A stretch of DNA of 64,000 nt from Methanocella arvoryzae MRE50 (GTDB lineage Archaea; Halobacteriota; Methanocellia; Methanocellales; Methanocellaceae), in NCBI RefSeq assembly GCF_000063445.1, contig NC_009464.1, positions 1 through 64,000 on the forward strand. The letters are read 5' to 3'. Under the pieces are notes generated by a model. It had not been told where the DNA came from, did not search any database, and was given only the letters and a program-made list of their open reading frames with translations. Positions 1 to 64,000 of the stretch are shown one piece after another (position 1 is the first letter of the stretch; each line of letters opens with the position of its first letter). The position numbers and the translations under genes were made by a program.

Positions 1-51
1 TAATAACCAAAGCCGGGTATAGCCTATAATAGTCATAATCGGGTATAAATA

Positions 52-180
52 CTTAATCCCGGTTAGGGCAATAGCGCTGACAGGATTAAGCTTAATCCCG
101 GTTAGGGCAATAGCGCTGACAGGATTAAGCTTAATCCCGGTTAGGGCGATAGCGCTGACAGGATTAAGCTTAATGTCGGT
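52..180. repeat. Tandem 39-bp palindromic repeats
   Basis: Three head-to-tail 39-bp units start at 52, 91 and 130, followed by a partial fourth copy from 169. Each unit begins CTTAATCC and ends GGATTAAG, so each one is an 8-bp inverted repeat around a 23-nt centre that itself contains the palindrome AGCGCT. The units differ only at one base (gcaa versus gcga in the third). They have no spacers, so this is not a CRISPR array. They lie about 110 bp upstream of the NAD kinase gene. Function unknown. Confidence 0.85.
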
Positions 181-280
181 TGCCCCTGTATTGAAAGAGT
201 ATTAACTGAATGTACACCTGCTGATCGTTCCCCAAATCTCATATATTCGATACGCCCTAATAAGTCAGAGAGAATCGTCC

Positions 281-1099
281 ATGCAGGCAAAATCGGTAGG
301 CATCATCTCAAGGCTCGACGTCAAGGACCCGAAGAGCCTCATTCCGGCGTTCGTCAAGCACCTTTCATACAAGGTAAAGCTTTCTCTCGACCCAGTCACT
401 GCCAGCCTCTGCGGCAGCAACGAGCCGACCGAGATCGACGAGATGTACGTGGACCTGGTCCTGATCTTCGGCGGAGACGGGACGATCCTCCGGTCTTTGC
501 AGCTTTTACCCAAGCCCACCCCGATCATGGGCATCAACATGGGTGAAGTGGGCTTCCTGACTGTCACCGACCCTGAGAGCGCTCTCTACATGATTGACGA
601 TATCATCTCGAACTTCGAGGTGGTCGAACGCCAGCGGATGGCGGTGAAGCTGAACGAATATGAGCTTCCCTGCGCCATGAATGAGGCAGTAGTGATCACT
701 TCTAGGCCTGCAAAAATATCCCAGTTCCGGGTTTACGTGGACGGCAAGTTCATGGAGGAGTTCCGGGCAGACGGCATTGTCTTCGCCACCCCGACCGGCT
801 CCACGGCTTACGCGATGAGTGCTGGCGGCCCCATCGTAGATCCGGGCGTAGATGGCATCATCATCGTGCCCCTAGCACCTTATAAATTATCGGCCCGCCC
901 GTGGGTAGTCCCGGGGAGAAGCATAATCAAGCTGGAATTACTCAGGGAGGACAAGGAATCCATGGTCGTAGTCGACGGGCAGTACATGACCAGCGTGACA
1001 ACAAAAGACGTCCTCACTTTTACGATGTGCGAGAACCCGGCCCTGTTCGTCAAGTTCCACGACAAGTTCTACGATCTGGTGCGCGAAAAATTAACTTAG
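281..1099 (+). CDS. nadK: NAD kinase
   Basis: Probable ATP- or polyphosphate-dependent NAD kinase making NADP in the cytosol, 272 residues, about the usual archaeal length. The family signature GGDGT is at residues 64-68, and the second conserved block, with the TPTGSTAYAMSAGGPIV pattern, lies near residues 170-187. A third conserved C-terminal stretch (VVDGQ) follows. The ATG at 281 has only a weak purine-rich stretch upstream (agagagaa), and a TATA-like catatattc lies at about 240. It stands alone, preceded by the tandem palindromes and followed by 390 bp without a clear gene. Confidence 0.93.
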   Translation: MQAKSVGIISRLDVKDPKSLIPAFVKHLSYKVKLSLDPVTASLCGSNEPTEIDEMYVDLVLIFGGDGTILRSLQLLPKPTPIMGINMGEVGFLTVTDPESALYMIDDIISNFEVVERQRMAVKLNEYELPCAMNEAVVITSRPAKISQFRVYVDGKFMEEFRADGIVFATPTGSTAYAMSAGGPIVDPGVDGIIIVPLAPYKLSARPWVVPGRSIIKLELLREDKESMVVVDGQYMTSVTTKDVLTFTMCENPALFVKFHDKFYDLVREKLT

Positions 1100-1486
1100 A
1101 AATCTACTTCTGCCGGGCGCCAGGACACCAGGTACAGATTTATCTGCGAACTCTATCCTGTTAATGGGGTGTTCTGGCGACCTGGCGTTTTAAGGCCGAG
1201 GCCCCCCAGGGCTGAGATCTCAGGTACCTATAACTCTGGCATAGCCAGCGAATGTTTTATATGGCAGTTGAGTAATGTTAACATCGATCGCCTATGTGCA
1301 ATCAGTTCTTATAGTCTTCTTGTAAACAGTCGGGCAGACCGAAAAACCGGTGAGTGAGAGGCATCGGGGTTTGGCTTTTTAATCATCAGCCATGGCTGGT
1401 TTAGTCCACCGGCCAGGGCGGATGGCGTCGTTCACTGACTCTAGTTGTCAGTGTCACAGATCATTACAGTTTCAGGAGAGAATCAT
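1100..1486. promoter_or_regulatory. Intergenic region with palindrome upstream of DUF2268 gene
   Basis: No convincing gene is seen here; the short open frames lack family features. A TATA-like tgttttatatgg sits near 1254-1265. Just before the ribosome-binding site of the next gene there is an inverted repeat, CACTGAC (1433-1439) and GTCAGTG (1447-1453), separated by 7 nt. It could be an operator or a small mRNA hairpin controlling the metallopeptidase gene; that is inference. Confidence 0.4.
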
Positions 1487-2392
1487 ATGGAATTTACAGT
1501 ACAGGACACATTGTCCACCTATCGGAAGATCATCGCAGAGCAGAACGCAGAGAAGAAGACAGAGCTTTTCAGGGAGGAACTCTTAGCGCCCTACGAGGGC
1601 ATGTTTAATGTTTTCGGGGGGTCCTTGCGCCCGGCAGCGGGCAAGATGGACGCCATGCAGATGCTGGGGGGCTGGTCTTTCATCCCACCTGAGCAGCTGG
1701 GCGAAAAAGTGTTGGCCAGGCTGGAGGTTTTCGAAAAGTACCGTGCCCATGACCTGATGACTGAGGCCATGGAAAAAGTCTGCGACGCTTTCCAGGCCTA
1801 CGAAAACCGGATACCGCTGAAGCACCTGCAGGCAGGCCTGTTCCTCCTCGATCCGGCGAGGATGGACCCGGCGGACCACGGCTATACGGGCTTCGGGGCC
1901 ATTCCCGGCTACGTGATGGTCACCTACGGTGAACCGGATGCGTACAACCTGTCGAAGATCCAGCCCACGCTAGCGCACGAGGCCCACCACTCGATTTATA
2001 GCTCTGCCGTGCCTCGCAACATGATGTCCATCACGGTCGGAGAATACATGATCATGGAGGGGCTGGCGGAGTCCTTTGCCACGGAGTTGTTCGGCCGGGA
2101 CCGGGTCGGTTACTTCGTGGAAGAATTCGACATGAGCCAGCTGCCCCAGGTCAAGGAAGGCATGAAGCAGGCTCTGACTCTGAGCGGCTTCGACGTCGTA
2201 CGATCCTACATCTTCGGCGACCGCAAGGCGACGAAGTTCGGCGGCAAAGCCGTAGGTATGCCCGACCATGCCGGCTATGCCGTGGGGTACTTCATCGTGC
2301 AGGATTACCTGACAAATACCGGCAAGACTGTCGCTGAAGCAACCTTCGTGCCCGCCGTCGAGATCATCCGGGAGTCGGGCTTTTTCGAGTGA
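1487..2392 (+). CDS. DUF2268-type putative zinc metallopeptidase, copy 1
   Basis: 301-residue cytosolic protein resembling the predicted Zn-dependent protease family DUF2268. It has an HEAHH motif at residues 164-168 (HExxH zinc site) and a following EGLAE at about 191-195 that would supply the third ligand. The start at 1487 is chosen because of the GGAGAG ribosome-binding site at 1473-1478 and because the product then begins MEFTVQDT exactly like the neighbouring paralogue; an in-frame ATG at 1445 is less likely. No signal peptide. The substrate is unknown. It is followed by a hairpin terminator and then a second copy, so this is a local duplication. Confidence 0.82.
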   Translation: MEFTVQDTLSTYRKIIAEQNAEKKTELFREELLAPYEGMFNVFGGSLRPAAGKMDAMQMLGGWSFIPPEQLGEKVLARLEVFEKYRAHDLMTEAMEKVCDAFQAYENRIPLKHLQAGLFLLDPARMDPADHGYTGFGAIPGYVMVTYGEPDAYNLSKIQPTLAHEAHHSIYSSAVPRNMMSITVGEYMIMEGLAESFATELFGRDRVGYFVEEFDMSQLPQVKEGMKQALTLSGFDVVRSYIFGDRKATKFGGKAVGMPDHAGYAVGYFIVQDYLTNTGKTVAEATFVPAVEIIRESGFFE

Positions 2393-2420
2393 GCGGACCT
2401 GCAGTCCGCTTCTCTTTTTT
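2392..2420 (+). terminator. Hairpin terminator after DUF2268 copy 1
   Basis: AGCGGAC (2392-2398) pairs perfectly with GTCCGCT (2404-2410) across a 5-nt loop, followed by a T-rich run to 2420. The stem begins at the last base of the upstream stop codon. Confidence 0.7.
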
Positions 2421-2480
2421 ACTCTGCAGTTCCTAACCAAAGGCTCATAATGGTTCGAGTGACAGTTATATGCGACTTGT

Positions 2481-3383
2481 ATGGAATTCACTGTCCAGGA
2501 TACAATCTCAGTCTACCGGTCGATCATTGAGGAGAAAAACAAGCGGAAGCGGCGGGAGATGTTCAAGAACGATCTCATGCTGCCCTATGAAGGCATGTTC
2601 AACGCCTTCGGAGCGACGCTGAACCCGCAGCGGGGCAAGCTCGATGCTCTCAAGATGCTGGACATCTGGAAGTTCGTGATGCCGGAGAAGCTGGATCAGC
2701 ATTCACTCGAGCAACTGGAAATCCTGGAAAAAAATAACGCGCAGGGCCTGATGTCGGAGACTATCGCCCGGGCGATCGAGGTCTTCAAACCCTTCGAGAG
2801 CAGAATTCCGTTAAAACATATTATCGCGGGCCTGTTCCTTCTCGATGCCTCCAGGATGGATCCCGTCGACCACGGCTACTCCGGCTACGGCGGCATCCCC
2901 GGCTACGTAATGCTGACCTACGGCGAGCTGAGCGAATACAACCTGTCCCGGCTCCAGGCAGCTTTAGCCCACGAAGTCCACCATAATATTCGACTGTCAG
3001 TCATGCCCTGGGATCCTGTCAATATCACTGTCGAAGACTACCTCATCCTCGAAGGTCTGGCCGAATCCTTCGGCACATGGCTCTACGGAGAGGACAAGAT
3101 CGGGTACTACATATCTGAATTCCCGGCCTGGAAGCTGCCCGAAGCCCGGCAGCTGATTAAAGACTCCCTCGACAAGAAGGGCTTCGGGGAAGTCCGAAAC
3201 TACCTCTACGGCGACCGGGCCCCCGGAAAAGCCAAAAAGCCACTGGGCATTCCGGCGTTTACCGGCTACAAGATCGGGTATGAGGTCGTCCAGGCATACC
3301 TGCGGAAAACCGGGAAAACGCCCGTCGAGGCGACCTTCCTGTCTGCCGGGGAGATCATTAAAGGATCCGGGTATTTTGACTGA
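2481..3383 (+). CDS. DUF2268-type putative zinc metallopeptidase, copy 2
   Basis: 300-residue paralogue of the upstream gene, sharing the N-terminal MEFTVQDT, the block LKHxxAGLFLLD, and the zinc motif HEVHH at residues 164-168 with EGLAE about 25 residues later. The two are alignable end to end without gaps through the active-site region but have diverged substantially, so the duplication is not recent. It has its own leader after the copy 1 terminator, with a TATA-like gttatatgcg at 2465-2474 too close for a long leader. No signal peptide. Proposed intracellular peptidase of unknown substrate. Confidence 0.82.
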   Translation: MEFTVQDTISVYRSIIEEKNKRKRREMFKNDLMLPYEGMFNAFGATLNPQRGKLDALKMLDIWKFVMPEKLDQHSLEQLEILEKNNAQGLMSETIARAIEVFKPFESRIPLKHIIAGLFLLDASRMDPVDHGYSGYGGIPGYVMLTYGELSEYNLSRLQAALAHEVHHNIRLSVMPWDPVNITVEDYLILEGLAESFGTWLYGEDKIGYYISEFPAWKLPEARQLIKDSLDKKGFGEVRNYLYGDRAPGKAKKPLGIPAFTGYKIGYEVVQAYLRKTGKTPVEATFLSAGEIIKGSGYFD

Positions 3384-3412
3384 TCTGAAACGTTAGCTCA
3401 TATTCAATAAAA

Positions 3413-3807
3413 ACCACTGTGACACAGCTTCCTATCCGGGCAACCGGAAATCAAATACTGAAACCACAGCGACACGGCGGCACGGAGACAGTGCGTACCA
3501 GTACAACAGAACAGAGGCTGAAACCACGGCGGCACAGCGACACAGCGACAGTGCGCATCGGACTACGATAGCTTCTTTTTAGATCCACGGCGGCACGGCG
3601 GGCTGACGCATGGAGACAGTTCCCCCAGCTGTAACGGACTGGAAACCTGGATTAACGGATTATTTTACTACTGTACTCATCACATGCTTAATCGATCGAC
3701 CGGTGACCATCTTGATCAATGCACTGTCTCCGTGTCGCCGTGGACATAATAAAGATATCTTGTTTCACAGTACACCATTGTCTCTGTGTCGCCGTGCCGC
3801 CGTGGTT
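3413..3807. repeat. Inverted-repeat element of CCACGGCGGCACAG type
   Basis: The intergenic region holds three left-hand copies of a word like CCACGGCGGCACAGCGACAC (near 3463, 3523 and 3585), several followed by a gacagtgcg tail, and two right-hand copies in reverse complement (3721-3743 and 3776-3807). The whole is an imperfect palindrome of about 390 bp around a centre near 3680. No coding sequence is supported inside it. It ends just short of the bax1 stop codon. Mobility or function is unknown. Confidence 0.75.
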
Positions 3808-3835
3808 ACGTGCTTGATTTTTAGGTGCTGTCGGG

Positions 3836-5374
3836 TTATTTTGCCCTGTACACCGTGGCGCTGTCGGGATCGAGGCCACTCCACTTGACGGAGTATCCGA
3901 GGGCCTGGATTACCATATCTACTGAGGTAATGCCCCGATGTCTGATCGTCGTTACGGCCTCTCCGTACTGCAGGCTGTCAGGTAATGCGGCCCGGAGGTC
4001 GGTAAGTACTGTATCGCTGATCAACTCTTCTTTTGTCGTCAGGTAGCCTTCGGGCGGGTGCTCTTCGAGATACGCCCTGATTGCATCGACGCTTTCGCCG
4101 GCTGCTTCGGCGAGGCCGGCGATCTGAATGACGTCCCCTTTTATGGTCAGTCCTTTGCTGCTGATCCTTGCCGCACCAGCATCTGCGTCGGCTTTTTCCA
4201 GCGCCTTTAGCCTGTCGAGCACTGGCTTTATCGGCATCTTGCGGCCAAAGAAGATGACGCCGGGGATTTCCCGGAACGCCTCGCAGGACATCTGGTCGCT
4301 GGCCAGGACTATCAACTCTTTATCTTTGATCTCCTTGAGCTTGGCTACCTTGCGTTTCAGGTACTCGGCGGTCCAGAAGCCGGCGATTTCGACGTATACC
4401 CGGCTGCGGTTCTTTTCCAGCAGGAAGTCGGGAATGAACAGGTATCTGCCTGTGATCAGGGGCTCAGGCTCCCGGGATATGGTCCAGCCGGTGGCTGCGT
4501 TGGCGAACGAGCTATAGAACATTTCTTCTGCCGAGCTGTCGAATTCCATCTCCTTTTCCGGGCCGGGCCTGAAGAGGCTGCCGTGCCTGTCTTCCCGCAT
4601 CGAAAAGGTGTAGAGCTTCGGATTCCCCGAGAAGTCTTTTCTAAGGATGGTAGCCTCGACACTCCATCCTGGTGTACCGATGATCAGGGGGAGCAGCTTA
4701 GCCATGGAAGTGCCGTACCGCTCGGTCATCTTGATCGCAGACGTCGGCCCGTCGATGGTGATGTCCACTCTGCCGTCTCTGGCTTCGGCATCGTACATCA
4801 GCCCGAGCCACTTAAGCTTCCGCAGGATTTCCTTATGTCCAGACGCCGTGCGGAACCGGAGCTGGGTCGCTTTGAAGAGCAGCGTCTGTGCCAGGCCCAT
4901 GTTATATTGCTTGATAAGTTCCTCGGGCGTGGGCTGTCTGAATGCCCTGATCAGCATCTCGTCTTCGAGGTCCGCGTAGAGTGACCGTTCCAGGTCGGCA
5001 GGGCTGATGCCGAGCGTGCCGGCCACCTTCCCGAGCAGCGCTTTTCTGTTCTCGCCGCCGATCACCGGGTATGCGTTTGCTGCCGCCTCGAAAACGGCTC
5101 GCCTGGCTATGGCTGGCTCGACGGCCGCATCGATAGTGAAGTCGCACCGCCTCTCCAGCAGCGAGACCATCCCTCTGACAAGCCTGTAGTCGAAGCCCTG
5201 GTCTTCCATCTCTTCGAGGATGCCGTACAGCTCTCCGAGCTTTTTGCCCGTATGGTCCTCGAAGATACTGATGACGTCCCTGGCCAGGTCCAGGTGGTCG
5301 CCCTCGGGCGGAATGAATGCCGGGGCGATCGTGTCGCCCCTGACTCTGGCTACCAGCAGGTCGCTCGAAAGCAT
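3836..5374 (-). CDS. bax1: Bax1, nuclease partner of archaeal XPB
   Basis: 512-residue protein of the DUF790 family, known in archaea as Bax1, a structure-specific nuclease that binds the XPB helicase. A PD-(D/E)xK-like nuclease core is visible near the C-terminal third: D316 in FIPDF, E329 in VYVEIAGF, and a lysine at about 342. The N-terminal part carries the family's MLSSDLL start. Its ATG overlaps the stop of the upstream helicase gene, so the two are translationally coupled. Together they are expected to unwind and incise damaged DNA. The 3' end abuts an inverted-repeat element. Confidence 0.9.
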   Translation of the reverse strand: MLSSDLLVARVRGDTIAPAFIPPEGDHLDLARDVISIFEDHTGKKLGELYGILEEMEDQGFDYRLVRGMVSLLERRCDFTIDAAVEPAIARRAVFEAAANAYPVIGGENRKALLGKVAGTLGISPADLERSLYADLEDEMLIRAFRQPTPEELIKQYNMGLAQTLLFKATQLRFRTASGHKEILRKLKWLGLMYDAEARDGRVDITIDGPTSAIKMTERYGTSMAKLLPLIIGTPGWSVEATILRKDFSGNPKLYTFSMREDRHGSLFRPGPEKEMEFDSSAEEMFYSSFANAATGWTISREPEPLITGRYLFIPDFLLEKNRSRVYVEIAGFWTAEYLKRKVAKLKEIKDKELIVLASDQMSCEAFREIPGVIFFGRKMPIKPVLDRLKALEKADADAGAARISSKGLTIKGDVIQIAGLAEAAGESVDAIRAYLEEHPPEGYLTTKEELISDTVLTDLRAALPDSLQYGEAVTTIRHRGITSVDMVIQALGYSVKWSGLDPDSATVYRAK

Positions 5375-6714
5375 CAGGCTTCCCTCCGGCGCTTCCGGGA
5401 CGAGCCTTCTTCCATGGTGCCCTGAGCCACGATCTCGTAGAGCACGGCTTTCTTATCCCCTTTCTTCCTGAGAATGCGGCCGAGGCGCTGGACGAATTCC
5501 CGGCGGCTGCCGCTGCCGCTGAGGATGATGCCCACGTTGGCGTCGGGGACGTCCACGCCCTCGTCGAGGACTTTGGAAGTTACGATCGCCCTGTAAGCTC
5601 CTGTGCGGAACTTCGACAGGTTTTCCATCCGCTCGTCCTTCGAAGTGGTATGGGTGATAAAGGGTATGAGGAACTCTTTCGATATCGCGTATACAAGCTC
5701 ATTGTGCTCGGTGAAGATGATGGTCCGATCCTCCGGGCCGCTGTGCTGCTGGAAAATCTTCGTGAGCTCCAGTATCTTGGCCCTGGAGTTAAGCGCCGTT
5801 GTCCGGGCCCTGTGTCTGGCGAGAATGGCCTCTCTCGCCCCTTTGTCCCGGCCGCTCCTCATGACCAGCCGCTCGAAATCCCTGGGAGAGCGTAGTATTA
5901 TGTGATTATCTGAGAGGTATTTCCTGTAAAGATCGTAGTCCCTGCGGTACGAGGCTTCTTCCTCAGGCAGCAGGTCTACCTTGATCCGCCTGAGGTCGTA
6001 GTTTGCGAGGTGGACGCCTTCCAGGTTCTCGACGCTCATCTCGAACACTTTGCCTCCCACAAGCCGGGGCAGGTCTTTCTCCTTTCCGTCCTCCCGCTCG
6101 TACGTCGCGGTCAGGCCGAGCCGGCAGGGGCATGCCAGCATTTCGGCGATCGTCGTGTAAGCCGGGGATGGCAGGTGGTGGACTTCGTCGAACACCACGA
6201 GGCGGAACCTGTTGCCCAGCTCGGAAGCTCTGATATAAGCCGTGTCATAGGTGGCGATCGTCACCGGCCCGAGCCGGTGCTCCTCCCCGCTGTAGACTCC
6301 GGGCTCGATGCCGAACTCTTCCTCGATACGCGACTTCCACTGTTCCACCAGGTCTAAAGTAGGCACGATCACGATGGCCGGATGCACGATCGAGATCGCT
6401 TTCAGTGCTACGAGCGTCTTCCCGGATCCGGTGGGCAGCACGACTACGCCCCACTTATCGGCCCGGAGCCATGCGGCTATTGCCTTTTCCTGGTATTCCC
6501 GAAGCACTGTTTTTATTCTAAGCGCCGGGCTCGGGAAGATGTCCATGACGTCGTCCCTGAACTCGAATCCCGAAGCTTCGAGGTATGCTTTGATGTCTTT
6601 GTAAAAGAGCCCCAGCGCCCGGTAGGCCTGGGACCGGGAGTCCCACGATGAGCCTGGGACTCTGACGTTACCCCGGACTACGATAGTGCCCTTGTCGAAC
6701 GCGAGGTGTATCAT
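5374..6714 (-). CDS. xpb: XPB-family DNA repair helicase
   Basis: 446-residue superfamily 2 helicase of the archaeal XPB type. Walker A LPTGSGKT is at residues 93-100, the DEVH box at 176-179, the XPB-specific RED motif at 207-209, and motif VI (QRLGRILRKKG) near the C-terminus. A damage-recognition-like region precedes the helicase core. It acts in nucleotide excision repair or transcription-coupled processes with Bax1, whose gene starts within its stop codon (overlap at 5374). Length is typical of archaeal XPB, which lacks the long eukaryotic extensions. Confidence 0.93.
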   Translation of the reverse strand: MIHLAFDKGTIVVRGNVRVPGSSWDSRSQAYRALGLFYKDIKAYLEASGFEFRDDVMDIFPSPALRIKTVLREYQEKAIAAWLRADKWGVVVLPTGSGKTLVALKAISIVHPAIVIVPTLDLVEQWKSRIEEEFGIEPGVYSGEEHRLGPVTIATYDTAYIRASELGNRFRLVVFDEVHHLPSPAYTTIAEMLACPCRLGLTATYEREDGKEKDLPRLVGGKVFEMSVENLEGVHLANYDLRRIKVDLLPEEEASYRRDYDLYRKYLSDNHIILRSPRDFERLVMRSGRDKGAREAILARHRARTTALNSRAKILELTKIFQQHSGPEDRTIIFTEHNELVYAISKEFLIPFITHTTSKDERMENLSKFRTGAYRAIVTSKVLDEGVDVPDANVGIILSGSGSRREFVQRLGRILRKKGDKKAVLYEIVAQGTMEEGSSRKRRREA

Positions 6715-6833
6715 GGGGAGTTAATGGTGCGGAGCTTAAATAATCTTTTTCGCCGCGGGGTGAAAGTATACCAGCTATATTAAGAATGGCTGTCCGGAAT
6801 ACTGTTCAGGCTGAAGTTTACGACCAGCGAGCA

Positions 6834-6844
6834 TTTAATATATG
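6834..6844 (+). promoter_or_regulatory. TATA box of peroxiredoxin gene
   Basis: TTTAATATATG lies about 30 nt before the ATG at 6871, the distance expected for a leaderless archaeal transcript. This argues for ATG 6871 over the in-frame TTG at 6862. Confidence 0.55.
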
Positions 6845-6870
6845 ACTAATATTATATTATATTGGTAATT

Positions 6871-7533
6871 ATGATTAGCGGCGAACAGCTAACTGGCGGG
6901 GATCAGTCCGGCCGTATCACTATTGGTATGATTGCGCCTGACTTTGAGGCGATAACCACCCATGGTAAAATCAAACTGTCCGACTACAAAGGCAGCTGGG
7001 TAATCCTTTTCTCACATCCGGCAGACTTTACCCCTGTCTGCACTACCGAGTTCGTGGAGTTCTCCAAAAAGTACGAGGAGTTCAAGAAGCGGGGCGTGAA
7101 ATTGATTGGCCTGAGCGTGGATGGGCTGAACTCTCATATCGCCTGGGTCAGGGATATTAAGGAGCATATGGGGGTAGATGTACCCTTCCCGATCATCGCA
7201 GATCTTGACACTAAAATATCCCGCCTCTACGGCATGATTCATCCGCCTGTCAGCCACATCATGCCTGTACGGTCTGTCTTCATCATCGACCCCAAAATGG
7301 TGGTGAAGATGATCATCTTCTACCCGTCCGGAGTCGGCCGGAATATCGACGAGCTGCTGAGGACTATCGATGCTTTGCAGGTGGTCGACAGGCACAGGGT
7401 GGACACGCCGGCTAACTGGCAGCCGGGGGAGCCTGTCCTGATCGAGCCGCCACATACCCAGCACGGGGCTGAAGATCGGCTTAAAGAAGGCTACGAGTGC
7501 AATACCTGGTACCTCTGTATGAAGAAGATCTGA
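6871..7533 (+). CDS. Peroxiredoxin (Prx6-type, archaeal)
   Basis: 220-residue peroxiredoxin reducing hydrogen peroxide and organic peroxides. The peroxidatic cysteine is C57 in the motif PVCTTE. A C-terminal pair, C210 and C216 in a C-x5-C arrangement, matches the two extra cysteines of archaeal thioredoxin peroxidases of the Aeropyrum type, which resolve through a disulfide. ATG 6871 is preferred because a TATA box ends 26 nt upstream; TTG 6862 would add three residues. It is a single-gene unit, fitting an oxidative-stress defence in an anaerobe. Confidence 0.93.
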   Translation: MISGEQLTGGDQSGRITIGMIAPDFEAITTHGKIKLSDYKGSWVILFSHPADFTPVCTTEFVEFSKKYEEFKKRGVKLIGLSVDGLNSHIAWVRDIKEHMGVDVPFPIIADLDTKISRLYGMIHPPVSHIMPVRSVFIIDPKMVVKMIIFYPSGVGRNIDELLRTIDALQVVDRHRVDTPANWQPGEPVLIEPPHTQHGAEDRLKEGYECNTWYLCMKKI

Positions 7534-7577
7534 GGCCGAAGGCTTTATGGCTGTATTGCGCCACCATATAGATTACT

Positions 7578-8210
7578 TTGAAGCAGTCGGACCGGGACAT
7601 ACTTTCAAACTATTATGGCAGCAAGCTGGAGCAATACGGTTACGATACCCGGAGCCTCGGGTGGATTCCGGGTGGCCGTAAAGCCCGGTTTACCGCACTG
7701 TCGGAGATCGGCGGCCTCGACGGGTGCAGCATCCTCGACGTCGGGTGTGGGTTCGGAGACCTGTACGGATTCCTGGTAGGCAGGGGCTTGAAAGTCGATT
7801 ATACCGGCATCGACATCAACCCGAAGTTCATCGAGATCGCCCGTAGAGAATATCCCGGAGCCCGGTTTATCGCCGGAGACTTCGATGACTGCTGCCCGGG
7901 AGAAGAGTACGACTGGGCTTTCGCAGCCGGGATTTTCACCATCCGGATCAGCGATAACGAGGCTTTTGCGAAAAGCATGCTGCAGAAGATGCTGGCGGCC
8001 TCCCGCAAGGGTATTGCCGTTGATTTCCTGCTTCCCACGTACAGCGGACAGGACACCTACTGGAGGCCTGCTCCGGAAGACATGCTCCGGTTTTGCCGGA
8101 CGCTTTCGAGAAGAGTCGCTCTCCGTTGCGATTACATGGCTGACGAGTACTGTGTTTACGTCTACAAAAATGATCGGTCAGACGAGCGTAACGTCTTCGA
8201 AGGCCTTTAG
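7578..8210 (+). CDS. Class I SAM-dependent methyltransferase
   Basis: 210-residue predicted methyltransferase. Motif I (ILDVGCGFGD) is at residues 52-61, followed by an acidic residue in the GIDINPKF stretch for the ribose of SAM, and a GDFDD block. The remainder is not specific enough to name a substrate; small-molecule and protein targets are both possible. The start is a TTG at 7578, with a TATA-like ccatatag close upstream. The gene stands alone after the peroxiredoxin, in the same direction. Confidence 0.75.
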   Translation: MKQSDRDILSNYYGSKLEQYGYDTRSLGWIPGGRKARFTALSEIGGLDGCSILDVGCGFGDLYGFLVGRGLKVDYTGIDINPKFIEIARREYPGARFIAGDFDDCCPGEEYDWAFAAGIFTIRISDNEAFAKSMLQKMLAASRKGIAVDFLLPTYSGQDTYWRPAPEDMLRFCRTLSRRVALRCDYMADEYCVYVYKNDRSDERNVFEGL

Positions 8211-8316
8211 CTGATGTATATCTCCTGCTTATCACGTATCCTTGTTATACTTTTCACGCCGGGGCGACCTCAAATATTCTCCAGTATAGCCTTTTGAGGC
8301 CGACCAGGTGTCCGTC

Positions 8317-8823
8317 TCAATAAATGATATCTATTGAATCGCCAGCACGTATATTCTTCCTCTCGCACGTGCCGCCGTTGACTTCTAGCACGTATTTGCA
8401 AGGCCCGGCAGACTCGATGATGTCCCGGCTGAGGGGTGTAGCGTTTTCGTGGATGTTGATAATAGTCCCTTCCTGGTCTATGAAGATCATGTCAAGCGGT
8501 ATCAGGGTGTTCTCCATCCAGAAGCTGTGTGGCTCGTTGCCCTCGAAAATAAACAGCATGCCCGAGTCGGCATCCAGCATAGTGCGGTTCATCAGGCCTC
8601 TGGCATGCTCATCCGGCTCATCCGCAATCTCTACGGCGAAGGTGTGGCGGCGGCCATCATCGCAGCTGACAACTACAGAAACCAGCGATGTCGGGGATTT
8701 CATGCCTTCATCCGTCACCTGCGGCTTGCTTATCCTGTCGGACATATACATGAACGTACTGAGCGTAATGAGCAGCAGAATAAATCCGATGATGAGGGCT
8801 GCGATCACCGGCGATCTTCTCAT
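8317..8823 (-). CDS. Membrane-anchored DUF192 protein
   Basis: 168 residues. An N-terminal hydrophobic helix (about residues 7-28) anchors or exports the protein, and a DUF192 domain follows (about 48-165) with the family stretches ARGLMNRT, GMLFIF, SFWMENTLIPLDMIFID and VLEVNGG. DUF192 domains are small beta-rich extracytoplasmic modules of uncertain function. It converges with the methyltransferase; between them CCTCAAA and TTTGAGG form a loose hairpin near 8271-8300 that may end both transcripts. Confidence 0.85.
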   Translation of the reverse strand: MRRSPVIAALIIGFILLLITLSTFMYMSDRISKPQVTDEGMKSPTSLVSVVVSCDDGRRHTFAVEIADEPDEHARGLMNRTMLDADSGMLFIFEGNEPHSFWMENTLIPLDMIFIDQEGTIINIHENATPLSRDIIESAGPCKYVLEVNGGTCERKNIRAGDSIDIIY

Positions 8824-8856
8824 ATCTATTTGATATGCTGATCTTCCATTTATAGT

Positions 8857-10239
8857 TCACTCGCTACTGCTGCCCCCATTTCCGGGCATGCTATTCATCT
8901 CGCCCGGCCACCGATCTCCCATGCGAGTTTTATACGATGCCCAGGACAGGTATGCCTGCTGGAACTGGCCTTCGTCGATGACGGGTTTCACGCCCTTCCA
9001 CCGCTCCTGCAGGAAATCCTCAGGTGCGTTCGAAAACCTGGCACAGCGCATGCCCTGGCACGCTCCGAAGCCGAGGCGGTTAAATCTGGAGACATCCGTA
9101 TTTTTCAGGAAGGGCATATCAATGATCCTGTGTCCTGCGCTCTCGCACCGGCACTCGATAGCTCCCTGTGCTTCTCGCCTTACGTCTGGCAATGGTTCTG
9201 ACATGGTGCTGCAACGGCCTGTTTTCCCCAGCATCCGCATGACTGCGTCCGAGGCGTGCTCTGCCACGAGGCGGTAGGTGGTCAGCTTTCCTCCTGCAAT
9301 TGTGATAAGCCCGGCGTCTTCAAAGATTTTGTAGTCGCGGGACAGGCTGCGCCCGTCCCCGCTGCCCAGCAGCGGCCTGATGCCTGAAAAAGCCCTGATG
9401 ATGCGGGCGCCCTTCACCTGGGGGAGAAGGGCAACTGCTTCTCTGATCAGCTTGTGGTACTCCGTCCGCAAGGGAATCGTGCTGGCTGACTTTTGAGAGG
9501 TAGTGCCAATAATGGAGGTGGAGTGGCCGGGGACGATGATGTCTCCATCGCCCGGCAGGCGCATCCGGTTGACGACCTGATCGCAGACTCTGCGCTCGGT
9601 AACGAGGAGCGTGCCGTGATCGGGCTGTACTGCCGGAGCCTGTCTCCCGGACGCTTCTAGCAGATTTGCACATTCGCAGCCTGCGGCGTTAACGATGGCA
9701 TCCGCTTTTAGTATGCTGCCATCGGAGGTCTCGACGAAACCCTCTCCTATCCGCTTTACCCCGGTGCCCACAATGATGCTGGCGCCTGCCCTGTATGCAT
9801 CGTAAAGGTTGGCCAGCGTGAGAAGAAATGGATCTACAGCAGCATCCCTGGTACCGAAACACCGCAGGGCATCCGGGTTTAGCGATTCTGCCGGCGATTG
9901 CTCGTCTATGGGGACTCCGGCAGCTCTGCATGCCTGCAAAAGCATGTCCCCGTACGCGACGTCGGCCTCGTCTATCGCCAGGAATACACCTCCGGTCTCT
10001 TCCACACAATGGGGGGCGATCTTTTTCACCACGAGGTTTTCCGAAGCACATTCTGCAGCAGCCCTGGGATCCTTTACCGCATACCGGGCTCCAGAGTGTA
10101 GCAGCCCGTGGCACCGCCCTGTAGCTCCAGCCCCGGGGTAGCTTTTTTCCAGCAGGGTGACTGACAGGCCTCTAAGCGCAAGGTCCCGGGCTACACCGGA
10201 TCCGGTTATCCCGCCGCCGATCACGATCGCGTCGACCAT
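8857..10239 (-). CDS. glpA: FAD-dependent glycerol-3-phosphate dehydrogenase (GlpA-like)
   Basis: 460-residue flavoprotein. The FAD-binding GGGITG motif is at residues 8-13, followed by the family block GRCHGLLHSGARYA. The C-terminal 100 residues carry a cysteine set (CRC near 368-370 and GACQGMRC about 35 residues later) like the BFD-type [2Fe-2S] domain of anaerobic GlpA. It would oxidise glycerol 3-phosphate to DHAP at the membrane. The usual partners glpB and glpC are absent from the neighbourhood, so the electron acceptor is unclear. Confidence 0.85.
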   Translation of the reverse strand: MVDAIVIGGGITGSGVARDLALRGLSVTLLEKSYPGAGATGRCHGLLHSGARYAVKDPRAAAECASENLVVKKIAPHCVEETGGVFLAIDEADVAYGDMLLQACRAAGVPIDEQSPAESLNPDALRCFGTRDAAVDPFLLTLANLYDAYRAGASIIVGTGVKRIGEGFVETSDGSILKADAIVNAAGCECANLLEASGRQAPAVQPDHGTLLVTERRVCDQVVNRMRLPGDGDIIVPGHSTSIIGTTSQKSASTIPLRTEYHKLIREAVALLPQVKGARIIRAFSGIRPLLGSGDGRSLSRDYKIFEDAGLITIAGGKLTTYRLVAEHASDAVMRMLGKTGRCSTMSEPLPDVRREAQGAIECRCESAGHRIIDMPFLKNTDVSRFNRLGFGACQGMRCARFSNAPEDFLQERWKGVKPVIDEGQFQQAYLSWASYKTRMGDRWPGEMNSMPGNGGSSSE

Positions 10240-10625
10240 AGGTTACAATTAGGCATGCCGGCCCTGATATACCTTTTGTGACAGCATCTTTCTTTCGTTA
10301 AAAAATCGGTTGTAGCCTCGTATCTGCCTCATATATCGCAGGCGGAGGAGCTCTTTTTTAACAATTATCCAGAGAATAATATAAATACAACCATATGCAT
10401 GTTAAGCATATACATCATTCCTTACCAAACCCCCCATGGCAAGGATATCGTATGATGTGGAGTTAGTGAGGGTTGCCTGTTTTGCAGCTGAGATTAGCTG
10501 CCACACCCTCATGACCTCCAGTAAAATTCGCACTTTTGATTTTATCGAAAGTCTTATGCGTGCCGCGGTCGTAAATTTGTGGCACTGCCGTTTTTCTGCG
10601 GCAACAGTACCTATTGTAGGCGGTC
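10240..10625. promoter_or_regulatory. Intergenic region between glpA and M3 peptidase genes
   Basis: No supported gene. A TATA-like aataatataaatac is at 10375-10388 and is followed directly by an inverted repeat ATATGC (10393-10398) and GCATAT (10406-10411), which would sit near a transcription start and could be an operator. If this promoter serves the peptidase operon the leader would be about 220 nt. Confidence 0.35.
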
Positions 10626-12125
10626 ATGCTGATGACAGACATGGACTCGATCAGGACGGATCTGGAACAGTTCAACGAAGCTCTGATGAGGGAGGAGTAC
10701 GAGAGCCGGGCCGGGCTTAAAGATGAGCCTGATACTGCGAGTATATATGCTCGGTATTCTGGCATTTTCGACAGCGAGGACCTAATATATGAGGTCAGGG
10801 CAAAGAGAGAAAGGGCATCAGGCACCGAAAAGCTGCGTATGAGCTACATGTACGCTTTTCTCCTCTCCGGATTTATCGGGCGGAAGACCACCGATCTCGG
10901 GGATAAGCTCAGCGCAACTGAAGCGAAAACCGAGATCGAGATCGAGGGCAAAAAGGTACCCTTCCGGTACTCCGCCGTGATCCAGGCAAACGAGCCTGAC
11001 CACGAAAAGCGGATGATCATCGATGCTGCCCGTGAAGGTGTCTACGACGTGCTCAACCCGATGCTACAGGAACGGCTGGACCGGTCTTACGAGATCGCCC
11101 GGTCTTTCGGCTACGATAACTATGTCTCCATGTGCATGGACATGAGCGGCATCGACCTCCACGCCCTGAAGTTCCAGATGCAGAACGTGCTCCACCGTAC
11201 TGACCGCCTGTACACGAAGCATTTCAGGAACATGTGCAAGGATCTTCTCGGCCTGAGCCTTTCAGAAGTCCGGGCGGGCGACATCGGCTACCTGTTCCGG
11301 GTCAAAGAGTTCGACCGGTTCTTCGCCCAGGACAAAATGCTGGGTGTACTCGACAATACCCTTTCAGGCATGAATATGCAGGTCGGGGAAGGCTCTAACA
11401 TTCGGATGGACACAGAGGCCAGAGAGAAGAAGACCCCCCGGGCATTCTGCTGCCCGATCCGGGTGCCTGAAGACATCGTGCTCTGCATCATGCCAAAAGG
11501 CGGTATGGACGACTACCGGTCACTGCTGCACGAGATGGGCCACGCCCAGCACTTCGGCAACGTCGACCCGGGCATGGCGATGGAGTTCAAGTACATGGGC
11601 GACAACTCCGTGACCGAGGCTTACGCAATGCTGTTCGAGCACCTCACCGGCAACAGATACTGGCTGGGGCAGCAGTTCGAGGACATGACCGAGAACGACG
11701 TAGCCCGACTTACGCACTTCCAGTCTTTCCAGACGCTGTACATGGTGCGGCGGTACGCGGCCAAACTGTTATACGAGATCGAGCTCCACAGCGGCGCAGC
11801 AGACCCGGAGAAAATCTATGCGCAAATACTGGGTGATGCGCTCAAGTTCCAGCACCCGGAAAAGCGCTACCTGTATGACCTTGATTCGGAGTTCTACTCT
11901 GCCTGCTACCTGCGGGCATGGATGCTCGAGGTGCAGATCCGGAACCTGCTGAAAGACGAGTTCGGGGACGGCTGGTGGAACGTGCAGGCTGCCGGCGACT
12001 ATTTGCGGAATTTATGGAGCACCGGCCAGAAGTACGATGGTGTAATGATCGCAAGGAACATGGGCTACTACGGCATCGACGAAACCCCGCTGGTCCGGGA
12101 ACTGGAGAGAAACCTGAGGTATTGA
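10626..12125 (+). CDS. M3-family metallopeptidase (oligoendopeptidase F-like)
   Basis: 499-residue cytosolic peptidase. The zinc motif HEMGH is at residues 302-306 and the third ligand glutamate is likely E331 in SVTEAYAMLFEHL, as in family M3. The protein lacks a signal peptide and should cleave short peptides. Several ATGs cluster at the start (10626, 10632, 10641); the first is given. One base separates its stop from the next ATG, making an operon with an M29-like aminopeptidase, which suggests a peptide-recycling pair. Confidence 0.88.
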   Translation: MLMTDMDSIRTDLEQFNEALMREEYESRAGLKDEPDTASIYARYSGIFDSEDLIYEVRAKRERASGTEKLRMSYMYAFLLSGFIGRKTTDLGDKLSATEAKTEIEIEGKKVPFRYSAVIQANEPDHEKRMIIDAAREGVYDVLNPMLQERLDRSYEIARSFGYDNYVSMCMDMSGIDLHALKFQMQNVLHRTDRLYTKHFRNMCKDLLGLSLSEVRAGDIGYLFRVKEFDRFFAQDKMLGVLDNTLSGMNMQVGEGSNIRMDTEAREKKTPRAFCCPIRVPEDIVLCIMPKGGMDDYRSLLHEMGHAQHFGNVDPGMAMEFKYMGDNSVTEAYAMLFEHLTGNRYWLGQQFEDMTENDVARLTHFQSFQTLYMVRRYAAKLLYEIELHSGAADPEKIYAQILGDALKFQHPEKRYLYDLDSEFYSACYLRAWMLEVQIRNLLKDEFGDGWWNVQAAGDYLRNLWSTGQKYDGVMIARNMGYYGIDETPLVRELERNLRY

Positions 12126-12126
12126 A

Positions 12127-13104
12127 ATGGAAACGAGTATCGCTCACAAGCTACACCATTCTTTAAAAGAGATCATGAATATCCGGAAGGGCGAAGTCGC
12201 CCTCATCATTCACGACGAGTACGCAAAAGATGTCTGCGAGGTCACCAGAGCGGCTCTCGAGATCGAAGGCATCACCGTGCACACTTACCAGATCCCTGAG
12301 GATAAGCGTCCGCTGACAGAGGCCCCGAAGGAGCTTCAGGCGCTGATCGAGAAGCTGAAGCCGAGCCTGTTCTTCAACCAGCTCAAAGGTATTCCCGAGG
12401 AGACTCCTTTCCGTATCCAGCTTCACCACGACGAGTCCCAGTACGGTGCCAGAGTAGGGCATTCCCCCGACATCACCATGGGCATGATCGAGTACCCGAT
12501 GACGGCCGATTTCAAGGCTATCAAGGCAAGGGCTGAAAGCCTGAAGAAGCGGTTCGAAGGCGTCGTCAACCTGCGGGTTACTGCCCCGGGGGGCACTGAC
12601 ATTGCCTTCAGCATCAAGGGTCGGGACTTCGCCGACGACATCACCATTCACCCGGGCCACATGGGCAACCTGCCCGCGGGAGAAATGTGGTGCGCGCCCG
12701 TCGAGCACAGCATGAACGGCACCATCGTCTGCGACGGCAGTATCGGCGACCTGGGCCAGGTCAAAGCCCCGCTGGTCATGTGCGTGGAAGACGGCTACGT
12801 AACCAAATTATCGTCCGAAGACAAGGATCTGGTCCAAAAGGTAAACGAACTTATCAGCGTGGACGACGAGGCTTCGCTCTGCGGCGAGTTCGGCATCGGC
12901 CTCAACCCCAAAGCCCGGCTCACCGGCCTCCTGCTCGAGGACGAGAAAGTCTACGGCACCCTCCACATCGCCTTCGGCCACAACTCCGACATGCCCGGCG
13001 GCCAAAACATGAGCGCGACACACCGAGACTTCTTGTTCAAGAAGCCCTCCATCATCGTGCTGGAGACCGGCGAATACATTATGAGAGATGGCGAGCTGAC
13101 CTGA
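12127..13104 (+). CDS. M29-like metalloaminopeptidase
   Basis: 325-residue protein resembling the M29 aminopeptidase family (AmpS/aminopeptidase T group). Recognisable stretches are PAGEMWCAPVEHSMNGTIV, the LCGEFGIGLNPKA block and the metal-site LHIAFGHNSDMPGG near the C-terminus. It is shorter than the typical 400-residue bacterial enzymes. It starts 1 nt after the M3 peptidase gene and is presumably co-translated, trimming the peptides the M3 enzyme makes. Family assignment is good; substrate is inferred. Confidence 0.82.
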   Translation: METSIAHKLHHSLKEIMNIRKGEVALIIHDEYAKDVCEVTRAALEIEGITVHTYQIPEDKRPLTEAPKELQALIEKLKPSLFFNQLKGIPEETPFRIQLHHDESQYGARVGHSPDITMGMIEYPMTADFKAIKARAESLKKRFEGVVNLRVTAPGGTDIAFSIKGRDFADDITIHPGHMGNLPAGEMWCAPVEHSMNGTIVCDGSIGDLGQVKAPLVMCVEDGYVTKLSSEDKDLVQKVNELISVDDEASLCGEFGIGLNPKARLTGLLLEDEKVYGTLHIAFGHNSDMPGGQNMSATHRDFLFKKPSIIVLETGEYIMRDGELT

Positions 13105-13171
13105 ACCAGAGTATAAAAACTAACTTTTTTATTGTAGTTAATCGCCCTGCCCCTATACTCTTTTAAAAAAA

Positions 13172-14047
13172 TTAGAACATCCGGCGGTAAGCCTTGAGTC
13201 CTATGTACACGAGCGCTATCAGTATGATCGCCACGATGACGGTGGTGGTCATGGATGTCGGCCGGGCGGGCTCGGCGGTCGGCTCCGGGGTTGGCGTTAT
13301 GGCCTGGGGGGTGGCGGTGGGGTTCTGGTTGTTCGCCACGATCTGGGAAACGTTTACGAAGTCCCGGTAATTTTTAATGGTGACATCGTTACGTACGCCT
13401 TCGTAGCCGGCCTCGGCTCTTATCGTTCCATTTAAGCCGCCTTTGGCGGCCGTTATCTCGTATTTGCCGACGTTAACCGGGAGCCCGTCGATTCTGTAGT
13501 AGCCCATGGGGCTGTCCGAGCCGTCTCCGGAGCGGATCGGGTAGGTGAGGTAAGTGGCAGGCCTGCCATCGGGGCCTTTGACAGTGATTTCCGCTCCTGT
13601 TATGACGCTCATCTCGTCGTTGACGACGTATCCGGAGATCGGGGCGGTACCGGTAATGTATACGTTTATGCTGGCGCGGTGGAATTCTGTAGCCGCCTCG
13701 ATCTGCACCAGCACGGGCAGCTTATACCGCTCAGGAGGGTTATCAGGGTTGATGCGTATGGTAGTAGAACCGGTTCCCTTCTCGTCCGTGACAATCAGCT
13801 GGTTGTCGAAGATCATGTAATCCTGAGCGCTGAGGAAGTTCAACACTATGGGCACGTTTGCCGCTTCTGCAGGTTTGCCGCCGCTGTAGAGCTGTGCCGT
13901 CAGGGTGATGGTGTCGTTCATGCCCATCCTCAGGTAAGACTGAGATGACTGCATCTTGATGCTGTCGTAATGCTGCGCCTGGGCTTGCACTGTCGACAGT
14001 GCCAGTAATAGCGCTACAACAATAGCCGTCAGCCAGATTTTCCTCAT
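13172..14047 (-). CDS. Surface-anchored protein with Ig-like and carboxypeptidase-regulatory-like domains
   Basis: 291 residues. Signal peptide at about 1-24 (hydrophobic core ending in AQAQ), an Ig/Big-like beta domain (about 30-130), a second domain resembling a carboxypeptidase regulatory-like fold (ISGYVVNDEMSVITGAEITV, about 135-225), a Pro-Thr-rich linker (about 243-263) and a C-terminal transmembrane helix followed by KAYRRMF. The layout is that of a cell-surface protein with the bulk outside. A similar linker plus C-terminal helix occurs in the transglutaminase protein ending at 16631. No enzymatic motif seen. Confidence 0.75.
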   Translation of the reverse strand: MRKIWLTAIVVALLLALSTVQAQAQHYDSIKMQSSQSYLRMGMNDTITLTAQLYSGGKPAEAANVPIVLNFLSAQDYMIFDNQLIVTDEKGTGSTTIRINPDNPPERYKLPVLVQIEAATEFHRASINVYITGTAPISGYVVNDEMSVITGAEITVKGPDGRPATYLTYPIRSGDGSDSPMGYYRIDGLPVNVGKYEITAAKGGLNGTIRAEAGYEGVRNDVTIKNYRDFVNVSQIVANNQNPTATPQAITPTPEPTAEPARPTSMTTTVIVAIILIALVYIGLKAYRRMF

Positions 14048-14188
14048 GCTGTCCTCGTCTCCGTATTATTAATGTCTATAAAAAAGATATAACCTTTCCC
14101 GTACAATGACTCAGTCTGTCTATAGAAAGATCGCCGATAGAAAGATTATTGGTCAAAGCTAGCATATATCGGGGAGGAAGTACCCTTT

Positions 14189-15157
14189 ATGGCAGAGGAT
14201 GAAATCTGGACTGAAAAATACCGGCCGCGAAGGCTTGAGGATGTTATAGGCCACCAGCAGATCACCCGGAGGCTTATCTCGTATGTGAAGTCTGGCAACC
14301 TTCCTCACCTGCTGTTCTCAGGCCCGCCGGGAGTCGGCAAGACAGCGTGCGCTGTCGCACTTGCCAGGGAGTTGTATGGTGAAACCTGGCACAGCAACTT
14401 CATCGAGCTGAATGCCTCCGATGAGCGAGGTATCGATGTCGTGCGCAACAACATCAAAAACTTCGCCCGCACTGCCCCGCTGGGAGAGGCGAAGTTCAAG
14501 ATCATCTTCCTCGACGAGGCAGACGCGCTGACCTCCGACGCCCAGTCGGCATTGCGCCGCACCATGGAACGGTACGCCGCGACCTGTCGGTTTATCATCT
14601 CCTGCAACTACTCGTCCAAGATCATCGAGCCGATCCAGTCCAGGTGTGCGGTTTACCGGTTCGGGCCGCTGAACGCGACTGACATCACCACTGGCATTAC
14701 CCGCATTGCCAAGAATGAGGGTTTGAAAATCGAGAAAGACGGCATGGACGCGCTGATTTACGTAGCCCGGGGTGACATGCGGAGAGCCATCAACGCCCTC
14801 CAGTCGGCTGCCACGATCGCGAAAGACATCACTGCTGACGTGATCTACCAGACTACGAGCACGGCTAAGCCTAAAGAGATCGAGGACATGCTCAAGCTCG
14901 CGTTGAACGGGCAGTTCATGGACTCACGAAACAAGCTGGATGAACTACTGATCACCTACGGCTTGTCCGGCACTGACATTATCGACCAGATATACCGGAG
15001 CATGTTTGAGCTCGGGCTGGACGAAGATGTGCTGGTCGCCCTCGTCGACCGGATCGGAGAGGCAGACTTCCGGCTCACCGAAGGGGCGAGCGAGCGCATC
15101 CAGATCGAGGCTTTGCTGGCACACTTTAAGATGCAGGGCGCCGCACGCTCTAAGTAG
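14189..15157 (+). CDS. rfcS: Replication factor C small subunit
   Basis: 322-residue AAA+ clamp loader subunit. Walker A GPPGVGKT is at residues 45-52, Walker B DEAD at 109-112, sensor and arginine-finger SRC at 151-153. It loads the PCNA clamp together with the large RFC subunit, which is not in this window. Length is that of an intein-free archaeal RfcS. The ATG is preceded by GGGGAGGAAG at about 14171-14180, a usable ribosome-binding site. Confidence 0.95.
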   Translation: MAEDEIWTEKYRPRRLEDVIGHQQITRRLISYVKSGNLPHLLFSGPPGVGKTACAVALARELYGETWHSNFIELNASDERGIDVVRNNIKNFARTAPLGEAKFKIIFLDEADALTSDAQSALRRTMERYAATCRFIISCNYSSKIIEPIQSRCAVYRFGPLNATDITTGITRIAKNEGLKIEKDGMDALIYVARGDMRRAINALQSAATIAKDITADVIYQTTSTAKPKEIEDMLKLALNGQFMDSRNKLDELLITYGLSGTDIIDQIYRSMFELGLDEDVLVALVDRIGEADFRLTEGASERIQIEALLAHFKMQGAARSK

Positions 15158-15304
15158 CTCTAAAGGGGGTACCGGAGCCGCTGCCTGACCGTAAAAAAGG
15201 TTTCCGGAAGAACTGTATACCATGTTTGCGACGGGCACATTATAAAAGCAGGAACCCGTAACCTGCTTTTACCCGACGATCTTATCCTCGCAGAAAGTGA
15301 GCAC

Positions 15305-15784
15305 ATGATGAACGTCACCACCAAGATGATCCTGAGTAGCAGCGCATTCGAGTCCGGCAGCCATATACCCAAAAAGTACACCTGCGACGGCGACGATGTG
15401 TCGCCGGAGCTGACCTGGGGCCAGGTGCCCGAAGGGACAGAATCGTTCGCACTGATCGTCGACGACCCCGATGCGCCCGGACGGGTGTTCACTCACTGGG
15501 TACTATTTAATCTGCCAGCCTCCACCACAATGCTGGAAGAGGGCATCTCCGCCGTAGAGCTCGTTAAGGCCGGAGCGTCCCAGGGCAAGAACGACTTCGG
15601 CCAGGCCGGCTACGGAGGCCCCTGCCCACCGCCGGGCAAGCCCCACCGATACCGGTTTCATCTATATGCTCTGAACACCATGCTCGACATGCCCTCCGGC
15701 GTCTCTAAAAGCGCCGTGCTCGGCGCCATGAAAGGCCACATCTTAGGGGAAGCGGAGATTGTCGGGCTGTACGGGCGGCAATAA
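15305..15784 (+). CDS. PEBP family protein (YbhB/YbcL-like)
   Basis: 159-residue phosphatidylethanolamine-binding-protein fold. Conserved ligand-pocket blocks are visible: CDGDDVSPELTW, DDPDAPGRVFTHWVLFNLP, and GYGGPCPPPGKPHRYRFHLYAL. Bacterial and archaeal members are cytosolic and of poorly known role. Two adjacent ATGs (15305 and 15308) are possible starts. It is followed by a large inverted-repeat element. Confidence 0.9.
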   Translation: MMNVTTKMILSSSAFESGSHIPKKYTCDGDDVSPELTWGQVPEGTESFALIVDDPDAPGRVFTHWVLFNLPASTTMLEEGISAVELVKAGASQGKNDFGQAGYGGPCPPPGKPHRYRFHLYALNTMLDMPSGVSKSAVLGAMKGHILGEAEIVGLYGRQ

Positions 15785-15804
15785 CTTAGTCTAATGTGAT
15801 GAAA

Positions 15805-16178
15805 TACGAACGTTGGCTGTGCCTTACTTGATTGCACAGGCTTCCCCGAGACAGAAATACGAACGCTGCGCTGTGCCAGTCCTCACAGATGCCACAGATT
15901 CTGATTGATTCCACAGATTTCTCTGCTGAATCCACAGATTACTACTCGATAGCACGGATGGAATAAGTACGATAATATCGATCACCGATAGCAATCATTA
16001 GAGTACTTGATCAGAATATTTTTTATTTATCTGTGCTATCCGTCGTCATCTGTGCTATCCAGTAGAAATCTGTGGAATCTGATTCAATCCGTGGAATCTG
16101 TGAGGTTTTGCACAGCGCAGCGTTCGTATTGCTTTCTCACCACACAAGAGCAACCTGTATAGCACAGAGCAGCGTTCG
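15805..16178. repeat. Long inverted-repeat element, CCACAGATT family, copy A
   Basis: A core palindrome runs from AATACGAACGCTGCGCTGTGC at 15856 to its reverse complement ending at 16130. Inside, the left arm holds repeated CCACAGATT words and the right arm the matching AATCTGTGG words, with a centre containing CGATCACCGATAGCAA near 15978-15993. Outside the core a second, weaker pair (CGAACGTTGGCTGTGC on the left, GCACAGAGCAGCGTTCG on the right) extends the symmetry. No open reading frame is supported. Related copies lie at 36947, 40716 and 44745. Confidence 0.85.
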
Positions 16179-16188
16179 ATCGTGATTC

Positions 16189-16644
16189 TCATCCTCTCTT
16201 TAACTGCCCGAGCACCTCATCAATTAAGTCAGTTATATCGAGGCCCCGCTCTCTGGCGATGACGAGCCCTGCGACTTCTGGGGTGACCAGATGGCAGAGC
16301 TCTGCCTCTTTTTTCTCGATGAGCCCTCTGACGGAGGCAGCTTCGATGCCAGAGTTCACCAGCAGGATTTCGATGCGCTCCAGCAGCGGCTTTCTAAAAA
16401 GGTCTTTGCCGGGCCGGAAACCCGGGGGAACGTCTATGGCCTTGTAGTCGAAGGCAGGTGTAATTCTGCCATCTTCCTCGGTGAGCAACCCTGTCTTTAA
16501 TCCCGCGTCGATAACGCTCTTGCTCTCATCCGGGCTGAACCACCTGAGGTCGAGGGAAAGGGCAAAGGCCAGCTCAGCTCTTGTAAGTTTTGCCTTCGCC
16601 CTGGCTTTGAATGCCTGTGCAATGACTAATTTAAGTTCGTCCAT
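16189..16644 (-). CDS. DUF2240 family protein
   Basis: 151-residue protein matching the archaeal family DUF2240, with the typical stretch WFSPDESKSVIDAGLKTGLL near residues 35-54. The N-terminal half looks like a winged helix and the C-terminal part is helical. Function unknown. Its start overlaps the end of the transglutaminase-domain gene by 14 nt, so it is the last gene of a three-gene operon. The copy A repeat element lies directly downstream. Confidence 0.8.
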   Translation of the reverse strand: MDELKLVIAQAFKARAKAKLTRAELAFALSLDLRWFSPDESKSVIDAGLKTGLLTEEDGRITPAFDYKAIDVPPGFRPGKDLFRKPLLERIEILLVNSGIEAASVRGLIEKKEAELCHLVTPEVAGLVIARERGLDITDLIDEVLGQLKRG

Positions 16645-18336
16645 ACCTCCAGAGCCCCACGATCAGTATTCCGCCAAGAGCCAGGAGCAGCCCGAATCCC
16701 GGCAGCTGCACCCCAAATAAGGCTGGGCCGCTCGAGACGGCCTCTGCTTTCTGCGTCTTCAGGACGACCGGCACGTCTTTATCTACGATCTTAACAGTGA
16801 GGCTGCCATTGCCATAGCCCGGAGCGCTAATATGGATCGTATGATCGCCCTCCGCGACGCTGGCCGTAAATGATCCAGCGCTATCGATTGGTACTGGTAT
16901 GCCGTCCACAGTGACCGTAGCATCGCTGATCCTCACTCCGGTTTTATCATCCATGATAATGCCCGTTATATTATATGGCAGGGCATTTCCTGCTGTGCCG
17001 CCGTCTGTCGTCGTGCTATTATTTGTCCCTGAGGCGCTGTCTGCCTGGTCCGGCCCGGGTGTCGCGCCGGGCGTAGCACTGCCTGACGGTATCGGTGTTA
17101 CGGTTGCCGATGGCCCGGTCGTGGGTGAAATCGTGGCCGTGGCCACCGGAGTAGCAGTCGGCGTCGGCGTAGCCTTATTGATCATGTCCCTGCCAATCAT
17201 CAGGGCACCGGCCGGAGCAGGACTTAAGCCTCTGGCACTATACTGGCCCGAGTCATGTACGCCGGAGAACGTGATAGAAGTCTGGACTGAGCCGGACGAC
17301 CCCTGGTTGACGTTGACCGTCTTGAACGTATCGATCACGCCGCCCGTGCCCGAGTCCATCGTGTCAGAGTCGATCGCCGTGCCAGCTTTTACATGCCGGT
17401 GATCCAGGAAACCCTTATTCATCCACGGATCGTAAGGGACCCAGCCTTTCTGGGGGTAGTATACTTCTACCCACGCGTGCAGTTCTTTGCCCCACCGGAA
17501 GGTGGCGTAGCCAGTCGTCCCTGAGATCGAAAAAGGTGCGGTGATCTGTTCGTCGCTGACGATGCCGTTCACGTACCGGGCGGGAATGTTTTCAGCCCTT
17601 AGCAAAGCCAGTGCCAGGTTGGCCCGGTTGACGCAGGTGCCATAGTCGTGGTTCAGCGACCATACGGCATCTTTAGAGCCCGGTGATGCCTGATTCGGTA
17701 TCTTCGTCCGGACGAAGTTCATGATCCTGTCTACCGCTTCGGCCTGAGTCTCAGAGCCTCTCGTGAGCTCATCGGCTTTCGAGATGATGGCGCTGTCAGA
17801 AGACTGGACCAGAGGCGTGCTTTGCAGGTACTGGCTCATTCCCGAAGTGCTGACCGGGAACGGATCGCTGAACGTCTCAGGACCCGGATTTCCGGTGCTG
17901 GTGACGTCGAACTCAGTTTTTACGACAATCTGCTTATTACCCTTGAAGCCGTCAAGGCTCCACTCGTATATCCTGTAGTGATTGCCAAACGTGTCGGTCA
18001 TCTCTTCCGAGACGGACGTCGGTGGCTGGTCAGGGGTAATCCGGAAATTGCTGATCGTCTGGGAGAAGCCGTTGACACTGTCCGATCTGTAAACTGGCGC
18101 ATAATATACGATTTTGGCGCCGTTGATCGCCGTGCAGTCCAGGTTATAAGCGTTGAAGGTATCTGTCAGGGTGACGTGGGCGCTGGAACTTACAGAACCG
18201 CTTACAATAATTGTCCCGGAAAGAGACTCTGCATCGGCTTGATGCGTCGTCAGCCAGTATGCCGGCGTTATTAGGCATAAAATTAGAATAAATGATGTCA
18301 GCCTTTTGACTGGCTGTAGTTTTTTCGTTTTGTCAC
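16631..18336 (-). CDS. Secreted transglutaminase-domain surface protein (apparent frameshift near start)
   Basis: A transglutaminase-like protease-fold domain with triad Cys123, His175, Asp191 (numbered from the ATG at 18001; motifs GTCVNRAN, ELHAWVEVYY, WVPYDPW) is followed by a PT-rich linker, a carboxypeptidase-regulatory-like domain and a C-terminal membrane helix. From the ATG at 18001 there would be no signal peptide, yet the frame stays open upstream and encodes a hydrophobic signal sequence. The only start with a ribosome-binding site (GAGGGG at 18346-18341) is a GTG at 18336, one frame off; adding one base to the A6 run at 18325-18320 restores MTKRKK followed by the signal peptide. 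It follows the 18348-18833 gene by a few bases. Confidence 0.75.
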
Positions 18337-18347
18337 TGTACCCCTCT

Positions 18348-18833
18348 TCAGCCTTTGAAGCGCTTGAGCTGGGTCTCGATCGTGTTGGCGATCTCCTCTG
18401 GCAGTGTCCTGCCCTGGCCGTCCACCGCCGCTACCTGCAGGTTCAGGTTGCCGTCTACCGTGGCCCGGACGAGAAACACGTCGTTTTGCAGCACTCCTTT
18501 GTTAAAATTTTTATCGAAATAAGAGTACTTGACCGTAAACCGGAAATCAACCATACCGTGATGCTGGACGGTCGGCAATACTGCCGCCAGGTTCTGCGGT
18601 GTCAGCGGCAGAAAATCCATCCTCTTTTCCGAGATTTCTACGGCCACTTCCCGCTTCGCCCTGACCATGTTCTGGTGAGCCCCGATATCCGGCCCCGGGG
18701 TCTCGAACTCCGACGAGCCGGTCTTTCCGTGGATGCCCGCCACTGCCTTGATCAGGTATCTCAGGTCAGCGCTGTACCCGTAGTTCCGCTCGAAGTCTAT
18801 CTCCGCCGGAAAATGGTAGTGAATCCGTTCCAT
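18348..18833 (-). CDS. Uncharacterised protein
   Basis: 161 residues, no family recognised. It is soluble, with no signal peptide or membrane segment, and about average in charge; the N-terminal part has alternating beta-like stretches (VRAKREVAVEISEKRMDF). GGAGAA precedes the ATG. It is the first gene of an operon with the transglutaminase-domain protein and the DUF2240 protein. A role related to the surface protein cannot be claimed from sequence. Confidence 0.65.
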   Translation of the reverse strand: MERIHYHFPAEIDFERNYGYSADLRYLIKAVAGIHGKTGSSEFETPGPDIGAHQNMVRAKREVAVEISEKRMDFLPLTPQNLAAVLPTVQHHGMVDFRFTVKYSYFDKNFNKGVLQNDVFLVRATVDGNLNLQVAAVDGQGRTLPEEIANTIETQLKRFKG

Positions 18834-19032
18834 AATGAGACGTTCTCCTTCCCCTGCTTAATATAAGCCTTGGGATTGCTGCCAGATATATTTTTTGTCA
18901 GTCCGGCGGTAGCCTGCAGGCCTTAACCGCTTGTATAGCAGCCGAAAGAAGTTTTTTTCGTGACGTCCACAGCCATGCCAGTACTTTTCCGCATGAATCA
19001 CTGGTCAGAATATTTGTACATTCAGGTCGTGA

Positions 19033-19302
19033 GTGGATGAGATCACCATGATGCGGATTGTAGAACTGGTGCCAGAAGAAGAGTTCACCGACCTCGGAAA
19101 GCTAAAAGCCTTCTACGCCAGCACCATCGTCCAGTGCCTTTCAACCATGGGGTACTCTGCATCGCACGTCGACCAGAGCGAATACTACAGCTACGAGCGA
19201 AAGATCATCCTGGATACCGATGCCCCGGGCAAAATCGTCGATCAGGTGATCAGCGATCCCGATATCCGGGCGAAAGAAGCGTTTTGCGTACTTGTCAAAT
19301 AA
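19033..19302 (+). CDS. Small uncharacterised protein
   Basis: 89 residues if translation begins at GTG 19033, which has an AGGTCGTGA stretch just upstream; ATG 19048 or 19051 would give 84 or 83 residues. No family recognised and no membrane segment. The C-terminal half (ERKIILDTDAPGKIVDQVISDP) has a mixed alpha/beta look. It stands alone between the divergent operon at 18833 and the membrane protein at 19420. Confidence 0.6.
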   Translation: MDEITMMRIVELVPEEEFTDLGKLKAFYASTIVQCLSTMGYSASHVDQSEYYSYERKIILDTDAPGKIVDQVISDPDIRAKEAFCVLVK

Positions 19303-19419
19303 GCACGGCAGCCGGCCATTTTATCTATGGCACGCATATCTGACGAATGAGCGGGCGGTGGAATCTTCCCGTACCAACCCTTTTATATGATCGCCGCACT
19401 TTTTCTGGAGGGTTTAAAC

Positions 19420-19959
19420 ATGGTAGATACAGCCGGCCTTGGGGCCATGATTGTACTTATACTGCTTATCCTGATCGCTCTGGCAATCATTCTCTGGCTC
19501 CTCAACCCTAAAGACAGGCATATAGAGGCTAAACAGGTCAACTCGACCCCGGTACCCTTCGATGACGGCCAGTTCATGGAGGCTTTCGTGAAGCCGATCT
19601 ACGAAGACGGCCTGGAGCACCTGGAGAACGCCGTAGACTCTATCCGCAGCGGCTTCGACATCTATGATAACGGCGCCTACGTGGAAGCGGCAGAGGAGTT
19701 CATCTCTGCGACCCGCAGCACCGACGAAGCCTCCCGCAAGTTCCGGGAAGTCCTCGCCATGGTCGAGGACCAGGAAGCGGCACCTATCAAAAACGCCCGC
19801 GCCAGGCTCACCGAATGCAAGCAGATCCGTCAGGGTGCCAAAGACATGGAAACCGCCTGCGATGCCATGATCGCCGGTAAAAAGGCCGAAGCACAGCCCC
19901 TCCTGGACGGTGCCAGGAATCTCCGCAGGCTGGCTGCAGAATGGAAAAAAGAGCCTTAA
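19420..19959 (+). CDS. Membrane-anchored protein with helical cytoplasmic domain
   Basis: 179 residues. An N-terminal transmembrane helix (about residues 7-30, rich in I and L) is followed by WLLNPKDRH and a long helical region (about 50-178) with repeated A/E/R content, suggesting helical repeats or a coiled coil. ATG 19420 is chosen because GGAGGG sits at 19407-19412; an upstream ATG at 19387 would put extra residues before the helix. Topology suggests a short outside end and a cytoplasmic helical domain. Function unknown. Confidence 0.65.
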   Translation: MVDTAGLGAMIVLILLILIALAIILWLLNPKDRHIEAKQVNSTPVPFDDGQFMEAFVKPIYEDGLEHLENAVDSIRSGFDIYDNGAYVEAAEEFISATRSTDEASRKFREVLAMVEDQEAAPIKNARARLTECKQIRQGAKDMETACDAMIAGKKAEAQPLLDGARNLRRLAAEWKKEP

Positions 19960-19994
19960 GTAAACAACCCGGGCATTACTGGCTCATAAAAGTG

Positions 19995-20660
19995 TCACGG
20001 TATGCCGGTCCCGCCACTCAGTTGCAGGTTGACCATGCCCTGCGCAAGGATCTCGTACTTGATCGAGAGCACAGTGCCGGGCGGAGCACGTTTGACCATG
20101 TCTGAGGCGAAGGTGATGTCGAAGCATATTTTGGGATGTGTCATCTCGTACTTGGACATGGTTTCCGGGAAGAGCAGCTTGGCTGCCACCGCGGGAGAGA
20201 CGCTGAACATGGCTGCGATGGCCGGGAAGCCGGGGTTCTGGGCGAGCATGGCGATCAGTGCGTCGCCGGGCTTTGCCCTGTCCGGGTACTTCGAGGCGAG
20301 GCTGGTGAAGTACGGCGTCTGGGTGACCCGCACCAGCGCTTCTTTGATGAACTCGGGGGTCACTACCTCCTGAGAGTAGTTGGATGACAGGAAACTGTAT
20401 ACCTGATCCGAGTTCACGACGAGGGAGAAGACGTCCCGGTAGCCGTCGAATGTCCTCGGCAGCCTGTACATGGACTGCTCATCGTTCTCCATTTTCACTT
20501 CGAGCACGTCGCAGATCTGCTTCAGCGCAGGCCTGATCTCTTCGTGGCTCTCAAACCCCGACAGCCGGTCTTTGTGGATATCGTGGATGGTCACGTAGTC
20601 GGACTGCGTTGTCAGGTACATGATCAGCTTGATCGCTTGCTCTTGCTTATCGACGGCCAT
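19995..20660 (-). CDS. Uncharacterised protein
   Basis: 221 residues from ATG 20660 (MAVDKQEQ); an ATG at 20699 would add 13 residues. No family recognised. The first 70 residues ([21 protein letters not shown] and [17 protein letters not shown]) look like a winged-helix-type DNA-binding domain, and the rest is helical. It is divergent from the dtdA gene, with about 115 bp between starts. A transcription-factor role is a guess. Confidence 0.6.
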
Positions 20661-20747
20661 GGTAATAATCAGTGTTTTCTCCTTTGTGATAATAAACATT
20701 GTTACGCCGGCAGGCGGCGATGGCTGCGGTGTCGATTGTCGGCCCGA

Positions 20748-20754
20748 ATATAAA
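20748..20754 (+). promoter_or_regulatory. TATA box of dtdA
   Basis: The sequence aatataaag gives a TATA box centred about 25 nt before ATG 20776, consistent with a leaderless mRNA starting at that codon. Confidence 0.55.
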
Positions 20755-20775
20755 GTTTTATTACGGGTGGCGAGA

Positions 20776-22194
20776 ATGGTTGTTCCAATGGCGCGCTATA
20801 CCATCATCGTCTCCACTGCTGACTTTGCCAGCGTCACTATCCGGGACAGCCTGCTCAAGCTCGGTTTCTGGGAGAAGACCTACTCGGACAGCCGGTTCAG
20901 GATCTTCCGGCAGGGCAGCTTTGAGATGGTCGAGATCGACGATTACCACGTTTTCCAGGATGGAGTAGACCGGGCCCTTGAAGCCGCGGGGCATAAGCCT
21001 GAGATCATCGTCTTTGCCTCCAAGCACCGGAGCAAAGACGGGCGAAAGACGCTCACAGTCCACCATACCGGCAACTTCGGCGAGGCGAAGTTCGGGGGCA
21101 GGCCGCAGGAACTGGCGACTGCGGCGCCCCGGGTTGCGCAGTCCCTGCTGAAAAGTCTCAGCGCCTCGGTCACCGGCTATAGCGTTTCCTACGAAGCCAC
21201 TCACCACGGGCCTTCCGATCTCCTCACGCCGTCGGTCTACGTCGAGATCGGCAGCACAGAAGAGGAGTGGAGGGACACCAGAGCAGGCGAGGTGGTCGCC
21301 AGGGCGATTATGGCTATTAGTGAAGACCCTGATGCGCCTGTATACGTGGGTATCGGGGGCAACCACTACGCTCCCCGGGAGACTGCTCTTGCACTGGAGG
21401 CGAACGTCGCTTTCGGCCACATCATCGCTGACCACGCGGTTCCCCTGCTGACCGAGAAGACCTTTGCCCAGGCCTTCGAGCGATCCGGCACCCGGCTCGC
21501 CTACGTCGATCGCAAATCCATACCCGCCGAAGGCCGCAAGAGGATCGATGATCTGCTCCAGTCCCACGGCATCGAAGCGCACACCGAATCCCGCATCCGG
21601 GCAGTAGCGCTCAACCCGGTCCTGAAATGCCAGCGCCTGTGGGACATCGCTGCCCCCCGGGGACTATCCAGGCCGCAGGTGCCCGACCGCTTTCGGTCGA
21701 CCCTGCCGGGCTGCGGGCCGCACAAGTGTGCGGCGTGCCCCTTCGGCGTGACGGCAGAGCTGAATAAAGAACTGCTTCTCCTGGCATGCAAGGTTGACCA
21801 GGACCTTGTTAAAGAGGCTTTCCACGCTCAGCCAGCCATCTATTTCCTCGACGCCAACGGCTGCCCTGCGCCGCTCCTCGTCGGGCTGGACAAGAAGTCG
21901 GTGGATGCCGCGGCACTGGCGATTACAGATCGATGCATCGCTATCCTGAAGATGCGCTACACTGTCAAGTACGACTGCATGGAGGAGATGCTGTACGTCT
22001 TCGAGCAGAAATTCGACCCGACGAAAGCTAAATCGCTGGGCGTAGCCCCGGGGCCTGATTTCGGCCGGCTCGCCAGAGGCGAGAGCGTGCAGCTAAAGAG
22101 TGCCGTGATCACTCCCGATCAAGTTTTTTCCGAAAGTGTCACACGAATAAAATTAAATAACTATGCCTACAATAGTGGTAGTGGGGATGGGGCA
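20776..22194 (+). CDS. dtdA: D-aminoacyl-tRNA deacylase (archaeal DtdA), no stop before ftsZ
   Basis: About 470 residues of the archaeal D-tyrosyl/D-aminoacyl-tRNA deacylase family, which removes D-amino acids wrongly attached to tRNA. Family blocks include [44 protein letters not shown] and [10 protein letters not shown]. The start at 20776 fits a TATA box 25 nt upstream. No in-frame stop is present at the expected end: the frame continues directly into ftsZ, giving a combined frame to 23376. A T6 run at 22124-22129 lies where the family ends; a one-base change there would bring stops at 22148-22150 or 22157-22159. Fusion or indel cannot be told apart here. Confidence 0.85.
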
Positions 22195-23376
22195 ATGGAA
22201 CCCAGTATCTTTAACACAGTTTCTAAAGCGGCAAAACAAATCGATGACAAGGGAGAGATCATCGACAGCGAAGAATATCAGGCTAATATCATCGACGGTG
22301 AGGGCCAGATAGCTGCGCCGACTGACATCGGCATCTCCGACGAAGAAATCATGCAGATGATGAAGGAGATGAAGACCAACGTCGTGGTCGTCGGCTGTGG
22401 CGGAGGCGGCTCTAACTCGATCGCCCGCATGGCCCGGGAAGGCATCTCCGGAGCGAAGCTCTACGCAGTGAACACAGATGCACAGCACCTGCTGCACACT
22501 CACGCTGATAAAAAATTCCTCATCGGCAAAAAGCTCACCAGGGGATTTGGAGCAGGCAGCCTGCCGGAAGTCGGCGAAGGGGCTGCCAAAGAAAGCCTGA
22601 ACGAGATCAAGGCAGCGCTGATCAAGTCCGACATGGTCTTCATCACGTGCGGCCTCGGCGGCGGCACGGGCACCGGCTCTGCGCCGGTAGTAGCCCAGGC
22701 GGCCAAAGAATCGGGCGCGCTGACCATCGCCGTCGTCACGACCCCTTTCAAGGCAGAAGGCGCGATTCGCAAGCGGAATGCCGACTGGGGCCTGGCAAAG
22801 CTCAGGGAATCTGCTGACACCGTCATTGTAGTGCCGAACGATAAGCTGCTGGAAGTAGTGCCGGACCTGCCGGTCCAGAAGGCCTTCCGGGTGGCGGATG
22901 CAGTGCTGACGCACGCGGTCAAGGGCATCACCGAGCTGGTCACCAAGCCGGGCCTCGTAAACCTCGACTTCGCCGATATCCGCACCGTCATGTCCAACGG
23001 CGGCGTGGCTATGATCGGCCTGGGAGAAGGCAGCGGCGAGAACAGGGCTATCGACTCGATCAACGCGGCGCTTGAAAGCCCGCTGCTGGACGTGAACATT
23101 TCCACGGCTACCGCGGCCATCGTCAACGTGACGGGCGGCGAAGACATGAGTATCAGCGAGGCGGAAAGCATCGTCGAGCAGGTATCCAACAAGATCGATC
23201 CTGAGGCCCGTATCATCTGGGGCGCTCACGTCGACCCTGAGCTGGAGAACGCTATCCGGACCATGGTAATCATCACTGGGGTGAAGTCCGACCAGATACT
23301 CGGTAAAACTGATCCTCTGGCCCAGGCTGGCAAGACCGTTCGGACACAAAAGTTCGGCATAGACTTCATATCCTGA
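22195..23376 (+). CDS. ftsZ: Cell division protein FtsZ, secE-linked paralogue
   Basis: 393-residue tubulin-like GTPase. The signature GGGTGTG is at residues 155-161; a 60-residue acidic N-terminal extension precedes the first strand ([11 protein letters not shown]). It polymerises into the division ring. ATG 22195 is chosen because GGGGATGGGG sits immediately upstream, as it also does in front of the second ftsZ, and because the product then starts like a normal FtsZ. ftsZ directly before secE and spt5/nusG is a common euryarchaeal gene order. It is in frame with dtdA upstream. Confidence 0.93.
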
Positions 23377-23460
23377 ATTCTATGCCCGAAAACTTTATCC
23401 GGTAGAACAATATTATCTAATTCGTCTTTTCTTTAAATTCATTTGAAGGACGGAGATATT

Positions 23461-23676
23461 GTGGCAGAGAAGGCAACTCAAAATCAGTTCTCGCTGGAAA
23501 CCATAACCGGCGTGTTAAAACAGTATTACAGGATCATTCAGCTGACGCGCAAGCCGACCAATGAGGAGTTCTTTACCATCGCCAAGGTGGCCGGTGCCGG
23601 CATTCTGCTGATTGGAGTCATCGGTTTCGCAATCTACCTGATCATGGTACAGCTGCCTAAGCTCGTAGGCTTCTAA
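23461..23676 (+). CDS. secE: Protein translocase SecE/Sec61-gamma subunit
   Basis: 71 residues from GTG 23461, which has GGACGGAGAT just upstream; TTG 23443 would add six residues. The family's amphipathic segment ([16 protein letters not shown]) is followed by one transmembrane helix (about residues 45-66). It clamps the SecY channel. It sits between ftsZ and spt5/nusG with 11 nt to the latter, so these genes are one transcription unit. Confidence 0.92.
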
Positions 23677-23687
23677 CGGGGATTCAG

Positions 23688-24182
23688 ATGGCAGACGAAG
23701 CAGCCCAGCAGGCCATTCCGAAGTCGGCGATCTTCGCCGTGAAAACGACCGCCAACCAGGAGCGGTCGGTGGCGAACCTCATCGCCATGGTTACCCGAAA
23801 GGAAAATCTGGACATACGCTCGGTGCTCGTACCCGAAGAACTGAAAGGCTACGTTCTGGTAGAGTCTCCCATGGCGGAGATCGTAGAGGACTGCATCAAG
23901 AACATTCCCCACGCCAAAGCCGTAGTGCGCGGCGCGTCATCGATCACTGAGGTTCAGCACTTCCTGGCGCCCAAGCCGACTGTCACCGGCATATCCGAGG
24001 GCGACATCGTCGAGCTTACCGCCGGCCCGTTCAAGGGCGAAAAGGCCAGAGTCAAGAGGATCGACGAGGCCAAGGAAGAGATCACGGTCGAGCTCTCCGA
24101 AGCCATGGTGCCCATCCCTGTCACTGTCAGAGGCGACATCGTCCGGGTGCTGAGCAAGGAAGAGACCGGCGCAAAGAAATAA
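23688..24182 (+). CDS. spt5: Transcription elongation factor Spt5 (NusG-like)
   Basis: 164 residues: an NGN domain (about 12-95) and a C-terminal KOW domain with [21 protein letters not shown] (about 103-123). It binds RNA polymerase with Spt4 to raise processivity. It begins 11 nt after secE. A strong hairpin terminator starts at its stop codon, separating it from the ribosomal protein genes. Confidence 0.95.
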
Positions 24183-24215
24183 GGGCACTGAGGTGCCCTT
24201 CCAGTACTTTTTTTA
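24181..24215 (+). terminator. Hairpin terminator after spt5
   Basis: AAGGGCAC (24181-24188) pairs perfectly with GTGCCCTT (24193-24200), loop TGAG, then a T7 run at 24209-24215. The stem starts inside the stop codon. Confidence 0.75.
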
Positions 24216-24343
24216 AGTAAGCTTGCCTACTGTAGCACTCGTTATTGCCGTGTAGTGCCGATGCGGATCTGTCGACCTGATCCACCTTCTGCCGGCACTA
24301 GTGCGGGGTGTGCCTGCTTTTTGGGCGAGGCAAACACAGTAAC

Positions 24344-24360
24344 GTTTAAATATTATATCT
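24344..24360 (+). promoter_or_regulatory. Promoter of the L11-L1-L10-L12 operon
   Basis: GTTTAAATATTATATCT is an AT-rich TATA-type element 36-52 nt before ATG 24396, after a strong terminator, and is the only good promoter before the ribosomal protein genes. A GGTGA ribosome-binding site is at 24385-24389. Confidence 0.6.
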
Positions 24361-24395
24361 GTATTATGCAGTATCACAATTCCAGGTGAATAACC

Positions 24396-24872
24396 ATGGC
24401 AGATGTAGTTGAAGTACTGGTTCCTGGCGGTAAGGCGAATCCGGGACCCCCACTGGGTCCGGCGCTCGGTCCCCTTGGAATCAACATCAAGAAAGTGGTC
24501 GATGAGATCAACAACAAGACCAAAGACTACAACGGTATGACCGTCCCGGTCAAGGTCATCGTCGACGCCAGCCGTAACTTTACGGTTGAAGTTGGAACAC
24601 CACCGACATCTGCATTAGTTCTTTCGGAATTGAAGCTTGAGAAGGGCTCGGGCACTCCCAACACTAACTTTATTGGCAGCCTGACCATCGAACAAGCGAT
24701 CAAAGTTGCCCAGATGAAGAGAGACGCGATGCTTAGCTACACCCTGAAGAACGCCGTCAAGGAAGTTGCAGGAACCTGTGTCAGCTTAGGTGTCATGATA
24801 GAGGGCAAGAAGCCGAAGGAATTTATCGCAGAAGTAAATGCGGGAAAATACGACGATAAACTGTCGGAGTAA
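24396..24872 (+). CDS. rpl11: Ribosomal protein L11
   Basis: 158-residue large-subunit protein of the GTPase-associated centre, with the signature [20 protein letters not shown] near residues 8-27 and the C-terminal rRNA-binding domain. It has a GGTGA site 6 nt before its ATG. It is the first gene of the four-gene stalk operon. Confidence 0.96.
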
Positions 24873-24974
24873 CATTAATGGCGACACTGACTGGTGTTAC
24901 TAACACCTGCTGTGTCGTTACGACATTTTAACTGTCGTAGTAGACCGTAAGGTCGTGGACTACGGAGGAATTTA
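24873..24974 (+). promoter_or_regulatory. Structured spacer upstream of L1 gene
   Basis: The 102-nt spacer folds into successive hairpins by eye. The first has an outer stem CGACAC (24882-24887)/GTGTCG (24912-24917) and an inner stem GGTGT/ACACC separated by an asymmetric internal loop. The second pairs TACGACA (24919-24925) with TGTCGTA (24933-24939). The third is GACC-GTAA-GGTC (24943-24954), a GNRA-type tetraloop. GGAGG then precedes ATG 24975. L1 is known to repress its own operon mRNA in methanogens, so this may be a control site; the contact is inferred. Confidence 0.5.
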
Positions 24975-25616
24975 ATGGCAAGAAAAGAAACGGTCGAAGC
25001 TGTCAAGAAAGCACTTGCCAGCAGGCCAAAAAGGAACTTTTCCGAAAGTGTTGATCTTGCTATCAATCTCAAAAACATAGACATGAGCCAGCCCAAGAAC
25101 AGGGTTGACGAGGACATCATCCTCCCGAGCGGGCTCGGCAAGACCATCAAGGTCGCCGTGTTTGCCAAGGGTGAGGTTGCCGTCAACGCCGAGAAGGCCG
25201 GCGCAGACTATGTCTTCCCACCGGAAGAGATTGAGAAGCTGGGCGCTGACAAGCCCCGGGCTAAGAAATTAGCCTCAGAGGTCAACTTCTTCATTGCTGA
25301 AACAGCCTACATGCCTACGATCGGTAAGAGGCTCGGTACTGTGCTCGGCCCGAGGGGCAAAATGCCCGCTCCGCTGCCGCCGCAGGCTGACGTCACCGCT
25401 CTGATCACCAGGCAGAAAAAGTCGATCAAAATCAGATCCAAGGACAGGCTCACGTTCCATGCCACCATCGGCACGGAGACGATGACCCCTGAAGAGATCG
25501 CCGAGAACATCGACGCTATCATCAAGAGGCTAGAGACGAAGCTCGAAAAGGGCAAGCAGAACATCCACGCGATCTACGTCAAGACGACGATGGGCCCCGC
25601 TGTGAAGGTGATGTAA
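24975..25616 (+). CDS. rpl1: Ribosomal protein L1
   Basis: 213-residue L1 stalk protein with the family core TIGKRLGTVLGPRGKMPAPLP near residues 115-135. Length is typical for archaea. It starts after a GGAGG site and a structured 102-nt spacer, unlike the tight spacing elsewhere in the operon; L10 starts 2 nt after it. In methanogens L1 also acts as translational repressor of this operon. Confidence 0.96.
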   Translation: MARKETVEAVKKALASRPKRNFSESVDLAINLKNIDMSQPKNRVDEDIILPSGLGKTIKVAVFAKGEVAVNAEKAGADYVFPPEEIEKLGADKPRAKKLASEVNFFIAETAYMPTIGKRLGTVLGPRGKMPAPLPPQADVTALITRQKKSIKIRSKDRLTFHATIGTETMTPEEIAENIDAIIKRLETKLEKGKQNIHAIYVKTTMGPAVKVM

Positions 25617-25618
25617 GC

Positions 25619-26533
25619 ATGAACGCCGAAGCAGAGGTACACCACAGCGAACACATTCCCCAGTGGAAGAAAGACGAGATCAAGAAGATCGTGGACGGCG
25701 TGCACTCCCACAAGGTAGTCGGCATCGTCGACGTACGCGGCGTTCCGGCCGACTCGCTGCAGAAGATGCGGCGGAACCTGCTGGGCAAAGTCGAGATGCG
25801 CATGGTGCGCAACACGCTCTCGACCATCGCTTTCGACTCTCTCCCCGAGGGCGAGAAGGCGAAGGAACTGGCAAAGTACGTAGACGGCCAGATGCTGATC
25901 GTCTACACTAACGACAACCCGTTCAAGCTCTACAAGCTCCTGAACGCTACCAAATCCAAGCGTGCAGCCAAGGGCGGCGACATAGCCCCCAGCGACATCG
26001 TGATCCCCAAGGGACCGACCTCGTTCAAGCCCGGCCCACTTGTTGGCGAATTCCAGCAGGTCGGCATACCGGCAGGCATCGAGGGTGGCAAAGTAGTCAT
26101 CAAGGACACTAAGACCGTCGTCAAGCAGGGCGAGAAGATCTCGGCCAAGCTGGCAGAGGCGCTCACCCGGTTAGAGATTATGCCCATCGATGTGGGTCTG
26201 AATCTCATGGCGGCAGTCGAAGGTCACATGCTCTACAAGCCTGAAGACCTGGGTATGGACGAGGATCTGCTCCGTGACATGTTTGCACAGGCAGCGGCCC
26301 ACGCGTTCAACCTGAGCATTGAGGCAGGCATCACCACCAAGGACACAATCGAGCCGCTCATCCAGAAGGCGGTCATGGAGTCCAAGGCGCTCGCAGTGAA
26401 TGCCCCCATATTCGAGAAGGACGTCATGGACTTAATTATGTCCAAGGCTGAGATGGAGATGCTGGCAGTCGCAAAGATGGTAGCCGGCAAAGAAAATGCA
26501 CTTGACGATGAGCTCAAGGCAAAAGTACAATAA
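25619..26533 (+). CDS. rpl10: Ribosomal protein L10 (acidic stalk base, aP0)
   Basis: 304 residues. The rRNA-binding N-terminal domain (about 1-105) and the archaeal inserted domain (about 106-205) with GPTSFKPGPLVGEFQQVGIPA are present, then helical L12-binding spines. Archaeal aP0 normally ends in an acidic linker and a GLGALFG-like tail shared with L12; here the protein stops at DDELKAKVQ, so that tail is missing. The start is 2 nt after the L1 stop. Confidence 0.95.
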   Translation: MNAEAEVHHSEHIPQWKKDEIKKIVDGVHSHKVVGIVDVRGVPADSLQKMRRNLLGKVEMRMVRNTLSTIAFDSLPEGEKAKELAKYVDGQMLIVYTNDNPFKLYKLLNATKSKRAAKGGDIAPSDIVIPKGPTSFKPGPLVGEFQQVGIPAGIEGGKVVIKDTKTVVKQGEKISAKLAEALTRLEIMPIDVGLNLMAAVEGHMLYKPEDLGMDEDLLRDMFAQAAAHAFNLSIEAGITTKDTIEPLIQKAVMESKALAVNAPIFEKDVMDLIMSKAEMEMLAVAKMVAGKENALDDELKAKVQ

Positions 26534-26555
26534 CATTAACTAAGAGGTGTCAACA

Positions 26556-26867
26556 ATGGAATACGTATACGCAGCACTTTTACTACACAAGGCTGGTAAG
26601 GCAGTCGATGAGGCAGGAGTCAGCTCCGTTCTGAAGGCAGCTGGAGTAGAGGTAAACGAGGCCCGTGTCAAGGCCCTGGTTGCAGCCCTGGAAGGCGTCA
26701 ACATCGACGAGGCTATCTCCAAGGCAGCATTCGCAGCAGCTCCGGCCCCGGCCGCAGCCGCAGCTCCGGCCGCAGCCGAAGCCGCAGCAGCCCCGGCAGA
26801 GGACGAGAAGAAGAAGGAAGAGGAAGAGGCATCCGGCATGGAAGGCCTCGGCGCTCTGTTTGGCTAA
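26556..26867 (+). CDS. rpl12: Ribosomal protein L12 (archaeal P1-type)
   Basis: 103 residues. The dimerising N-terminal domain ([15 protein letters not shown]) is followed by an Ala-Pro hinge, an acidic [11 protein letters not shown] stretch and the factor-binding tail GLGALFG. ATG 26556 is used because GAGGTG is at 26544-26549, making an in-frame GTG at 26547 part of that site. Multiple copies sit on L10 to recruit elongation factors. Confidence 0.95.
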
Positions 26868-26901
26868 AAAAGCCAAACATCCCTTTTTCTTTCATTTTTT
26901 T
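26858..26901 (+). terminator. Terminator of the stalk operon
   Basis: GTTTGGCT (26858-26865) and AGCCAAAC (26871-26878) form an 8-bp stem with a five-A loop, then a long T-rich tract to about 26901. The stem includes the last coding bases and the first base of the stop codon. Confidence 0.75.
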
Positions 26902-27033
26902 ATAAAATAAGCGTTTTATAATAAAGTAATTTCCCTCCAACCTGTACTTTCTACTGCTCAAGCACCAGAACTTCGCATTTATCTGTAGCTTACTTTTAAA
27001 TGCCCGTACAAAGAGCGGTTATATCGCGATACT

Positions 27034-27798
27034 ATGTCGCCGGGGGGAACAGGCGTTACACTTGAACAGGTAAAAACTGGCGTAGACGGTCTTGATATCC
27101 TGCTCAGCGGAGGCTTCGTCAAGGGCTCGACCATCCTCATTTCGGGCAGCTACGGCTCAGGTAAGACACTGCTGGCGCTCCAGTACGCGTTTTACCAGGC
27201 CCAGCGCGGGGATAAGGTTCTATATGTCAGCACCAGCGAGCCTGTCTTTAAGATCCGCCAGTTCGCCGGGAACCTGGCATTCTTCGACGAGTCCCTCGTA
27301 CGCACTGGCTATAGTGGTATAGCCGGCAAGAAAGATCGGAATCACGCCGGCTTCGTGGAATTCGTGGAGTCTTCAATGGGTATAGTCACTGGTATCTACT
27401 TCAACGACGTCAGTTCTCTGATGGAGGAGATCCGGGACATGGTAAACAGCAAGGGTATACAGCACCTGATCATCGACCCGATCACCACCATTTCCATGCT
27501 GTATGACAGCGAGGCCGACCTGCGGAAAGACCTCCTGCTGATGAGTGCCTGGCTCACAAGGATGGGCTGCACTGTACTACTCACTGCCGAGGCGTCCGAT
27601 CAGAAGCTGCTGGACGTGGAAAAGTACCTTGCCGACTGCGTCATCGATCTACGTTCCCACATGGAATCCGACGAGCGGCGCTTCAGCATCTGCATCGAAA
27701 AGCTCCGGGGCAACAGACAGCTGATGTGCAGCCAGCAGTACCTGCCCGGCAGCGATGGCATAAAAATGCTCACCCGGGAGCAGGCTGTGTCCGAGTAA
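27034..27798 (+). CDS. KaiC-like RecA-superfamily ATPase
   Basis: 254 residues, one KaiC-like domain. Walker A GSYGSGKT is at residues 38-45 after the typical TGVDGLDILLSGGFVKG lead; a Walker B-like hydrophobic stretch HLIIDPIT follows near 145-152. Such single-domain proteins are common in methanogens and have mostly unknown signalling roles. It is monocistronic, ending in a strong hairpin. Confidence 0.85.
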   Translation: MSPGGTGVTLEQVKTGVDGLDILLSGGFVKGSTILISGSYGSGKTLLALQYAFYQAQRGDKVLYVSTSEPVFKIRQFAGNLAFFDESLVRTGYSGIAGKKDRNHAGFVEFVESSMGIVTGIYFNDVSSLMEEIRDMVNSKGIQHLIIDPITTISMLYDSEADLRKDLLLMSAWLTRMGCTVLLTAEASDQKLLDVEKYLADCVIDLRSHMESDERRFSICIEKLRGNRQLMCSQQYLPGSDGIKMLTREQAVSE

Positions 27799-27825
27799 CG
27801 ATTATTTGCCGGTGAATACTAGAAG

Positions 27826-27868
27826 CAACACTGCGCAGCAGTGGTAGCATGCGCAGTGTTGTCTTCCC
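27826..27868 (+). terminator. Hairpin terminator after KaiC-like gene
   Basis: CAACACTGCGCA (27826-27837) and TGCGCAGTGTTG (27850-27861) form a perfect 12-bp stem with a 12-nt loop, followed by a pyrimidine-rich tcttcccct. Confidence 0.65.
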
Positions 27869-27924
27869 CTACGATGCACCATTATCTGTAACAAGTTAAG
27901 TAGATCGAGGCACATCTACAATCT

Positions 27925-28722
27925 ATGAAGTTCGGCCTGAAAGTCCACCACACAGATATCGACAGCCTGCTGTACTTACGACCTCAGGCGATCGAGTTTG
28001 CGCTGTTTCATGGAGATATGGGTGGCGAATGGGCAGACCGGATCCGCTTCGACGGCCCGATCATCGTTCACGCGCCGGAGAAGTTCGGCGACGGAACCAT
28101 CCTGGATGCGGGCTCTGAAGACGAAGTGCAGCGCACCAGGGCGACAGAGATGCTCAAGCGAACGATCGATATCTCTGTTCGGCTGCAGGCAGAGCTGGTG
28201 ATCATCCACCCGGGAGGCGTGTTCAGGGAGCACAGAACAGTCTCGCCGGAGAGACTGATCAGGACGATGGCGGAGCTAAAAGCCTGTGCTGGCAATCGGG
28301 TTGAGCTGGTGCTGGAAAATATGCCGGGCTACTACCGCACCGGAGGCACACTCTGGCACCCCTGCCTGCTGACCGGAGCAGATGAAATAGTTGCAGTGCT
28401 GGACCGGACTGACGTCGGCTTATGCCTGGACGTCTGTCACGCGAAGCTGTACTGTAACGTCAGCGGACATGATTTCAAGCAGTATATCGAAACGTTGTTG
28501 CCGTATGCCCGGCATCTTCACGTCTCCGACGCCATGGGCGAAGCCGGTGAAGGCCTCCAGATCGGCGAAGGGGAGATCGACTGGGAGTGGCTGGCCTCAG
28601 TAACCCGGGACCTCGATCTGGTTGCGGTGCCCGAGATAGACGACGGTTTCAGGGAGGGGGGCAAAGGTTTCAGGATCGCCAGAGATCGGTTGTCAAGCAT
28701 GGGTTTCTATGGCAGGTCTTAG
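27925..28722 (+). CDS. TIM-barrel sugar isomerase/AP-endonuclease-like protein
   Basis: 265 residues of the xylose-isomerase-like TIM barrel superfamily that also includes endonuclease IV. Visible blocks: VIIHPGGVFREHR, ELVLENMPGYYRTGG, VGLCLDVCHAKLYC and HVSDAMGEAGEGLQIGEGEIDWEWL, which carry the likely metal ligands (H, E, D, H). The C-terminal VPEIDDGF fits a last ligand Glu. Substrate cannot be read from the sequence. It precedes an SDR-family gene in the same direction. Confidence 0.78.
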   Translation: MKFGLKVHHTDIDSLLYLRPQAIEFALFHGDMGGEWADRIRFDGPIIVHAPEKFGDGTILDAGSEDEVQRTRATEMLKRTIDISVRLQAELVIIHPGGVFREHRTVSPERLIRTMAELKACAGNRVELVLENMPGYYRTGGTLWHPCLLTGADEIVAVLDRTDVGLCLDVCHAKLYCNVSGHDFKQYIETLLPYARHLHVSDAMGEAGEGLQIGEGEIDWEWLASVTRDLDLVAVPEIDDGFREGGKGFRIARDRLSSMGFYGRS

Positions 28723-28796
28723 CGTTTATCTGACAACTATTTGAGGTAGTTTTACCATTATATCACTCATACCAAATTACAGGAGCTGGCAAATAC

Positions 28797-29666
28797 ATGA
28801 TTCTAGTTACCGGCTGCGGGCCGCTGGGTGCGGGCCTGGTGAAGGCAATGGAAGATCAGCCTGCAAAAGGCGCTTGCGACGAGAGCAATCCCGATATCCC
28901 GAGAGGCTTCATGACCTACAACTTCGAGAAAGAGCAGGATATCAGGAGGATCGTCGATGTGGAGAAGCCGAAGATCTTAGTTCTCACCGAAGAGATCGAC
29001 AACGTCGAGTACTGCGAGGAGAACCGCATGGATGCCATGTACTACAACACCCGGGCTCAGCGGTATTTCGCCGAGGCTGCGCAGAACGTCGGGGCGAGGC
29101 TTGTGCTCCGCTCAAGCGCGATGGTGTTCGACGGCCGCAAGCCCGGTGGCATGTACACCGAGGAAGATCATACAAATCCCCTGAACGTCTACGCTGAAAC
29201 TAAGGTGATGGCGGAAACGGCTGTCGACCGGACCAAAGATTTCCTGGTAGTCCGTTTGGGCGAGCTATATGGCGCCTACTTTGATAACTTCGCCAGCCAT
29301 CTGGTTGAAAGCCTGAGTATGGGACAGAATGTGGAACTGGCGACTGATATGTACTTCTCACCCATCTACCTGGATGATGCTATCGCCGCAATCAAGGAGC
29401 TTACACTAAATGGTATGACCGGCTTCTATCACGTGGCCGGACCGGAAAGGCTGAGCCACTACGAGTTCGGGAAAAAGATCGCCAGGGCTTTCGGGTTTAG
29501 CGAAGACAGGCTGGTACCCATCACCATGGCGGACCTAAAGCTGACTGTGCTGGTCCCCCGGGATACTTCGCTCAGCTCGGCTAAGCTGAACGCGCTGATG
29601 AAAGTGCGCGGCGTAGACGAAGGCCTGGCGGCGATGAAGACTGCTGCGGCGGCCGGTAAAAATTAA
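28797..29666 (+). CDS. NAD(P)-dependent sugar epimerase/RmlD-like reductase
   Basis: 289-residue extended short-chain dehydrogenase. The nucleotide site VTGCGPLGAGL is at residues 4-14, and the catalytic YAETK (Y-x3-K) is near 134-138. The downstream PIYLDDAIAAIKEL and FYHVAGPERLSHYEFGKKIARAFG stretches are typical of the dTDP-4-dehydrorhamnose reductase group. It probably acts on a nucleotide sugar; no other sugar genes are nearby. Confidence 0.82.
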   Translation: MILVTGCGPLGAGLVKAMEDQPAKGACDESNPDIPRGFMTYNFEKEQDIRRIVDVEKPKILVLTEEIDNVEYCEENRMDAMYYNTRAQRYFAEAAQNVGARLVLRSSAMVFDGRKPGGMYTEEDHTNPLNVYAETKVMAETAVDRTKDFLVVRLGELYGAYFDNFASHLVESLSMGQNVELATDMYFSPIYLDDAIAAIKELTLNGMTGFYHVAGPERLSHYEFGKKIARAFGFSEDRLVPITMADLKLTVLVPRDTSLSSAKLNALMKVRGVDEGLAAMKTAAAAGKN

Positions 29667-29672
29667 ATTTTT

Positions 29673-29858
29673 TTACTTCAGCTCTCGCTTGACCTTCTCC
29701 TCGACCTTGCCCATTTCCTTAACTGCTTTGCCCGCTTCCTTCTCGGCTTTGCCCCTTGCTTCCAGGCCTGGCCTGCCTGCTGCCTTTCCTACTTCTTCCC
29801 TGGTCTTGCCCATAGCTTCCTTAGCAGTGCCCTTCACTTCTTTTTCAATACCACCCAT
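29673..29858 (-). CDS. Small Lys/Glu-rich CsbD-like protein
   Basis: 61 residues of repeating K/E/A/G content (GTAKEAMGKTREEVGKAAG and similar), low complexity and likely helical or disordered. It resembles CsbD-like or LEA-type stress proteins. It converges on the SDR gene with 6 bp between stops. A TATA-like motif for the minus strand is not clear. Real expression is likely given the codon pattern, but function is a guess. Confidence 0.55.
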   Translation of the reverse strand: MGGIEKEVKGTAKEAMGKTREEVGKAAGRPGLEARGKAEKEAGKAVKEMGKVEEKVKRELK

Positions 29859-29927
29859 GTTCTCACCATCTCCGAGAATGAAAGAGATGTATAAAACGGT
29901 TGACCAAATTATGGTGAAAATAAGATC

Positions 29928-30077
29928 ATGTCTCGCACGATCAAGTATGCGCGGGAAACAGGCTATCTGCCCTGCCGCAAGTGCCGGATGCCGGAGAGCG
30001 CTTACGCGCTGCGGCTGAAAAGAAAGAAAAAAGAAAAATTGGGGGATGGCCGGGAACTTAGAGCTGATACGGAGTAA
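29928..30077 (+). CDS. Candidate 49-residue basic protein with CxxC
   Basis: An open frame from ATG 29928 to TAA 30075-30077 encodes a basic peptide with GYLPCRKCRMPES and a KRKKKEK tail. A TATA-like tataaaac at 29890-29897 sits about 35 nt upstream. The frame overlaps the end of the subtilase gene on the other strand by 20 bp. A single CxxC cannot bind zinc alone. Evidence is limited to frame, composition and promoter. Confidence 0.35.
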   Translation: MSRTIKYARETGYLPCRKCRMPESAYALRLKRKKKEKLGDGRELRADTE

Positions 30078-32454
30078 TCAGCACGTAGCTGGCCTTCCCG
30101 CCGACCTGGGTGCCCTCTACCTTGAGGGTGTAGATGCCCGGGGCCGAGTTCTGGTAGTCGATCTGTGCGTAGGGCGCCATCATCGAGTTCTGGCCGGCGC
30201 CGGCGCTGGCGATCTTATTGCCATCGTCGTCGTAAAGGGCCAGCGTCAGCTTGTTGAAGCCCCAGTTCCACGCGAGCCGGGCGTTGATGTCCTGGCTGCC
30301 TGCGGTGAAGCTGTAGGATGCAGCCTGCCCGTTCGAGATCGTACCTGTCTTCTTATACGCCGGTGCGACTGCAGGCGTTGCCTCGCCCGTGATCGTAACC
30401 GGCTTGAAAGCCTGCCTGGCATATACTCTGAGCAGGTAGTAGCCGTCCTGCGGAGCGTTGTACTTGATAGTCTCCGAGGTGGTGTACCGCTGCTGTGACT
30501 GCGCCACTAGCTTGCCGGCCGGATCGTATAGGTACAGGTCCAGGTCGCTGGAGGTGCCCTGCCACGATACCTTTGCGGTGATCTGGCCCGCCTGAGTCGG
30601 CGTTATATAGGTGTAGTAGTCGCCGCCGTTGCTGACTGTGCCCGTGAATGCGGTGCCGGGCTCAGGCACCGGAGTTGGCACAGGGGTGGAGGTAGGTTTC
30701 GGGGTCGGCACCGTCGTCGGCGTCGGGGTTGTCCTGCCTCCGGCCACGTTAAGTGTATACGACTTGGAACTGCTGACCGTGCTGTCAGAGCCGGACCTTA
30801 CTGTCACGGTAAACTGGTGACTGCCAGCCGTCGCGTCTGTGCCCGGTGTCAACTGTACCTGCATAGAGCCTGCTGCACCCGGGCTGATCACGCCGCCCGA
30901 ATATCCCGATACCTGGACCCATTCTCTGGGAATGCCGTTGACCGTCACGCTGTACGCGTCACTGGCGCTTCCTGTGTTCACGATCATCATGGTCTGGCTC
31001 ACTGTGGTGCCGGGCGCTACCTGGAATCTCTCAATGCTGCCCATCTGGCCTTTGTAATGGGCGAACATCGATATCAGCCCGACTGCGTAGCTGCCCGGTT
31101 CGGGCGACGGAGTCGGCGTGGGCGTCGGGTTCGGCCCGGGTGTCGGGGTGGGTGTCGGGGTCGGGTTCGGTCCCGGTGTCGGCGTCGGGGTGGGGCTGGG
31201 GGTCGGCAGCTGGCCGCTGAGGACGTATTCCAGCGCTGCTTTCGCATCAACCCGGCCGTAGCCGTAGTTATTGTTAGGTACGCCGCTGCCCAGGGGCTTT
31301 GCGGTCCTAGTCAGCGCTTCTTTCACCTGGGCCGGGGTGAGGTCCGGCTTGGCCTGCAGCAGCAGGGCGGCGACGCCAGAGGTCATCGGGGTGGCCATCG
31401 AGGTGCCGCTCATCGCCTGGTAATACTGGCCTACGGGCTTGGAAGAAGCTACTCCCGTGGCTTTGGAAGCGACGAGGCCGACGCCCATGTTGGTGACGTC
31501 CGGCTTGACTCTGCCGTCGTAGGTCGGCCCTCTCGAGCTGAACGAAGCGATCTGGTCGTTGCGGTCGGTGGCGCCGACTGTGATGGCATCGGGGCTGTCG
31601 CCCGGGCACGCTACAGTCTTGCCGCTTGGGCCGCTGTTCCCTGCCGCCACGATGACGGTGACGCCTGCGTCTACCGCTCTCTTGATGGCGTCGTCACTGG
31701 CCTTCGAGTGGCTGGAGCTGCCGAGGGACATGGAAATGATGTCCGCCTTGTTCTGGACTGCCCAGTCGATACCCTTGATAATGTTAGAGTTGCTGCCGGA
31801 GCCGTCCCTGCCGAGCACCTTGATGCCTATTAAGCTGGCTTCTGGGGCTACGCCCTTGTACTTGCCATTGTCTGCGGCGCCCGTGCCTGCGACAGTGCCG
31901 GCTACGTGGGTGCCGTGTCCGTGATCATCGTACGGTGTCGTCTTGCCCTGAGTATAGTCTACCCAGCCGACGATCTTGTTGCCGTTCAGATCTGGGTGGC
32001 TGCCGTCGATGCCCGTGTCGATGATGGCGACGGTTACGCCTTTGCCGGTGTACCCGGAGTTCCAGGCCTGGTCAGCGCCGATCTGCGGTACTGCCTTGTC
32101 CAGAAGGACGTGAACCTGCTGATCCTTCTCGACATACTTGACATTGTCCATAGCCCTCAGCTGATCAACCTTACTGTCGGGGATCGTAACAGCCATGCCG
32201 TTGATGATGCTGTACTTGTGGATGATCCTGCCATTGAAAGAGTTGACGAGGCTGGTCACTTGATCTTCTGCGGCTATGGAAGCCGTTCCTGGCTTGTCTT
32301 CGAAAGCTACGATATAAGTAGAGTAGCCGGCGGGCTCTTCAGAGCCAGCAGGTTGTGAGTTTTTCAGGGGTGGGACCGCGGCGATTGCCACTGCCGTCAA
32401 AGACAGCAACATTATAAGAATAGCCGCTATGCCCAGCACAGTTTTTAGCTTAAT
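30058..32454 (-). CDS. Secreted subtilisin-like serine protease (S8) with PPC domains
   Basis: About 800 residues. Order: signal peptide; I9-type propeptide (YIVAFEDKPG to KYVEKDQQVHV); S8 catalytic domain with Asp in IDTGIDGSHPDL, His in GHGTHVAG and Ser in SGTSMATP; Pro-Thr-rich linker; an Ig-like domain; a second PT linker; two bacterial pre-peptidase C-terminal (PPC) domains. It is an extracellular protease. The start is uncertain: an ATG at 32517 puts 30 extra residues before the signal, while GGAGGG at about 32460-32465 is spaced for the in-frame ATT at 32454, giving the short KLKTVLGIAAILIMLL leader. Confidence 0.9.
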   Translation of the reverse strand: MKLKTVLGIAAILIMLLSLTAVAIAAVPPLKNSQPAGSEEPAGYSTYIVAFEDKPGTASIAAEDQVTSLVNSFNGRIIHKYSIINGMAVTIPDSKVDQLRAMDNVKYVEKDQQVHVLLDKAVPQIGADQAWNSGYTGKGVTVAIIDTGIDGSHPDLNGNKIVGWVDYTQGKTTPYDDHGHGTHVAGTVAGTGAADNGKYKGVAPEASLIGIKVLGRDGSGSNSNIIKGIDWAVQNKADIISMSLGSSSHSKASDDAIKRAVDAGVTVIVAAGNSGPSGKTVACPGDSPDAITVGATDRNDQIASFSSRGPTYDGRVKPDVTNMGVGLVASKATGVASSKPVGQYYQAMSGTSMATPMTSGVAALLLQAKPDLTPAQVKEALTRTAKPLGSGVPNNNYGYGRVDAKAALEYVLSGQLPTPSPTPTPTPGPNPTPTPTPTPGPNPTPTPTPSPEPGSYAVGLISMFAHYKGQMGSIERFQVAPGTTVSQTMMIVNTGSASDAYSVTVNGIPREWVQVSGYSGGVISPGAAGSMQVQLTPGTDATAGSHQFTVTVRSGSDSTVSSSKSYTLNVAGGRTTPTPTTVPTPKPTSTPVPTPVPEPGTAFTGTVSNGGDYYTYITPTQAGQITAKVSWQGTSSDLDLYLYDPAGKLVAQSQQRYTTSETIKYNAPQDGYYLLRVYARQAFKPVTITGEATPAVAPAYKKTGTISNGQAASYSFTAGSQDINARLAWNWGFNKLTLALYDDDGNKIASAGAGQNSMMAPYAQIDYQNSAPGIYTLKVEGTQVGGKASYVLITPYQL

Positions 32455-32517
32455 GTTTTTCCCTCCAGATTGTTCAAGGCGTTGCCTGTACACCTTTAGC
32501 AACGTGATAGCGAACAA

Positions 32518-33219
32518 TTATTATTTTTGCTATAAATACTTTACAGTTAAATTTTCAAAAATTTTCACTTTTTCAACAAGAGTATTACAAATTTTATACA
32601 ATGTGTTTTCCGGTATCCGCCGAATATGGTCTTCAGACGGTGAAAATGGCTATCCGGGCGCTGACGTGAATTGTTTTACGCACAAGGGCACAGATTATAG
32701 CTGATATTGTTATTGCTTCGATACAGGCCTGAATTTTTTAAATACTTTCCCTGTAAGGGGATAATTTGAGATGATTTCAGATATTTAGATATATTTGACA
32801 CTGTCTGCCCTTACTATGCCAGTTTCACATACGGGTACAGATTTTTTACTTTCCATTTTGCAATTATAATAAAAAGAACACTAAGTTTAAATATACCTAA
32901 GCGCATACTAAGCTTGGGATTTGGATTGGATCAGTTGAACTTTTAAGCTCAATTTGATCGACATACGCATAGCTCTCGAGCTCTGTCTATCTTTGACGGA
33001 TGTATAGCTCCGGCTATTGCCTGCCTTTCCTGTCGGGGTTGTGACTGCAGCCCATTAAACTCGTCCAGTATTTAACCGGGACGGCCAGGGACAAAAGGGC
33101 ATAATATAAAAACGTCGGGTTCACGAGCGCCTGCGAGCGAGTGTCGCGCGCTTACAGACAACGAACGGCTTGCCGTGAACGCCGAGGGATAAAACCTACA
33201 TCAATGGGGATGGGATATT
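32518..33219. promoter_or_regulatory. Long AT-rich intergenic region upstream of second ftsZ
   Basis: No open frame of note. It holds the subtilase promoter on the minus strand (TATTTATAGC near 32532-32544), a TATA-like agtttaaatatacc at 32882-32895 with no gene behind it, and the ftsZ promoter region with ataatataaa at 33101-33110. Between 33119 and 33180, GTTCACG and CGTGAAC could close a stem over a 48-nt insert containing GCGCC and GCGCGC. A small RNA or long leader is possible but not proven. Confidence 0.4.
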
Positions 33220-34383
33220 ATGCAATCTATTGTGCAGGAAGCACTTAAATACACTGAAATGGAACGCGAGTACAGGAACGAAAAGGGAGAGAACAGCGTA
33301 GGTGCAGACTTTGAAGACTTCGGTCTCCCACAGATCAAGATCGTCGGCTGCGGTGGTGCCGGTAACAACACCATCAACAGGCTGTACAACATCGGCGTGG
33401 ACGGCGCAGAAACTATCGCAGTCAACACCGACAAGCAGCACCTCGACGTCATCAGGGCAGACAAGAAGATCCTGGTAGGCAAGTCTCTCACCAGGGGTCT
33501 CGGCGCAGGCGGTTTCCCCGAAATCGGCAAGAGGGCTGCAGAACTCGCGAGAAGCACACTACAGGAAGTCCTTAAGGACACCGACTTAGTATTCATCACG
33601 GCAGGCATGGGAGGCGGAACGGGTACCGGCACGGCGCCCATCGTCGCACAGGTCGCCAAAGAACAGGGCGCCATCGTCGTAGGCATGGTTTCTACACCGT
33701 TCAAGGTAGAGCGCGCCAGAATGGTCAAGGCAGAAGAAGGTATCGCCGACCTTAGAGCAGCAGCAGACACCGTCATCGTGCTCGACAACAACAGGCTGCT
33801 CGAAATGGTGCCGAACCTCCCGCTGGAGCAGGCATTCTCCGTAATGGACCAGCTAATCGCTCAGACTGTCAAAGGTATCTCAGAGACCATCACCAGGCCT
33901 TCGCTCATCAACCTCGACTTCGCCGACGTCAAGGCGATTATGAACGCCGGCGGCATCGCAGTCATGCTCGTGGGCGAGACCAAGAGCCAGGACAAGTCCG
34001 AGAACGTAGTAAGAGAAGCACTCAACCACCCGCTGCTGGACGTAGACTACCGCGGCGCAACCGGCGCACTGGTGCACATCACCGGCGGCCCGGACCTCAC
34101 CCTGCGTGAGGCGGAGAACATCGCAGAGTCGCTCACTTACGAGATGGATTCCCACGCCAACGTCATATGGGGCGCCAGAATCCAGAAGGACTACGAAGGC
34201 AAGGTCAGAGTGCTCGCCATCATGACTGGCATCCAGTCGCCGCAGGTCATGGGCAAGAGCGGCCAGAGAGCCTCGGCAACCATGTCTGACGAAAGCACCA
34301 GCCGCTACCGAAGGGCTCCCGGCACCACCGGCGGCCGCAAGACTGGCAAGCCTCTCGACACTATCATTGACATAGTCGAATAG
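33220..34383 (+). CDS. ftsZ: Cell division protein FtsZ, second paralogue
   Basis: 387-residue FtsZ with GTPase signature GGGTGTG at residues 131-137, the NTD motif at 69-71 and the T7-loop region [12 protein letters not shown]. Its N-terminal extension is about 25 residues shorter than that of the secE-linked copy. It is a single-gene unit with a long upstream region, a GGGGATGGG ribosome-binding stretch and a good terminator. Two FtsZ paralogues are usual in euryarchaea. Confidence 0.95.
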
Positions 34384-34398
34384 TCCTACAAGCAATCC

Positions 34399-34428
34399 GG
34401 TGCGCTGATGCGCACCACACTTTTTTAT
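34399..34428 (+). terminator. Terminator after second ftsZ
   Basis: GGTGCGC (34399-34405) and GCGCACC (34410-34416), loop TGAT, followed by TTTTTT at 34421-34426. Confidence 0.75.
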
Positions 34429-34523
34429 TAAGCTTTTATTAAGTCTTCAAAAACCTTTCACGGGCGCATTTTTCGCCTCATCACCTGTAAACGACTTTCT
34501 ACCTATCCGTCGAATTGACTTCT

Positions 34524-34871
34524 ATGTCACATGGCCATGACGAACCTCAGGAACAGCTCGAGCATATCTTCAAATGCTACTGCGAAACAGGCCTGACTCT
34601 CGCAACTCTTGCCGTTGTCCGGAGGGGTGCGTCCACTATCTCCGAGGCCCGGGATAACATAGCATCCTACACGGCAGAGATGATGATCGTAGACGAGAAA
34701 AAGCTCGCGCGGGAGCTCGAGGATCTGGTGCGCCAGGGCTGTGTAGAACTAAAAGAAGGCCGCTACTACATTACTCCTAAAGGGAAAAATCTGATGTTCA
34801 TAATGTTGAAGCAGTGGAATAAGTACGTGGACGCGATGAACAATCTATGGGGCTGCTATTACGGGGCCTGA
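34524..34871 (+). CDS. Winged-helix-like regulator candidate
   Basis: 115 residues from ATG 34524 (a TTG at 34515 is in frame). The region ISEARDNIASYTAEMMIVDEKKLARELEDLVRQGCVELKEGRYYITPKGKNLM has the helix-helix-wing layout and the closing YYITPKGK of archaeal winged-helix regulators. Two Cys occur near the N-terminus (CYC). It lies between ftsZ and the 609-residue unknown. The DNA target is unknown. Confidence 0.6.
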   Translation: MSHGHDEPQEQLEHIFKCYCETGLTLATLAVVRRGASTISEARDNIASYTAEMMIVDEKKLARELEDLVRQGCVELKEGRYYITPKGKNLMFIMLKQWNKYVDAMNNLWGCYYGA

Positions 34872-34993
34872 TGCCGCTATGGCTGAGAAGATAAAACCAA
34901 CAGGGCTTTTATGGCCGTCTTCGTTGAAATAAAGTCTTTTTGACGCCCTGAAAGCGATAAAGCTATAATCAATGATACGCAATAGCAGTTTAT

Positions 34994-36823
34994 ATGTCAT
35001 TCCTGGGTGGGGATAAGATCGACGAAAAAGTCGAGCTGAACCCAAAATACGTGGGCAAACTCATTGAGACCAGGCTTTATGCCATCAACGAGAAAAAGCA
35101 TTACGATGGCGTGGTTTTAACCTTTTACTGCCCTAAGTGCGGGCATAATAACACTCTGGTGAAGCCGCTATTGCTGTATAACCTGACGATGGACTCTTTC
35201 ATGCAGGCAGTCTCCAGCTACCGGTTTGAGACGCATGCCTGTGTTTGTGGTACCAGACTGACTTCAAACAACCTGATCGTCGCCCAGTACAGCCACTTTT
35301 TCCCGGAGACTCAGCTCGATTTTCAGGCGGAAGTAACCGCCGGGAGCGAGTTCGTATCGTTCTACCGGATGGACTTATCGGGTGACCGGGAGCTTATCCG
35401 GCAGACTCCTGATTTCAGGTACATGTATGATACCTTCGGGCGGGTACTGAGCATAAAAGAGTGCTGGAAGCACATGATCAGCTCGGCGCTCCAGACACGG
35501 ACTATCCAGCTCTACAACGTGGAGAAAGGTTACACAATCCTCGCTGTACCCGTGGACAGCCCCCGGGCGAGGGTGAACATTCGAGAGATCGCAGGTCCCG
35601 TGTGGCCCGGCGAGTCGGGGCAGGTTATCCGACTGTCGGACATGGCCCGGGAAGAAGGACTGAAGCTGGAAGATATGTACCAGGACTGGATGCCGGAATA
35701 CGCCGCCGAGATCAACGGCGGCCACGTCGACGTCGCTGCTGTTCTGGACCTTGCCAGAGTGCTGGCGCTGCTTAAGAAGATGCTTACCCGGGAGGCCATC
35801 GAATTCACGGCCCAGGGGGATATCGTAACCATCACCAGCAGGCCGTTCAAGGCTCAGCTATCGATCAAGGACATCGCCCGGGAAGCGGTCTATACCGGCA
35901 AGAGCTTCCACGATGTCATCGATGCCAGGATCGAGGCCGCCCTGACCCGGATTCACCAGGCAGAGTGTATCCTGAAAGATATCCGGAAAGACATGCCTGC
36001 CTACCAGTACCATGTAGACGGGGACTTCCTGGAGATCATCAACCCGTACAACGGCCTTTCAGAGCGGGTCAACCTGTATGCCCCGTTGCCTAAGGGTGGC
36101 ACCAGGATCATTATAGCAAAGCTGCGCGAGGCGCTTTGTAAGAATGAAAAGTTCCACCCGGTCTGCAAATGCGGCCGGGACAGCTTTGTCTATAAGACCA
36201 TCGAGCCCGCTTCGTGGCTCAAGACCACGCCAGACTCCTTCAACTACGTATGCGACGAGCGCGAGAACGCCGTCATACTCTACTATATCTCGTGCACAGA
36301 ACACACTAACCCGGTCATGAGGACCGATTTAGCCAGCTGGCTGATCGATCGTGAAGTGCTCGACGAAATTTTCGAGGAGGAGCTGGATGTCCTGAGGCTA
36401 AACATCGAAGCCCACGCCGGCAAGTTCGGGGATGACACCATCGTCGGAGTCCTGAGCAAGCACGCATGCGACATCATGACTCACCCGTCTTTCATCAAAG
36501 CGCTGCTGGACGAGCTGAAAGTCCGGCTCGGCGACAGAGTCATCGCTTACGCTCCCTACAAGGAAATGGTGCTCATCTACAAGGAAGACGCGAAGGTCGA
36601 AAACCTCAACGCCGCCCTGCTCGATATCCAGACGATCGTTGACAGGAAAGACCTGTCCCTGACCCCGCTGGACTACATAGAACTGTTCGAGCTTACTCAT
36701 GGTCATGGGATCATCAATCTAATCACCCTGCCGGAGAAGCCGGAACAGCCTGAGCAGGCAGCAATCTCCGGGCCTGACACCGCCATTGAGGAAACCCAGG
36801 GCAAGACTGGAGGAAATGCCTGA
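34994..36823 (+). CDS. Large uncharacterised protein with two cysteine clusters
   Basis: 609 residues, no family recognised. An N-terminal zinc-ribbon-like pair CPKCG (about 46-50) and CVCG (about 83-86) could bind one metal. A second set, CKCG (about 391-394) with further Cys in the next 50 residues, is in the middle. There is no signal peptide or membrane segment; the C-terminus ends in a Pro/Glu/Gln-rich tail. The arrangement suggests two related halves. It is monocistronic and the codon use looks like its neighbours. Confidence 0.7.
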   Translation: MSFLGGDKIDEKVELNPKYVGKLIETRLYAINEKKHYDGVVLTFYCPKCGHNNTLVKPLLLYNLTMDSFMQAVSSYRFETHACVCGTRLTSNNLIVAQYSHFFPETQLDFQAEVTAGSEFVSFYRMDLSGDRELIRQTPDFRYMYDTFGRVLSIKECWKHMISSALQTRTIQLYNVEKGYTILAVPVDSPRARVNIREIAGPVWPGESGQVIRLSDMAREEGLKLEDMYQDWMPEYAAEINGGHVDVAAVLDLARVLALLKKMLTREAIEFTAQGDIVTITSRPFKAQLSIKDIAREAVYTGKSFHDVIDARIEAALTRIHQAECILKDIRKDMPAYQYHVDGDFLEIINPYNGLSERVNLYAPLPKGGTRIIIAKLREALCKNEKFHPVCKCGRDSFVYKTIEPASWLKTTPDSFNYVCDERENAVILYYISCTEHTNPVMRTDLASWLIDREVLDEIFEEELDVLRLNIEAHAGKFGDDTIVGVLSKHACDIMTHPSFIKALLDELKVRLGDRVIAYAPYKEMVLIYKEDAKVENLNAALLDIQTIVDRKDLSLTPLDYIELFELTHGHGIINLITLPEKPEQPEQAAISGPDTAIEETQGKTGGNA

Positions 36824-36946
36824 TCAAGTTCTGGAGCGTAATGCCATTGCATATCCTCGTGTGAATGTTGAAAAAGCTGCGCTTTGCCGGCCAGCATTAT
36901 GGGAATAATTGCATTCTATTGTCTCTATGTGCCTGTGAACGTACAC

Positions 36947-37372
36947 GAACGCTGCGCTGTGCCTTACTTGATTGCTTAGGCTCCCTGAGACAGCAAATCG
37001 AACGCTGCGCTGTGCCTTACTTGATTGCTTAGGCTCCCTGAGACAGCAAATCGAACGCTGCGCTGTGCTAATCCACACAGATGCCACAGATTCCGATTGA
37101 TTCCACAGATTCCTCTGCTGAATCCACAGATTACTACTCGATAGCACAGATGGTAAACGCTAATACAATCGATCACCGATAGCAAGCATAAGGACAGTCG
37201 ATCAGATTATTGTTGTTTATCTGTAGAATCCTTCGCCATCTGTGCTATCTATTAAGAATCTGTGGATTCGGTATCAATCTGTGAAATCTGTGTGGTTTGG
37301 CACAGCGCAGCGTTCGTATTGCTGCCTCACCATACACGAGTAATCAGAGAACGCGCAGCACAGCGTTCGCGT
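36947..37372. repeat. Long inverted-repeat element, CCACAGATT family, copy B
   Basis: The same long palindrome as copy A and in the same orientation. The left end is expanded: GAACGCTGCGCTGTGC begins at 36947, 37000 and 37053, a 53-bp tandem repeat. The inner arms hold CCACAGATT words up to about 37130, the centre has CGATCACCGATAGCAA near 37169-37184, and the right arm returns to CACAGCGCAGCGTTCGTATT at 37301-37320, with an outer CAGCGTTCG near 37360. No gene is supported between 36824 and 37526. Confidence 0.85.
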
Positions 37373-37455
37373 ACGTTCGAGGGTTCCTGAGAAATGGCAT
37401 ATCCCAGTCACCCTGTTGTATAGAGAGTAGCCAGAATTAATCAACTTCAGACCAT

Positions 37456-37473
37456 AGCATATCTTTATATGCT
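37456..37473 (+). promoter_or_regulatory. Palindrome over the TATA box of first PaaK gene
   Basis: AGCATAT (37456-37462) and ATATGCT (37467-37473) flank CTTT, making a perfect 7-bp inverted repeat that includes the TATA-like CTTTATATG. AGCATA recurs at 37491 and 37522. The layout is that of a repressor operator overlapping the promoter, 54 nt before ATG 37527. Confidence 0.5.
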
Positions 37474-37526
37474 ACGCAGTGTTATAGGATAGCATACGAC
37501 ACAGTAACAGATACTGGGGTTAGCAT

Positions 37527-38828
37527 ATGGAATACTGGCAGCCGAAAATTGAAACAATGCCACGCAAGGATTTACAGGAGCTACAGCTGAAGCGGCTTAA
37601 GAAGACCGCCCGTGCCGTTTTTAACAATGTGCCGATGTATCAGCAGCGCTTTGCCGACGCAGGAGTCAAGCCGTCGGACATCAAAACTATCGACGATCTT
37701 AGAAAATTACCGTTCACTAAAAAAACCGACCTGCGGGAGAATTATCCCTTCGGCCTGTTTGCAGTGCCGATGAGCAAGATCAACCGTATTCATGCCTCTT
37801 CAGGCACCAGCGGAAAATCCACCGTTGTCGGTTATACAAAGAAGGACCTGGAAGTCTGGGCAGACCTGATGGCCCGGTGCTTCTTCATGGCGGGTGTCAG
37901 GCCCGGCGATACTTTCCAGAATGCCGCCAACTATGGCCTTTTTACCGGCGGACTGGGCATTCATGCGGGCGCAGAGCGGCTGGGCTGCTCCGTCGTGCCA
38001 AGCGGTACGGGCAGCACCCAGAAGCAGATCGAGATGATACAGGACTTCGGGGTAAAAGCCATGCACTGTACCCCCTCCTATGCTTTGTACATCGCCGAGA
38101 CCTGCAAGAAGATGGGAATAGAACCGGGCACTCTGCCCCTAAAGATCGGGCTGTTCGGCGCGGAGCCGTGGTCGGCTAACACCCGCCGTGAGCTGGAAAA
38201 AGCCTTCGGGATCAAGGCTTACGACTCTTATGGCTTATCAGAGATGATGGGCCCGGGCGTAGCCTTCGAATGCGTGGAGCAGGATGGCCTGCACATCTGG
38301 GAAGACGCCTTCATCGTGGAAGTCCTGGACAAAAACGGAGAGCAGTGCGCTCCCGGTGAGAAAGGCGAGCTAGTGTTGACGACTCTGTGTAAAGAGGCGC
38401 TGCCCCTTATCAGGTACAGGACCGGCGACATCACATCTCTTATGGAAGACGAGTGCCCGTGCGGCAGGACTGCCGTCAAGATCTCCAAATTCTACGGGAG
38501 AGTGGACGACATGCTGATCATCCGGGGCCTGAACGTGTTCCCCAGCCAGATCGAGCACGTGCTCATGGACATGCCAGAAGTAGGCGAATACTTCCAGGTA
38601 GTCCTGGAGCGGGTCAACCACATGGACGAGATGACGGTGAAGGTAGAGATGAGCGACAAAGCCTTCTCCGGCGAGCTTGGCGACCTTCAGAAGGTGACCG
38701 GCTCGGTGGCGAAGAAGCTGAAAGAGACGCTCAACCTCAGGACTAAAGTCGTGCTGGTCGAGCGGGGCAGCCTGCCGAGAGTTGAAGGGAAGAGCAAGAA
38801 GGTCCTGGATCTGCGGACAAGCATATGA
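37527..38828 (+). CDS. paaK: Phenylacetate-CoA ligase-like enzyme 1
   Basis: 433-residue adenylate-forming CoA ligase. The AMP-binding loop SSGTSGKSTVVGYT is at residues 91-104; YDSYGLSEMMGPG and YRTGD follow, and the C-terminal domain holds GRVDDMLIIRGLNVFPSQIE. It activates an aryl acid such as phenylacetate or indoleacetate with ATP and CoA. It is followed 83 bp later by a paralogue and then by a double-ACT protein, suggesting one regulated unit. ATG 37527 has GGGG upstream. Confidence 0.9.
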   Translation: MEYWQPKIETMPRKDLQELQLKRLKKTARAVFNNVPMYQQRFADAGVKPSDIKTIDDLRKLPFTKKTDLRENYPFGLFAVPMSKINRIHASSGTSGKSTVVGYTKKDLEVWADLMARCFFMAGVRPGDTFQNAANYGLFTGGLGIHAGAERLGCSVVPSGTGSTQKQIEMIQDFGVKAMHCTPSYALYIAETCKKMGIEPGTLPLKIGLFGAEPWSANTRRELEKAFGIKAYDSYGLSEMMGPGVAFECVEQDGLHIWEDAFIVEVLDKNGEQCAPGEKGELVLTTLCKEALPLIRYRTGDITSLMEDECPCGRTAVKISKFYGRVDDMLIIRGLNVFPSQIEHVLMDMPEVGEYFQVVLERVNHMDEMTVKVEMSDKAFSGELGDLQKVTGSVAKKLKETLNLRTKVVLVERGSLPRVEGKSKKVLDLRTSI

Positions 38829-38911
38829 CAGCCAGGTCAACCGAAGTACGGACAATCACGTTACAGGTCTATAAATAGCAGGCTGTCATTTTATAATAGA
38901 GAGGTTACTGA

Positions 38912-40222
38912 ATGGCATCAATGCTGGATTTCTGGAACTCCCGCATAGAGAGGGCTCCACTTGAAGAGCTGCAGGAAATACAGCTCAGGAAATTAAAATC
39001 ACTGGTAGATAACGTGTACAGGAACTCTGCGTTCTACCGGCAGAGGTTCGACGAGGCGGGTGTTAAGCCGGAAATGATCAAAAGCCTCGACGACATCGTA
39101 AAGCTACCGTTCACCTATAAAAAAGACCTGCGTGACAACTACCCGACCAAAATGTTCTCGGCCCCGCTGAGCCAGGTCGTCAGGTACCACGCCTCGTCCG
39201 GCACCACCGGCAAGCCCACTGTAGTCGGCTACACCCGGGGCGACATCGAGTGCTGGAGCACTTCCCTCGCCAGGGCCTTTACGTCCTGCGGCCTGGGCCA
39301 CGGCGACGTCATGATCGTGAGCTACGGCTACGGCCTGTTTACAGGCGGCCTGGGCGCTCACTACGGCGCAGAGGAAGTCGGCGCCAGTGTCATCCCCATG
39401 GGTGTGGGCAACACTCAGCGCCAGATCGAGCTGATGCAGGACCTGCATGCCACTGCGATCGCCTGTACTCCCTCCTATCTGCTCCACATGAACGAGACTG
39501 CGAAAGCGATGGGCATCAGCATCAAGAAAGATACCGATCTCAGGATGGCCTTCCTGGGCGCCGAGCCATGGTCTCTGGAGACCCGGGCCAGGATCGAGAA
39601 GAGCATGGGCATCAAGGCTTACGACATCTACGGCACGTCCGAGCTTTCCGGCCCGCTGTTCACCGAGTGCAAATGCCAGGACGGCATCCACGTCTGGGCC
39701 GACCACTTCCTGCTGGAAGTGATCGACAAGAACGGCGACCCTGTGCCCGAGGGCAAGAAAGGCGAACTCGTCGTGACCACCCTCTCCAAGGAAGCGCTGC
39801 CTCTCATACGCTACCGCGTGGGAGATACGACCATCCTCAACAACCAGGAATGCGAATGTGGCCGCACCCACCCGAGGATCATGCGCATCATGGGCCGTAC
39901 GGACGACATGCTGATCATCCGGGGCATCAACGTCTTCCCCAGCCAGATCGAGTCCGTGCTCATGACCATACCCGAGGTAGGCGAGCACTTCCAGATCATC
40001 GCGGACAGAAAAGGCGAGCTGGACGAGCTCACCGTCAGGGTGGAAGTCACGAAAACGGCGTTCAGCGACAAGCTGGCAGATCTCATGAAGCTGGAGCAGA
40101 AGGTCGGTTACGAGCTGCAGAAAGTGCTCAACCTCTCCACAAAGATCGAGCTTGTAGAGACGGGCACGTTGCCGAGATCCCAGGGCAAATCACAGAAGGT
40201 CATCGACAGAAGAAAGATATAA
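38912..40222 (+). CDS. paaK: Phenylacetate-CoA ligase-like enzyme 2
   Basis: 436-residue paralogue of the upstream ligase, with SSGTTGKPTVVGYT at residues 95-108, YDIYGTSELSGP and GRTDDMLIIRGINVFPSQIE. Both copies carry the C-terminal CoA-ligase lid. ATG 38912 is first; ATG 38921 is also possible. A TATA-like tctataaata at 38869-38878 may give it its own transcript. The ACT-domain gene starts 25 nt after its stop. Confidence 0.9.
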   Translation: MASMLDFWNSRIERAPLEELQEIQLRKLKSLVDNVYRNSAFYRQRFDEAGVKPEMIKSLDDIVKLPFTYKKDLRDNYPTKMFSAPLSQVVRYHASSGTTGKPTVVGYTRGDIECWSTSLARAFTSCGLGHGDVMIVSYGYGLFTGGLGAHYGAEEVGASVIPMGVGNTQRQIELMQDLHATAIACTPSYLLHMNETAKAMGISIKKDTDLRMAFLGAEPWSLETRARIEKSMGIKAYDIYGTSELSGPLFTECKCQDGIHVWADHFLLEVIDKNGDPVPEGKKGELVVTTLSKEALPLIRYRVGDTTILNNQECECGRTHPRIMRIMGRTDDMLIIRGINVFPSQIESVLMTIPEVGEHFQIIADRKGELDELTVRVEVTKTAFSDKLADLMKLEQKVGYELQKVLNLSTKIELVETGTLPRSQGKSQKVIDRRKI

Positions 40223-40247
40223 TATTTTTAAAATCGGAGTATCTATT

Positions 40248-40682
40248 ATGAAGGGGACGATCAAGCAGATATCTCTCTTTGCAGAGAATAAGCCCGGCAG
40301 GCTGGCGAAGATCGCAGAGTCGCTGAGCAAGGCTGAGATCAACATCCGGGCGTTCACCATCGCAGAGGCGGGCGACTTCGGAGTCATCCGGATGGTCGTC
40401 GACGACCCGGACAGAGCTTATAAAAACCTTCAGGGGCAGGGCTTCGCCGTGTCCGAGACCGACGTTATCGCCGTAGAGATGAAAGACATCCCCGGCGGCC
40501 TGCACGAGATCGCCAACTCGCTCGGCAGCGGCGGCGTCAACATCGACTACGCATACGCCTTCGTCACCAGGTCCGGCCTGGCGCTGCTCATCTTAAGAGT
40601 CGATGACATACCTGCTGCGCAGAGAGTTCTCCGGCTGGCAAAAGTACGCCTGGTCACCGACGAAGAGATCAGCAAAATCTAA
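40248..40682 (+). CDS. Double ACT-domain protein
   Basis: 144 residues made of two ACT domains (about 3-68 and 71-138), each opening with a ligand-binding loop: ENKPGRLAKIAE in the first and DIPGGLHEIANSL in the second. Such proteins bind amino acids. Being 25 nt behind a ligase gene, it likely senses an aromatic amino acid in an aryl-acid pathway; this is inference. No DNA-binding domain is present. Confidence 0.88.
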   Translation: MKGTIKQISLFAENKPGRLAKIAESLSKAEINIRAFTIAEAGDFGVIRMVVDDPDRAYKNLQGQGFAVSETDVIAVEMKDIPGGLHEIANSLGSGGVNIDYAYAFVTRSGLALLILRVDDIPAAQRVLRLAKVRLVTDEEISKI

Positions 40683-40683
40683 T

Positions 40684-40710
40684 GCCGCATGATGCGGCCC
40701 TTCTTTTTAG
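40684..40710 (+). terminator. Terminator after ACT-domain gene
   Basis: GCCGCA and TGCGGC pair across TGA at 40684-40698, followed by a T-rich ccttcttttta. Confidence 0.6.
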
Positions 40711-40715
40711 ACTAA

Positions 40716-41097
40716 GCAATACGAATGCTGTGCTGTGCGCTCTCTGGTTACTCCTGTGTGGTGAGACTGCGAGTGGAACGCTGCGCTGTGCTAGTCCTCA
40801 CAGATTTCACGGATTGAAACAGAATCCACAGATTTCTAATGGATAGCACAGATGACGACGGATTGCACAGATAATCTATAAAATGTATTCTGATCGACTA
40901 TCTTATGGTTGCTATCGGTGATCGAATAGTGTTAGCGTATTCCTTTTGTGCTATCGTGTAGTTATCTGTGGATTCTGCAGAGGAATCTGTGGAATCAATC
41001 GGAATCTGTGGCATCTGTGAGGATTGGCACAGCGCAGCGTTCGTTTTGCTGTCTCGGGGAGTCTGCACAATCAGTCAAGGCATAGCGCAGCGTTCGG
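40716..41097. repeat. Long inverted-repeat element, CCACAGATT family, copy C (opposite orientation)
   Basis: A third copy of the long palindrome. Its centre reads TTGCTATCGGTGATCG at 40909-40924, the reverse complement of the centre of copies A and B, so it is flipped. The left arm starts GAACGCTGCGCTGTGC near 40776 and the right arm ends GCACAGCGCAGCGTTCG near 41043, with outer arms (ATACGAATGCTGTGCTGTGC at 40719, AGCGCAGCGTTCG near 41083). No gene is supported in it. Confidence 0.85.
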
Positions 41098-41132
41098 AAA
41101 CGTTTACCGGCTCAGATGCAACATTCTCCTGA

Positions 41133-42107
41133 CTATAAGATGCCTTCAGTACACCTGACAACCAGCTTTCTCTGACCATCGCTTAACATGATCGGCAACC
41201 GGTGATCTCTGACGATGTCGCCAAGGCATGGGGTCTCGATCGTGAAAGCGGCAAGGTAAGCGGTCTGTTCCGACTCGACGGCTAGCGCAAAAATGCCTGT
41301 CTCTCCGTACTTTGCCCACAAGAACTGGGCATCGTCGGCAGTATCTGGAAATTCCTGGCAGAGTACCATTATGCCCGGCTCACCGGCCACGAACGTAGCC
41401 CTGACGCCGCTGGTCTTGAGGACCTTTTCGTCCATCATACAGGCCTCGATATAGGTTACCAGGTACCGGTACAGGATGTCCCGCTCGGCGCCAGCCAGCG
41501 TCGCCAGGTCTGCCTCTCCGCCCGTGTGGAACTGGCGTAAGGTTCCGTACTTCTTTCCGATGGAGATGTAGAGCGGAAGATCGCCTTGCCGATAATCTGC
41601 GAGGCGGGCCAGGAATTCTACCTTGTCTGAATCGATATCCTCGTGGGACATGAAGTACTGCCTGTCAGTGTCCTCCCTGATGCGGAACCTGATGGTCTCT
41701 TCCAGGTTCGGCGCCAGTATTCCATGATCCGGCAAATCCCAGACGCCGCACTTTGAGAGCCCCGTTCCTTTGACTGCCGTGTCCTTCAGGCACGCTTTCA
41801 GCCGGTCGGTCGTGATAAACCCGTCAGGGTCGGGAAAGATGCTGCATACAGCGGGCTTGAACGTATGGACGATACAACGGTCATCCTTCAGGAAGGGGCA
41901 CTCCCCTGCCAGCCCTCTCAAAAACATGCCTCTACGGCTATCGTGGGTTGTAATAACGCAGTATTCCCGCATAGCTTCGTCAATACCAATCCCCAGGCCA
42001 TGGGCGAGCATTACCAGATCGCTCGAGGTGACCGGATATAGCGCGTGTTTACGGCAGCAGTCGCCGCATTGCTTGCAGAAAAACTCGATGGTGTGAGACG
42101 AAACCAT
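41133..42107 (-). CDS. YkgJ-like cysteine-cluster protein
   Basis: 324 residues from ATG 42107. The N-terminal CxxCxxCC pattern (FFCKQCGDCCRKH) and later Cys in GECPFLKDDRCIVHTFKPAVCSIFP are the YkgJ-type zinc or iron-sulfur cluster motif, here extended by a long C-terminal part of unknown fold. ATG 42107 is chosen because a TATA box (TTTATATC) is centred 30 nt upstream, while an upstream ATG at 42161 would lie before that box. Function unknown. Confidence 0.72.
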   Translation of the reverse strand: MVSSHTIEFFCKQCGDCCRKHALYPVTSSDLVMLAHGLGIGIDEAMREYCVITTHDSRRGMFLRGLAGECPFLKDDRCIVHTFKPAVCSIFPDPDGFITTDRLKACLKDTAVKGTGLSKCGVWDLPDHGILAPNLEETIRFRIREDTDRQYFMSHEDIDSDKVEFLARLADYRQGDLPLYISIGKKYGTLRQFHTGGEADLATLAGAERDILYRYLVTYIEACMMDEKVLKTSGVRATFVAGEPGIMVLCQEFPDTADDAQFLWAKYGETGIFALAVESEQTAYLAAFTIETPCLGDIVRDHRLPIMLSDGQRKLVVRCTEGIL

Positions 42108-42318
42108 ATCGGTTCGGCATATGTGATATGGTTGATATAAAGTTTGCCAGCCTTTTCCCACGATTGGCCCGGCTCTGATTGTGATTAACGTTTTAGCCAG
42201 AGTCGAAATCGCTTATATCATCCTGGTCAGGCTTAGTGGTTTCTTTGCTTTCAGCGCTTGTAAAGCCAGAGCCGAAGGCTTTATGGGACGCACTTTTTAC
42301 CGCCGCCGAAGGCGACTT

Positions 42319-42369
42319 CCACCGACATTTCGGTGGCTTGCTGTTATTGGTCCAAAGGACCAATAACAG
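42319..42369 (+). promoter_or_regulatory. Stacked hairpins upstream of secreted protein gene
   Basis: CCACCGA/TCGGTGG (42319-42336) is followed at once by a perfect 13-bp inverted repeat, CTGTTATTGGTCC (42341-42353) and GGACCAATAACAG (42357-42369), with AAA between them. This lies 30 nt before the GTG start at 42399. It could be an operator, a terminator of an unseen RNA, or a leader hairpin. Confidence 0.5.
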
Positions 42370-42398
42370 CTACAATGTATTGAGATGAGGGTGGTACC

Positions 42399-43256
42399 GT
42401 GAGAAAACCAATAGTCATCACTATGTCACTTGTGATAGCCGGGATGATGATCGCTTCGGCAAGCGCGTTCTCTTTCCCGTCCGGGCTGTCTTCGATGAGC
42501 CTGCCCCAGCTGAGCTCACCTGCAATGTCGTCGAACCTTGGCGCTATTAGCGCGCCTGTGACAAGCTCGCAGGTATCTACTCCTTCGACTCCGTTTGGCA
42601 GCAGCAACTGGGGCTTGAATAACCTGCAGTTTTTCCAGCCGTCCAGGGCGACGGCTCAGCCGCCAGGAAGCAGCGGACTGGGTATTCCTGCATCTGACGT
42701 GGGGCCTATCCTGCAGTTGATGTCTCAGCTACCGTCACCAGAGCAGCTCCAGCAGTATCAAAACCCGACTCCGACGCCGGCTCCTGTAAACACGTTCACG
42801 AGCATATCCCAGGAGATACCGGCTGATCAGGTGATCTTCCTGGAAGTCTCCAAGAACATCGTGTTTATCGATGCTTCTGCTCAGGGATTCAAAGTTCCGA
42901 CGGTTACGATGAACTACCAGTATGACGATAAGAACAAGAAGCTGCTCCTGAAGAACAAGGGCGGTACCGACATCAGCGGCGCGAAGATCATCGTAGGCTA
43001 TACGAGACAGGATGACAGGGACAGCACCTATCTGTTCGACTACAACATCGGCAGCGTCCCGTACGACGATATCCCAATAGTGTTCACGGGGTCTGACGGC
43101 CGGGTATCCATCATTCTGAACGGCACCCAGAAGGACCTGATGCCAGGTGAGAAAGCCGAACTGACGACACAGGGGAACAATTTGATGACCACGATCACTG
43201 TGTCTAACTTCGGCCTGGTACCGAAGTCGAACATCGAGCTGAAAGACAAGCTATAA
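42399..43256 (+). CDS. Secreted uncharacterised protein
   Basis: 285 residues with a signal peptide (about 1-24, MIASASAF). A Ser/Pro/Gln-rich middle (about 25-135) with PTPTPAP is followed by a beta-rich domain (about 145-285) with short repeats of N and D. No family recognised. The start is GTG 42399 with GATGAGGGTGG just upstream. It is likely exported and possibly lipid- or wall-associated; no C-terminal anchor is visible. Confidence 0.65.
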   Translation: MRKPIVITMSLVIAGMMIASASAFSFPSGLSSMSLPQLSSPAMSSNLGAISAPVTSSQVSTPSTPFGSSNWGLNNLQFFQPSRATAQPPGSSGLGIPASDVGPILQLMSQLPSPEQLQQYQNPTPTPAPVNTFTSISQEIPADQVIFLEVSKNIVFIDASAQGFKVPTVTMNYQYDDKNKKLLLKNKGGTDISGAKIIVGYTRQDDRDSTYLFDYNIGSVPYDDIPIVFTGSDGRVSIILNGTQKDLMPGEKAELTTQGNNLMTTITVSNFGLVPKSNIELKDKL

Positions 43257-43262
43257 AATCAG

Positions 43263-43290
43263 GGGCCTTTATAGGCCCTTTCTTTTCTTT
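43263..43290 (+). terminator. Terminator after secreted protein gene
   Basis: GGGCCT (43263-43268) and AGGCCC (43273-43278) with loop TTAT, followed by tttcttttcttt. It lies between the convergent secreted-protein and PaaK genes. Confidence 0.65.
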
Positions 43291-44602
43291 AATATTGCCG
43301 CTCGTCGATGAGCCGCTTTGTCTTCTTTTCCTGCCTCGGAAGCGTCCCTACCGGCACGAATTCCAGCTCCGGCTTGAGACCCATAAGGGTGGAAGTGAGT
43401 TCTCTGGATAGCATGGCGGCCATCTCTTTCGTCGGCCTGTCTGTCTCTACTTTGATGTACAGCGAATCCATGGAGCCCGTATCGTTGCGCCTGGCATAAG
43501 CATACCACTCGTTGTTGATGTCCGGGTGCTTCATGAGCACCGACTCGATCTGCCCGGGGAAGACGTTGACGCCTCTGACGATGACCATGTCGTCAGTACG
43601 CCCATGCACCCTGTCGATGATTCTGTGTGTCAGGCCGCAGGAGCATTCGCCTATCAGCTTGCTTAGATCCCTCGTCCTGTACCTGATAAGCGGCATGCCT
43701 TCCTTGGTGAGCGGAGTCAGCACGATTTCGCCTCTCTCGCCTTCGTCGCAGGGCTCGCCTCTCTTATCCAGGATTTCCAGGATAAAGTGGTCTTCCCAGA
43801 TATGGATGCCCTCATGCTGCTTACAGTCGATGCCCACGCCGGGGCCGCACATTTCTGACAGGCCGTAGATGTCGAACGCGTCGAAGCCGAAGGTCCCCTC
43901 GATTGTCTTCCGCATAGCGTTAGACCAGTGCTCTGCACCGAAGACGCCGATTCGCAGGCCGAGATCTTTCGGGTCCATGCCCAGTTCCTGGCAGACCTCT
44001 GCAATGCGCAGGGAATACGTCACTGTGCTGCCGAGTACTGTAGTACCGAAGTCCTTCATCATCTCGATCTGCTTGCGAGTATCGCCAGGCCCGATCGGGA
44101 TGACCATACAGCCCAGTTCTTCGCCGCCATAGTGGAAGCCCAGGCCGCCCGTAAACAGGCCATAGCCTGGAGTCACCTGCATTATGTCTTCACGGGTGAC
44201 GCCTGTGACTTCGAGGCACCTGGCGAACATGCTGGCCCACGTGTAGACATCATTTTTCGTGTAAAAGACTGCCGTAGGCTTGCCGGTAGTGCCAGACGAG
44301 GCGTGCATCCGCACTATTTCATTTCTCGGCGCAGATAGAAGGCCATAAGGATAATTATCCCTGATGTCAGCTTTATCCGTCATCGGGAGCTTGCCGATGT
44401 CTTCAATGCCTCGGATGTCAGACGGCTTGAGGCCCAGCTCGTCGAACTTTCGCCGGTAAAAAGCATTGTTGTCGTATACTCGCCTGACCACAGACCGCAG
44501 CCTTCTGGACTGAAGCTCCTCCAGATCCTTGCGGGGCATCCGGAGGCTATCCGATACAGCATATGCAGAATGACCGTTAATCTTGGGAATATACGAGCTC
44601 AC
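43289..44602 (-). CDS. paaK: Phenylacetate-CoA ligase-like enzyme 3
   Basis: 437 residues from GTG 44602, which has a GGAGG site exactly 6 nt upstream (44613-44609); an ATG at 44632 is in frame but has no such site. It has SSGTTGKPTAVFYT, YGLSEMCGPG and HGRTDDMVIVRGVNVFPGQIE. A third paralogue in a 7-kb stretch. The promoter region contains the palindrome TACAATATTGTA at 44628-44639. Expected to activate an aryl acid as its CoA ester. Confidence 0.9.
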   Translation of the reverse strand: MSSYIPKINGHSAYAVSDSLRMPRKDLEELQSRRLRSVVRRVYDNNAFYRRKFDELGLKPSDIRGIEDIGKLPMTDKADIRDNYPYGLLSAPRNEIVRMHASSGTTGKPTAVFYTKNDVYTWASMFARCLEVTGVTREDIMQVTPGYGLFTGGLGFHYGGEELGCMVIPIGPGDTRKQIEMMKDFGTTVLGSTVTYSLRIAEVCQELGMDPKDLGLRIGVFGAEHWSNAMRKTIEGTFGFDAFDIYGLSEMCGPGVGIDCKQHEGIHIWEDHFILEILDKRGEPCDEGERGEIVLTPLTKEGMPLIRYRTRDLSKLIGECSCGLTHRIIDRVHGRTDDMVIVRGVNVFPGQIESVLMKHPDINNEWYAYARRNDTGSMDSLYIKVETDRPTKEMAAMLSRELTSTLMGLKPELEFVPVGTLPRQEKKTKRLIDERQY

Positions 44603-44744
44603 GACAGGCCTCCAATGTATATGATTGTACAATATTGTATATCTATATCTATTAATACCTTTCGAGATAATGTCATCGGTAGACTAAAAAGCTTACTATG
44701 TCTTCGCTCGGCTCTCTGGTTGCCCGGATTCAGCGAGACAGCAA

Positions 44745-44916
44745 GACGAACGCTGCGCTGTGCTGGGACACAGATTTAACAGATTGTACAGATTGCACAG
44801 ATGAACACAATAGATAAATAGGTAAGGGCTGCCTTTACCAGTCTGATTCGACGATCATCTGTGTCAATCTGTATAATCTGTGCAATCTGTGACCCTGGCA
44901 CAGCGCAGCGATCGTC
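44745..44916. repeat. Inverted-repeat element, CACAGATT family, copy D (divergent)
   Basis: Arms GACGAACGCTGCGCTGTGC (44745) and the reverse complement ending at 44916 enclose iterated ACAGATT/AATCTGT words. It is shorter than copies A-C and its centre has a different hairpin (GGTAAGGGCTGCCTTTACC). Confidence 0.8.
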
Positions 44917-44933
44917 ATCGGATCGCCCGCATC

Positions 44934-44957
44934 GGACGCCTGCCCTGGCAGGCGTCC
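44934..44957. repeat. Perfect 11-bp hairpin
   Basis: GGACGCCTGCC (44934-44944) and GGCAGGCGTCC (44947-44957) pair with only CT between them. It lies directly beside copy D and no gene ends here, so it is not an obvious terminator. Confidence 0.7.
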
Positions 44958-45050
44958 TGGCGGGCGAACTAGGAGATAAGATCGTACTGTTTCTCTAATA
45001 AGGATAATTAGTTCCTTATGGTATATTGAAAATGAATTATATGACAGCTT

Positions 45051-45150
45051 GAAAGGCGCAAGGGCGTAAAGTACAATTTTAATCATCTTTGCGTCTTAGC
45101 GCCCTTGCGCCTTTGCGATATAAAAACAAGGCCGCTCGGGGCCGAAAGTC
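45051..45150. repeat. Inverted-repeat element, GGCGCAAAG family, copy E
   Basis: A perfect 15-bp pair, AAAGGCGCAAGGGCG (45052-45066) and its reverse complement (45100-45114), is followed by a GC-rich flank AAGGCCGCTCGGGGCCGAAA at about 45129-45148. The same flank type follows copy F at 51895. It is directly downstream of the MutS-like gene (minus strand) and may end its transcript. Confidence 0.75.
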
Positions 45151-45157
45151 TATGTGG

Positions 45158-47265
45158 CTATTTCTTGCCCTTGAACTTTTGCAGCAGCCGGCCGTAGAAC
45201 TCTTTTTGGTCGCCGTCCGATGTCCTTGTCAGCCGCTCGACAATGAGCTCTGGCGTGCTTTTGGCGAGATAGTTGTACCTCGGCGTCCTGTCGACAATTA
45301 AGTTCAAATTCTGGTCGAGGCCTTTGGCTTCAATACCATCCACGCGTACCGCACACTGGGTATTCTCAAGGATCTGCTCGGCGAGGTGGCTGACGAAGAC
45401 TGCTATGCTGCCGTCGTTATCGTGCAGCGTCTCCAGGATGCCGGCGATGATCTTCGCCGATGCGCCGGGCTCAGTTATGGATTCGAGCTCGTCGACCAGG
45501 ACAACTTTATTGCTGTCGGAGATCACTCTGGCGAAGTCTTTGATAGTGGTCTCGAAGGCGCCGGCGGTCAGGGTTCCTTTGGATTTGCTGAAGTGAGCAG
45601 CTGATCAGTCAGCCCTATCTCAGCGGAGTCGGCAGGCACCGGGAAGCCCATGTGGGACAGCACGATGATCTGGGCGAGCATGTCGAGCATGGTAGTCTTA
45701 CCGCCCGAGTTTACGCCGCTTAACAGCACAATGCGCTCGCCTTTGGTCTCGGGCGTCTTCGTTCCGACTGCGTAGGAGACCGGTTCAGCCTTCTGCGCCC
45801 CGATGAAGATGTTCCGGCCGCCAGTGATTGTGACACCCGCCTTCTTCGTCATCTTCGGCATCCTGAGCGCATAGTCGGCGGAGAATAATCCGATCGCGTA
45901 ATAGGTGTCGAACTCAAGGACGTCCCGGATCATGTCTTTGCAGACCGACTCATACTTAGCGAGGCGCTTTGCGCTCGCCCTCTTCATGTCGAGGCTGCGC
46001 TTGATCAGTTGCCTGTTTATGGCGTTCCTGAAGCTTTCGGTTCCCCGGTAGTTGATCTCGATCGGATAGACGATCTCGTCCTTAAAAATGAGGTCGACGT
46101 GCTGCATCTCGAAGGGCTTGAGCTGAAGCTCGTTCTTCATGCTTTCCTTAGCTTCAGCCACGACTTCTGCGTAATTCTTGGCCACTTCCTTTTCGAGCAT
46201 GCTCTTCAGGCTCTCGGTATTGCTGCCGAACATGTTCAGGAGCTGGGAGCCCTTGAGGGTGACCGTGTTCTTCTCCATTCGCTCGCTCAGGTCTGCATTT
46301 GCCTTTTTCAGCGTCGCCTGCAGAACCTCGTTGAACCGCTTCAGGATGTCCTTCAGCCGGTCGAGCTCCTGATCGACGCCCAGCGCGAGCTCGCCGTCGG
46401 GACTGATGTTGGCGAGCTCTGTCGAGAGTTCCGAGAGCTTCGCATCGTCAGCATACTGGCATATGGGGAAGTCCGATTTGCTCCTGATCAGCCTGATCGA
46501 TTCTATTGCCGCTTCAATGGGTTCCTTGTTGACCGCGAAGTAGCTGATAGTGATCTCCGGCACCAGCCACCACAGGTCCCCGGGGTTGTCCGCGAACTCT
46601 AAGCTGAGATCTTCCGGGTAGTCTGCGCCGGTCAGCTTGCTCCCCACGACCAGCACCTGGGCGTAGCCCCGGGCAAGATCAACAAGCTCTCCAGGGCTGG
46701 ACACCATGTTTACTTCCATGTACCGGTCAATCTGCAGGCTCAGAATTTTCTCGTAGTCCTTCTTATTATCGACAAAGACGGCCCTGTCTCTAGACTTCTG
46801 GACGTTGGCCGGCCTCTTCAGGTACCTGATCTTCTTCAGCGAGCTGTCCAGGGCTGCTTCTCTGGAGAGTTTGCCCGCCAGTGCGACGTAGTCTTTCAGT
46901 AAAGCCTGAGTAGCCTTGATCTTATCGGCTTTAGCCGACGGAAAGGGGATGTAGGTGCTGATTCTCGAGCGTGAATACTGAGTATGGGAGTAAGACCTGA
47001 TTAGGCCGATGACCCGCTCGTAGACGTTCATCGCTTCCGGGGTCTGCAGGAAATCATCGATCGATACGCCGTCCTGGTGGGCGATAATCTGGTGGATGAT
47101 CGAGACCGCATACTTTTCGCTGATGCCAGGAACTTCTGCCAGGCTGGCTACGTCCCGCCTGTTCAGGATCTCCAGCGCCTGCTCTTCAGAGCCGAAATGC
47201 TCGACAAGCTTTGCAGCTATCTTTTCCCCAATCCCCGGGTACCCTGTCAGTTCGCTCACGTGCAT
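45158..47265 (-). pseudogene. MutS-like ATPase with HhH N-terminus, frameshifted
   Basis: The sequence from 47265 to about 45590 encodes two helix-hairpin-helix motifs (about residues 1-60), a coiled-coil middle and the Walker A SGVNSGGKTTMLD, then reads LLTSANPKEP and stops at 45568. The adjacent frame from about 45596 continues with FSKSKGTLTAGAFETTIKDFARVI and VVLVDELESITEPG, which is the rest of a MutS-type ATPase (Walker B region) ending at 45158. A single added base near 45592-45598, in ACTTCAGC, restores one frame of about 700 residues. MutS-like archaeal proteins are thought to act in recombination or repair. Whether this is a real mutation or a sequence error is open. Confidence 0.8.
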
Positions 47266-47379
47266 AAAATGCTCCAGCAGTATAATAACCGTTGAGCAAG
47301 CATGGTGAAAGTATTCTACAAATAGTTATCCGTAAAAAGAAAGGGCGGGCCGGACGGTAATCCGGCTGACGCTAAGGGT

Positions 47380-48078
47380 CTAAGAGCTGCTCGAGGTCGA
47401 GTAGTAGACTTCCTCGTAAGGCTGGACTACTACAAAACCATCGCCGCGGAAGACCAGCTGGAAAGTCTCGCCACTGCCCCTGCCTATGAGCGACCTGAAA
47501 TTGATATTAGCGGTGAGCTCCGGGTTGAGGTTCTGAGACCATGCGACTGTTGCGTTAGGATCTGTGACGACCGGCTGGTCCGGGGTAACCCGGAGCGTAA
47601 GGGGCTCGCCTTCAGTGGTGATGGCGATCATGCCGGTGCCTTCCAGCCTCATGTTGAACAGGCCGCCGGCAGCCATCGTAGCGATCCTGCGCATCATCGT
47701 GATGTCCCATTTGATGGTGGGCTCGAAAGCCAGCACGTCGTTGCCGTTGACGTAGATTGCCTGGTTCTCGAGGTGCAGGATAGCGATCCGCTTGCCCTGG
47801 TCTGCGACGTACACCTTGCCGGCACCGGAAGCCTTCATCAGGGTCGTGCCTTCGCCGGTTAGCGCCTTTTTCAGGAATTTGTCGAAGCCGTGCTCCATCA
47901 TACCCTCGCGCTCGAACTTCACGTTGCCCTTATAGGCAATCATGGAACCCATCTTCATCCACACCAGGCCGTTCAGGTTGACCTCCAGGGTGCGAGAGTT
48001 CTCTAACTCAAACAGGCCCTCGCCTTTATCTTTCTGGGCGGTCTCCTGAAGGAACTGATCTAAAGAATACCTTGACAT
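47380..48078 (-). CDS. AIM24 family protein
   Basis: 232 residues of the AIM24-like beta-rich family, with blocks [46 protein letters not shown] and [22 protein letters not shown]. Members are soluble or membrane-associated with unknown function. The start ATG has GGAGG-like ggaggag upstream. A Ser-rich C-terminus (STSSSS) is present. Confidence 0.85.
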
Positions 48079-48195
48079 AACTCCTCCACCAATTTTAATG
48101 CCCTACATCAGGGCTTATAATATAAGCATTTGCTCTGAGATTAAATAATTAATCTATGGTGCATAGCCGGGAAGAGGAGCATATAATTCAGTAAG

Positions 48196-50436
48196 TTATT
48201 CTACAATCGATCTGAGAATTTTCAGTGCAGTCTCCTTATCCAGCGGAGCATTCTTGTTGCCGCACTTGGGGGAGTAGATACAGGCCGGGCAGCCGTCCTC
48301 GCATTCGCAGTCACGGATCATCTCCAGCGTGGCTTTTGCCAGCTCCGGGAAGATCTCGTAGCACTTCTCGGCGATGCCGATGCCTCCTTCGTACCCGTCA
48401 TAAACAAAGATCGTGGGCATACCGGTATCGGGGTGCAGGGGCGTAGACAGGCCGCCCAGGTCCCACCTGTCACACAGCGCATAAACTGGAGCCATGGCGA
48501 TCATGCCATGCTCTACCGCATGGATGCCACCGTCGAAGTCTTTCCCCTGCTCCAGCAGCTGCTCCTGGTACTTCGGCGACAGGGTGAACCAGACGGCCAC
48601 CGATTCGAAGACCTGCGGGGGCAGGTCCAGCGGGAAGTAGCCGACCAGCTTTTCATATCGCCGGACTGCATACTCGTAATACTGTTCGGTGACAGTGACG
48701 TCGCCCACCGAGACCGTGATGCCGTTGACAGTCTTGTGGCTCCGCTCAGACTTTATTCTTACATCCGACAGCTTCAGGGCCTCGGTATAGTAGTCCACGT
48801 TCTGCCGTCTGGCCTTTGCTACTCCGAGGTTCAGGTCGAGGCTCTCGATCAGGTATGTCTCGCCCTGGTGGAGGAGGACAGCACCCTCATGCGCTTCTGA
48901 GCACGCCCTCGCCACTTCCAGCGTCTCGAGCACCCGCCCGTCGCATATCACATTCACCGCCCGGCTGGAGATATTGTTGAGGCTCACAATCTCTGATGGG
49001 CTCTTAGCCCCGCCGTACACGTATCCTCTCGGCGTATTCCTGAGCAGCCCCGAGGAGGCCATCGCCTCGATGATATCGGATATGTCCCCGAAATAGAGTG
49101 AGTCGTTAGCTGTTAGCGGCATTTCAGCCGAGGCACATATGAGGTGCCCCATGAGGATGTACGGGTTGTGCAGGTTAATGATCGCCTCTTCGCTCTTCCC
49201 TCCGAAAAAGCGGTCCGGGTGCTTCATATAGAACTGGTCGATCGGGTCGTCGAAGGCGACCAGTGTGATAAGCGCATCGTCCCGGCCACGGCCCGCCCGG
49301 CCCGCCTGCTGCCAGGTCGAGATTCGGGTACCCGGATAGCCCGAGATGATCACAGAGTCCAGCGAGCCTATGTCGATGCCGACTTCGAGGGCGTTAGTCG
49401 AGGTGACAGCTCGCAGTCTGCCGTTCTTCAGGTCGTCCTCGATCTTGCGCCGGTCTTCGGGAAGGTAGCCGGCCCTGTATGGCATAATCTCATTCCTGTA
49501 CAGGCCATTCTCCCTGTCTCTCGCCCACATGGCGATCAGCTCCGCCATTCTCCTCGATTTAGTAAAGCAGAGCGTCTGCAGGCCGTGGTCAAGCTGTTTC
49601 GTGATGAGGCCGGCCGTTTCCTGGTGAGTAGAGGCTCGCTGATTGCCGATGACGGGCGGGTTCCAGAACACGAAACGCTTTTTCCCTCTGCCCGAGCCAT
49701 CCCTGGATACGACTGTAAAGTCCTTGCCTGTGAGCTTCTTCGAGTGCTCTTCCGGATTCGAAATCGTCGCAGATGACAGGATGAACTGAGGATCGGAACC
49801 GTACCTTTTCAGGACTCGCAGCAGCCGCCGTAGCAGCATTGCTACGCTGGAGCCGAATACGCCCCGGTACATGTGTGCCTCGTCTATGATGATGTATTTG
49901 AGGCCGGAGAAAAATTTTCGCCACCGGTCATTCCAGGCTAAATAGCGGTGAATTGCATATGGGTTACTGACGATGATGCGAGACTTGTCCCTGATGGTAG
50001 TCCGGGCAGACTGAGGCGTATCGCCGTCGTAGGTTGCCGGCATGGCTCTGGTACCCAGCGCTTCATCCATGCGCCGCAAGGTCTTGAGCTGATCGTTGGA
50101 CAGCGCCTTCATCGGGTACAAATAGAGCGCGGTCGCCCTCTTGTCCTCCAGCAGTGCCTGAAATACCGGGATGTTGAACGCCAGCGTTTTACCGGAAGCC
50201 GTTGGGGTACTGACGATCACGTTCTTCCCGTCGAGGGCGAGATCAATGGCCTTTGCCTGGTGAGTGTACAGCCTGATCTTTTCCCCGTCGAGATATGCCC
50301 GGAGCCTGTCATCCAGGATGTGGTTGACGTCGTCGTACTGGGGCTCCCTGGCGTCGATCTCCTCCAGGTGGACGATCTGCCCTTCGTAGTCGTCCGAAGC
50401 CCTGATCTCTCTGATGAACTCGTCAACGGCAGACAT
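48196..50436 (-). CDS. mrfA: MrfA-like DEAD/DEAH helicase with C-terminal cysteine cluster
   Basis: 746-residue superfamily 2 helicase. Walker A TPTASGKT is at residues 77-84, DEAH at the IIDEAHMYRG block, and motif VI at QQAGRAGRGRD. The C-terminal DUF1998-type region ends with CECEDGCPACIYSPKCG (about 710-726), a four-cysteine metal site. This layout matches MrfA/YprA, which with the exonuclease MrfB repairs mitomycin-type DNA lesions in Bacillus. The start overlaps the upstream exonuclease gene by 14 nt. Lhr-type or other COG1205 helicases are related alternatives. Confidence 0.88.
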   Translation of the reverse strand: MSAVDEFIREIRASDDYEGQIVHLEEIDAREPQYDDVNHILDDRLRAYLDGEKIRLYTHQAKAIDLALDGKNVIVSTPTASGKTLAFNIPVFQALLEDKRATALYLYPMKALSNDQLKTLRRMDEALGTRAMPATYDGDTPQSARTTIRDKSRIIVSNPYAIHRYLAWNDRWRKFFSGLKYIIIDEAHMYRGVFGSSVAMLLRRLLRVLKRYGSDPQFILSSATISNPEEHSKKLTGKDFTVVSRDGSGRGKKRFVFWNPPVIGNQRASTHQETAGLITKQLDHGLQTLCFTKSRRMAELIAMWARDRENGLYRNEIMPYRAGYLPEDRRKIEDDLKNGRLRAVTSTNALEVGIDIGSLDSVIISGYPGTRISTWQQAGRAGRGRDDALITLVAFDDPIDQFYMKHPDRFFGGKSEEAIINLHNPYILMGHLICASAEMPLTANDSLYFGDISDIIEAMASSGLLRNTPRGYVYGGAKSPSEIVSLNNISSRAVNVICDGRVLETLEVARACSEAHEGAVLLHQGETYLIESLDLNLGVAKARRQNVDYYTEALKLSDVRIKSERSHKTVNGITVSVGDVTVTEQYYEYAVRRYEKLVGYFPLDLPPQVFESVAVWFTLSPKYQEQLLEQGKDFDGGIHAVEHGMIAMAPVYALCDRWDLGGLSTPLHPDTGMPTIFVYDGYEGGIGIAEKCYEIFPELAKATLEMIRDCECEDGCPACIYSPKCGNKNAPLDKETALKILRSIVE

Positions 50437-51403
50437 GGTAGCAGTTGCACTCCTCGTCGCAGATGCGGGTAAAAATGTTGGCCAGCGTGATCATATCCTG
50501 TTTGTTGTGCTCCACAATCGGCACCAGCGGGCCGGGGTTGTTCTTATTCAGGTACGCCTCGTAGAATTCCGGCACCATGGCGCCCGGCACGTCATCCTGT
50601 CTGTCTTTACCATACAGATGCTTTTCGATGGTGACCAGCCGGGCATCCGGGACTTTATCCTTGAAGACACGCCTGGAGAAGTGCAGCATGTCGAAGTGAA
50701 CGTTCTCAAGCTCCCCGGGCATGTCATAAAACCACCGGCGCTGGTTGACGTATGGTACGTCGAACGACCTGCCGTTGTACGACAGGATGGGCCCGTCCGA
50801 GACTTTAGCGCAGAACTCCTCTATAGCAGCGGCCTCCTCCTCGACGCTCCGGGCGAGATACTGCACCGTGTGAATCTGATTATCCCTCACATATGCGGCT
50901 CCGAACAGGATGATCGGCCGGGAGAACAGCCCCAGAGTTTCTATGTCTATGACCGTGAGCCTCTCCATATCCGTGTATGCGGTCACGTACAGGTTCAGCG
51001 GGTGAGACTTCGGCAGCCACTTCCAGATCTCCTGCTGAATCGAGGCCGGATCGCCGGCGTCCACAAGCTCGACGAACTCAAGGGCCTTTTTGCCCCACCG
51101 GGGATGGCTGATCAGGTCCTCGATCGTCTCGTGTCCCTCCGCCTTCAGCTTAGCTTCTTTCTCAGGTCCGATCCCGTGTAATAGCCTTAACTGGGACAGC
51201 AGCGCCTGCCTCGCATCATCACCCCTGATGTGGGCCTGGCGGCATTCCGACTTGCTGCTGATCGCATAGCATTCCCCGAACTCGTTTGATACAGGCTTGC
51301 CAGGAATTGCCTGCTCAAGGGACACACCACTGTAAAGGTCCAGATACTTCTTCTTGACTTCCAGCCCTCTTTCGAAGTCGTCATCGTACAGCCACGATGG
51401 CAT
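50423..51403 (-). CDS. mrfB: MrfB-like exonuclease (ribonuclease H fold), N-terminus uncertain
   Basis: 326 residues from ATG 51403. A DEDD-type exonuclease core is visible: DIETLGLFSRPIILFGAA (first acid pair, about 175-192) and later SYNGRSFDVPYVNQR and HNKQDMITLANI. It pairs with the MrfA-like helicase and overlaps it by 14 nt. The frame stays open upstream of 51403 with coding-like sequence (YDRLTDIAGRLKSREEAR) but has no start; ATG 51525, one frame off, sits 23 nt after a TATA box, so the true start is probably there and an indel interrupts it. Confidence 0.82.
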   Translation of the reverse strand: MPSWLYDDDFERGLEVKKKYLDLYSGVSLEQAIPGKPVSNEFGECYAISSKSECRQAHIRGDDARQALLSQLRLLHGIGPEKEAKLKAEGHETIEDLISHPRWGKKALEFVELVDAGDPASIQQEIWKWLPKSHPLNLYVTAYTDMERLTVIDIETLGLFSRPIILFGAAYVRDNQIHTVQYLARSVEEEAAAIEEFCAKVSDGPILSYNGRSFDVPYVNQRRWFYDMPGELENVHFDMLHFSRRVFKDKVPDARLVTIEKHLYGKDRQDDVPGAMVPEFYEAYLNKNNPGPLVPIVEHNKQDMITLANIFTRICDEECNCYHVCR

Positions 51404-51544
51404 AAAGTCGTCTTCGGGCGCATCGTCAGCCTCAGCTATGACCTCGTACTCTCTCCGGGCCTCTTCCCTCGACTTCAGCCGGCCGGCGATATCAGTGAGC
51501 CTGTCGTACGTATGCGGTACCTCATAACACTAAATACCATCCTG

Positions 51545-51551
51545 TTTTATA
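51545..51551 (-). promoter_or_regulatory. TATA box of mrfB
   Basis: On the minus strand TATAAAA is centred about 23 nt before the ATG at 51525, the expected spacing for a leaderless start. Confidence 0.5.
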
Positions 51552-51720
51552 GCTTTTGTAGTGAGCGCACTGAAACTAACGTATAAGAGTATCCGGGGTA
51601 TGGCGGGCTTTATAAATGACATTGGGCTCGCTCGAAACCTTTATATGTAATATAGGTATAGTATAGGTCGCACAATGCGTACGCACAAAGCGAACGCATA
51701 GTGTTGTTGGATAAAGCGAT

Positions 51721-51794
51721 GGGCCCGTGGTCTAGCTGGTTATGACGTCGCCTTGACATGGCGGAGGCCATGAGTTCGAATCTCATCGGGCCCA
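51721..51794 (+). tRNA. tRNA-Val (GAC)
   Basis: Acceptor stem GGGCCCG/CGGGCCC (7 bp), D-arm, anticodon stem CGCC/GGCG with loop containing GAC, T-arm ATGAG-TTCGAAT-CTCAT, and discriminator A at 51794. The GAC anticodon reads GUC/GUU valine codons. No intron is apparent. A TATA-like ctttatatg is at about 51640, leaving a leader of about 50 nt. Confidence 0.95.
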
Positions 51795-51894
51795 CTCATC
51801 GTTTTCTTGTTTTTAAGTTTTCTGGATTGTGTACCTTTCGGTATCAGTGTCGAGTTGAAAAATTGAATGGGCTCGGCCCCGAGAGGCCTCGGTT

Positions 51895-51995
51895 TTAATT
51901 CGCAAAAGCACAGGGGCGCAACGGCGCAAAGGGATCTCTGAATAATCTTTGCGCCTTTGCGTCGTTGTGACTTTGCGAATTAAATTCAAGGCGGC
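51895..51995. repeat. Inverted-repeat element, GGCGCAAAG family, copy F
   Basis: TTAATTCGCAAA at 51895 matches the reverse complement ending TTTGCGAATTAA at 51983, with GGCGCAAAG words in the left arm and CTTTGCGCC words in the right. The flank CAAGGCGGCCTGGCGCCGAAA (about 51987-52007) resembles the flank of copy E. Together with CCGAGAGGCCTCGG at 51879-51892 it lies between tRNA-Val and the thermosome terminator. Confidence 0.75.
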
Positions 51996-52149
51996 CTGGC
52001 GCCGAAACACATTCACATACTCATTTCTATCGAATTTCGATCTGTAACCGGGGTACAGCACAGCAATCGTATATGTTCGCGCTTTAATAGACTGCACTTG
52101 AAACATATCAGAAGCTGAGTCGTCACTCGGTGGAGACAAACGTGGAAAA

Positions 52150-52190
52150 ATAAGAAAAAGGTATAAGAATGTAAGGTCTGGCCTTACATT
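52150..52190 (-). terminator. Terminator of the thermosome gene
   Basis: On the minus strand AATGTAAGG and CCTTACATT pair perfectly (52190-52182 and 52176-52168) over a 5-nt loop, followed by CTTATACCTTTTTC. The stop codon lies inside the stem. Confidence 0.75.
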
Positions 52191-53833
52191 CCCATGCCGC
52201 CCATTCCGGGTGGCATTCCTGGGGGCATGCCGCCGCCCGGTGCGCCGCCGGAGAGCTTGGAGGCTGCGAGGACGTCGTCGATCCTCATGATCATGACGGC
52301 TACCTCTGCGGCGCCGCTGATGCCCTGGGTCTTGACCCGGAGCGGCTCGATTACGCCGATCTTCTTCATGTCTACGGCTTCGCCGGTGAAGACGTTGATG
52401 CCCGCGGTCTTCAGGGCGCCCTTGCCTTCGTGCTTGCTGCGCAGGCTGACGAGAGTGTCGATCGGGTCCAGGCCTGCGTTCTCTGCGAGGGTCCTCGGAA
52501 TGACTTCCATAGCCTCTGCGAACGCCTCGATAGCCAGCTGTTCCCTGCCACCGACGGTAGAGGCAAACTCCTTGAGCCGGAGCGCGAGCTCGACTTCAGT
52601 TGAGCCGCCGCCAGAGACATACTTCTTGTCCTGTACAACCGTACCGACCGCCCTGAGTGCGTCATGGATCGCCCTGTCGAGTTCGTCTACTACGTGCTCG
52701 GTGCTGCCTTTCAGGATGAAGGAGACTGCTTTGGGGTTCTTGCACTTCTCGACGAAGATCATGTTCTCGTCGCCGATCTTGCGCTCTTCCACGAGGCCTG
52801 CTGCGCCCAGGTCATCCTTGCTCAGCTCATCGATGCTGGTGCTGACTTTAGCACCGGTTGCCTTTGCCAGTAGCTTGAGGTCGGACTCCTTCACTCTGCG
52901 GGCTGCCATAATGCCAGCCTTAGCGAGGTAGTGCTGGACGAGGTCGTCAACGCCCTTCTGGCAGAACACGACGTTTGCGCCGACCTTCTTGATCTTCTGG
53001 ACCATGTCCTTGAGCATCTTCTCTTCCTGGTCGAGGAAGCTCTGAAGCTGATCAGGTGTCGTAATTCCGATCTTGGCGTCTATCTCGGTCTTCTGGATCT
53101 CAAGCGCAGTGTCGAGGAGCGCAATCTTTGCGTTCTTGACGGTCTTCGGCATGTTCGGGTGGATGCGTTCCTTGTCGATGACCAGGCCCTGGATTAATTC
53201 GGAGTCGCCGATGGAGCCGCCGACTTTCTTCTCGACCTTGATGTCGTCCACGTTGACTTTGCCGTTCTCGTCGACGACTGCCTTGACAGACTTGACAATG
53301 AGGTCTGCGAGCTTATCGCCCACGAACTCCGGGCTCTTGCCGGTCATGGCGGTGATCGCGAACTTCTTGAGCAGCTCTTCATCCTTGATGGTCACCGGGT
53401 AGGCGAGTGAGTTCAGTACCTCAATTGCCTTCGAGGCTGCCTGCCTGTAACCCGTTGTGATGACTGTCGGGTGGATGTCCATGTCTAAAAGGTCTTCAGC
53501 CTTCTTGAGCAGTTCGCCTGCGATAATGACGGCGGTGGTGGTGCCGTCGCCGACCTCATTGTCCTGGGTCTTGGCGATCTCAACGATCATCTTGGCTGCA
53601 GGGTGCTCGATGTCCATTTCCTTAAGAATGGTGACGCCGTCGTTCGTGATGATGACGTCGCCCGTCGAGTCTACGAGCATCTTGTCCATGCCCTTCGGGC
53701 CCAGCGTGGTCCTGACCGCCTCAGCCACGGCTCTCGCGGCCATGAGGTTCATTCCCTGAGCGTCCCGGCCCCTTGTCCTGCTGGAGCCTTCTTTCATAAT
53801 TATGTATTGGGGATTGCCTTGTTGTTGTACCAT
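52184..53833 (-). CDS. thsA: Thermosome subunit (group II chaperonin)
   Basis: 549-residue chaperonin from ATG 53833 ([16 protein letters not shown]). ATP-binding blocks [23 protein letters not shown] and [16 protein letters not shown] are near residues 48-105, and the C-terminus ends in a Gly/Met-rich tail GGMGM. It folds proteins in a closed double ring. The TTG at 53842 is in frame but less likely. The promoter carries three repeats of AAAAAGTA, see separate entry. Confidence 0.95.
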
Positions 53834-53866
53834 AATTTTCAACCGCCGTTACTTGTAATACTGATT

Positions 53867-53901
53867 AAAAAGTACCCGAAAAAAGTACCAGTTAAAAAGT
53901 A
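53867..53901 (-). promoter_or_regulatory. Triple AAAAAGTA repeat at thermosome promoter
   Basis: Read on the plus strand, AAAAAGTA occurs at 53867-53874, 53880-53887 and 53894-53901, spaced 13-14 bp, next to a TATA-type stretch (53901-53910). The array therefore spans the likely transcription start. It is a good candidate operator for a heat-shock repressor of the Phr/HSR1 kind; that identification is inference. Confidence 0.55.
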
Positions 53902-53975
53902 TATATTAAAACGATAATCGGCTAAACTCCTTACTGCTCTAGTTTAAGAGTTCTATATATAACTTGTGACAGAGC

Positions 53976-54422
53976 TCACCTTTTGGACCAGCTGGCCCCG
54001 AACTGTATTCTGTACAGAACCTCCCGGTCCTCTTCAGACATCTCGTCCTCAGAGCAGAAGACGTACAGGCAGGTCGGGCTACGGAACTCTCTCGGCAATA
54101 CGCACCCTATGCCAGGCCGCATGAAGCCTGTCTGAGCGTCGAAGTACCCGGCCATTGCCCGCACTGAAGCCTCGTCCAGCGCCGGCCCCTCCTTGCGCCA
54201 GTAGCCGAAACCGACCGCGCACTGGTGGCAGCACCCGCCTCCGCCGAGCAGCATGCCCTTGCAGATGCCGTTGCGGAAATCGCAGTCGTAGTCGATAGTT
54301 TCGGTGCGCTTTGCCAGCTTTTTATAAGTTTCAAGATCATAGCCCCTGACACGGGCTTCTTCTGTGGGCACGATCTGGATATTCAGCTCTTTAAGGTAGA
54401 CTAAAAGCTCCTCGTAGTCCAT
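53976..54422 (-). CDS. Cysteine-rich uncharacterised protein
   Basis: 148 residues. Cysteines are clustered: DYDCDFRNGIC near residues 45-55, GGGGCCHQCAVGFGYW near 61-76, and C at 107, 118, 122. The GGGGCCHQC stretch could bind a metal or iron-sulfur cluster. No signal peptide. No family recognised. It is in its own unit with ATG 54422, upstream in transcription from the thermosome terminator region but separated from it by over 100 bp of promoter sequence. Confidence 0.6.
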   Translation of the reverse strand: MDYEELLVYLKELNIQIVPTEEARVRGYDLETYKKLAKRTETIDYDCDFRNGICKGMLLGGGGCCHQCAVGFGYWRKEGPALDEASVRAMAGYFDAQTGFMRPGIGCVLPREFRSPTCLYVFCSEDEMSEEDREVLYRIQFGASWSKR

Positions 54423-54511
54423 TAGCCTTCACCTGCTTGAATGACGTCGCAGGCTAAGAGGGGCTTTTTCAAATATTAAGAAATCGCTAGCTGCCCTGAC
54501 AACTTCTGAGT

Positions 54512-54874
54512 TCACCGGGAGCTGTTTTTAAAGATGATGTAATATTTCCCGAAGTTCCCGTCTGCGGCCTGGAAGGGCTTTACTACAGACCTGCTGAAGA
54601 TATCCTCCGGATCGGCGTCCGGAAAGAGCTTCGCAACTCGCGCCTTATCGTACTCAGGATCATGCACCAGCGTGCCCACAGGTATCACGTGGGTAGTGAT
54701 GTTCTCGTCGATTCTGTACCCGTGAGAGCACTGCTCTTCGATGATCTGCTGCAAAAGAGAGTATGGATTGCTGATTCGGAACTTGGATAATACGGCTATG
54801 CTGAGTATTGTCTTCTCCTGGTCAGCAGACGGTACTTTTGGTCTATTGCCGAAGATATTATCGAGGATTCCCAT
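54512..54874 (-). CDS. Small uncharacterised protein
   Basis: 120 residues, soluble, no family recognised. The N-terminal MGILDNIFGNRPK suggests an amphipathic segment; the middle has mixed helices, and the C-terminus (GNFGKYYIIFKN) is a beta stretch. It is co-oriented with the cysteine-rich gene, 89 bp upstream of it. Function unknown. Confidence 0.55.
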   Translation of the reverse strand: MGILDNIFGNRPKVPSADQEKTILSIAVLSKFRISNPYSLLQQIIEEQCSHGYRIDENITTHVIPVGTLVHDPEYDKARVAKLFPDADPEDIFSRSVVKPFQAADGNFGKYYIIFKNSSR

Positions 54875-55173
54875 ACTATCACCAGCTGTTAGATCAACTT
54901 CTCCTGATCCCCTGCCTCAACCCCCCGAGGATTATTTTGTCCTCATTGCCAGTTCCGGGGCAAATTTGCCCTAATTTTATTTAATAAGTAGTAGTACTTA
55001 AATCTATTCTTGATAAAACGGTGAATTTATGGTCCTCTGGCATTTAATCGGCTGGATATCGACCGGTTACCGTTATGCAGGAGGGCTGCCGATAAAATTG
55101 TTCTCGAAAAACTTTAAATAATCAGAAAGGCATAAAGCGGCACGAACAAGTGCCCTTCGGCAAATCTCAGAAC
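54875..55173. other. Intergenic region before tRNA-Gln
   Basis: About 300 bp without a gene. It contains AT-rich TATA-like stretches (aataagtagtagtacttaaat near 54988-55003 and actttaaata at 55109-55118). The latter, 57 bp before the tRNA, is a plausible promoter for tRNA-Gln. Confidence 0.35.
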
Positions 55174-55246
55174 AGTCCCATGGGGTAGAGGTCAATCCTG
55201 CTGGACTTTGGATCCGGCGACACCGGTTCGAATCCGGTTGGGACTA
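55174..55246 (+). tRNA. tRNA-Gln (TTG)
   Basis: Acceptor stem AGTCCCA/TGGGACT, D-arm with GGGTAGAGG, anticodon stem CTGGA/TCCGG with loop CTTTGGA (anticodon TTG), T-arm ACCGG-TTCGAAT-CCGGT and discriminator A. It reads CAA and CAG. An isoprenoid-synthase-like gene starts 15 bp downstream. Confidence 0.94.
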
Positions 55247-55261
55247 TCAGTTTTAAAAATC

Positions 55262-56323
55262 ATGGTTTTGTCTCTGATGCAAGGCTCGAGTCTCGAACCC
55301 GTCTCAACCTTAAATGAATCTCCCTCCGGAGTCAAATCAGCAGTCGCTGCCATCGGCAAGCATCAGGACAGTGTCCCGGTCCCGGAAAAGCCCGTCAAAT
55401 TATCCTTGTATCTCCGTACCGCCTTAGACATGGCCGGCTATGTGGTAGAACTCCCTCTCAGATGGAAAACCATGGACCTCAAGCCCTACCTGCCTATTTA
55501 CACGAAGATCGGCTACGGAATTATGCTGAATGCCATTACCGACCTGTGGCTTTTGACATCCGGCGTCGACCGGAAAAAGTTTGACCCCGGCTCTATAGTC
55601 GTCGTAAAGCATTTCATCGGCTACATGAACACGATGGACGATTACCTCGACGCGCCCGAAAACAAGCACAAGCAGCGCCCTTCTTTACGTTTTACAAAAG
55701 GTGACGAATTGTGGGAGCGGAGAAAAGAGATGTTCGGGTCTATCGAGCACTACGACGTTCCCAGACAAAAGAAAATTAAGCGTGCGATCTGCGCATCTGC
55801 CGACAGGCTATTGTCTGCTTTTGTCCGCTTCAGAAGCCTTAATGCTATCGGCTTCGACGACGCGCTCCATATCCGGGAGGAGACTGCCGGGGAGCTGTGC
55901 AGGGTGACGGCCGAGCTGTTCAACGTGATCCACGACGTCCCTTCGGACCGGGCAAGAGCTGTCGAAACCGCTTTCTGGAACGTCGGCATGGTCCTGCAGG
56001 TGCACGATGACGTCGGGGACATCTGTAAGGATGATCGAGAAGGGTTTGGCGAGAACATGGTGTTGCAGCTTCTCAACCAGCGGCCAGAGGAGAAAGCCCG
56101 GCTGATGGGGGCTATAGCACATAAGAAAAATTGTCCGTTTAGTAAGATAGAGCGTTATGCACCAGAGACTGCGAGGGCGGCCAGAGAGCTACAGGACCGC
56201 TACATGGCAGCAATTCCCGATACAGGCGGGTTCGAAAGGATCAGGTGCTTACTTGACCTTACCGTATCTATGCGCGGGAGATCTGCCGCACTGCGCTCGA
56301 TAATAGATAAAATGGAGCTGTAG
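55262..56323 (+). CDS. Isoprenoid-synthase-like protein with two Asp-rich motifs
   Basis: 353 residues from ATG 55262; an open frame begins earlier but overlaps the tRNA, so 55262 or ATG 55277 is used. Two Asp-rich motifs, DDYLD (126-130) and DDVGD (249-253, context VLQVHDDVGDICKDD), are spaced as in trans-prenyl diphosphate and terpene synthases, where they hold magnesium-diphosphate. The protein is all-helical. The surrounding residues do not match standard GGPP synthases, so the substrate and even the activity are uncertain. It is 15 bp behind tRNA-Gln, probably in the same transcript. Confidence 0.6.
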   Translation: MVLSLMQGSSLEPVSTLNESPSGVKSAVAAIGKHQDSVPVPEKPVKLSLYLRTALDMAGYVVELPLRWKTMDLKPYLPIYTKIGYGIMLNAITDLWLLTSGVDRKKFDPGSIVVVKHFIGYMNTMDDYLDAPENKHKQRPSLRFTKGDELWERRKEMFGSIEHYDVPRQKKIKRAICASADRLLSAFVRFRSLNAIGFDDALHIREETAGELCRVTAELFNVIHDVPSDRARAVETAFWNVGMVLQVHDDVGDICKDDREGFGENMVLQLLNQRPEEKARLMGAIAHKKNCPFSKIERYAPETARAARELQDRYMAAIPDTGGFERIRCLLDLTVSMRGRSAALRSIIDKMEL

Positions 56324-56505
56324 CGCGAGTGGATACAACAATATATAATTCCGCTTTATATTCGAGTACGCACGTTCAATTCGCCGTCTTCGTGGATCTT
56401 TTTTATGTCCGCTTATGACAAGAGTGACCCTGCAATATTAGAAAAAACGGGAATGCCAGGGGTGTGTGAGCCTCCAGAGCTTCTGGCATCCGGAATGGTG
56501 GCAAT

Positions 56506-56685
56506 ATGGTATCAGTAAAAGATGTATCCAGAGCGATGAGGGGGATGTGTTTTCCCGCAGATAAGAAAACGTGCGTCGAGTGGGCAAAAGCACACAATGC
56601 AACCGCAGAAGTAGTACAGGCGCTGGAGCATATGCCGGCAAACCGGTTCAGAAATATGTCTGAAATCTGGTATATGATCGGTTAG
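56506..56685 (+). CDS. Small DUF2795 family protein
   Basis: 59-residue protein, MVSVKDVSRAMRGMCFPADK and onward, with the DUF2795 features: an N-terminal helix, FPADK, and the closing MPANRFRNMSEIWYMIG. It is not usually spotted because of its length. ATG 56506 is in a purine-rich context (ggcaat). The fold is small and helical; function unknown. The remaining 56324-56505 and 56686-56926 hold no other clear gene, only TATA-like stretches near 56817-56842 for the next gene. Confidence 0.65.
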   Translation: MVSVKDVSRAMRGMCFPADKKTCVEWAKAHNATAEVVQALEHMPANRFRNMSEIWYMIG

Positions 56686-56926
56686 GTAAGCGACCATCCT
56701 CCAGTACTTTTTTTGAATAACCTACTCCTGATTCCGGTTTTATCTCGTGCGGTTCGAGGCCCTATTGTATCTAGCGATCGTATGTACAAGTGCTCAGTCC
56801 TTTACCTGCTGTAAATATGTATTTGTCCCTGTTTATAAGTGCTGAACTCAGAATCAGGCCGTATTTGCTGCTTTTTACGTCTGTTAATTTGAATATTCGG
56901 CTCATCGAAAAGGCTAGGGGATTGAA

Positions 56927-58138
56927 ATGCCGATTAAGACCGTGAATGATATCGATGTCACCTCAAAAAGAGTCCTCCTGAGAGTGGACTTTAACGTGCC
57001 GATGGAGAAGAGCGGAGGGGGTATCAGGGACGATACTCGTATCCGGGTTTGCCTGCCGACGATCAGGTACCTGCTTGATCATCATGCAAAAGTCATTATC
57101 TGCTCTCATTTAGGACGGCCAAAGGGTAAGATCGACGAAACATTAAGGATGACACCAGTGGCCAGGCGATTATCTGAGCTACTGGGTCAGCCTGTCAAGT
57201 CCTTGAAAGAGTGCGTCGGCCCCGAAGTCGAGAAAGTAGTTTCCTCCATGAATGATGGAGACGTAGTGCTCCTGGAAAATTTGCGGTTCTACCCGGGGGA
57301 GGAGAAGAATGATCCCGAGTTCGCAAAAGGCCTGGCAAGGCTGGCCGATGTTTTCGTCAACGACGCGTTCGGAGCGAGCCACAGGGCTCACGCCTCAGTC
57401 GTGGGTGTCACAAACTATCTCCCGTCGGTCGCCGGTTTCCTCATGGAAAAGGAAGTGACTTCCCTCGGCGGCCTGCTCGAGAAGCCTGAAAGGCCCTTTG
57501 CCGCCGTGATCGGCGGAGCAAAAGTCAGCGATAAGCTGGACGTACTGGATAATATTGTTCCAGACGTTGATGTGCTGATCATCGGCGGAGGCATGACTGC
57601 CACCTTCCTGAAGAGCCGGGGCAACCGGGTCGGCAAGTCACTGGTAGAGGACGACAAGATACAATACGTAAGAGATCTGTCCGAACAGGCGAAGTCCCAC
57701 GACGTCAGGCTACTATTGCCGACAGATGTGGTCGTTTCGCCCAGCCTGGACGGCACCTCCGAGTCCAGGACTGTATCAGTCAGTGACATACCTGACGGCT
57801 GGTTCATCGGGGATATCGGCCCGCAGACTATCGCAGAGTACACCGGTGCGTTAAGTGGCTGTAAAACGGTCTTCTGGAATGGGCCAATGGGCGTATTCGA
57901 AGTAGAGCAGTTTGCTACGGGGACCAGAGAAATTGCCAGCACGATCGCAAGGCTCGACGCAGTCAAAGTAGTCGGCGGGGGCTCTACTGTCGAGGCCGTG
58001 ACCCGGCTGGGCGTGGCAGATCAGATGACACATGTCTCCACCGGCGGCGGAGCCACTCTCGAGTTCATCTCGGGCAAGCAGTTGCCGGGCGTCAAAGCGC
58101 TGGAGGAAAACCGGCTGGAAGTACCTGCTGTCAGATAA
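56927..58138 (+). CDS. pgk: Phosphoglycerate kinase
   Basis: 403 residues. The N-terminal substrate-binding block RVDFNVPMEKSGG (about 19-31) and HLGRPKG, the hinge region, and the C-terminal nucleotide site (GGAKVSDKLDVL, GGGSTVEAVT) are all present. It converts 1,3-bisphosphoglycerate and ADP to 3-phosphoglycerate and ATP, or the reverse for gluconeogenesis. AGGGGATTGAA precedes the ATG. It stands alone. Confidence 0.96.
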   Translation: MPIKTVNDIDVTSKRVLLRVDFNVPMEKSGGGIRDDTRIRVCLPTIRYLLDHHAKVIICSHLGRPKGKIDETLRMTPVARRLSELLGQPVKSLKECVGPEVEKVVSSMNDGDVVLLENLRFYPGEEKNDPEFAKGLARLADVFVNDAFGASHRAHASVVGVTNYLPSVAGFLMEKEVTSLGGLLEKPERPFAAVIGGAKVSDKLDVLDNIVPDVDVLIIGGGMTATFLKSRGNRVGKSLVEDDKIQYVRDLSEQAKSHDVRLLLPTDVVVSPSLDGTSESRTVSVSDIPDGWFIGDIGPQTIAEYTGALSGCKTVFWNGPMGVFEVEQFATGTREIASTIARLDAVKVVGGGSTVEAVTRLGVADQMTHVSTGGGATLEFISGKQLPGVKALEENRLEVPAVR

Positions 58139-58299
58139 ATAGATCACCAGGCCATCTGCCTGCCTACCTGCATGCCGGGCAGCAACCGCGGATCCGGCCC
58201 TGTCATCTTTTCTTTATGTGATCCTGTTAATCGATTACCTCAATATCGCCCGCTATACATCACTAGTTTTAAGTATCATCATGTTCATCATAGTACCCG

Positions 58300-59499
58300 A
58301 TGAGCGGTAACTCCTCAGCGGTGTTGAACATTTCTTATATGGCCGGCATCGAGCAGCAGCTCATGGTGGCTACGGGGTTCAGCAAACTATATACAGATAT
58401 ACTGCTGGCGGTTATACTGCTACTCGCTTCAGTCTTGCTGGCAAAAGCGGTCAATTATTTCATAAAGAGCATAGCGCCTTATATAGTCTCGAAGACTGAG
58501 ACGACGCTGGATGACGAGATCATCGAGGCCGTTAATGGTCCTCTGCAATATTTCATCATCGTAATGGGCATCTATGTCTCACTTCTCACCATCGAATCCC
58601 TCTCAGGGGTGTTTAATTTCTGGATCGACAGGCTGTTGCTCGTGGCCGTAATCTTCATAGCAGCCTATCTGTTAGCCAACCTCGTCAACGCGCTGCTCAA
58701 CTGGTACCGTAATGACATCGCCCCGAAAACTGACTCTGACTTCGATGACTCTTTCATACCGTTCCTGCAAAAAGTCGCGTGGGCTGTCATTTCCATCATC
58801 TCCCTGCTCGTGGCGCTGGAGCAGCTGCACATCATCGAAATAACTCCTCTGATCACCGGGCTGGGAATCGTCGGAGTAGCTGTAGCTCTTGCCGCCAAAG
58901 AGCTTTTATCCAACTTTTTCGGCTCAGTAGCCATCCTCAGCGACAGGCCTTACAAAGTAGGCGACCGGGTGAACATCCAGGGCACAGACTCGGGCGACGT
59001 CATCGAGATAGGCCTACGGAGCACTAAAATACGCACAGTCGATAACCGGTTTATCATCGTGCCTAACACCAAAATCGCCAACTCCAGAGTAATGAACTAT
59101 TCACAGCCGGACACCCATTCTGTCTTCGAGATAAAAGTAGGCGTATCCTACGATGCCGACATCGGCAAGGCGGCGAAAATCATGAAAGAGATCGCCCTTG
59201 CAACTGATGGTGTACTGGGGGATCCTGCACCCACCGTACACGTGACCGAGCTGGGTGACTCCGCGGTAAAGCTGTTGATGCTGGTGCCTGTCGAAAACTT
59301 CCGAAAAAGCTGGGAAATCCCTGACAGGATCTACCGCCAGATACTCAAGCAGTTCGAAGCCGAGGGCATAGAGATCCCCTACCCGATACAGACAGTACTG
59401 GTCAAAAAAGTCCAGCCGGACCGCAGCGTACAACCGCAGACTGTCAGCCCCATCCAACAAAATGCTGATATTGCAATAATCAATAAAGGTGAAAATTAA
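58300..59499 (+). CDS. MscS-family mechanosensitive channel
   Basis: 399 residues. Three to four transmembrane helices occupy about residues 30-210 (the pore-lining helix being VGVAVALAAKELLSNFFGS), then the beta domain with IRTVDNRFIIVPNTKIANSRVMNYS and the C-terminal alpha/beta domain. It opens under membrane stretch to release solutes. A Gln/Asn-rich tail follows the family domain. ATG 58300 is chosen as the first in frame. Confidence 0.92.
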   Translation: MSGNSSAVLNISYMAGIEQQLMVATGFSKLYTDILLAVILLLASVLLAKAVNYFIKSIAPYIVSKTETTLDDEIIEAVNGPLQYFIIVMGIYVSLLTIESLSGVFNFWIDRLLLVAVIFIAAYLLANLVNALLNWYRNDIAPKTDSDFDDSFIPFLQKVAWAVISIISLLVALEQLHIIEITPLITGLGIVGVAVALAAKELLSNFFGSVAILSDRPYKVGDRVNIQGTDSGDVIEIGLRSTKIRTVDNRFIIVPNTKIANSRVMNYSQPDTHSVFEIKVGVSYDADIGKAAKIMKEIALATDGVLGDPAPTVHVTELGDSAVKLLMLVPVENFRKSWEIPDRIYRQILKQFEAEGIEIPYPIQTVLVKKVQPDRSVQPQTVSPIQQNADIAIINKGEN

Positions 59500-59512
59500 C
59501 TGCTTATTACCT

Positions 59513-60106
59513 TTATTCAAGAGCAGCTTTCCTGATAACCTTAAAATCGGACTCTAGAGCATCCTTGAGCTTTCTGTTATAGATGATGGCGGCAGGGTGG
59601 TAGGTGATCACCACAGTCCTGTCTTCGTGCTTGAAAGGCTTGCCGTGCTCTTCCCCCATGACAACTTTGCGGCCGAGGTACGATTCGGCTGCTGTCTTGC
59701 CGAGCAGGACGACGACTTTTGGGGATATGACTTCGAGCTGCTTTTTCAGGTAGACGCTGCAGGCTTCTATCTCGTCTTTCTTCGGGACCCTGTTTTCCGG
59801 CGGCCGACACTTTACTACGTTGGCTATGTATACGTCATCTCTGCGGATGCCGGCGCTTTCCAGTACCAGGTTGAGCACCTTGCCAGCCGCACCGACGAAA
59901 GGCTTGCCCTGCTTATCCTCGTTCCTCCCGGGGGCTTCGCCGATCAGCATGATCCTGGCATCGAGGGGCCCTGATCCGATGACTACGTTGGTCCTCGAAA
60001 GTGATAGATCACATCTTGGACATTTGAGCACATCGTCTATCCTGCACAGGATCTCCGTCATCCGGTCCATCTCTTCTCCAATCTCCTGTCTTTTGCTTTC
60101 CCGCAA
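59513..60106 (-). CDS. udg: Uracil-DNA glycosylase, family 4
   Basis: 197 residues. Iron-sulfur cysteines C29, C32, C100 and C116, motif A GEAPGRNED (56-64), and the later HPAAI block (HPAAIIYN) mark family 4 UDG, which removes uracil from DNA in base excision repair. The first 20 residues are a short N-terminal extension before CRIDDVLKCP. It converges on the MscS gene with 13 bp between stops and lies 15 bp downstream of the DUF2070 gene in transcription. Confidence 0.93.
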   Translation of the reverse strand: MRESKRQEIGEEMDRMTEILCRIDDVLKCPRCDLSLSRTNVVIGSGPLDARIMLIGEAPGRNEDKQGKPFVGAAGKVLNLVLESAGIRRDDVYIANVVKCRPPENRVPKKDEIEACSVYLKKQLEVISPKVVVLLGKTAAESYLGRKVVMGEEHGKPFKHEDRTVVITYHPAAIIYNRKLKDALESDFKVIRKAALE

Positions 60107-60120
60107 TAAATATTGAGGCT

Positions 60121-61908
60121 CTAAAACTTGACGAAGGTGAGGATCAGAACGGTCAGCGAGAGCGCGGCCACGATGACTGCAGCCGCAAAGGCGCCTGCCA
60201 TGGCGACCATGGCGTTAGCCGTGCTGGCGAGCTTGGCGATCTTGTGCGAGCCGAATACACGGATATCCTCCGCTATCTCGATCTCCATGCCCACGCTGAC
60301 TGGCTCGAGGTCTGAGATAGCTTTGTCTACAAGTTCGGCGATCTTTGCTATCAGCACGTCGCAGTCAAGGTTCTGGCCTACATAGTTGACTCCCGAGAGA
60401 GTGTTGACGACGTGAGTATCCGTAGTCATGACCTCAGCCTCGTCCACCGGCAATTTTTCTATGATCTTTTCCCGCAGCCCGGTGATCATGTTGTTGCCGT
60501 CTATGACGATGTAGGCGGTCCGCTGGCCCTGGGTTTCGACGATCGCCACACAGATGCCCAGGTCTCCCATGCCCTCCAGCCTCGTGCATATGGGCGGCGA
60601 ACTGGCCACTCCCACCCGGAGCTTATCGACATTAGACGATAACAGGTGTTTAGAAGTATTGGCTGCTGCCCGGATGATGTTGTACGAGTCCCGGGTTCCG
60701 GGCTCGATAGGGGTTGCCAGGGGCTCCATACAGTTGTGAGCGTCGATGATGGTCGCATACCTCGACCCGGCTACTCTGGCTTCTGCCATCGCGGTGAAGC
60801 CTACCGAGAACTCTATATCATCCGTAGTCATAGGCGCCCGGGTCGATACCAGGAAGACCGAGTCCCCGAACCGCTGGCCGAGGACATTGCAGTCGCCTAC
60901 GCTCTTCCTGATCGACTTCGTGGCAGTCTCGGTGTATGTGATCCGGGCGAGCGCCTTTTTGGCAGCATCTATGACCTTTACCGATTCTTCTGTCGTAACG
61001 GGATTAAAGTCGTGGGATGCCGTTCCGTGCGGTACCAGCACAACATTTCCCGGGAAAGCGGCCGCGATAACCGCAGGCAGGTTGCCTCCGCCTATTTCAC
61101 CCATGGGGCCCGGGTGGACGTATGGCGTAATGATAATGGCCTTGTTCGTGCCGTCGGCACGCTTAAAGGCTACTACACTGACGGGAGCGTCGATGGACTC
61201 GCCGATCTTCTCGAAGAAATCCTCCATGTCCTGGGAGCCTTCGGTGATGTGGGCGATGAAATCCTGGACAAAGTCGAAGCTGCTGACACCGAACGATTTG
61301 ACCATGGGATAGTCTACGTACTTGACGAAGACGACTGCAGCGGATACGAAAATGACGCTCGAAACCATCAGGTCGAAGGCGACCTCAAAATCCTTGACAT
61401 AGTATACCAGCAGAACCCCGCCGAGCAGCGTCTGGATAGAGGCCGGTATCAGCACTTTTGGCAGGCTGTTGATGGAGATTCCCAGCAGGATCAGTATCCG
61501 CAGTGCGAAGATCAGCGACATGCTTAGCGCTAAGCCAGTGTAATTATAGGGCGTGCTCGTGACGTAAGAGTACAGGCCCATGATCAGGCTGGCGACGCAT
61601 ACGACGACCAGGGAAATCAGGGCAATCAACATGGACCGGTTATAGGTCATGTTTCTGCCGAAGACCTCCGATATAGGCTTGGTCACGATAGCCGCAAGTA
61701 CTGCCGGTACGCCGAGGAGCACGATACCCTGGAAAACGTCAGCCTTCCAGGAGCCCGGGAACGATACTGCTCCGACAATTACTGCCAGGAGGACTATTGC
61801 GGCAAACGATAGTTTCCAGTCCGGGGCCTCGAAGATATAGTCAGCATAGCTTGCCAGCTGCTCTTCCATTCCTTTCCGGCGTTTTTTCTTTCGCCTGAGC
61901 CGCGTCAC
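60121..61908 (-). CDS. DUF2070 membrane protein
   Basis: 595 residues of the archaeal DUF2070 family. An N-terminal KKKRRK basic stretch precedes about six transmembrane helices (about 35-215), then a long soluble domain with PYVHPGPMGEIGGGNLPAVIA and HGTASHDFNPVT, and a C-terminal hydrophobic helix (about 570-592). It is thought to be a membrane enzyme or transporter; function unknown. Its stop is 15 bp from the UDG start. Confidence 0.85.
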   Translation of the reverse strand: MTRLRRKKKRRKGMEEQLASYADYIFEAPDWKLSFAAIVLLAVIVGAVSFPGSWKADVFQGIVLLGVPAVLAAIVTKPISEVFGRNMTYNRSMLIALISLVVVCVASLIMGLYSYVTSTPYNYTGLALSMSLIFALRILILLGISINSLPKVLIPASIQTLLGGVLLVYYVKDFEVAFDLMVSSVIFVSAAVVFVKYVDYPMVKSFGVSSFDFVQDFIAHITEGSQDMEDFFEKIGESIDAPVSVVAFKRADGTNKAIIITPYVHPGPMGEIGGGNLPAVIAAAFPGNVVLVPHGTASHDFNPVTTEESVKVIDAAKKALARITYTETATKSIRKSVGDCNVLGQRFGDSVFLVSTRAPMTTDDIEFSVGFTAMAEARVAGSRYATIIDAHNCMEPLATPIEPGTRDSYNIIRAAANTSKHLLSSNVDKLRVGVASSPPICTRLEGMGDLGICVAIVETQGQRTAYIVIDGNNMITGLREKIIEKLPVDEAEVMTTDTHVVNTLSGVNYVGQNLDCDVLIAKIAELVDKAISDLEPVSVGMEIEIAEDIRVFGSHKIAKLASTANAMVAMAGAFAAAVIVAALSLTVLILTFVKF

Positions 61909-61995
61909 GCGCTGGGCGATGGCAGAACGTGAAAAGTATCCGTTGGCCGTACCAGACTCGCTCCTGCTTAGTTCACTCTATTCTATTATTCTGTT

Positions 61996-62340
61996 CTACT
62001 CTGCTTCGGTGATGTCTACCACCTTCAGGGGCACGTCTCTGAGCGCTTTGCCAATACCCTTACGGGCGATGCGCTCTGCGTGCTCCTTTGACTCAGCGTT
62101 GAACACTTTCATCTCAAGGAGGAGCCCTACTATGCCTGTGCCGGCAACTACGAACACGCTGTCGAAAGGCTCTCCACAAAAGGGGCAGAACGTGCCGCCG
62201 ACCTCCACTTCTACAAAGTCCATCTTAGCTGCGTTAAGCCTCTTTCCAGCCTCTGAAATAGCTACGCTCATCGCGTCGTCGACGGATTTGGCGTCCTTCA
62301 CAATCCAGGCCGCCTCAAGGACTACTTTATAATTTGGCAT
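61996..62340 (-). CDS. UPF0212 protein (DUF555)
   Basis: 114 residues. The conserved N-terminus [17 protein letters not shown], the CPFCG zinc-like pair (C52, C55), and [22 protein letters not shown] identify the archaeal UPF0212 family. Soluble and of unknown function. It is upstream of the DUF2070 gene in transcription, separated by about 85 bp. Confidence 0.93.
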
Positions 62341-62511
62341 CTTTATACCTCACTATTACTTTCCAACCAGTCTCGCACCAAAAATACGGGCGCCTCTGTG
62401 ATCCTATTCATTGGATATGAGTTGTACGCTCTACGATGATTTAATACATCGCATACTGACTTTGATCGGGGATATAGAAACATGGTCAGGGTATTTAATT
62501 TTTCCGGGACT

Positions 62512-62793
62512 CTACGCTGCGAACAGCTCTCTGTTTGTCACTGCGAATACCCCCAGGCGCACACCCGCGTCCAGCCACGCGTGACCATAGCTGAAACAGA
62601 CGAGAGCGTTGACCGGGTCGTTCTCCTTTATGAAGTTGCTGCCGTCGTCGTAATAGCACCTGGCCATGTTCAGGTAGTCGTCGGCTACCCTGTTCATGTG
62701 CGTGCCTTCCGGGGTGGTCTTTTTCACGTCGTCGAGAGCTGCCCGGAGCAGTTTCTGGTATCTTCCGACTTTTTCCGTAAGATCCGCAGCCAT
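62512..62793 (-). CDS. DUF357 family protein
   Basis: 93 residues, helical hairpins typical of archaeal DUF357 (YQKLLRAALDDVKK and ALVCFSYGHAWLDAGVRLGVF). Its start lies 1-2 nt after the HerA-like gene stop on the minus strand, so the two are co-transcribed. A HEPN- or TPR-like role is speculative. Confidence 0.85.
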   Translation of the reverse strand: MAADLTEKVGRYQKLLRAALDDVKKTTPEGTHMNRVADDYLNMARCYYDDGSNFIKENDPVNALVCFSYGHAWLDAGVRLGVFAVTNRELFAA

Positions 62794-62794
62794 C

Positions 62795-64000
62795 CTATCG
62801 CTTCCCGAACATCCTGTGGAACAGGCTTTCAGTTATGCTTTTTTTCGGGGGCTGCTCCACTAATACCGCAGCGGCTTCCGGCTTCTCCTGAGCCGGGGCA
62901 GGCTCCTCGACGGGCTCCTCGATGGGCACTTCCTCTTCCGAGACTTCTGCCGATAGTCCGCCGTGCCTGCTTCTCCTGACCCTTACCTGGACCATGACTG
63001 GCATGGGGATATCCGGGTTGACCAGCAATGCCACGCCGGGCGGAAGTCTCTTGATCTCTTCCTCAAGTTCAGAGCTGATTCCTTCGAGGCTCTTAGTGAT
63101 CGCTTTCAGGTCGTTGGGGTTGGTGACTCTCATGATCACCTGGGTGCTGCACTGGGATAGCACGTTCTTGTCGACCTTGGCGGGACGCTGGGAGACGATG
63201 AGGAGGCCCATGCCGAACTTCCGGCCCTCGGAGGCGATAGTCCTCAGGACGTCACTGCTTGTCGTTTTCTGGAATCCTCTCTCCGGACAGAAATTGTGGG
63301 CTTCCTCTACAACCACAATCCCTGCGGGGACGGTGCCTGCTTTTCTTGCCTCGAACAGCATGGACAGGAGCCTGGCTACGATGACCTGCTGGACATCCGG
63401 GTTCACTCCTTTCATATCTATGATGGCTGCCCTGCCCTTTGCGAACAACTCTTCCAGCGGCGTAGGCTTGTCGGCCAGAAACTCTGCCGTCGCGAGCGGC
63501 TCGAGCTTGTTGATGACCGCCCACTTCATGTTGCTCTTCATCGACCCGATCTCACGTAGCACGTCGGCCAGCGTATAGTTCATCCGATCGTTCCTGATCT
63601 CTCCCACGGCCTCGTAGATCAGGCCGATTTCGGAAGCGCTGAGGTCTCCGCCCATATAGTCGATGATCTCACCCGGCTTCAGGTTGCGACCGTTGAGGCG
63701 GAGCACTTTATCCGCGTAGTCGTTGACCTTCAGATTCGCAGGGGTATAGATGGTCACATTGTCGTATCCTCTGGCCTCGACCCCAAACCGCTGGCATAGT
63801 TCCTCTATGTCACAGTCATCGTTCGCCTGCTTAAGCGAGGCGTACTCCCCGTGGGGATCGATGATTAGGAGCGGGATCTCTTTTTCGAGCATCTCTTCCA
63901 TGATCACGGCTGCCGTATACGACTTTCCGCTGCCTGTCATGGCTAGGATACTGCAGTGCTTCTGGACCAGCTTATTCCGGTCGACCATCACTTGCAGGTT
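62795..64000 (-). CDS. HerA-like ATPase, 5'-truncated by window edge
   Basis: At least 400 residues of a HerA/FtsK-like hexameric ATPase. Walker A MTGSGKSYTA follows NKLVQKHCSILA, Walker B is GIVVVEEAHNF, and further FtsK-like motifs include LLIVSQRPAKVDKNVLSQCSTQVIMR. A Pro/Glu-rich linker (VPIEEPVEEPAPAQEKPEA) precedes the C-terminus. The frame is open to the window end (residues NLQ precede the first visible GTG), so the N-terminal HAS-barrel is outside. HerA acts with NurA in DNA end resection, but no nurA is in the window. Confidence 0.88.
   Translation of the reverse strand, partial: NLQVMVDRNKLVQKHCSILAMTGSGKSYTAAVIMEEMLEKEIPLLIIDPHGEYASLKQANDDCDIEELCQRFGVEARGYDNVTIYTPANLKVNDYADKVLRLNGRNLKPGEIIDYMGGDLSASEIGLIYEAVGEIRNDRMNYTLADVLREIGSMKSNMKWAVINKLEPLATAEFLADKPTPLEELFAKGRAAIIDMKGVNPDVQQVIVARLLSMLFEARKAGTVPAGIVVVEEAHNFCPERGFQKTTSSDVLRTIASEGRKFGMGLLIVSQRPAKVDKNVLSQCSTQVIMRVTNPNDLKAITKSLEGISSELEEEIKRLPPGVALLVNPDIPMPVMVQVRVRRSRHGGLSAEVSEEEVPIEEPVEEPAPAQEKPEAAAVLVEQPPKKSITESLFHRMFGKR

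Follow-up and report, generated by a model that had tools for sequence, protein, structure and literature searches.

A divergent class I isoprenoid-synthase-like protein of Methanocella arvoryzae MRE50 is a candidate terpene synthase

Introduction

The stretch of DNA analyzed here (the window) comprises bases 1–64000 of the single-contig genome of Methanocella arvoryzae MRE50, which is 3,179,916 bases long. Just behind a tRNA-Gln gene it encodes a 353-residue protein with two Asp-rich motifs, and the locus raises two questions: which chemistry such a protein could perform, and whether the neighboring tRNA gene has anything to do with it. An initial annotation, made from the sequence, proposed a terpene cyclase or a novel class I synthase of archaeal lipid or signalling metabolism.

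Gene model and conservation

The length of the protein and its distance from the tRNA gene had been annotated correctly, with exactly 15 bp separating the end of tRNA-Gln from the ATG at 55262 (Table 1). A full-length ortholog with 62% identity was found in Methanocella sp. PtaU1.Bin125. It starts at the residue matching Met6 (ATG 55277), which is an equally good alternative start, and the true start may thus be at 55277, 30 bp after the tRNA. Substitutions between the two orthologs numbered 100, 75 and 151 at codon positions 1, 2 and 3, respectively, with a dN of 0.28 and a dS of 1.18. As an ortholog exists and dN/dS is about 0.23, the gene is real and under purifying selection.

Table 1. Coordinates of the tRNA gene, the protein-coding gene and selected segments of its product within the window.
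Feature	Position	Strand	Remarks
tRNA-Gln (anticodon TTG)	55174-55246	+	ARAGORN; Rfam RF00005, 58.7 bits; neighbor, no part in function
Gene for the 353-aa class I isoprenoid-synthase-like protein	55262-56323 (stop included; coding 55262-56320)	+	ORF, ortholog, purifying selection
Residues 1-45, poorly conserved tail	55262-55396	+	9/45 identical to ortholog; low pLDDT
First Asp-rich motif DDYLD, residues 126-130, predicted helix end	55637-55651	+	
Residues 133-137, ENKHK, in the register of canonical ETRRG	55658-55672	+	
Residues 205-210, RxxTxG, at the canonical KT motif / pyrophosphate-contact region	55874-55891	+	
Gln246 and second Asp-rich motif DDVGD (residues 249-253)	55997-56020	+	
C-terminal 53 residues, best conserved stretch between orthologs	56162-56320	+	44/53 identical

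The gene was present in two of the four genomes of the class and absent from the other two. No close relatives beyond the Methanocella pair were found in the 393 genomes sampled from the phylum or among viral contigs, plasmids and phages. The wider scan of genome contigs used exact peptide patterns, which distant relatives in other phyla would escape. Of the matches with E-values of 0.002 to 0.008 in other Halobacteriota (L005-L008), which were considered as family members, the two inspected (L005 and L006) were rejected as ordinary synthases.

Genomic neighborhood

The sister species keeps the order of an exonuclease-like protein, tRNA-Val, a 148-aa ORF (in three copies) and tRNA-Gln, and has a different gene after tRNA-Gln. 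The ortholog lies on a separate contig, where an acyl-CoA synthetase gene ends 32 bp before it and no tRNA is near. As ortholog and tRNA-Gln are apart in the sister species, neither the tRNA nor any other neighbor is conserved with the gene. The adjacency to the tRNA, which the initial annotation had pointed out, therefore appears to be incidental and meaningless. The tRNA was also considered as an integration site and rejected, since no repeat of at least 20 bp in the window region 54000-64000 involved it and the adjacency is not conserved.

The GC content of the gene (53.2%, compared with 54.7% for the window) and its GC3, which resembles that of its neighbors, gave no sign of horizontal transfer in base composition, and no donor was found; a transfer phylogeny is out of reach with two sequences. 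Across the two Methanocella loci no biosynthetic neighbors were conserved with the gene.

Three further features of the neighborhood were recorded. The 148-aa protein encoded at window positions 53976-54422 (-), which is the one present as three tandem copies in the sister species, had no Pfam match. Downstream of the gene, positions 56506-56685 (+) encode a 59-aa DUF2795 protein (PF11387, E=1.6e-13). In one relative (L032:3085-3195, -) a short insert, probably an archaeal tRNA intron, interrupts tRNA-Gln in its anticodon region, and the gene was missed by ARAGORN.

Homology to trans-isoprenyl diphosphate synthases

The sole Pfam match of the protein was to PF00348 (polyprenyl synthetase; E=9e-4, residues 204-259), with a score of 18.9 bits against a gathering cut-off of 27; the ortholog matched the same family at E=0.0026. 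A canonical profile was built from 33 archaeal synthases out of 35 loci, selected for the presence of GKxxR and DDxxD-RR. With this profile the protein scored 16.5 bits, the first of 137 frames in the window, and the ortholog 9.0 bits, compared with at most 4.0 bits for residue shuffles, at most 11.1 bits for block shuffles and 2.5 bits for the best other frame of the window. True but distant members of the superfamily scored lower on the same profile, with at most 1.2 bits for archaeal SQS/PSY proteins and at most 2.4 bits for haloarchaeal PF19086 proteins. Profile-profile comparison to the canonical synthases by hhalign gave P=1e-5 over residues 70-338, and an earlier setting gave P=5.6e-4 over residues 124-339. 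The best sequence match in the PDB was the Pyrococcus GGPP synthase 1wy0, with E-values (0.12 and 0.21) that are non-significant alone, and in the profile search both Asp motifs aligned in register with 1wy0. Judged by these profiles, the 353-aa protein is remotely homologous to trans-isoprenyl diphosphate synthases. The earlier remark that it has little else in common with GGPP synthase holds for pairwise identity to the canonical proteins (15-21%) and fails for profiles, which do detect the homology.

Predicted structure

An AlphaFold2 model computed from the two orthologs only had a pLDDT of 37 and was used for secondary structure and for unguided PDB matches. Of the 50 best PDB matches of this model almost all were prenyl diphosphate synthases, the top one at E=8e-3. 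For a second model three canonical sequences from viral contigs were added to the alignment. This model reached a pLDDT of 59 and a pTM of 0.60, with three of the five models near 38. Its best PDB match had an E-value of 4e-5, 1wy0 and archaeal GGPP synthases were near the top, and all 33 PDB chains at E <0.001 were prenyl-synthase-like by title; as canonical sequences were part of its alignment, these matches are partly forced. The initial annotation had named structure prediction as a check of the fold, and both models were all-alpha with prenyl synthases as best PDB matches, at low to moderate confidence. The predicted secondary structure also agrees with the description of the protein as helical. 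In both models the Asp motifs were placed at the ends of two long helices (residues 110-130 and 228-252).

Asp-rich motifs and the putative active site

The two Asp-rich motifs that had been noticed at the outset are real and of the DDxxD type. Both are found in both orthologs, and their spacing of 123 residues is just below the range of 125-151 in the 33 canonical archaeal prenyl synthases. By chance, two DDxxD motifs at a spacing of 100-170 occurred in 22 of 20,000 shuffles. The catalytic Gln246 before the second motif is intact in both Methanocella proteins.

These motifs bear on the idea that the protein belongs to a heteromeric prenyl diphosphate synthase as its non-catalytic or regulatory subunit. 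Subunits of this kind share the fold and are divergent, and the low identity to canonical proteins would fit; yet they can be without Asp motifs, as in an insect example (PMC10960109), whereas here both motifs are invariant across two species at 62% identity. Moreover, only two of the four class genomes have the gene, yet all four have three other PF00348 proteins. We regard a regulatory role as quite improbable.

The contact positions of human FPPS are presumably equivalent to GKxxR, RR, KT and Q-DDxxD of the archaeal proteins. In human FPPS, IPP has direct contacts with Lys57, Arg60 and Arg113; Mg2+ on both DDxxD motifs, together with Arg112, Lys200 and Lys257, binds the allylic diphosphate; and the cation is stabilized by Lys200, Thr201 and Gln240 (PMC7815940). 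Between residue 40 and the first motif, no KxxR equivalent to GKxxR was present in either ortholog. In both, Lys135 takes the place of the first Arg of RR, nine residues from the first Asp as is the canonical Arg, and the second Arg is replaced by His136 in the window protein and by Pro in the ortholog (ENKHK and ENKPS, compared with ETRRG). Alignment of the KT position is uncertain by one residue, with KT in the ortholog and ET (Glu207) in the window protein, and Arg205 is nearby in both; retention of the Lys after the second motif is not clear-cut. By this alignment both orthologs lack three predicted direct IPP contacts, the Lys and Arg of GKxxR plus the second Arg of RR, and retain most of the allylic side. 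As the N-terminal alignment to the canonical proteins is uncertain, a displaced basic IPP site elsewhere in the protein is possible.

With such a site the protein would be an unorthodox trans-prenyl diphosphate synthase that binds IPP through basic residues supplied from other positions or by a partner subunit. This explanation would agree with two Asp motifs of the DDxxD type found in prenyl synthases, with Lys135 in place of the first Arg, and with a closest profile and closest structures that are those of prenyl synthases. GKxxR and RR are, however, present in 33 of the 35 loci behind the canonical set (which was selected for them) and missing from both orthologs, and the genome already has three ordinary PF00348 proteins. 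On this evidence an unorthodox prenyl synthase seems rather unlikely.

A candidate IDS-like terpene synthase

The three other PF00348 proteins of the genome (L009-L011) carry the usual first motif and RR, and chain elongation is therefore already covered. The IPP residues are lost in the pattern of insect and fungal IDS-like enzymes, and together with these three proteins this favors a terpene synthase. On balance, the gene product is probably, in our moderately confident judgment, a class I terpene synthase-like enzyme that would ionize an allylic diphosphate, perhaps GGPP. It would be an enzyme of the class I terpenoid-synthase fold, derived from or sister to the trans-isoprenyl diphosphate synthases, whose active site still binds metal and allylic diphosphate and no longer IPP. 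Mg2+ on DDYLD and DDVGD would bind a prenyl diphosphate such as GGPP or FPP by its diphosphate group, possibly assisted by Lys135 and a basic residue near position 205. Departure of the diphosphate would leave a carbocation that is not trapped by IPP and may instead be quenched by internal cyclization, proton loss or water, yielding a terpene or terpene alcohol. We infer catalytic activity, substrate, product and biological role of the 353-aa protein; archaeal membranes are built from GGPP, and substrate and product are guesses from archaeal metabolism.

There are precedents for such a change. In a fungal GGPP synthase a single change of the Arg of GKxxR abolished GGPPS activity and created terpene synthase activity (PMC7484799). 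A sandfly enzyme, in which nine of 15 IPP residues were substituted, was then shown to make a diterpene alcohol from GGPP (PMC12376265). The combination by which IDS-like terpene synthases are recognized, namely substituted IPP-motif residues with FARM and SARM kept (PMC12376265), was found in the present protein. Against a terpene synthase stands the second motif, which is DDxxD as in prenyl synthases and not the usual NSE/DTE triad. The NSE triad is not absolutely required (PMC7484799), so that DDxxD in its place is compatible with a terpene synthase. Glu207 at the KT position, the doubtful Lys after the second motif and the absence of conserved biosynthetic neighbors also speak against this function.

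A prenyltransferase that joins an allylic diphosphate to a non-IPP acceptor or couples two allylic diphosphates (irregular or head-to-head) should have an identical metal site and likewise lack the IPP pocket. Class I enzymes are able to change acceptor, with terpene cyclases acting as aromatic prenyltransferases (PMC7414894), and the genome has no SQS/PSY (PF00494) protein. No neighboring gene points to an acceptor, though, and similarity to archaeal SQS/PSY proteins was absent (-2.0 and -0.5 bits), which makes this explanation unlikely. A prenyl diphosphate phosphatase, or an enzyme of other chemistry on the same fold, is also conceivable because the anatomy of the site indicates a capacity for ionization only and not the fate of the cation. 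Nothing specific argues against this, and simple capture of water would in effect make the protein a terpene alcohol synthase; we consider this explanation very improbable.

Of the function first proposed for the locus, the assignment to class I isoprenoid-synthase-like proteins other than a plain GGPP synthase is borne out by profiles, structure comparison and loss of the predicted IPP contacts. A terpene cyclase would be the most likely function, and the proposed link to archaeal lipid or signalling metabolism was unsupported. The terpene synthase prediction is simple to check with one protein and a substrate panel.

As a separate observation, the third PF00348 protein of the genome (L011:1417-2286, +; genome positions 1779016-1779573) has a normal first motif and RR and a degenerate second motif, DDLIEF. 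It may serve as a subunit or as a synthase with an unusual specificity.

Possible wider family

Two divergent proteins that resemble class I isoprenoid synthases and have neither GKxxR nor RRG were encountered elsewhere, one in a related archaeal MAG (L102:1127-2224, -) and one on the Fusobacterium varium plasmid AP017969.1 (L106:5854-6762, +). The plasmid protein, annotated as hypothetical and encoded near autotransporter genes, matched L102 at E=4e-17. Both share with the Methanocella pair GMxLQ-DDxxDxxxD, an ExK after and a YG before the first motif, and C-terminal GF and RG; they differ from it by an identity of about 20-26% and by very long branches. A profile of L102 and L106 gave 21.2 and 17.0 bits for the Methanocella pair, compared with at most 10.9 bits for canonical proteins, and block shuffles of the pair reached 17.5 bits. 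In a tree, the Methanocella pair, L102 and L106 were joined at 85/93, again with very long branches, and the Methanocella pair fell outside all canonical synthases, including the genome's own. The profile comparison ranked second, as one of 40 random canonical two-sequence sets scored higher, and special kinship of the Methanocella pair with the two proteins is therefore a suggestion and a lead.

It is a tentative and rather doubtful proposition that the four proteins represent a family, without a name so far, of archaeal and bacterial IDS-like terpene synthases that lost IPP binding independently of the known fungal, insect and plant-type enzymes. For its part, the Methanocella enzyme, if it is a prenyl synthase that lost its IPP site, would be a further such conversion outside eukaryotes and would suggest that a methanogen makes a terpenoid so far unstudied. 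According to MARTS-DB, which cites a preprint on terpenoid biosynthesis in archaea, archaeal terpene synthases are rare (PMC12797696); as a kind they are thus not new.

Comparison with known families

With canonical trans-isoprenyl diphosphate synthases (PF00348; archaeal GGPPS such as 1wy0) the protein shares the predicted fold, the two DDxxD motifs in register, the Gln before the second motif and the order of helices. It differs from them in the missing GKxxR and second Arg of RR, in its low identity and in its sub-cut-off Pfam score. The IDS-like terpene synthases of fungi and insects (PMC7484799, PMC12376265, PMC13143122) likewise combine homology to prenyl synthases, loss of IPP contacts and Asp-rich motifs, whereas the window protein is archaeal, far more diverged from canonical synthases and known from sequence alone.

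Class I terpene synthases with the NSE triad (PF19086, including the haloarchaeal L065-L078) would share the proposed class I chemistry, and the ortholog had a weak match to PF19086 (E=0.11); the second motif differs, being DDxxDxxxD here and not NSE/DTE. Membership in PF19086 was rejected, as the window protein had no match to it and no profile similarity to the haloarchaeal set. The class IB terpene synthases YtpB and BalTS (PF10776) carry the motifs DYLDNLxD and DY(F,L,W)IDxxED (PMC7839719), and the first motif of the window protein contains DYLD. Membership in this family was likewise rejected, with no profile match in the protein or the genome and a different second motif. SQS/PSY (PF00494) gave no profile match and was also rejected.

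Two other families of the phylum were observed in the course of this comparison. The haloarchaeal L065-L078 form a family over or near the PF19086 cut-off, with matches in 19 of 393 genomes and a conserved, NSE-triad-like RIGNW..(T/S)WERE stretch. L098-L101, from one taxonomic family of the phylum, form a divergent PF00348 group of about 65-75 bits, in which KRWD stands where GKxxR is expected and REG where RRG is expected.
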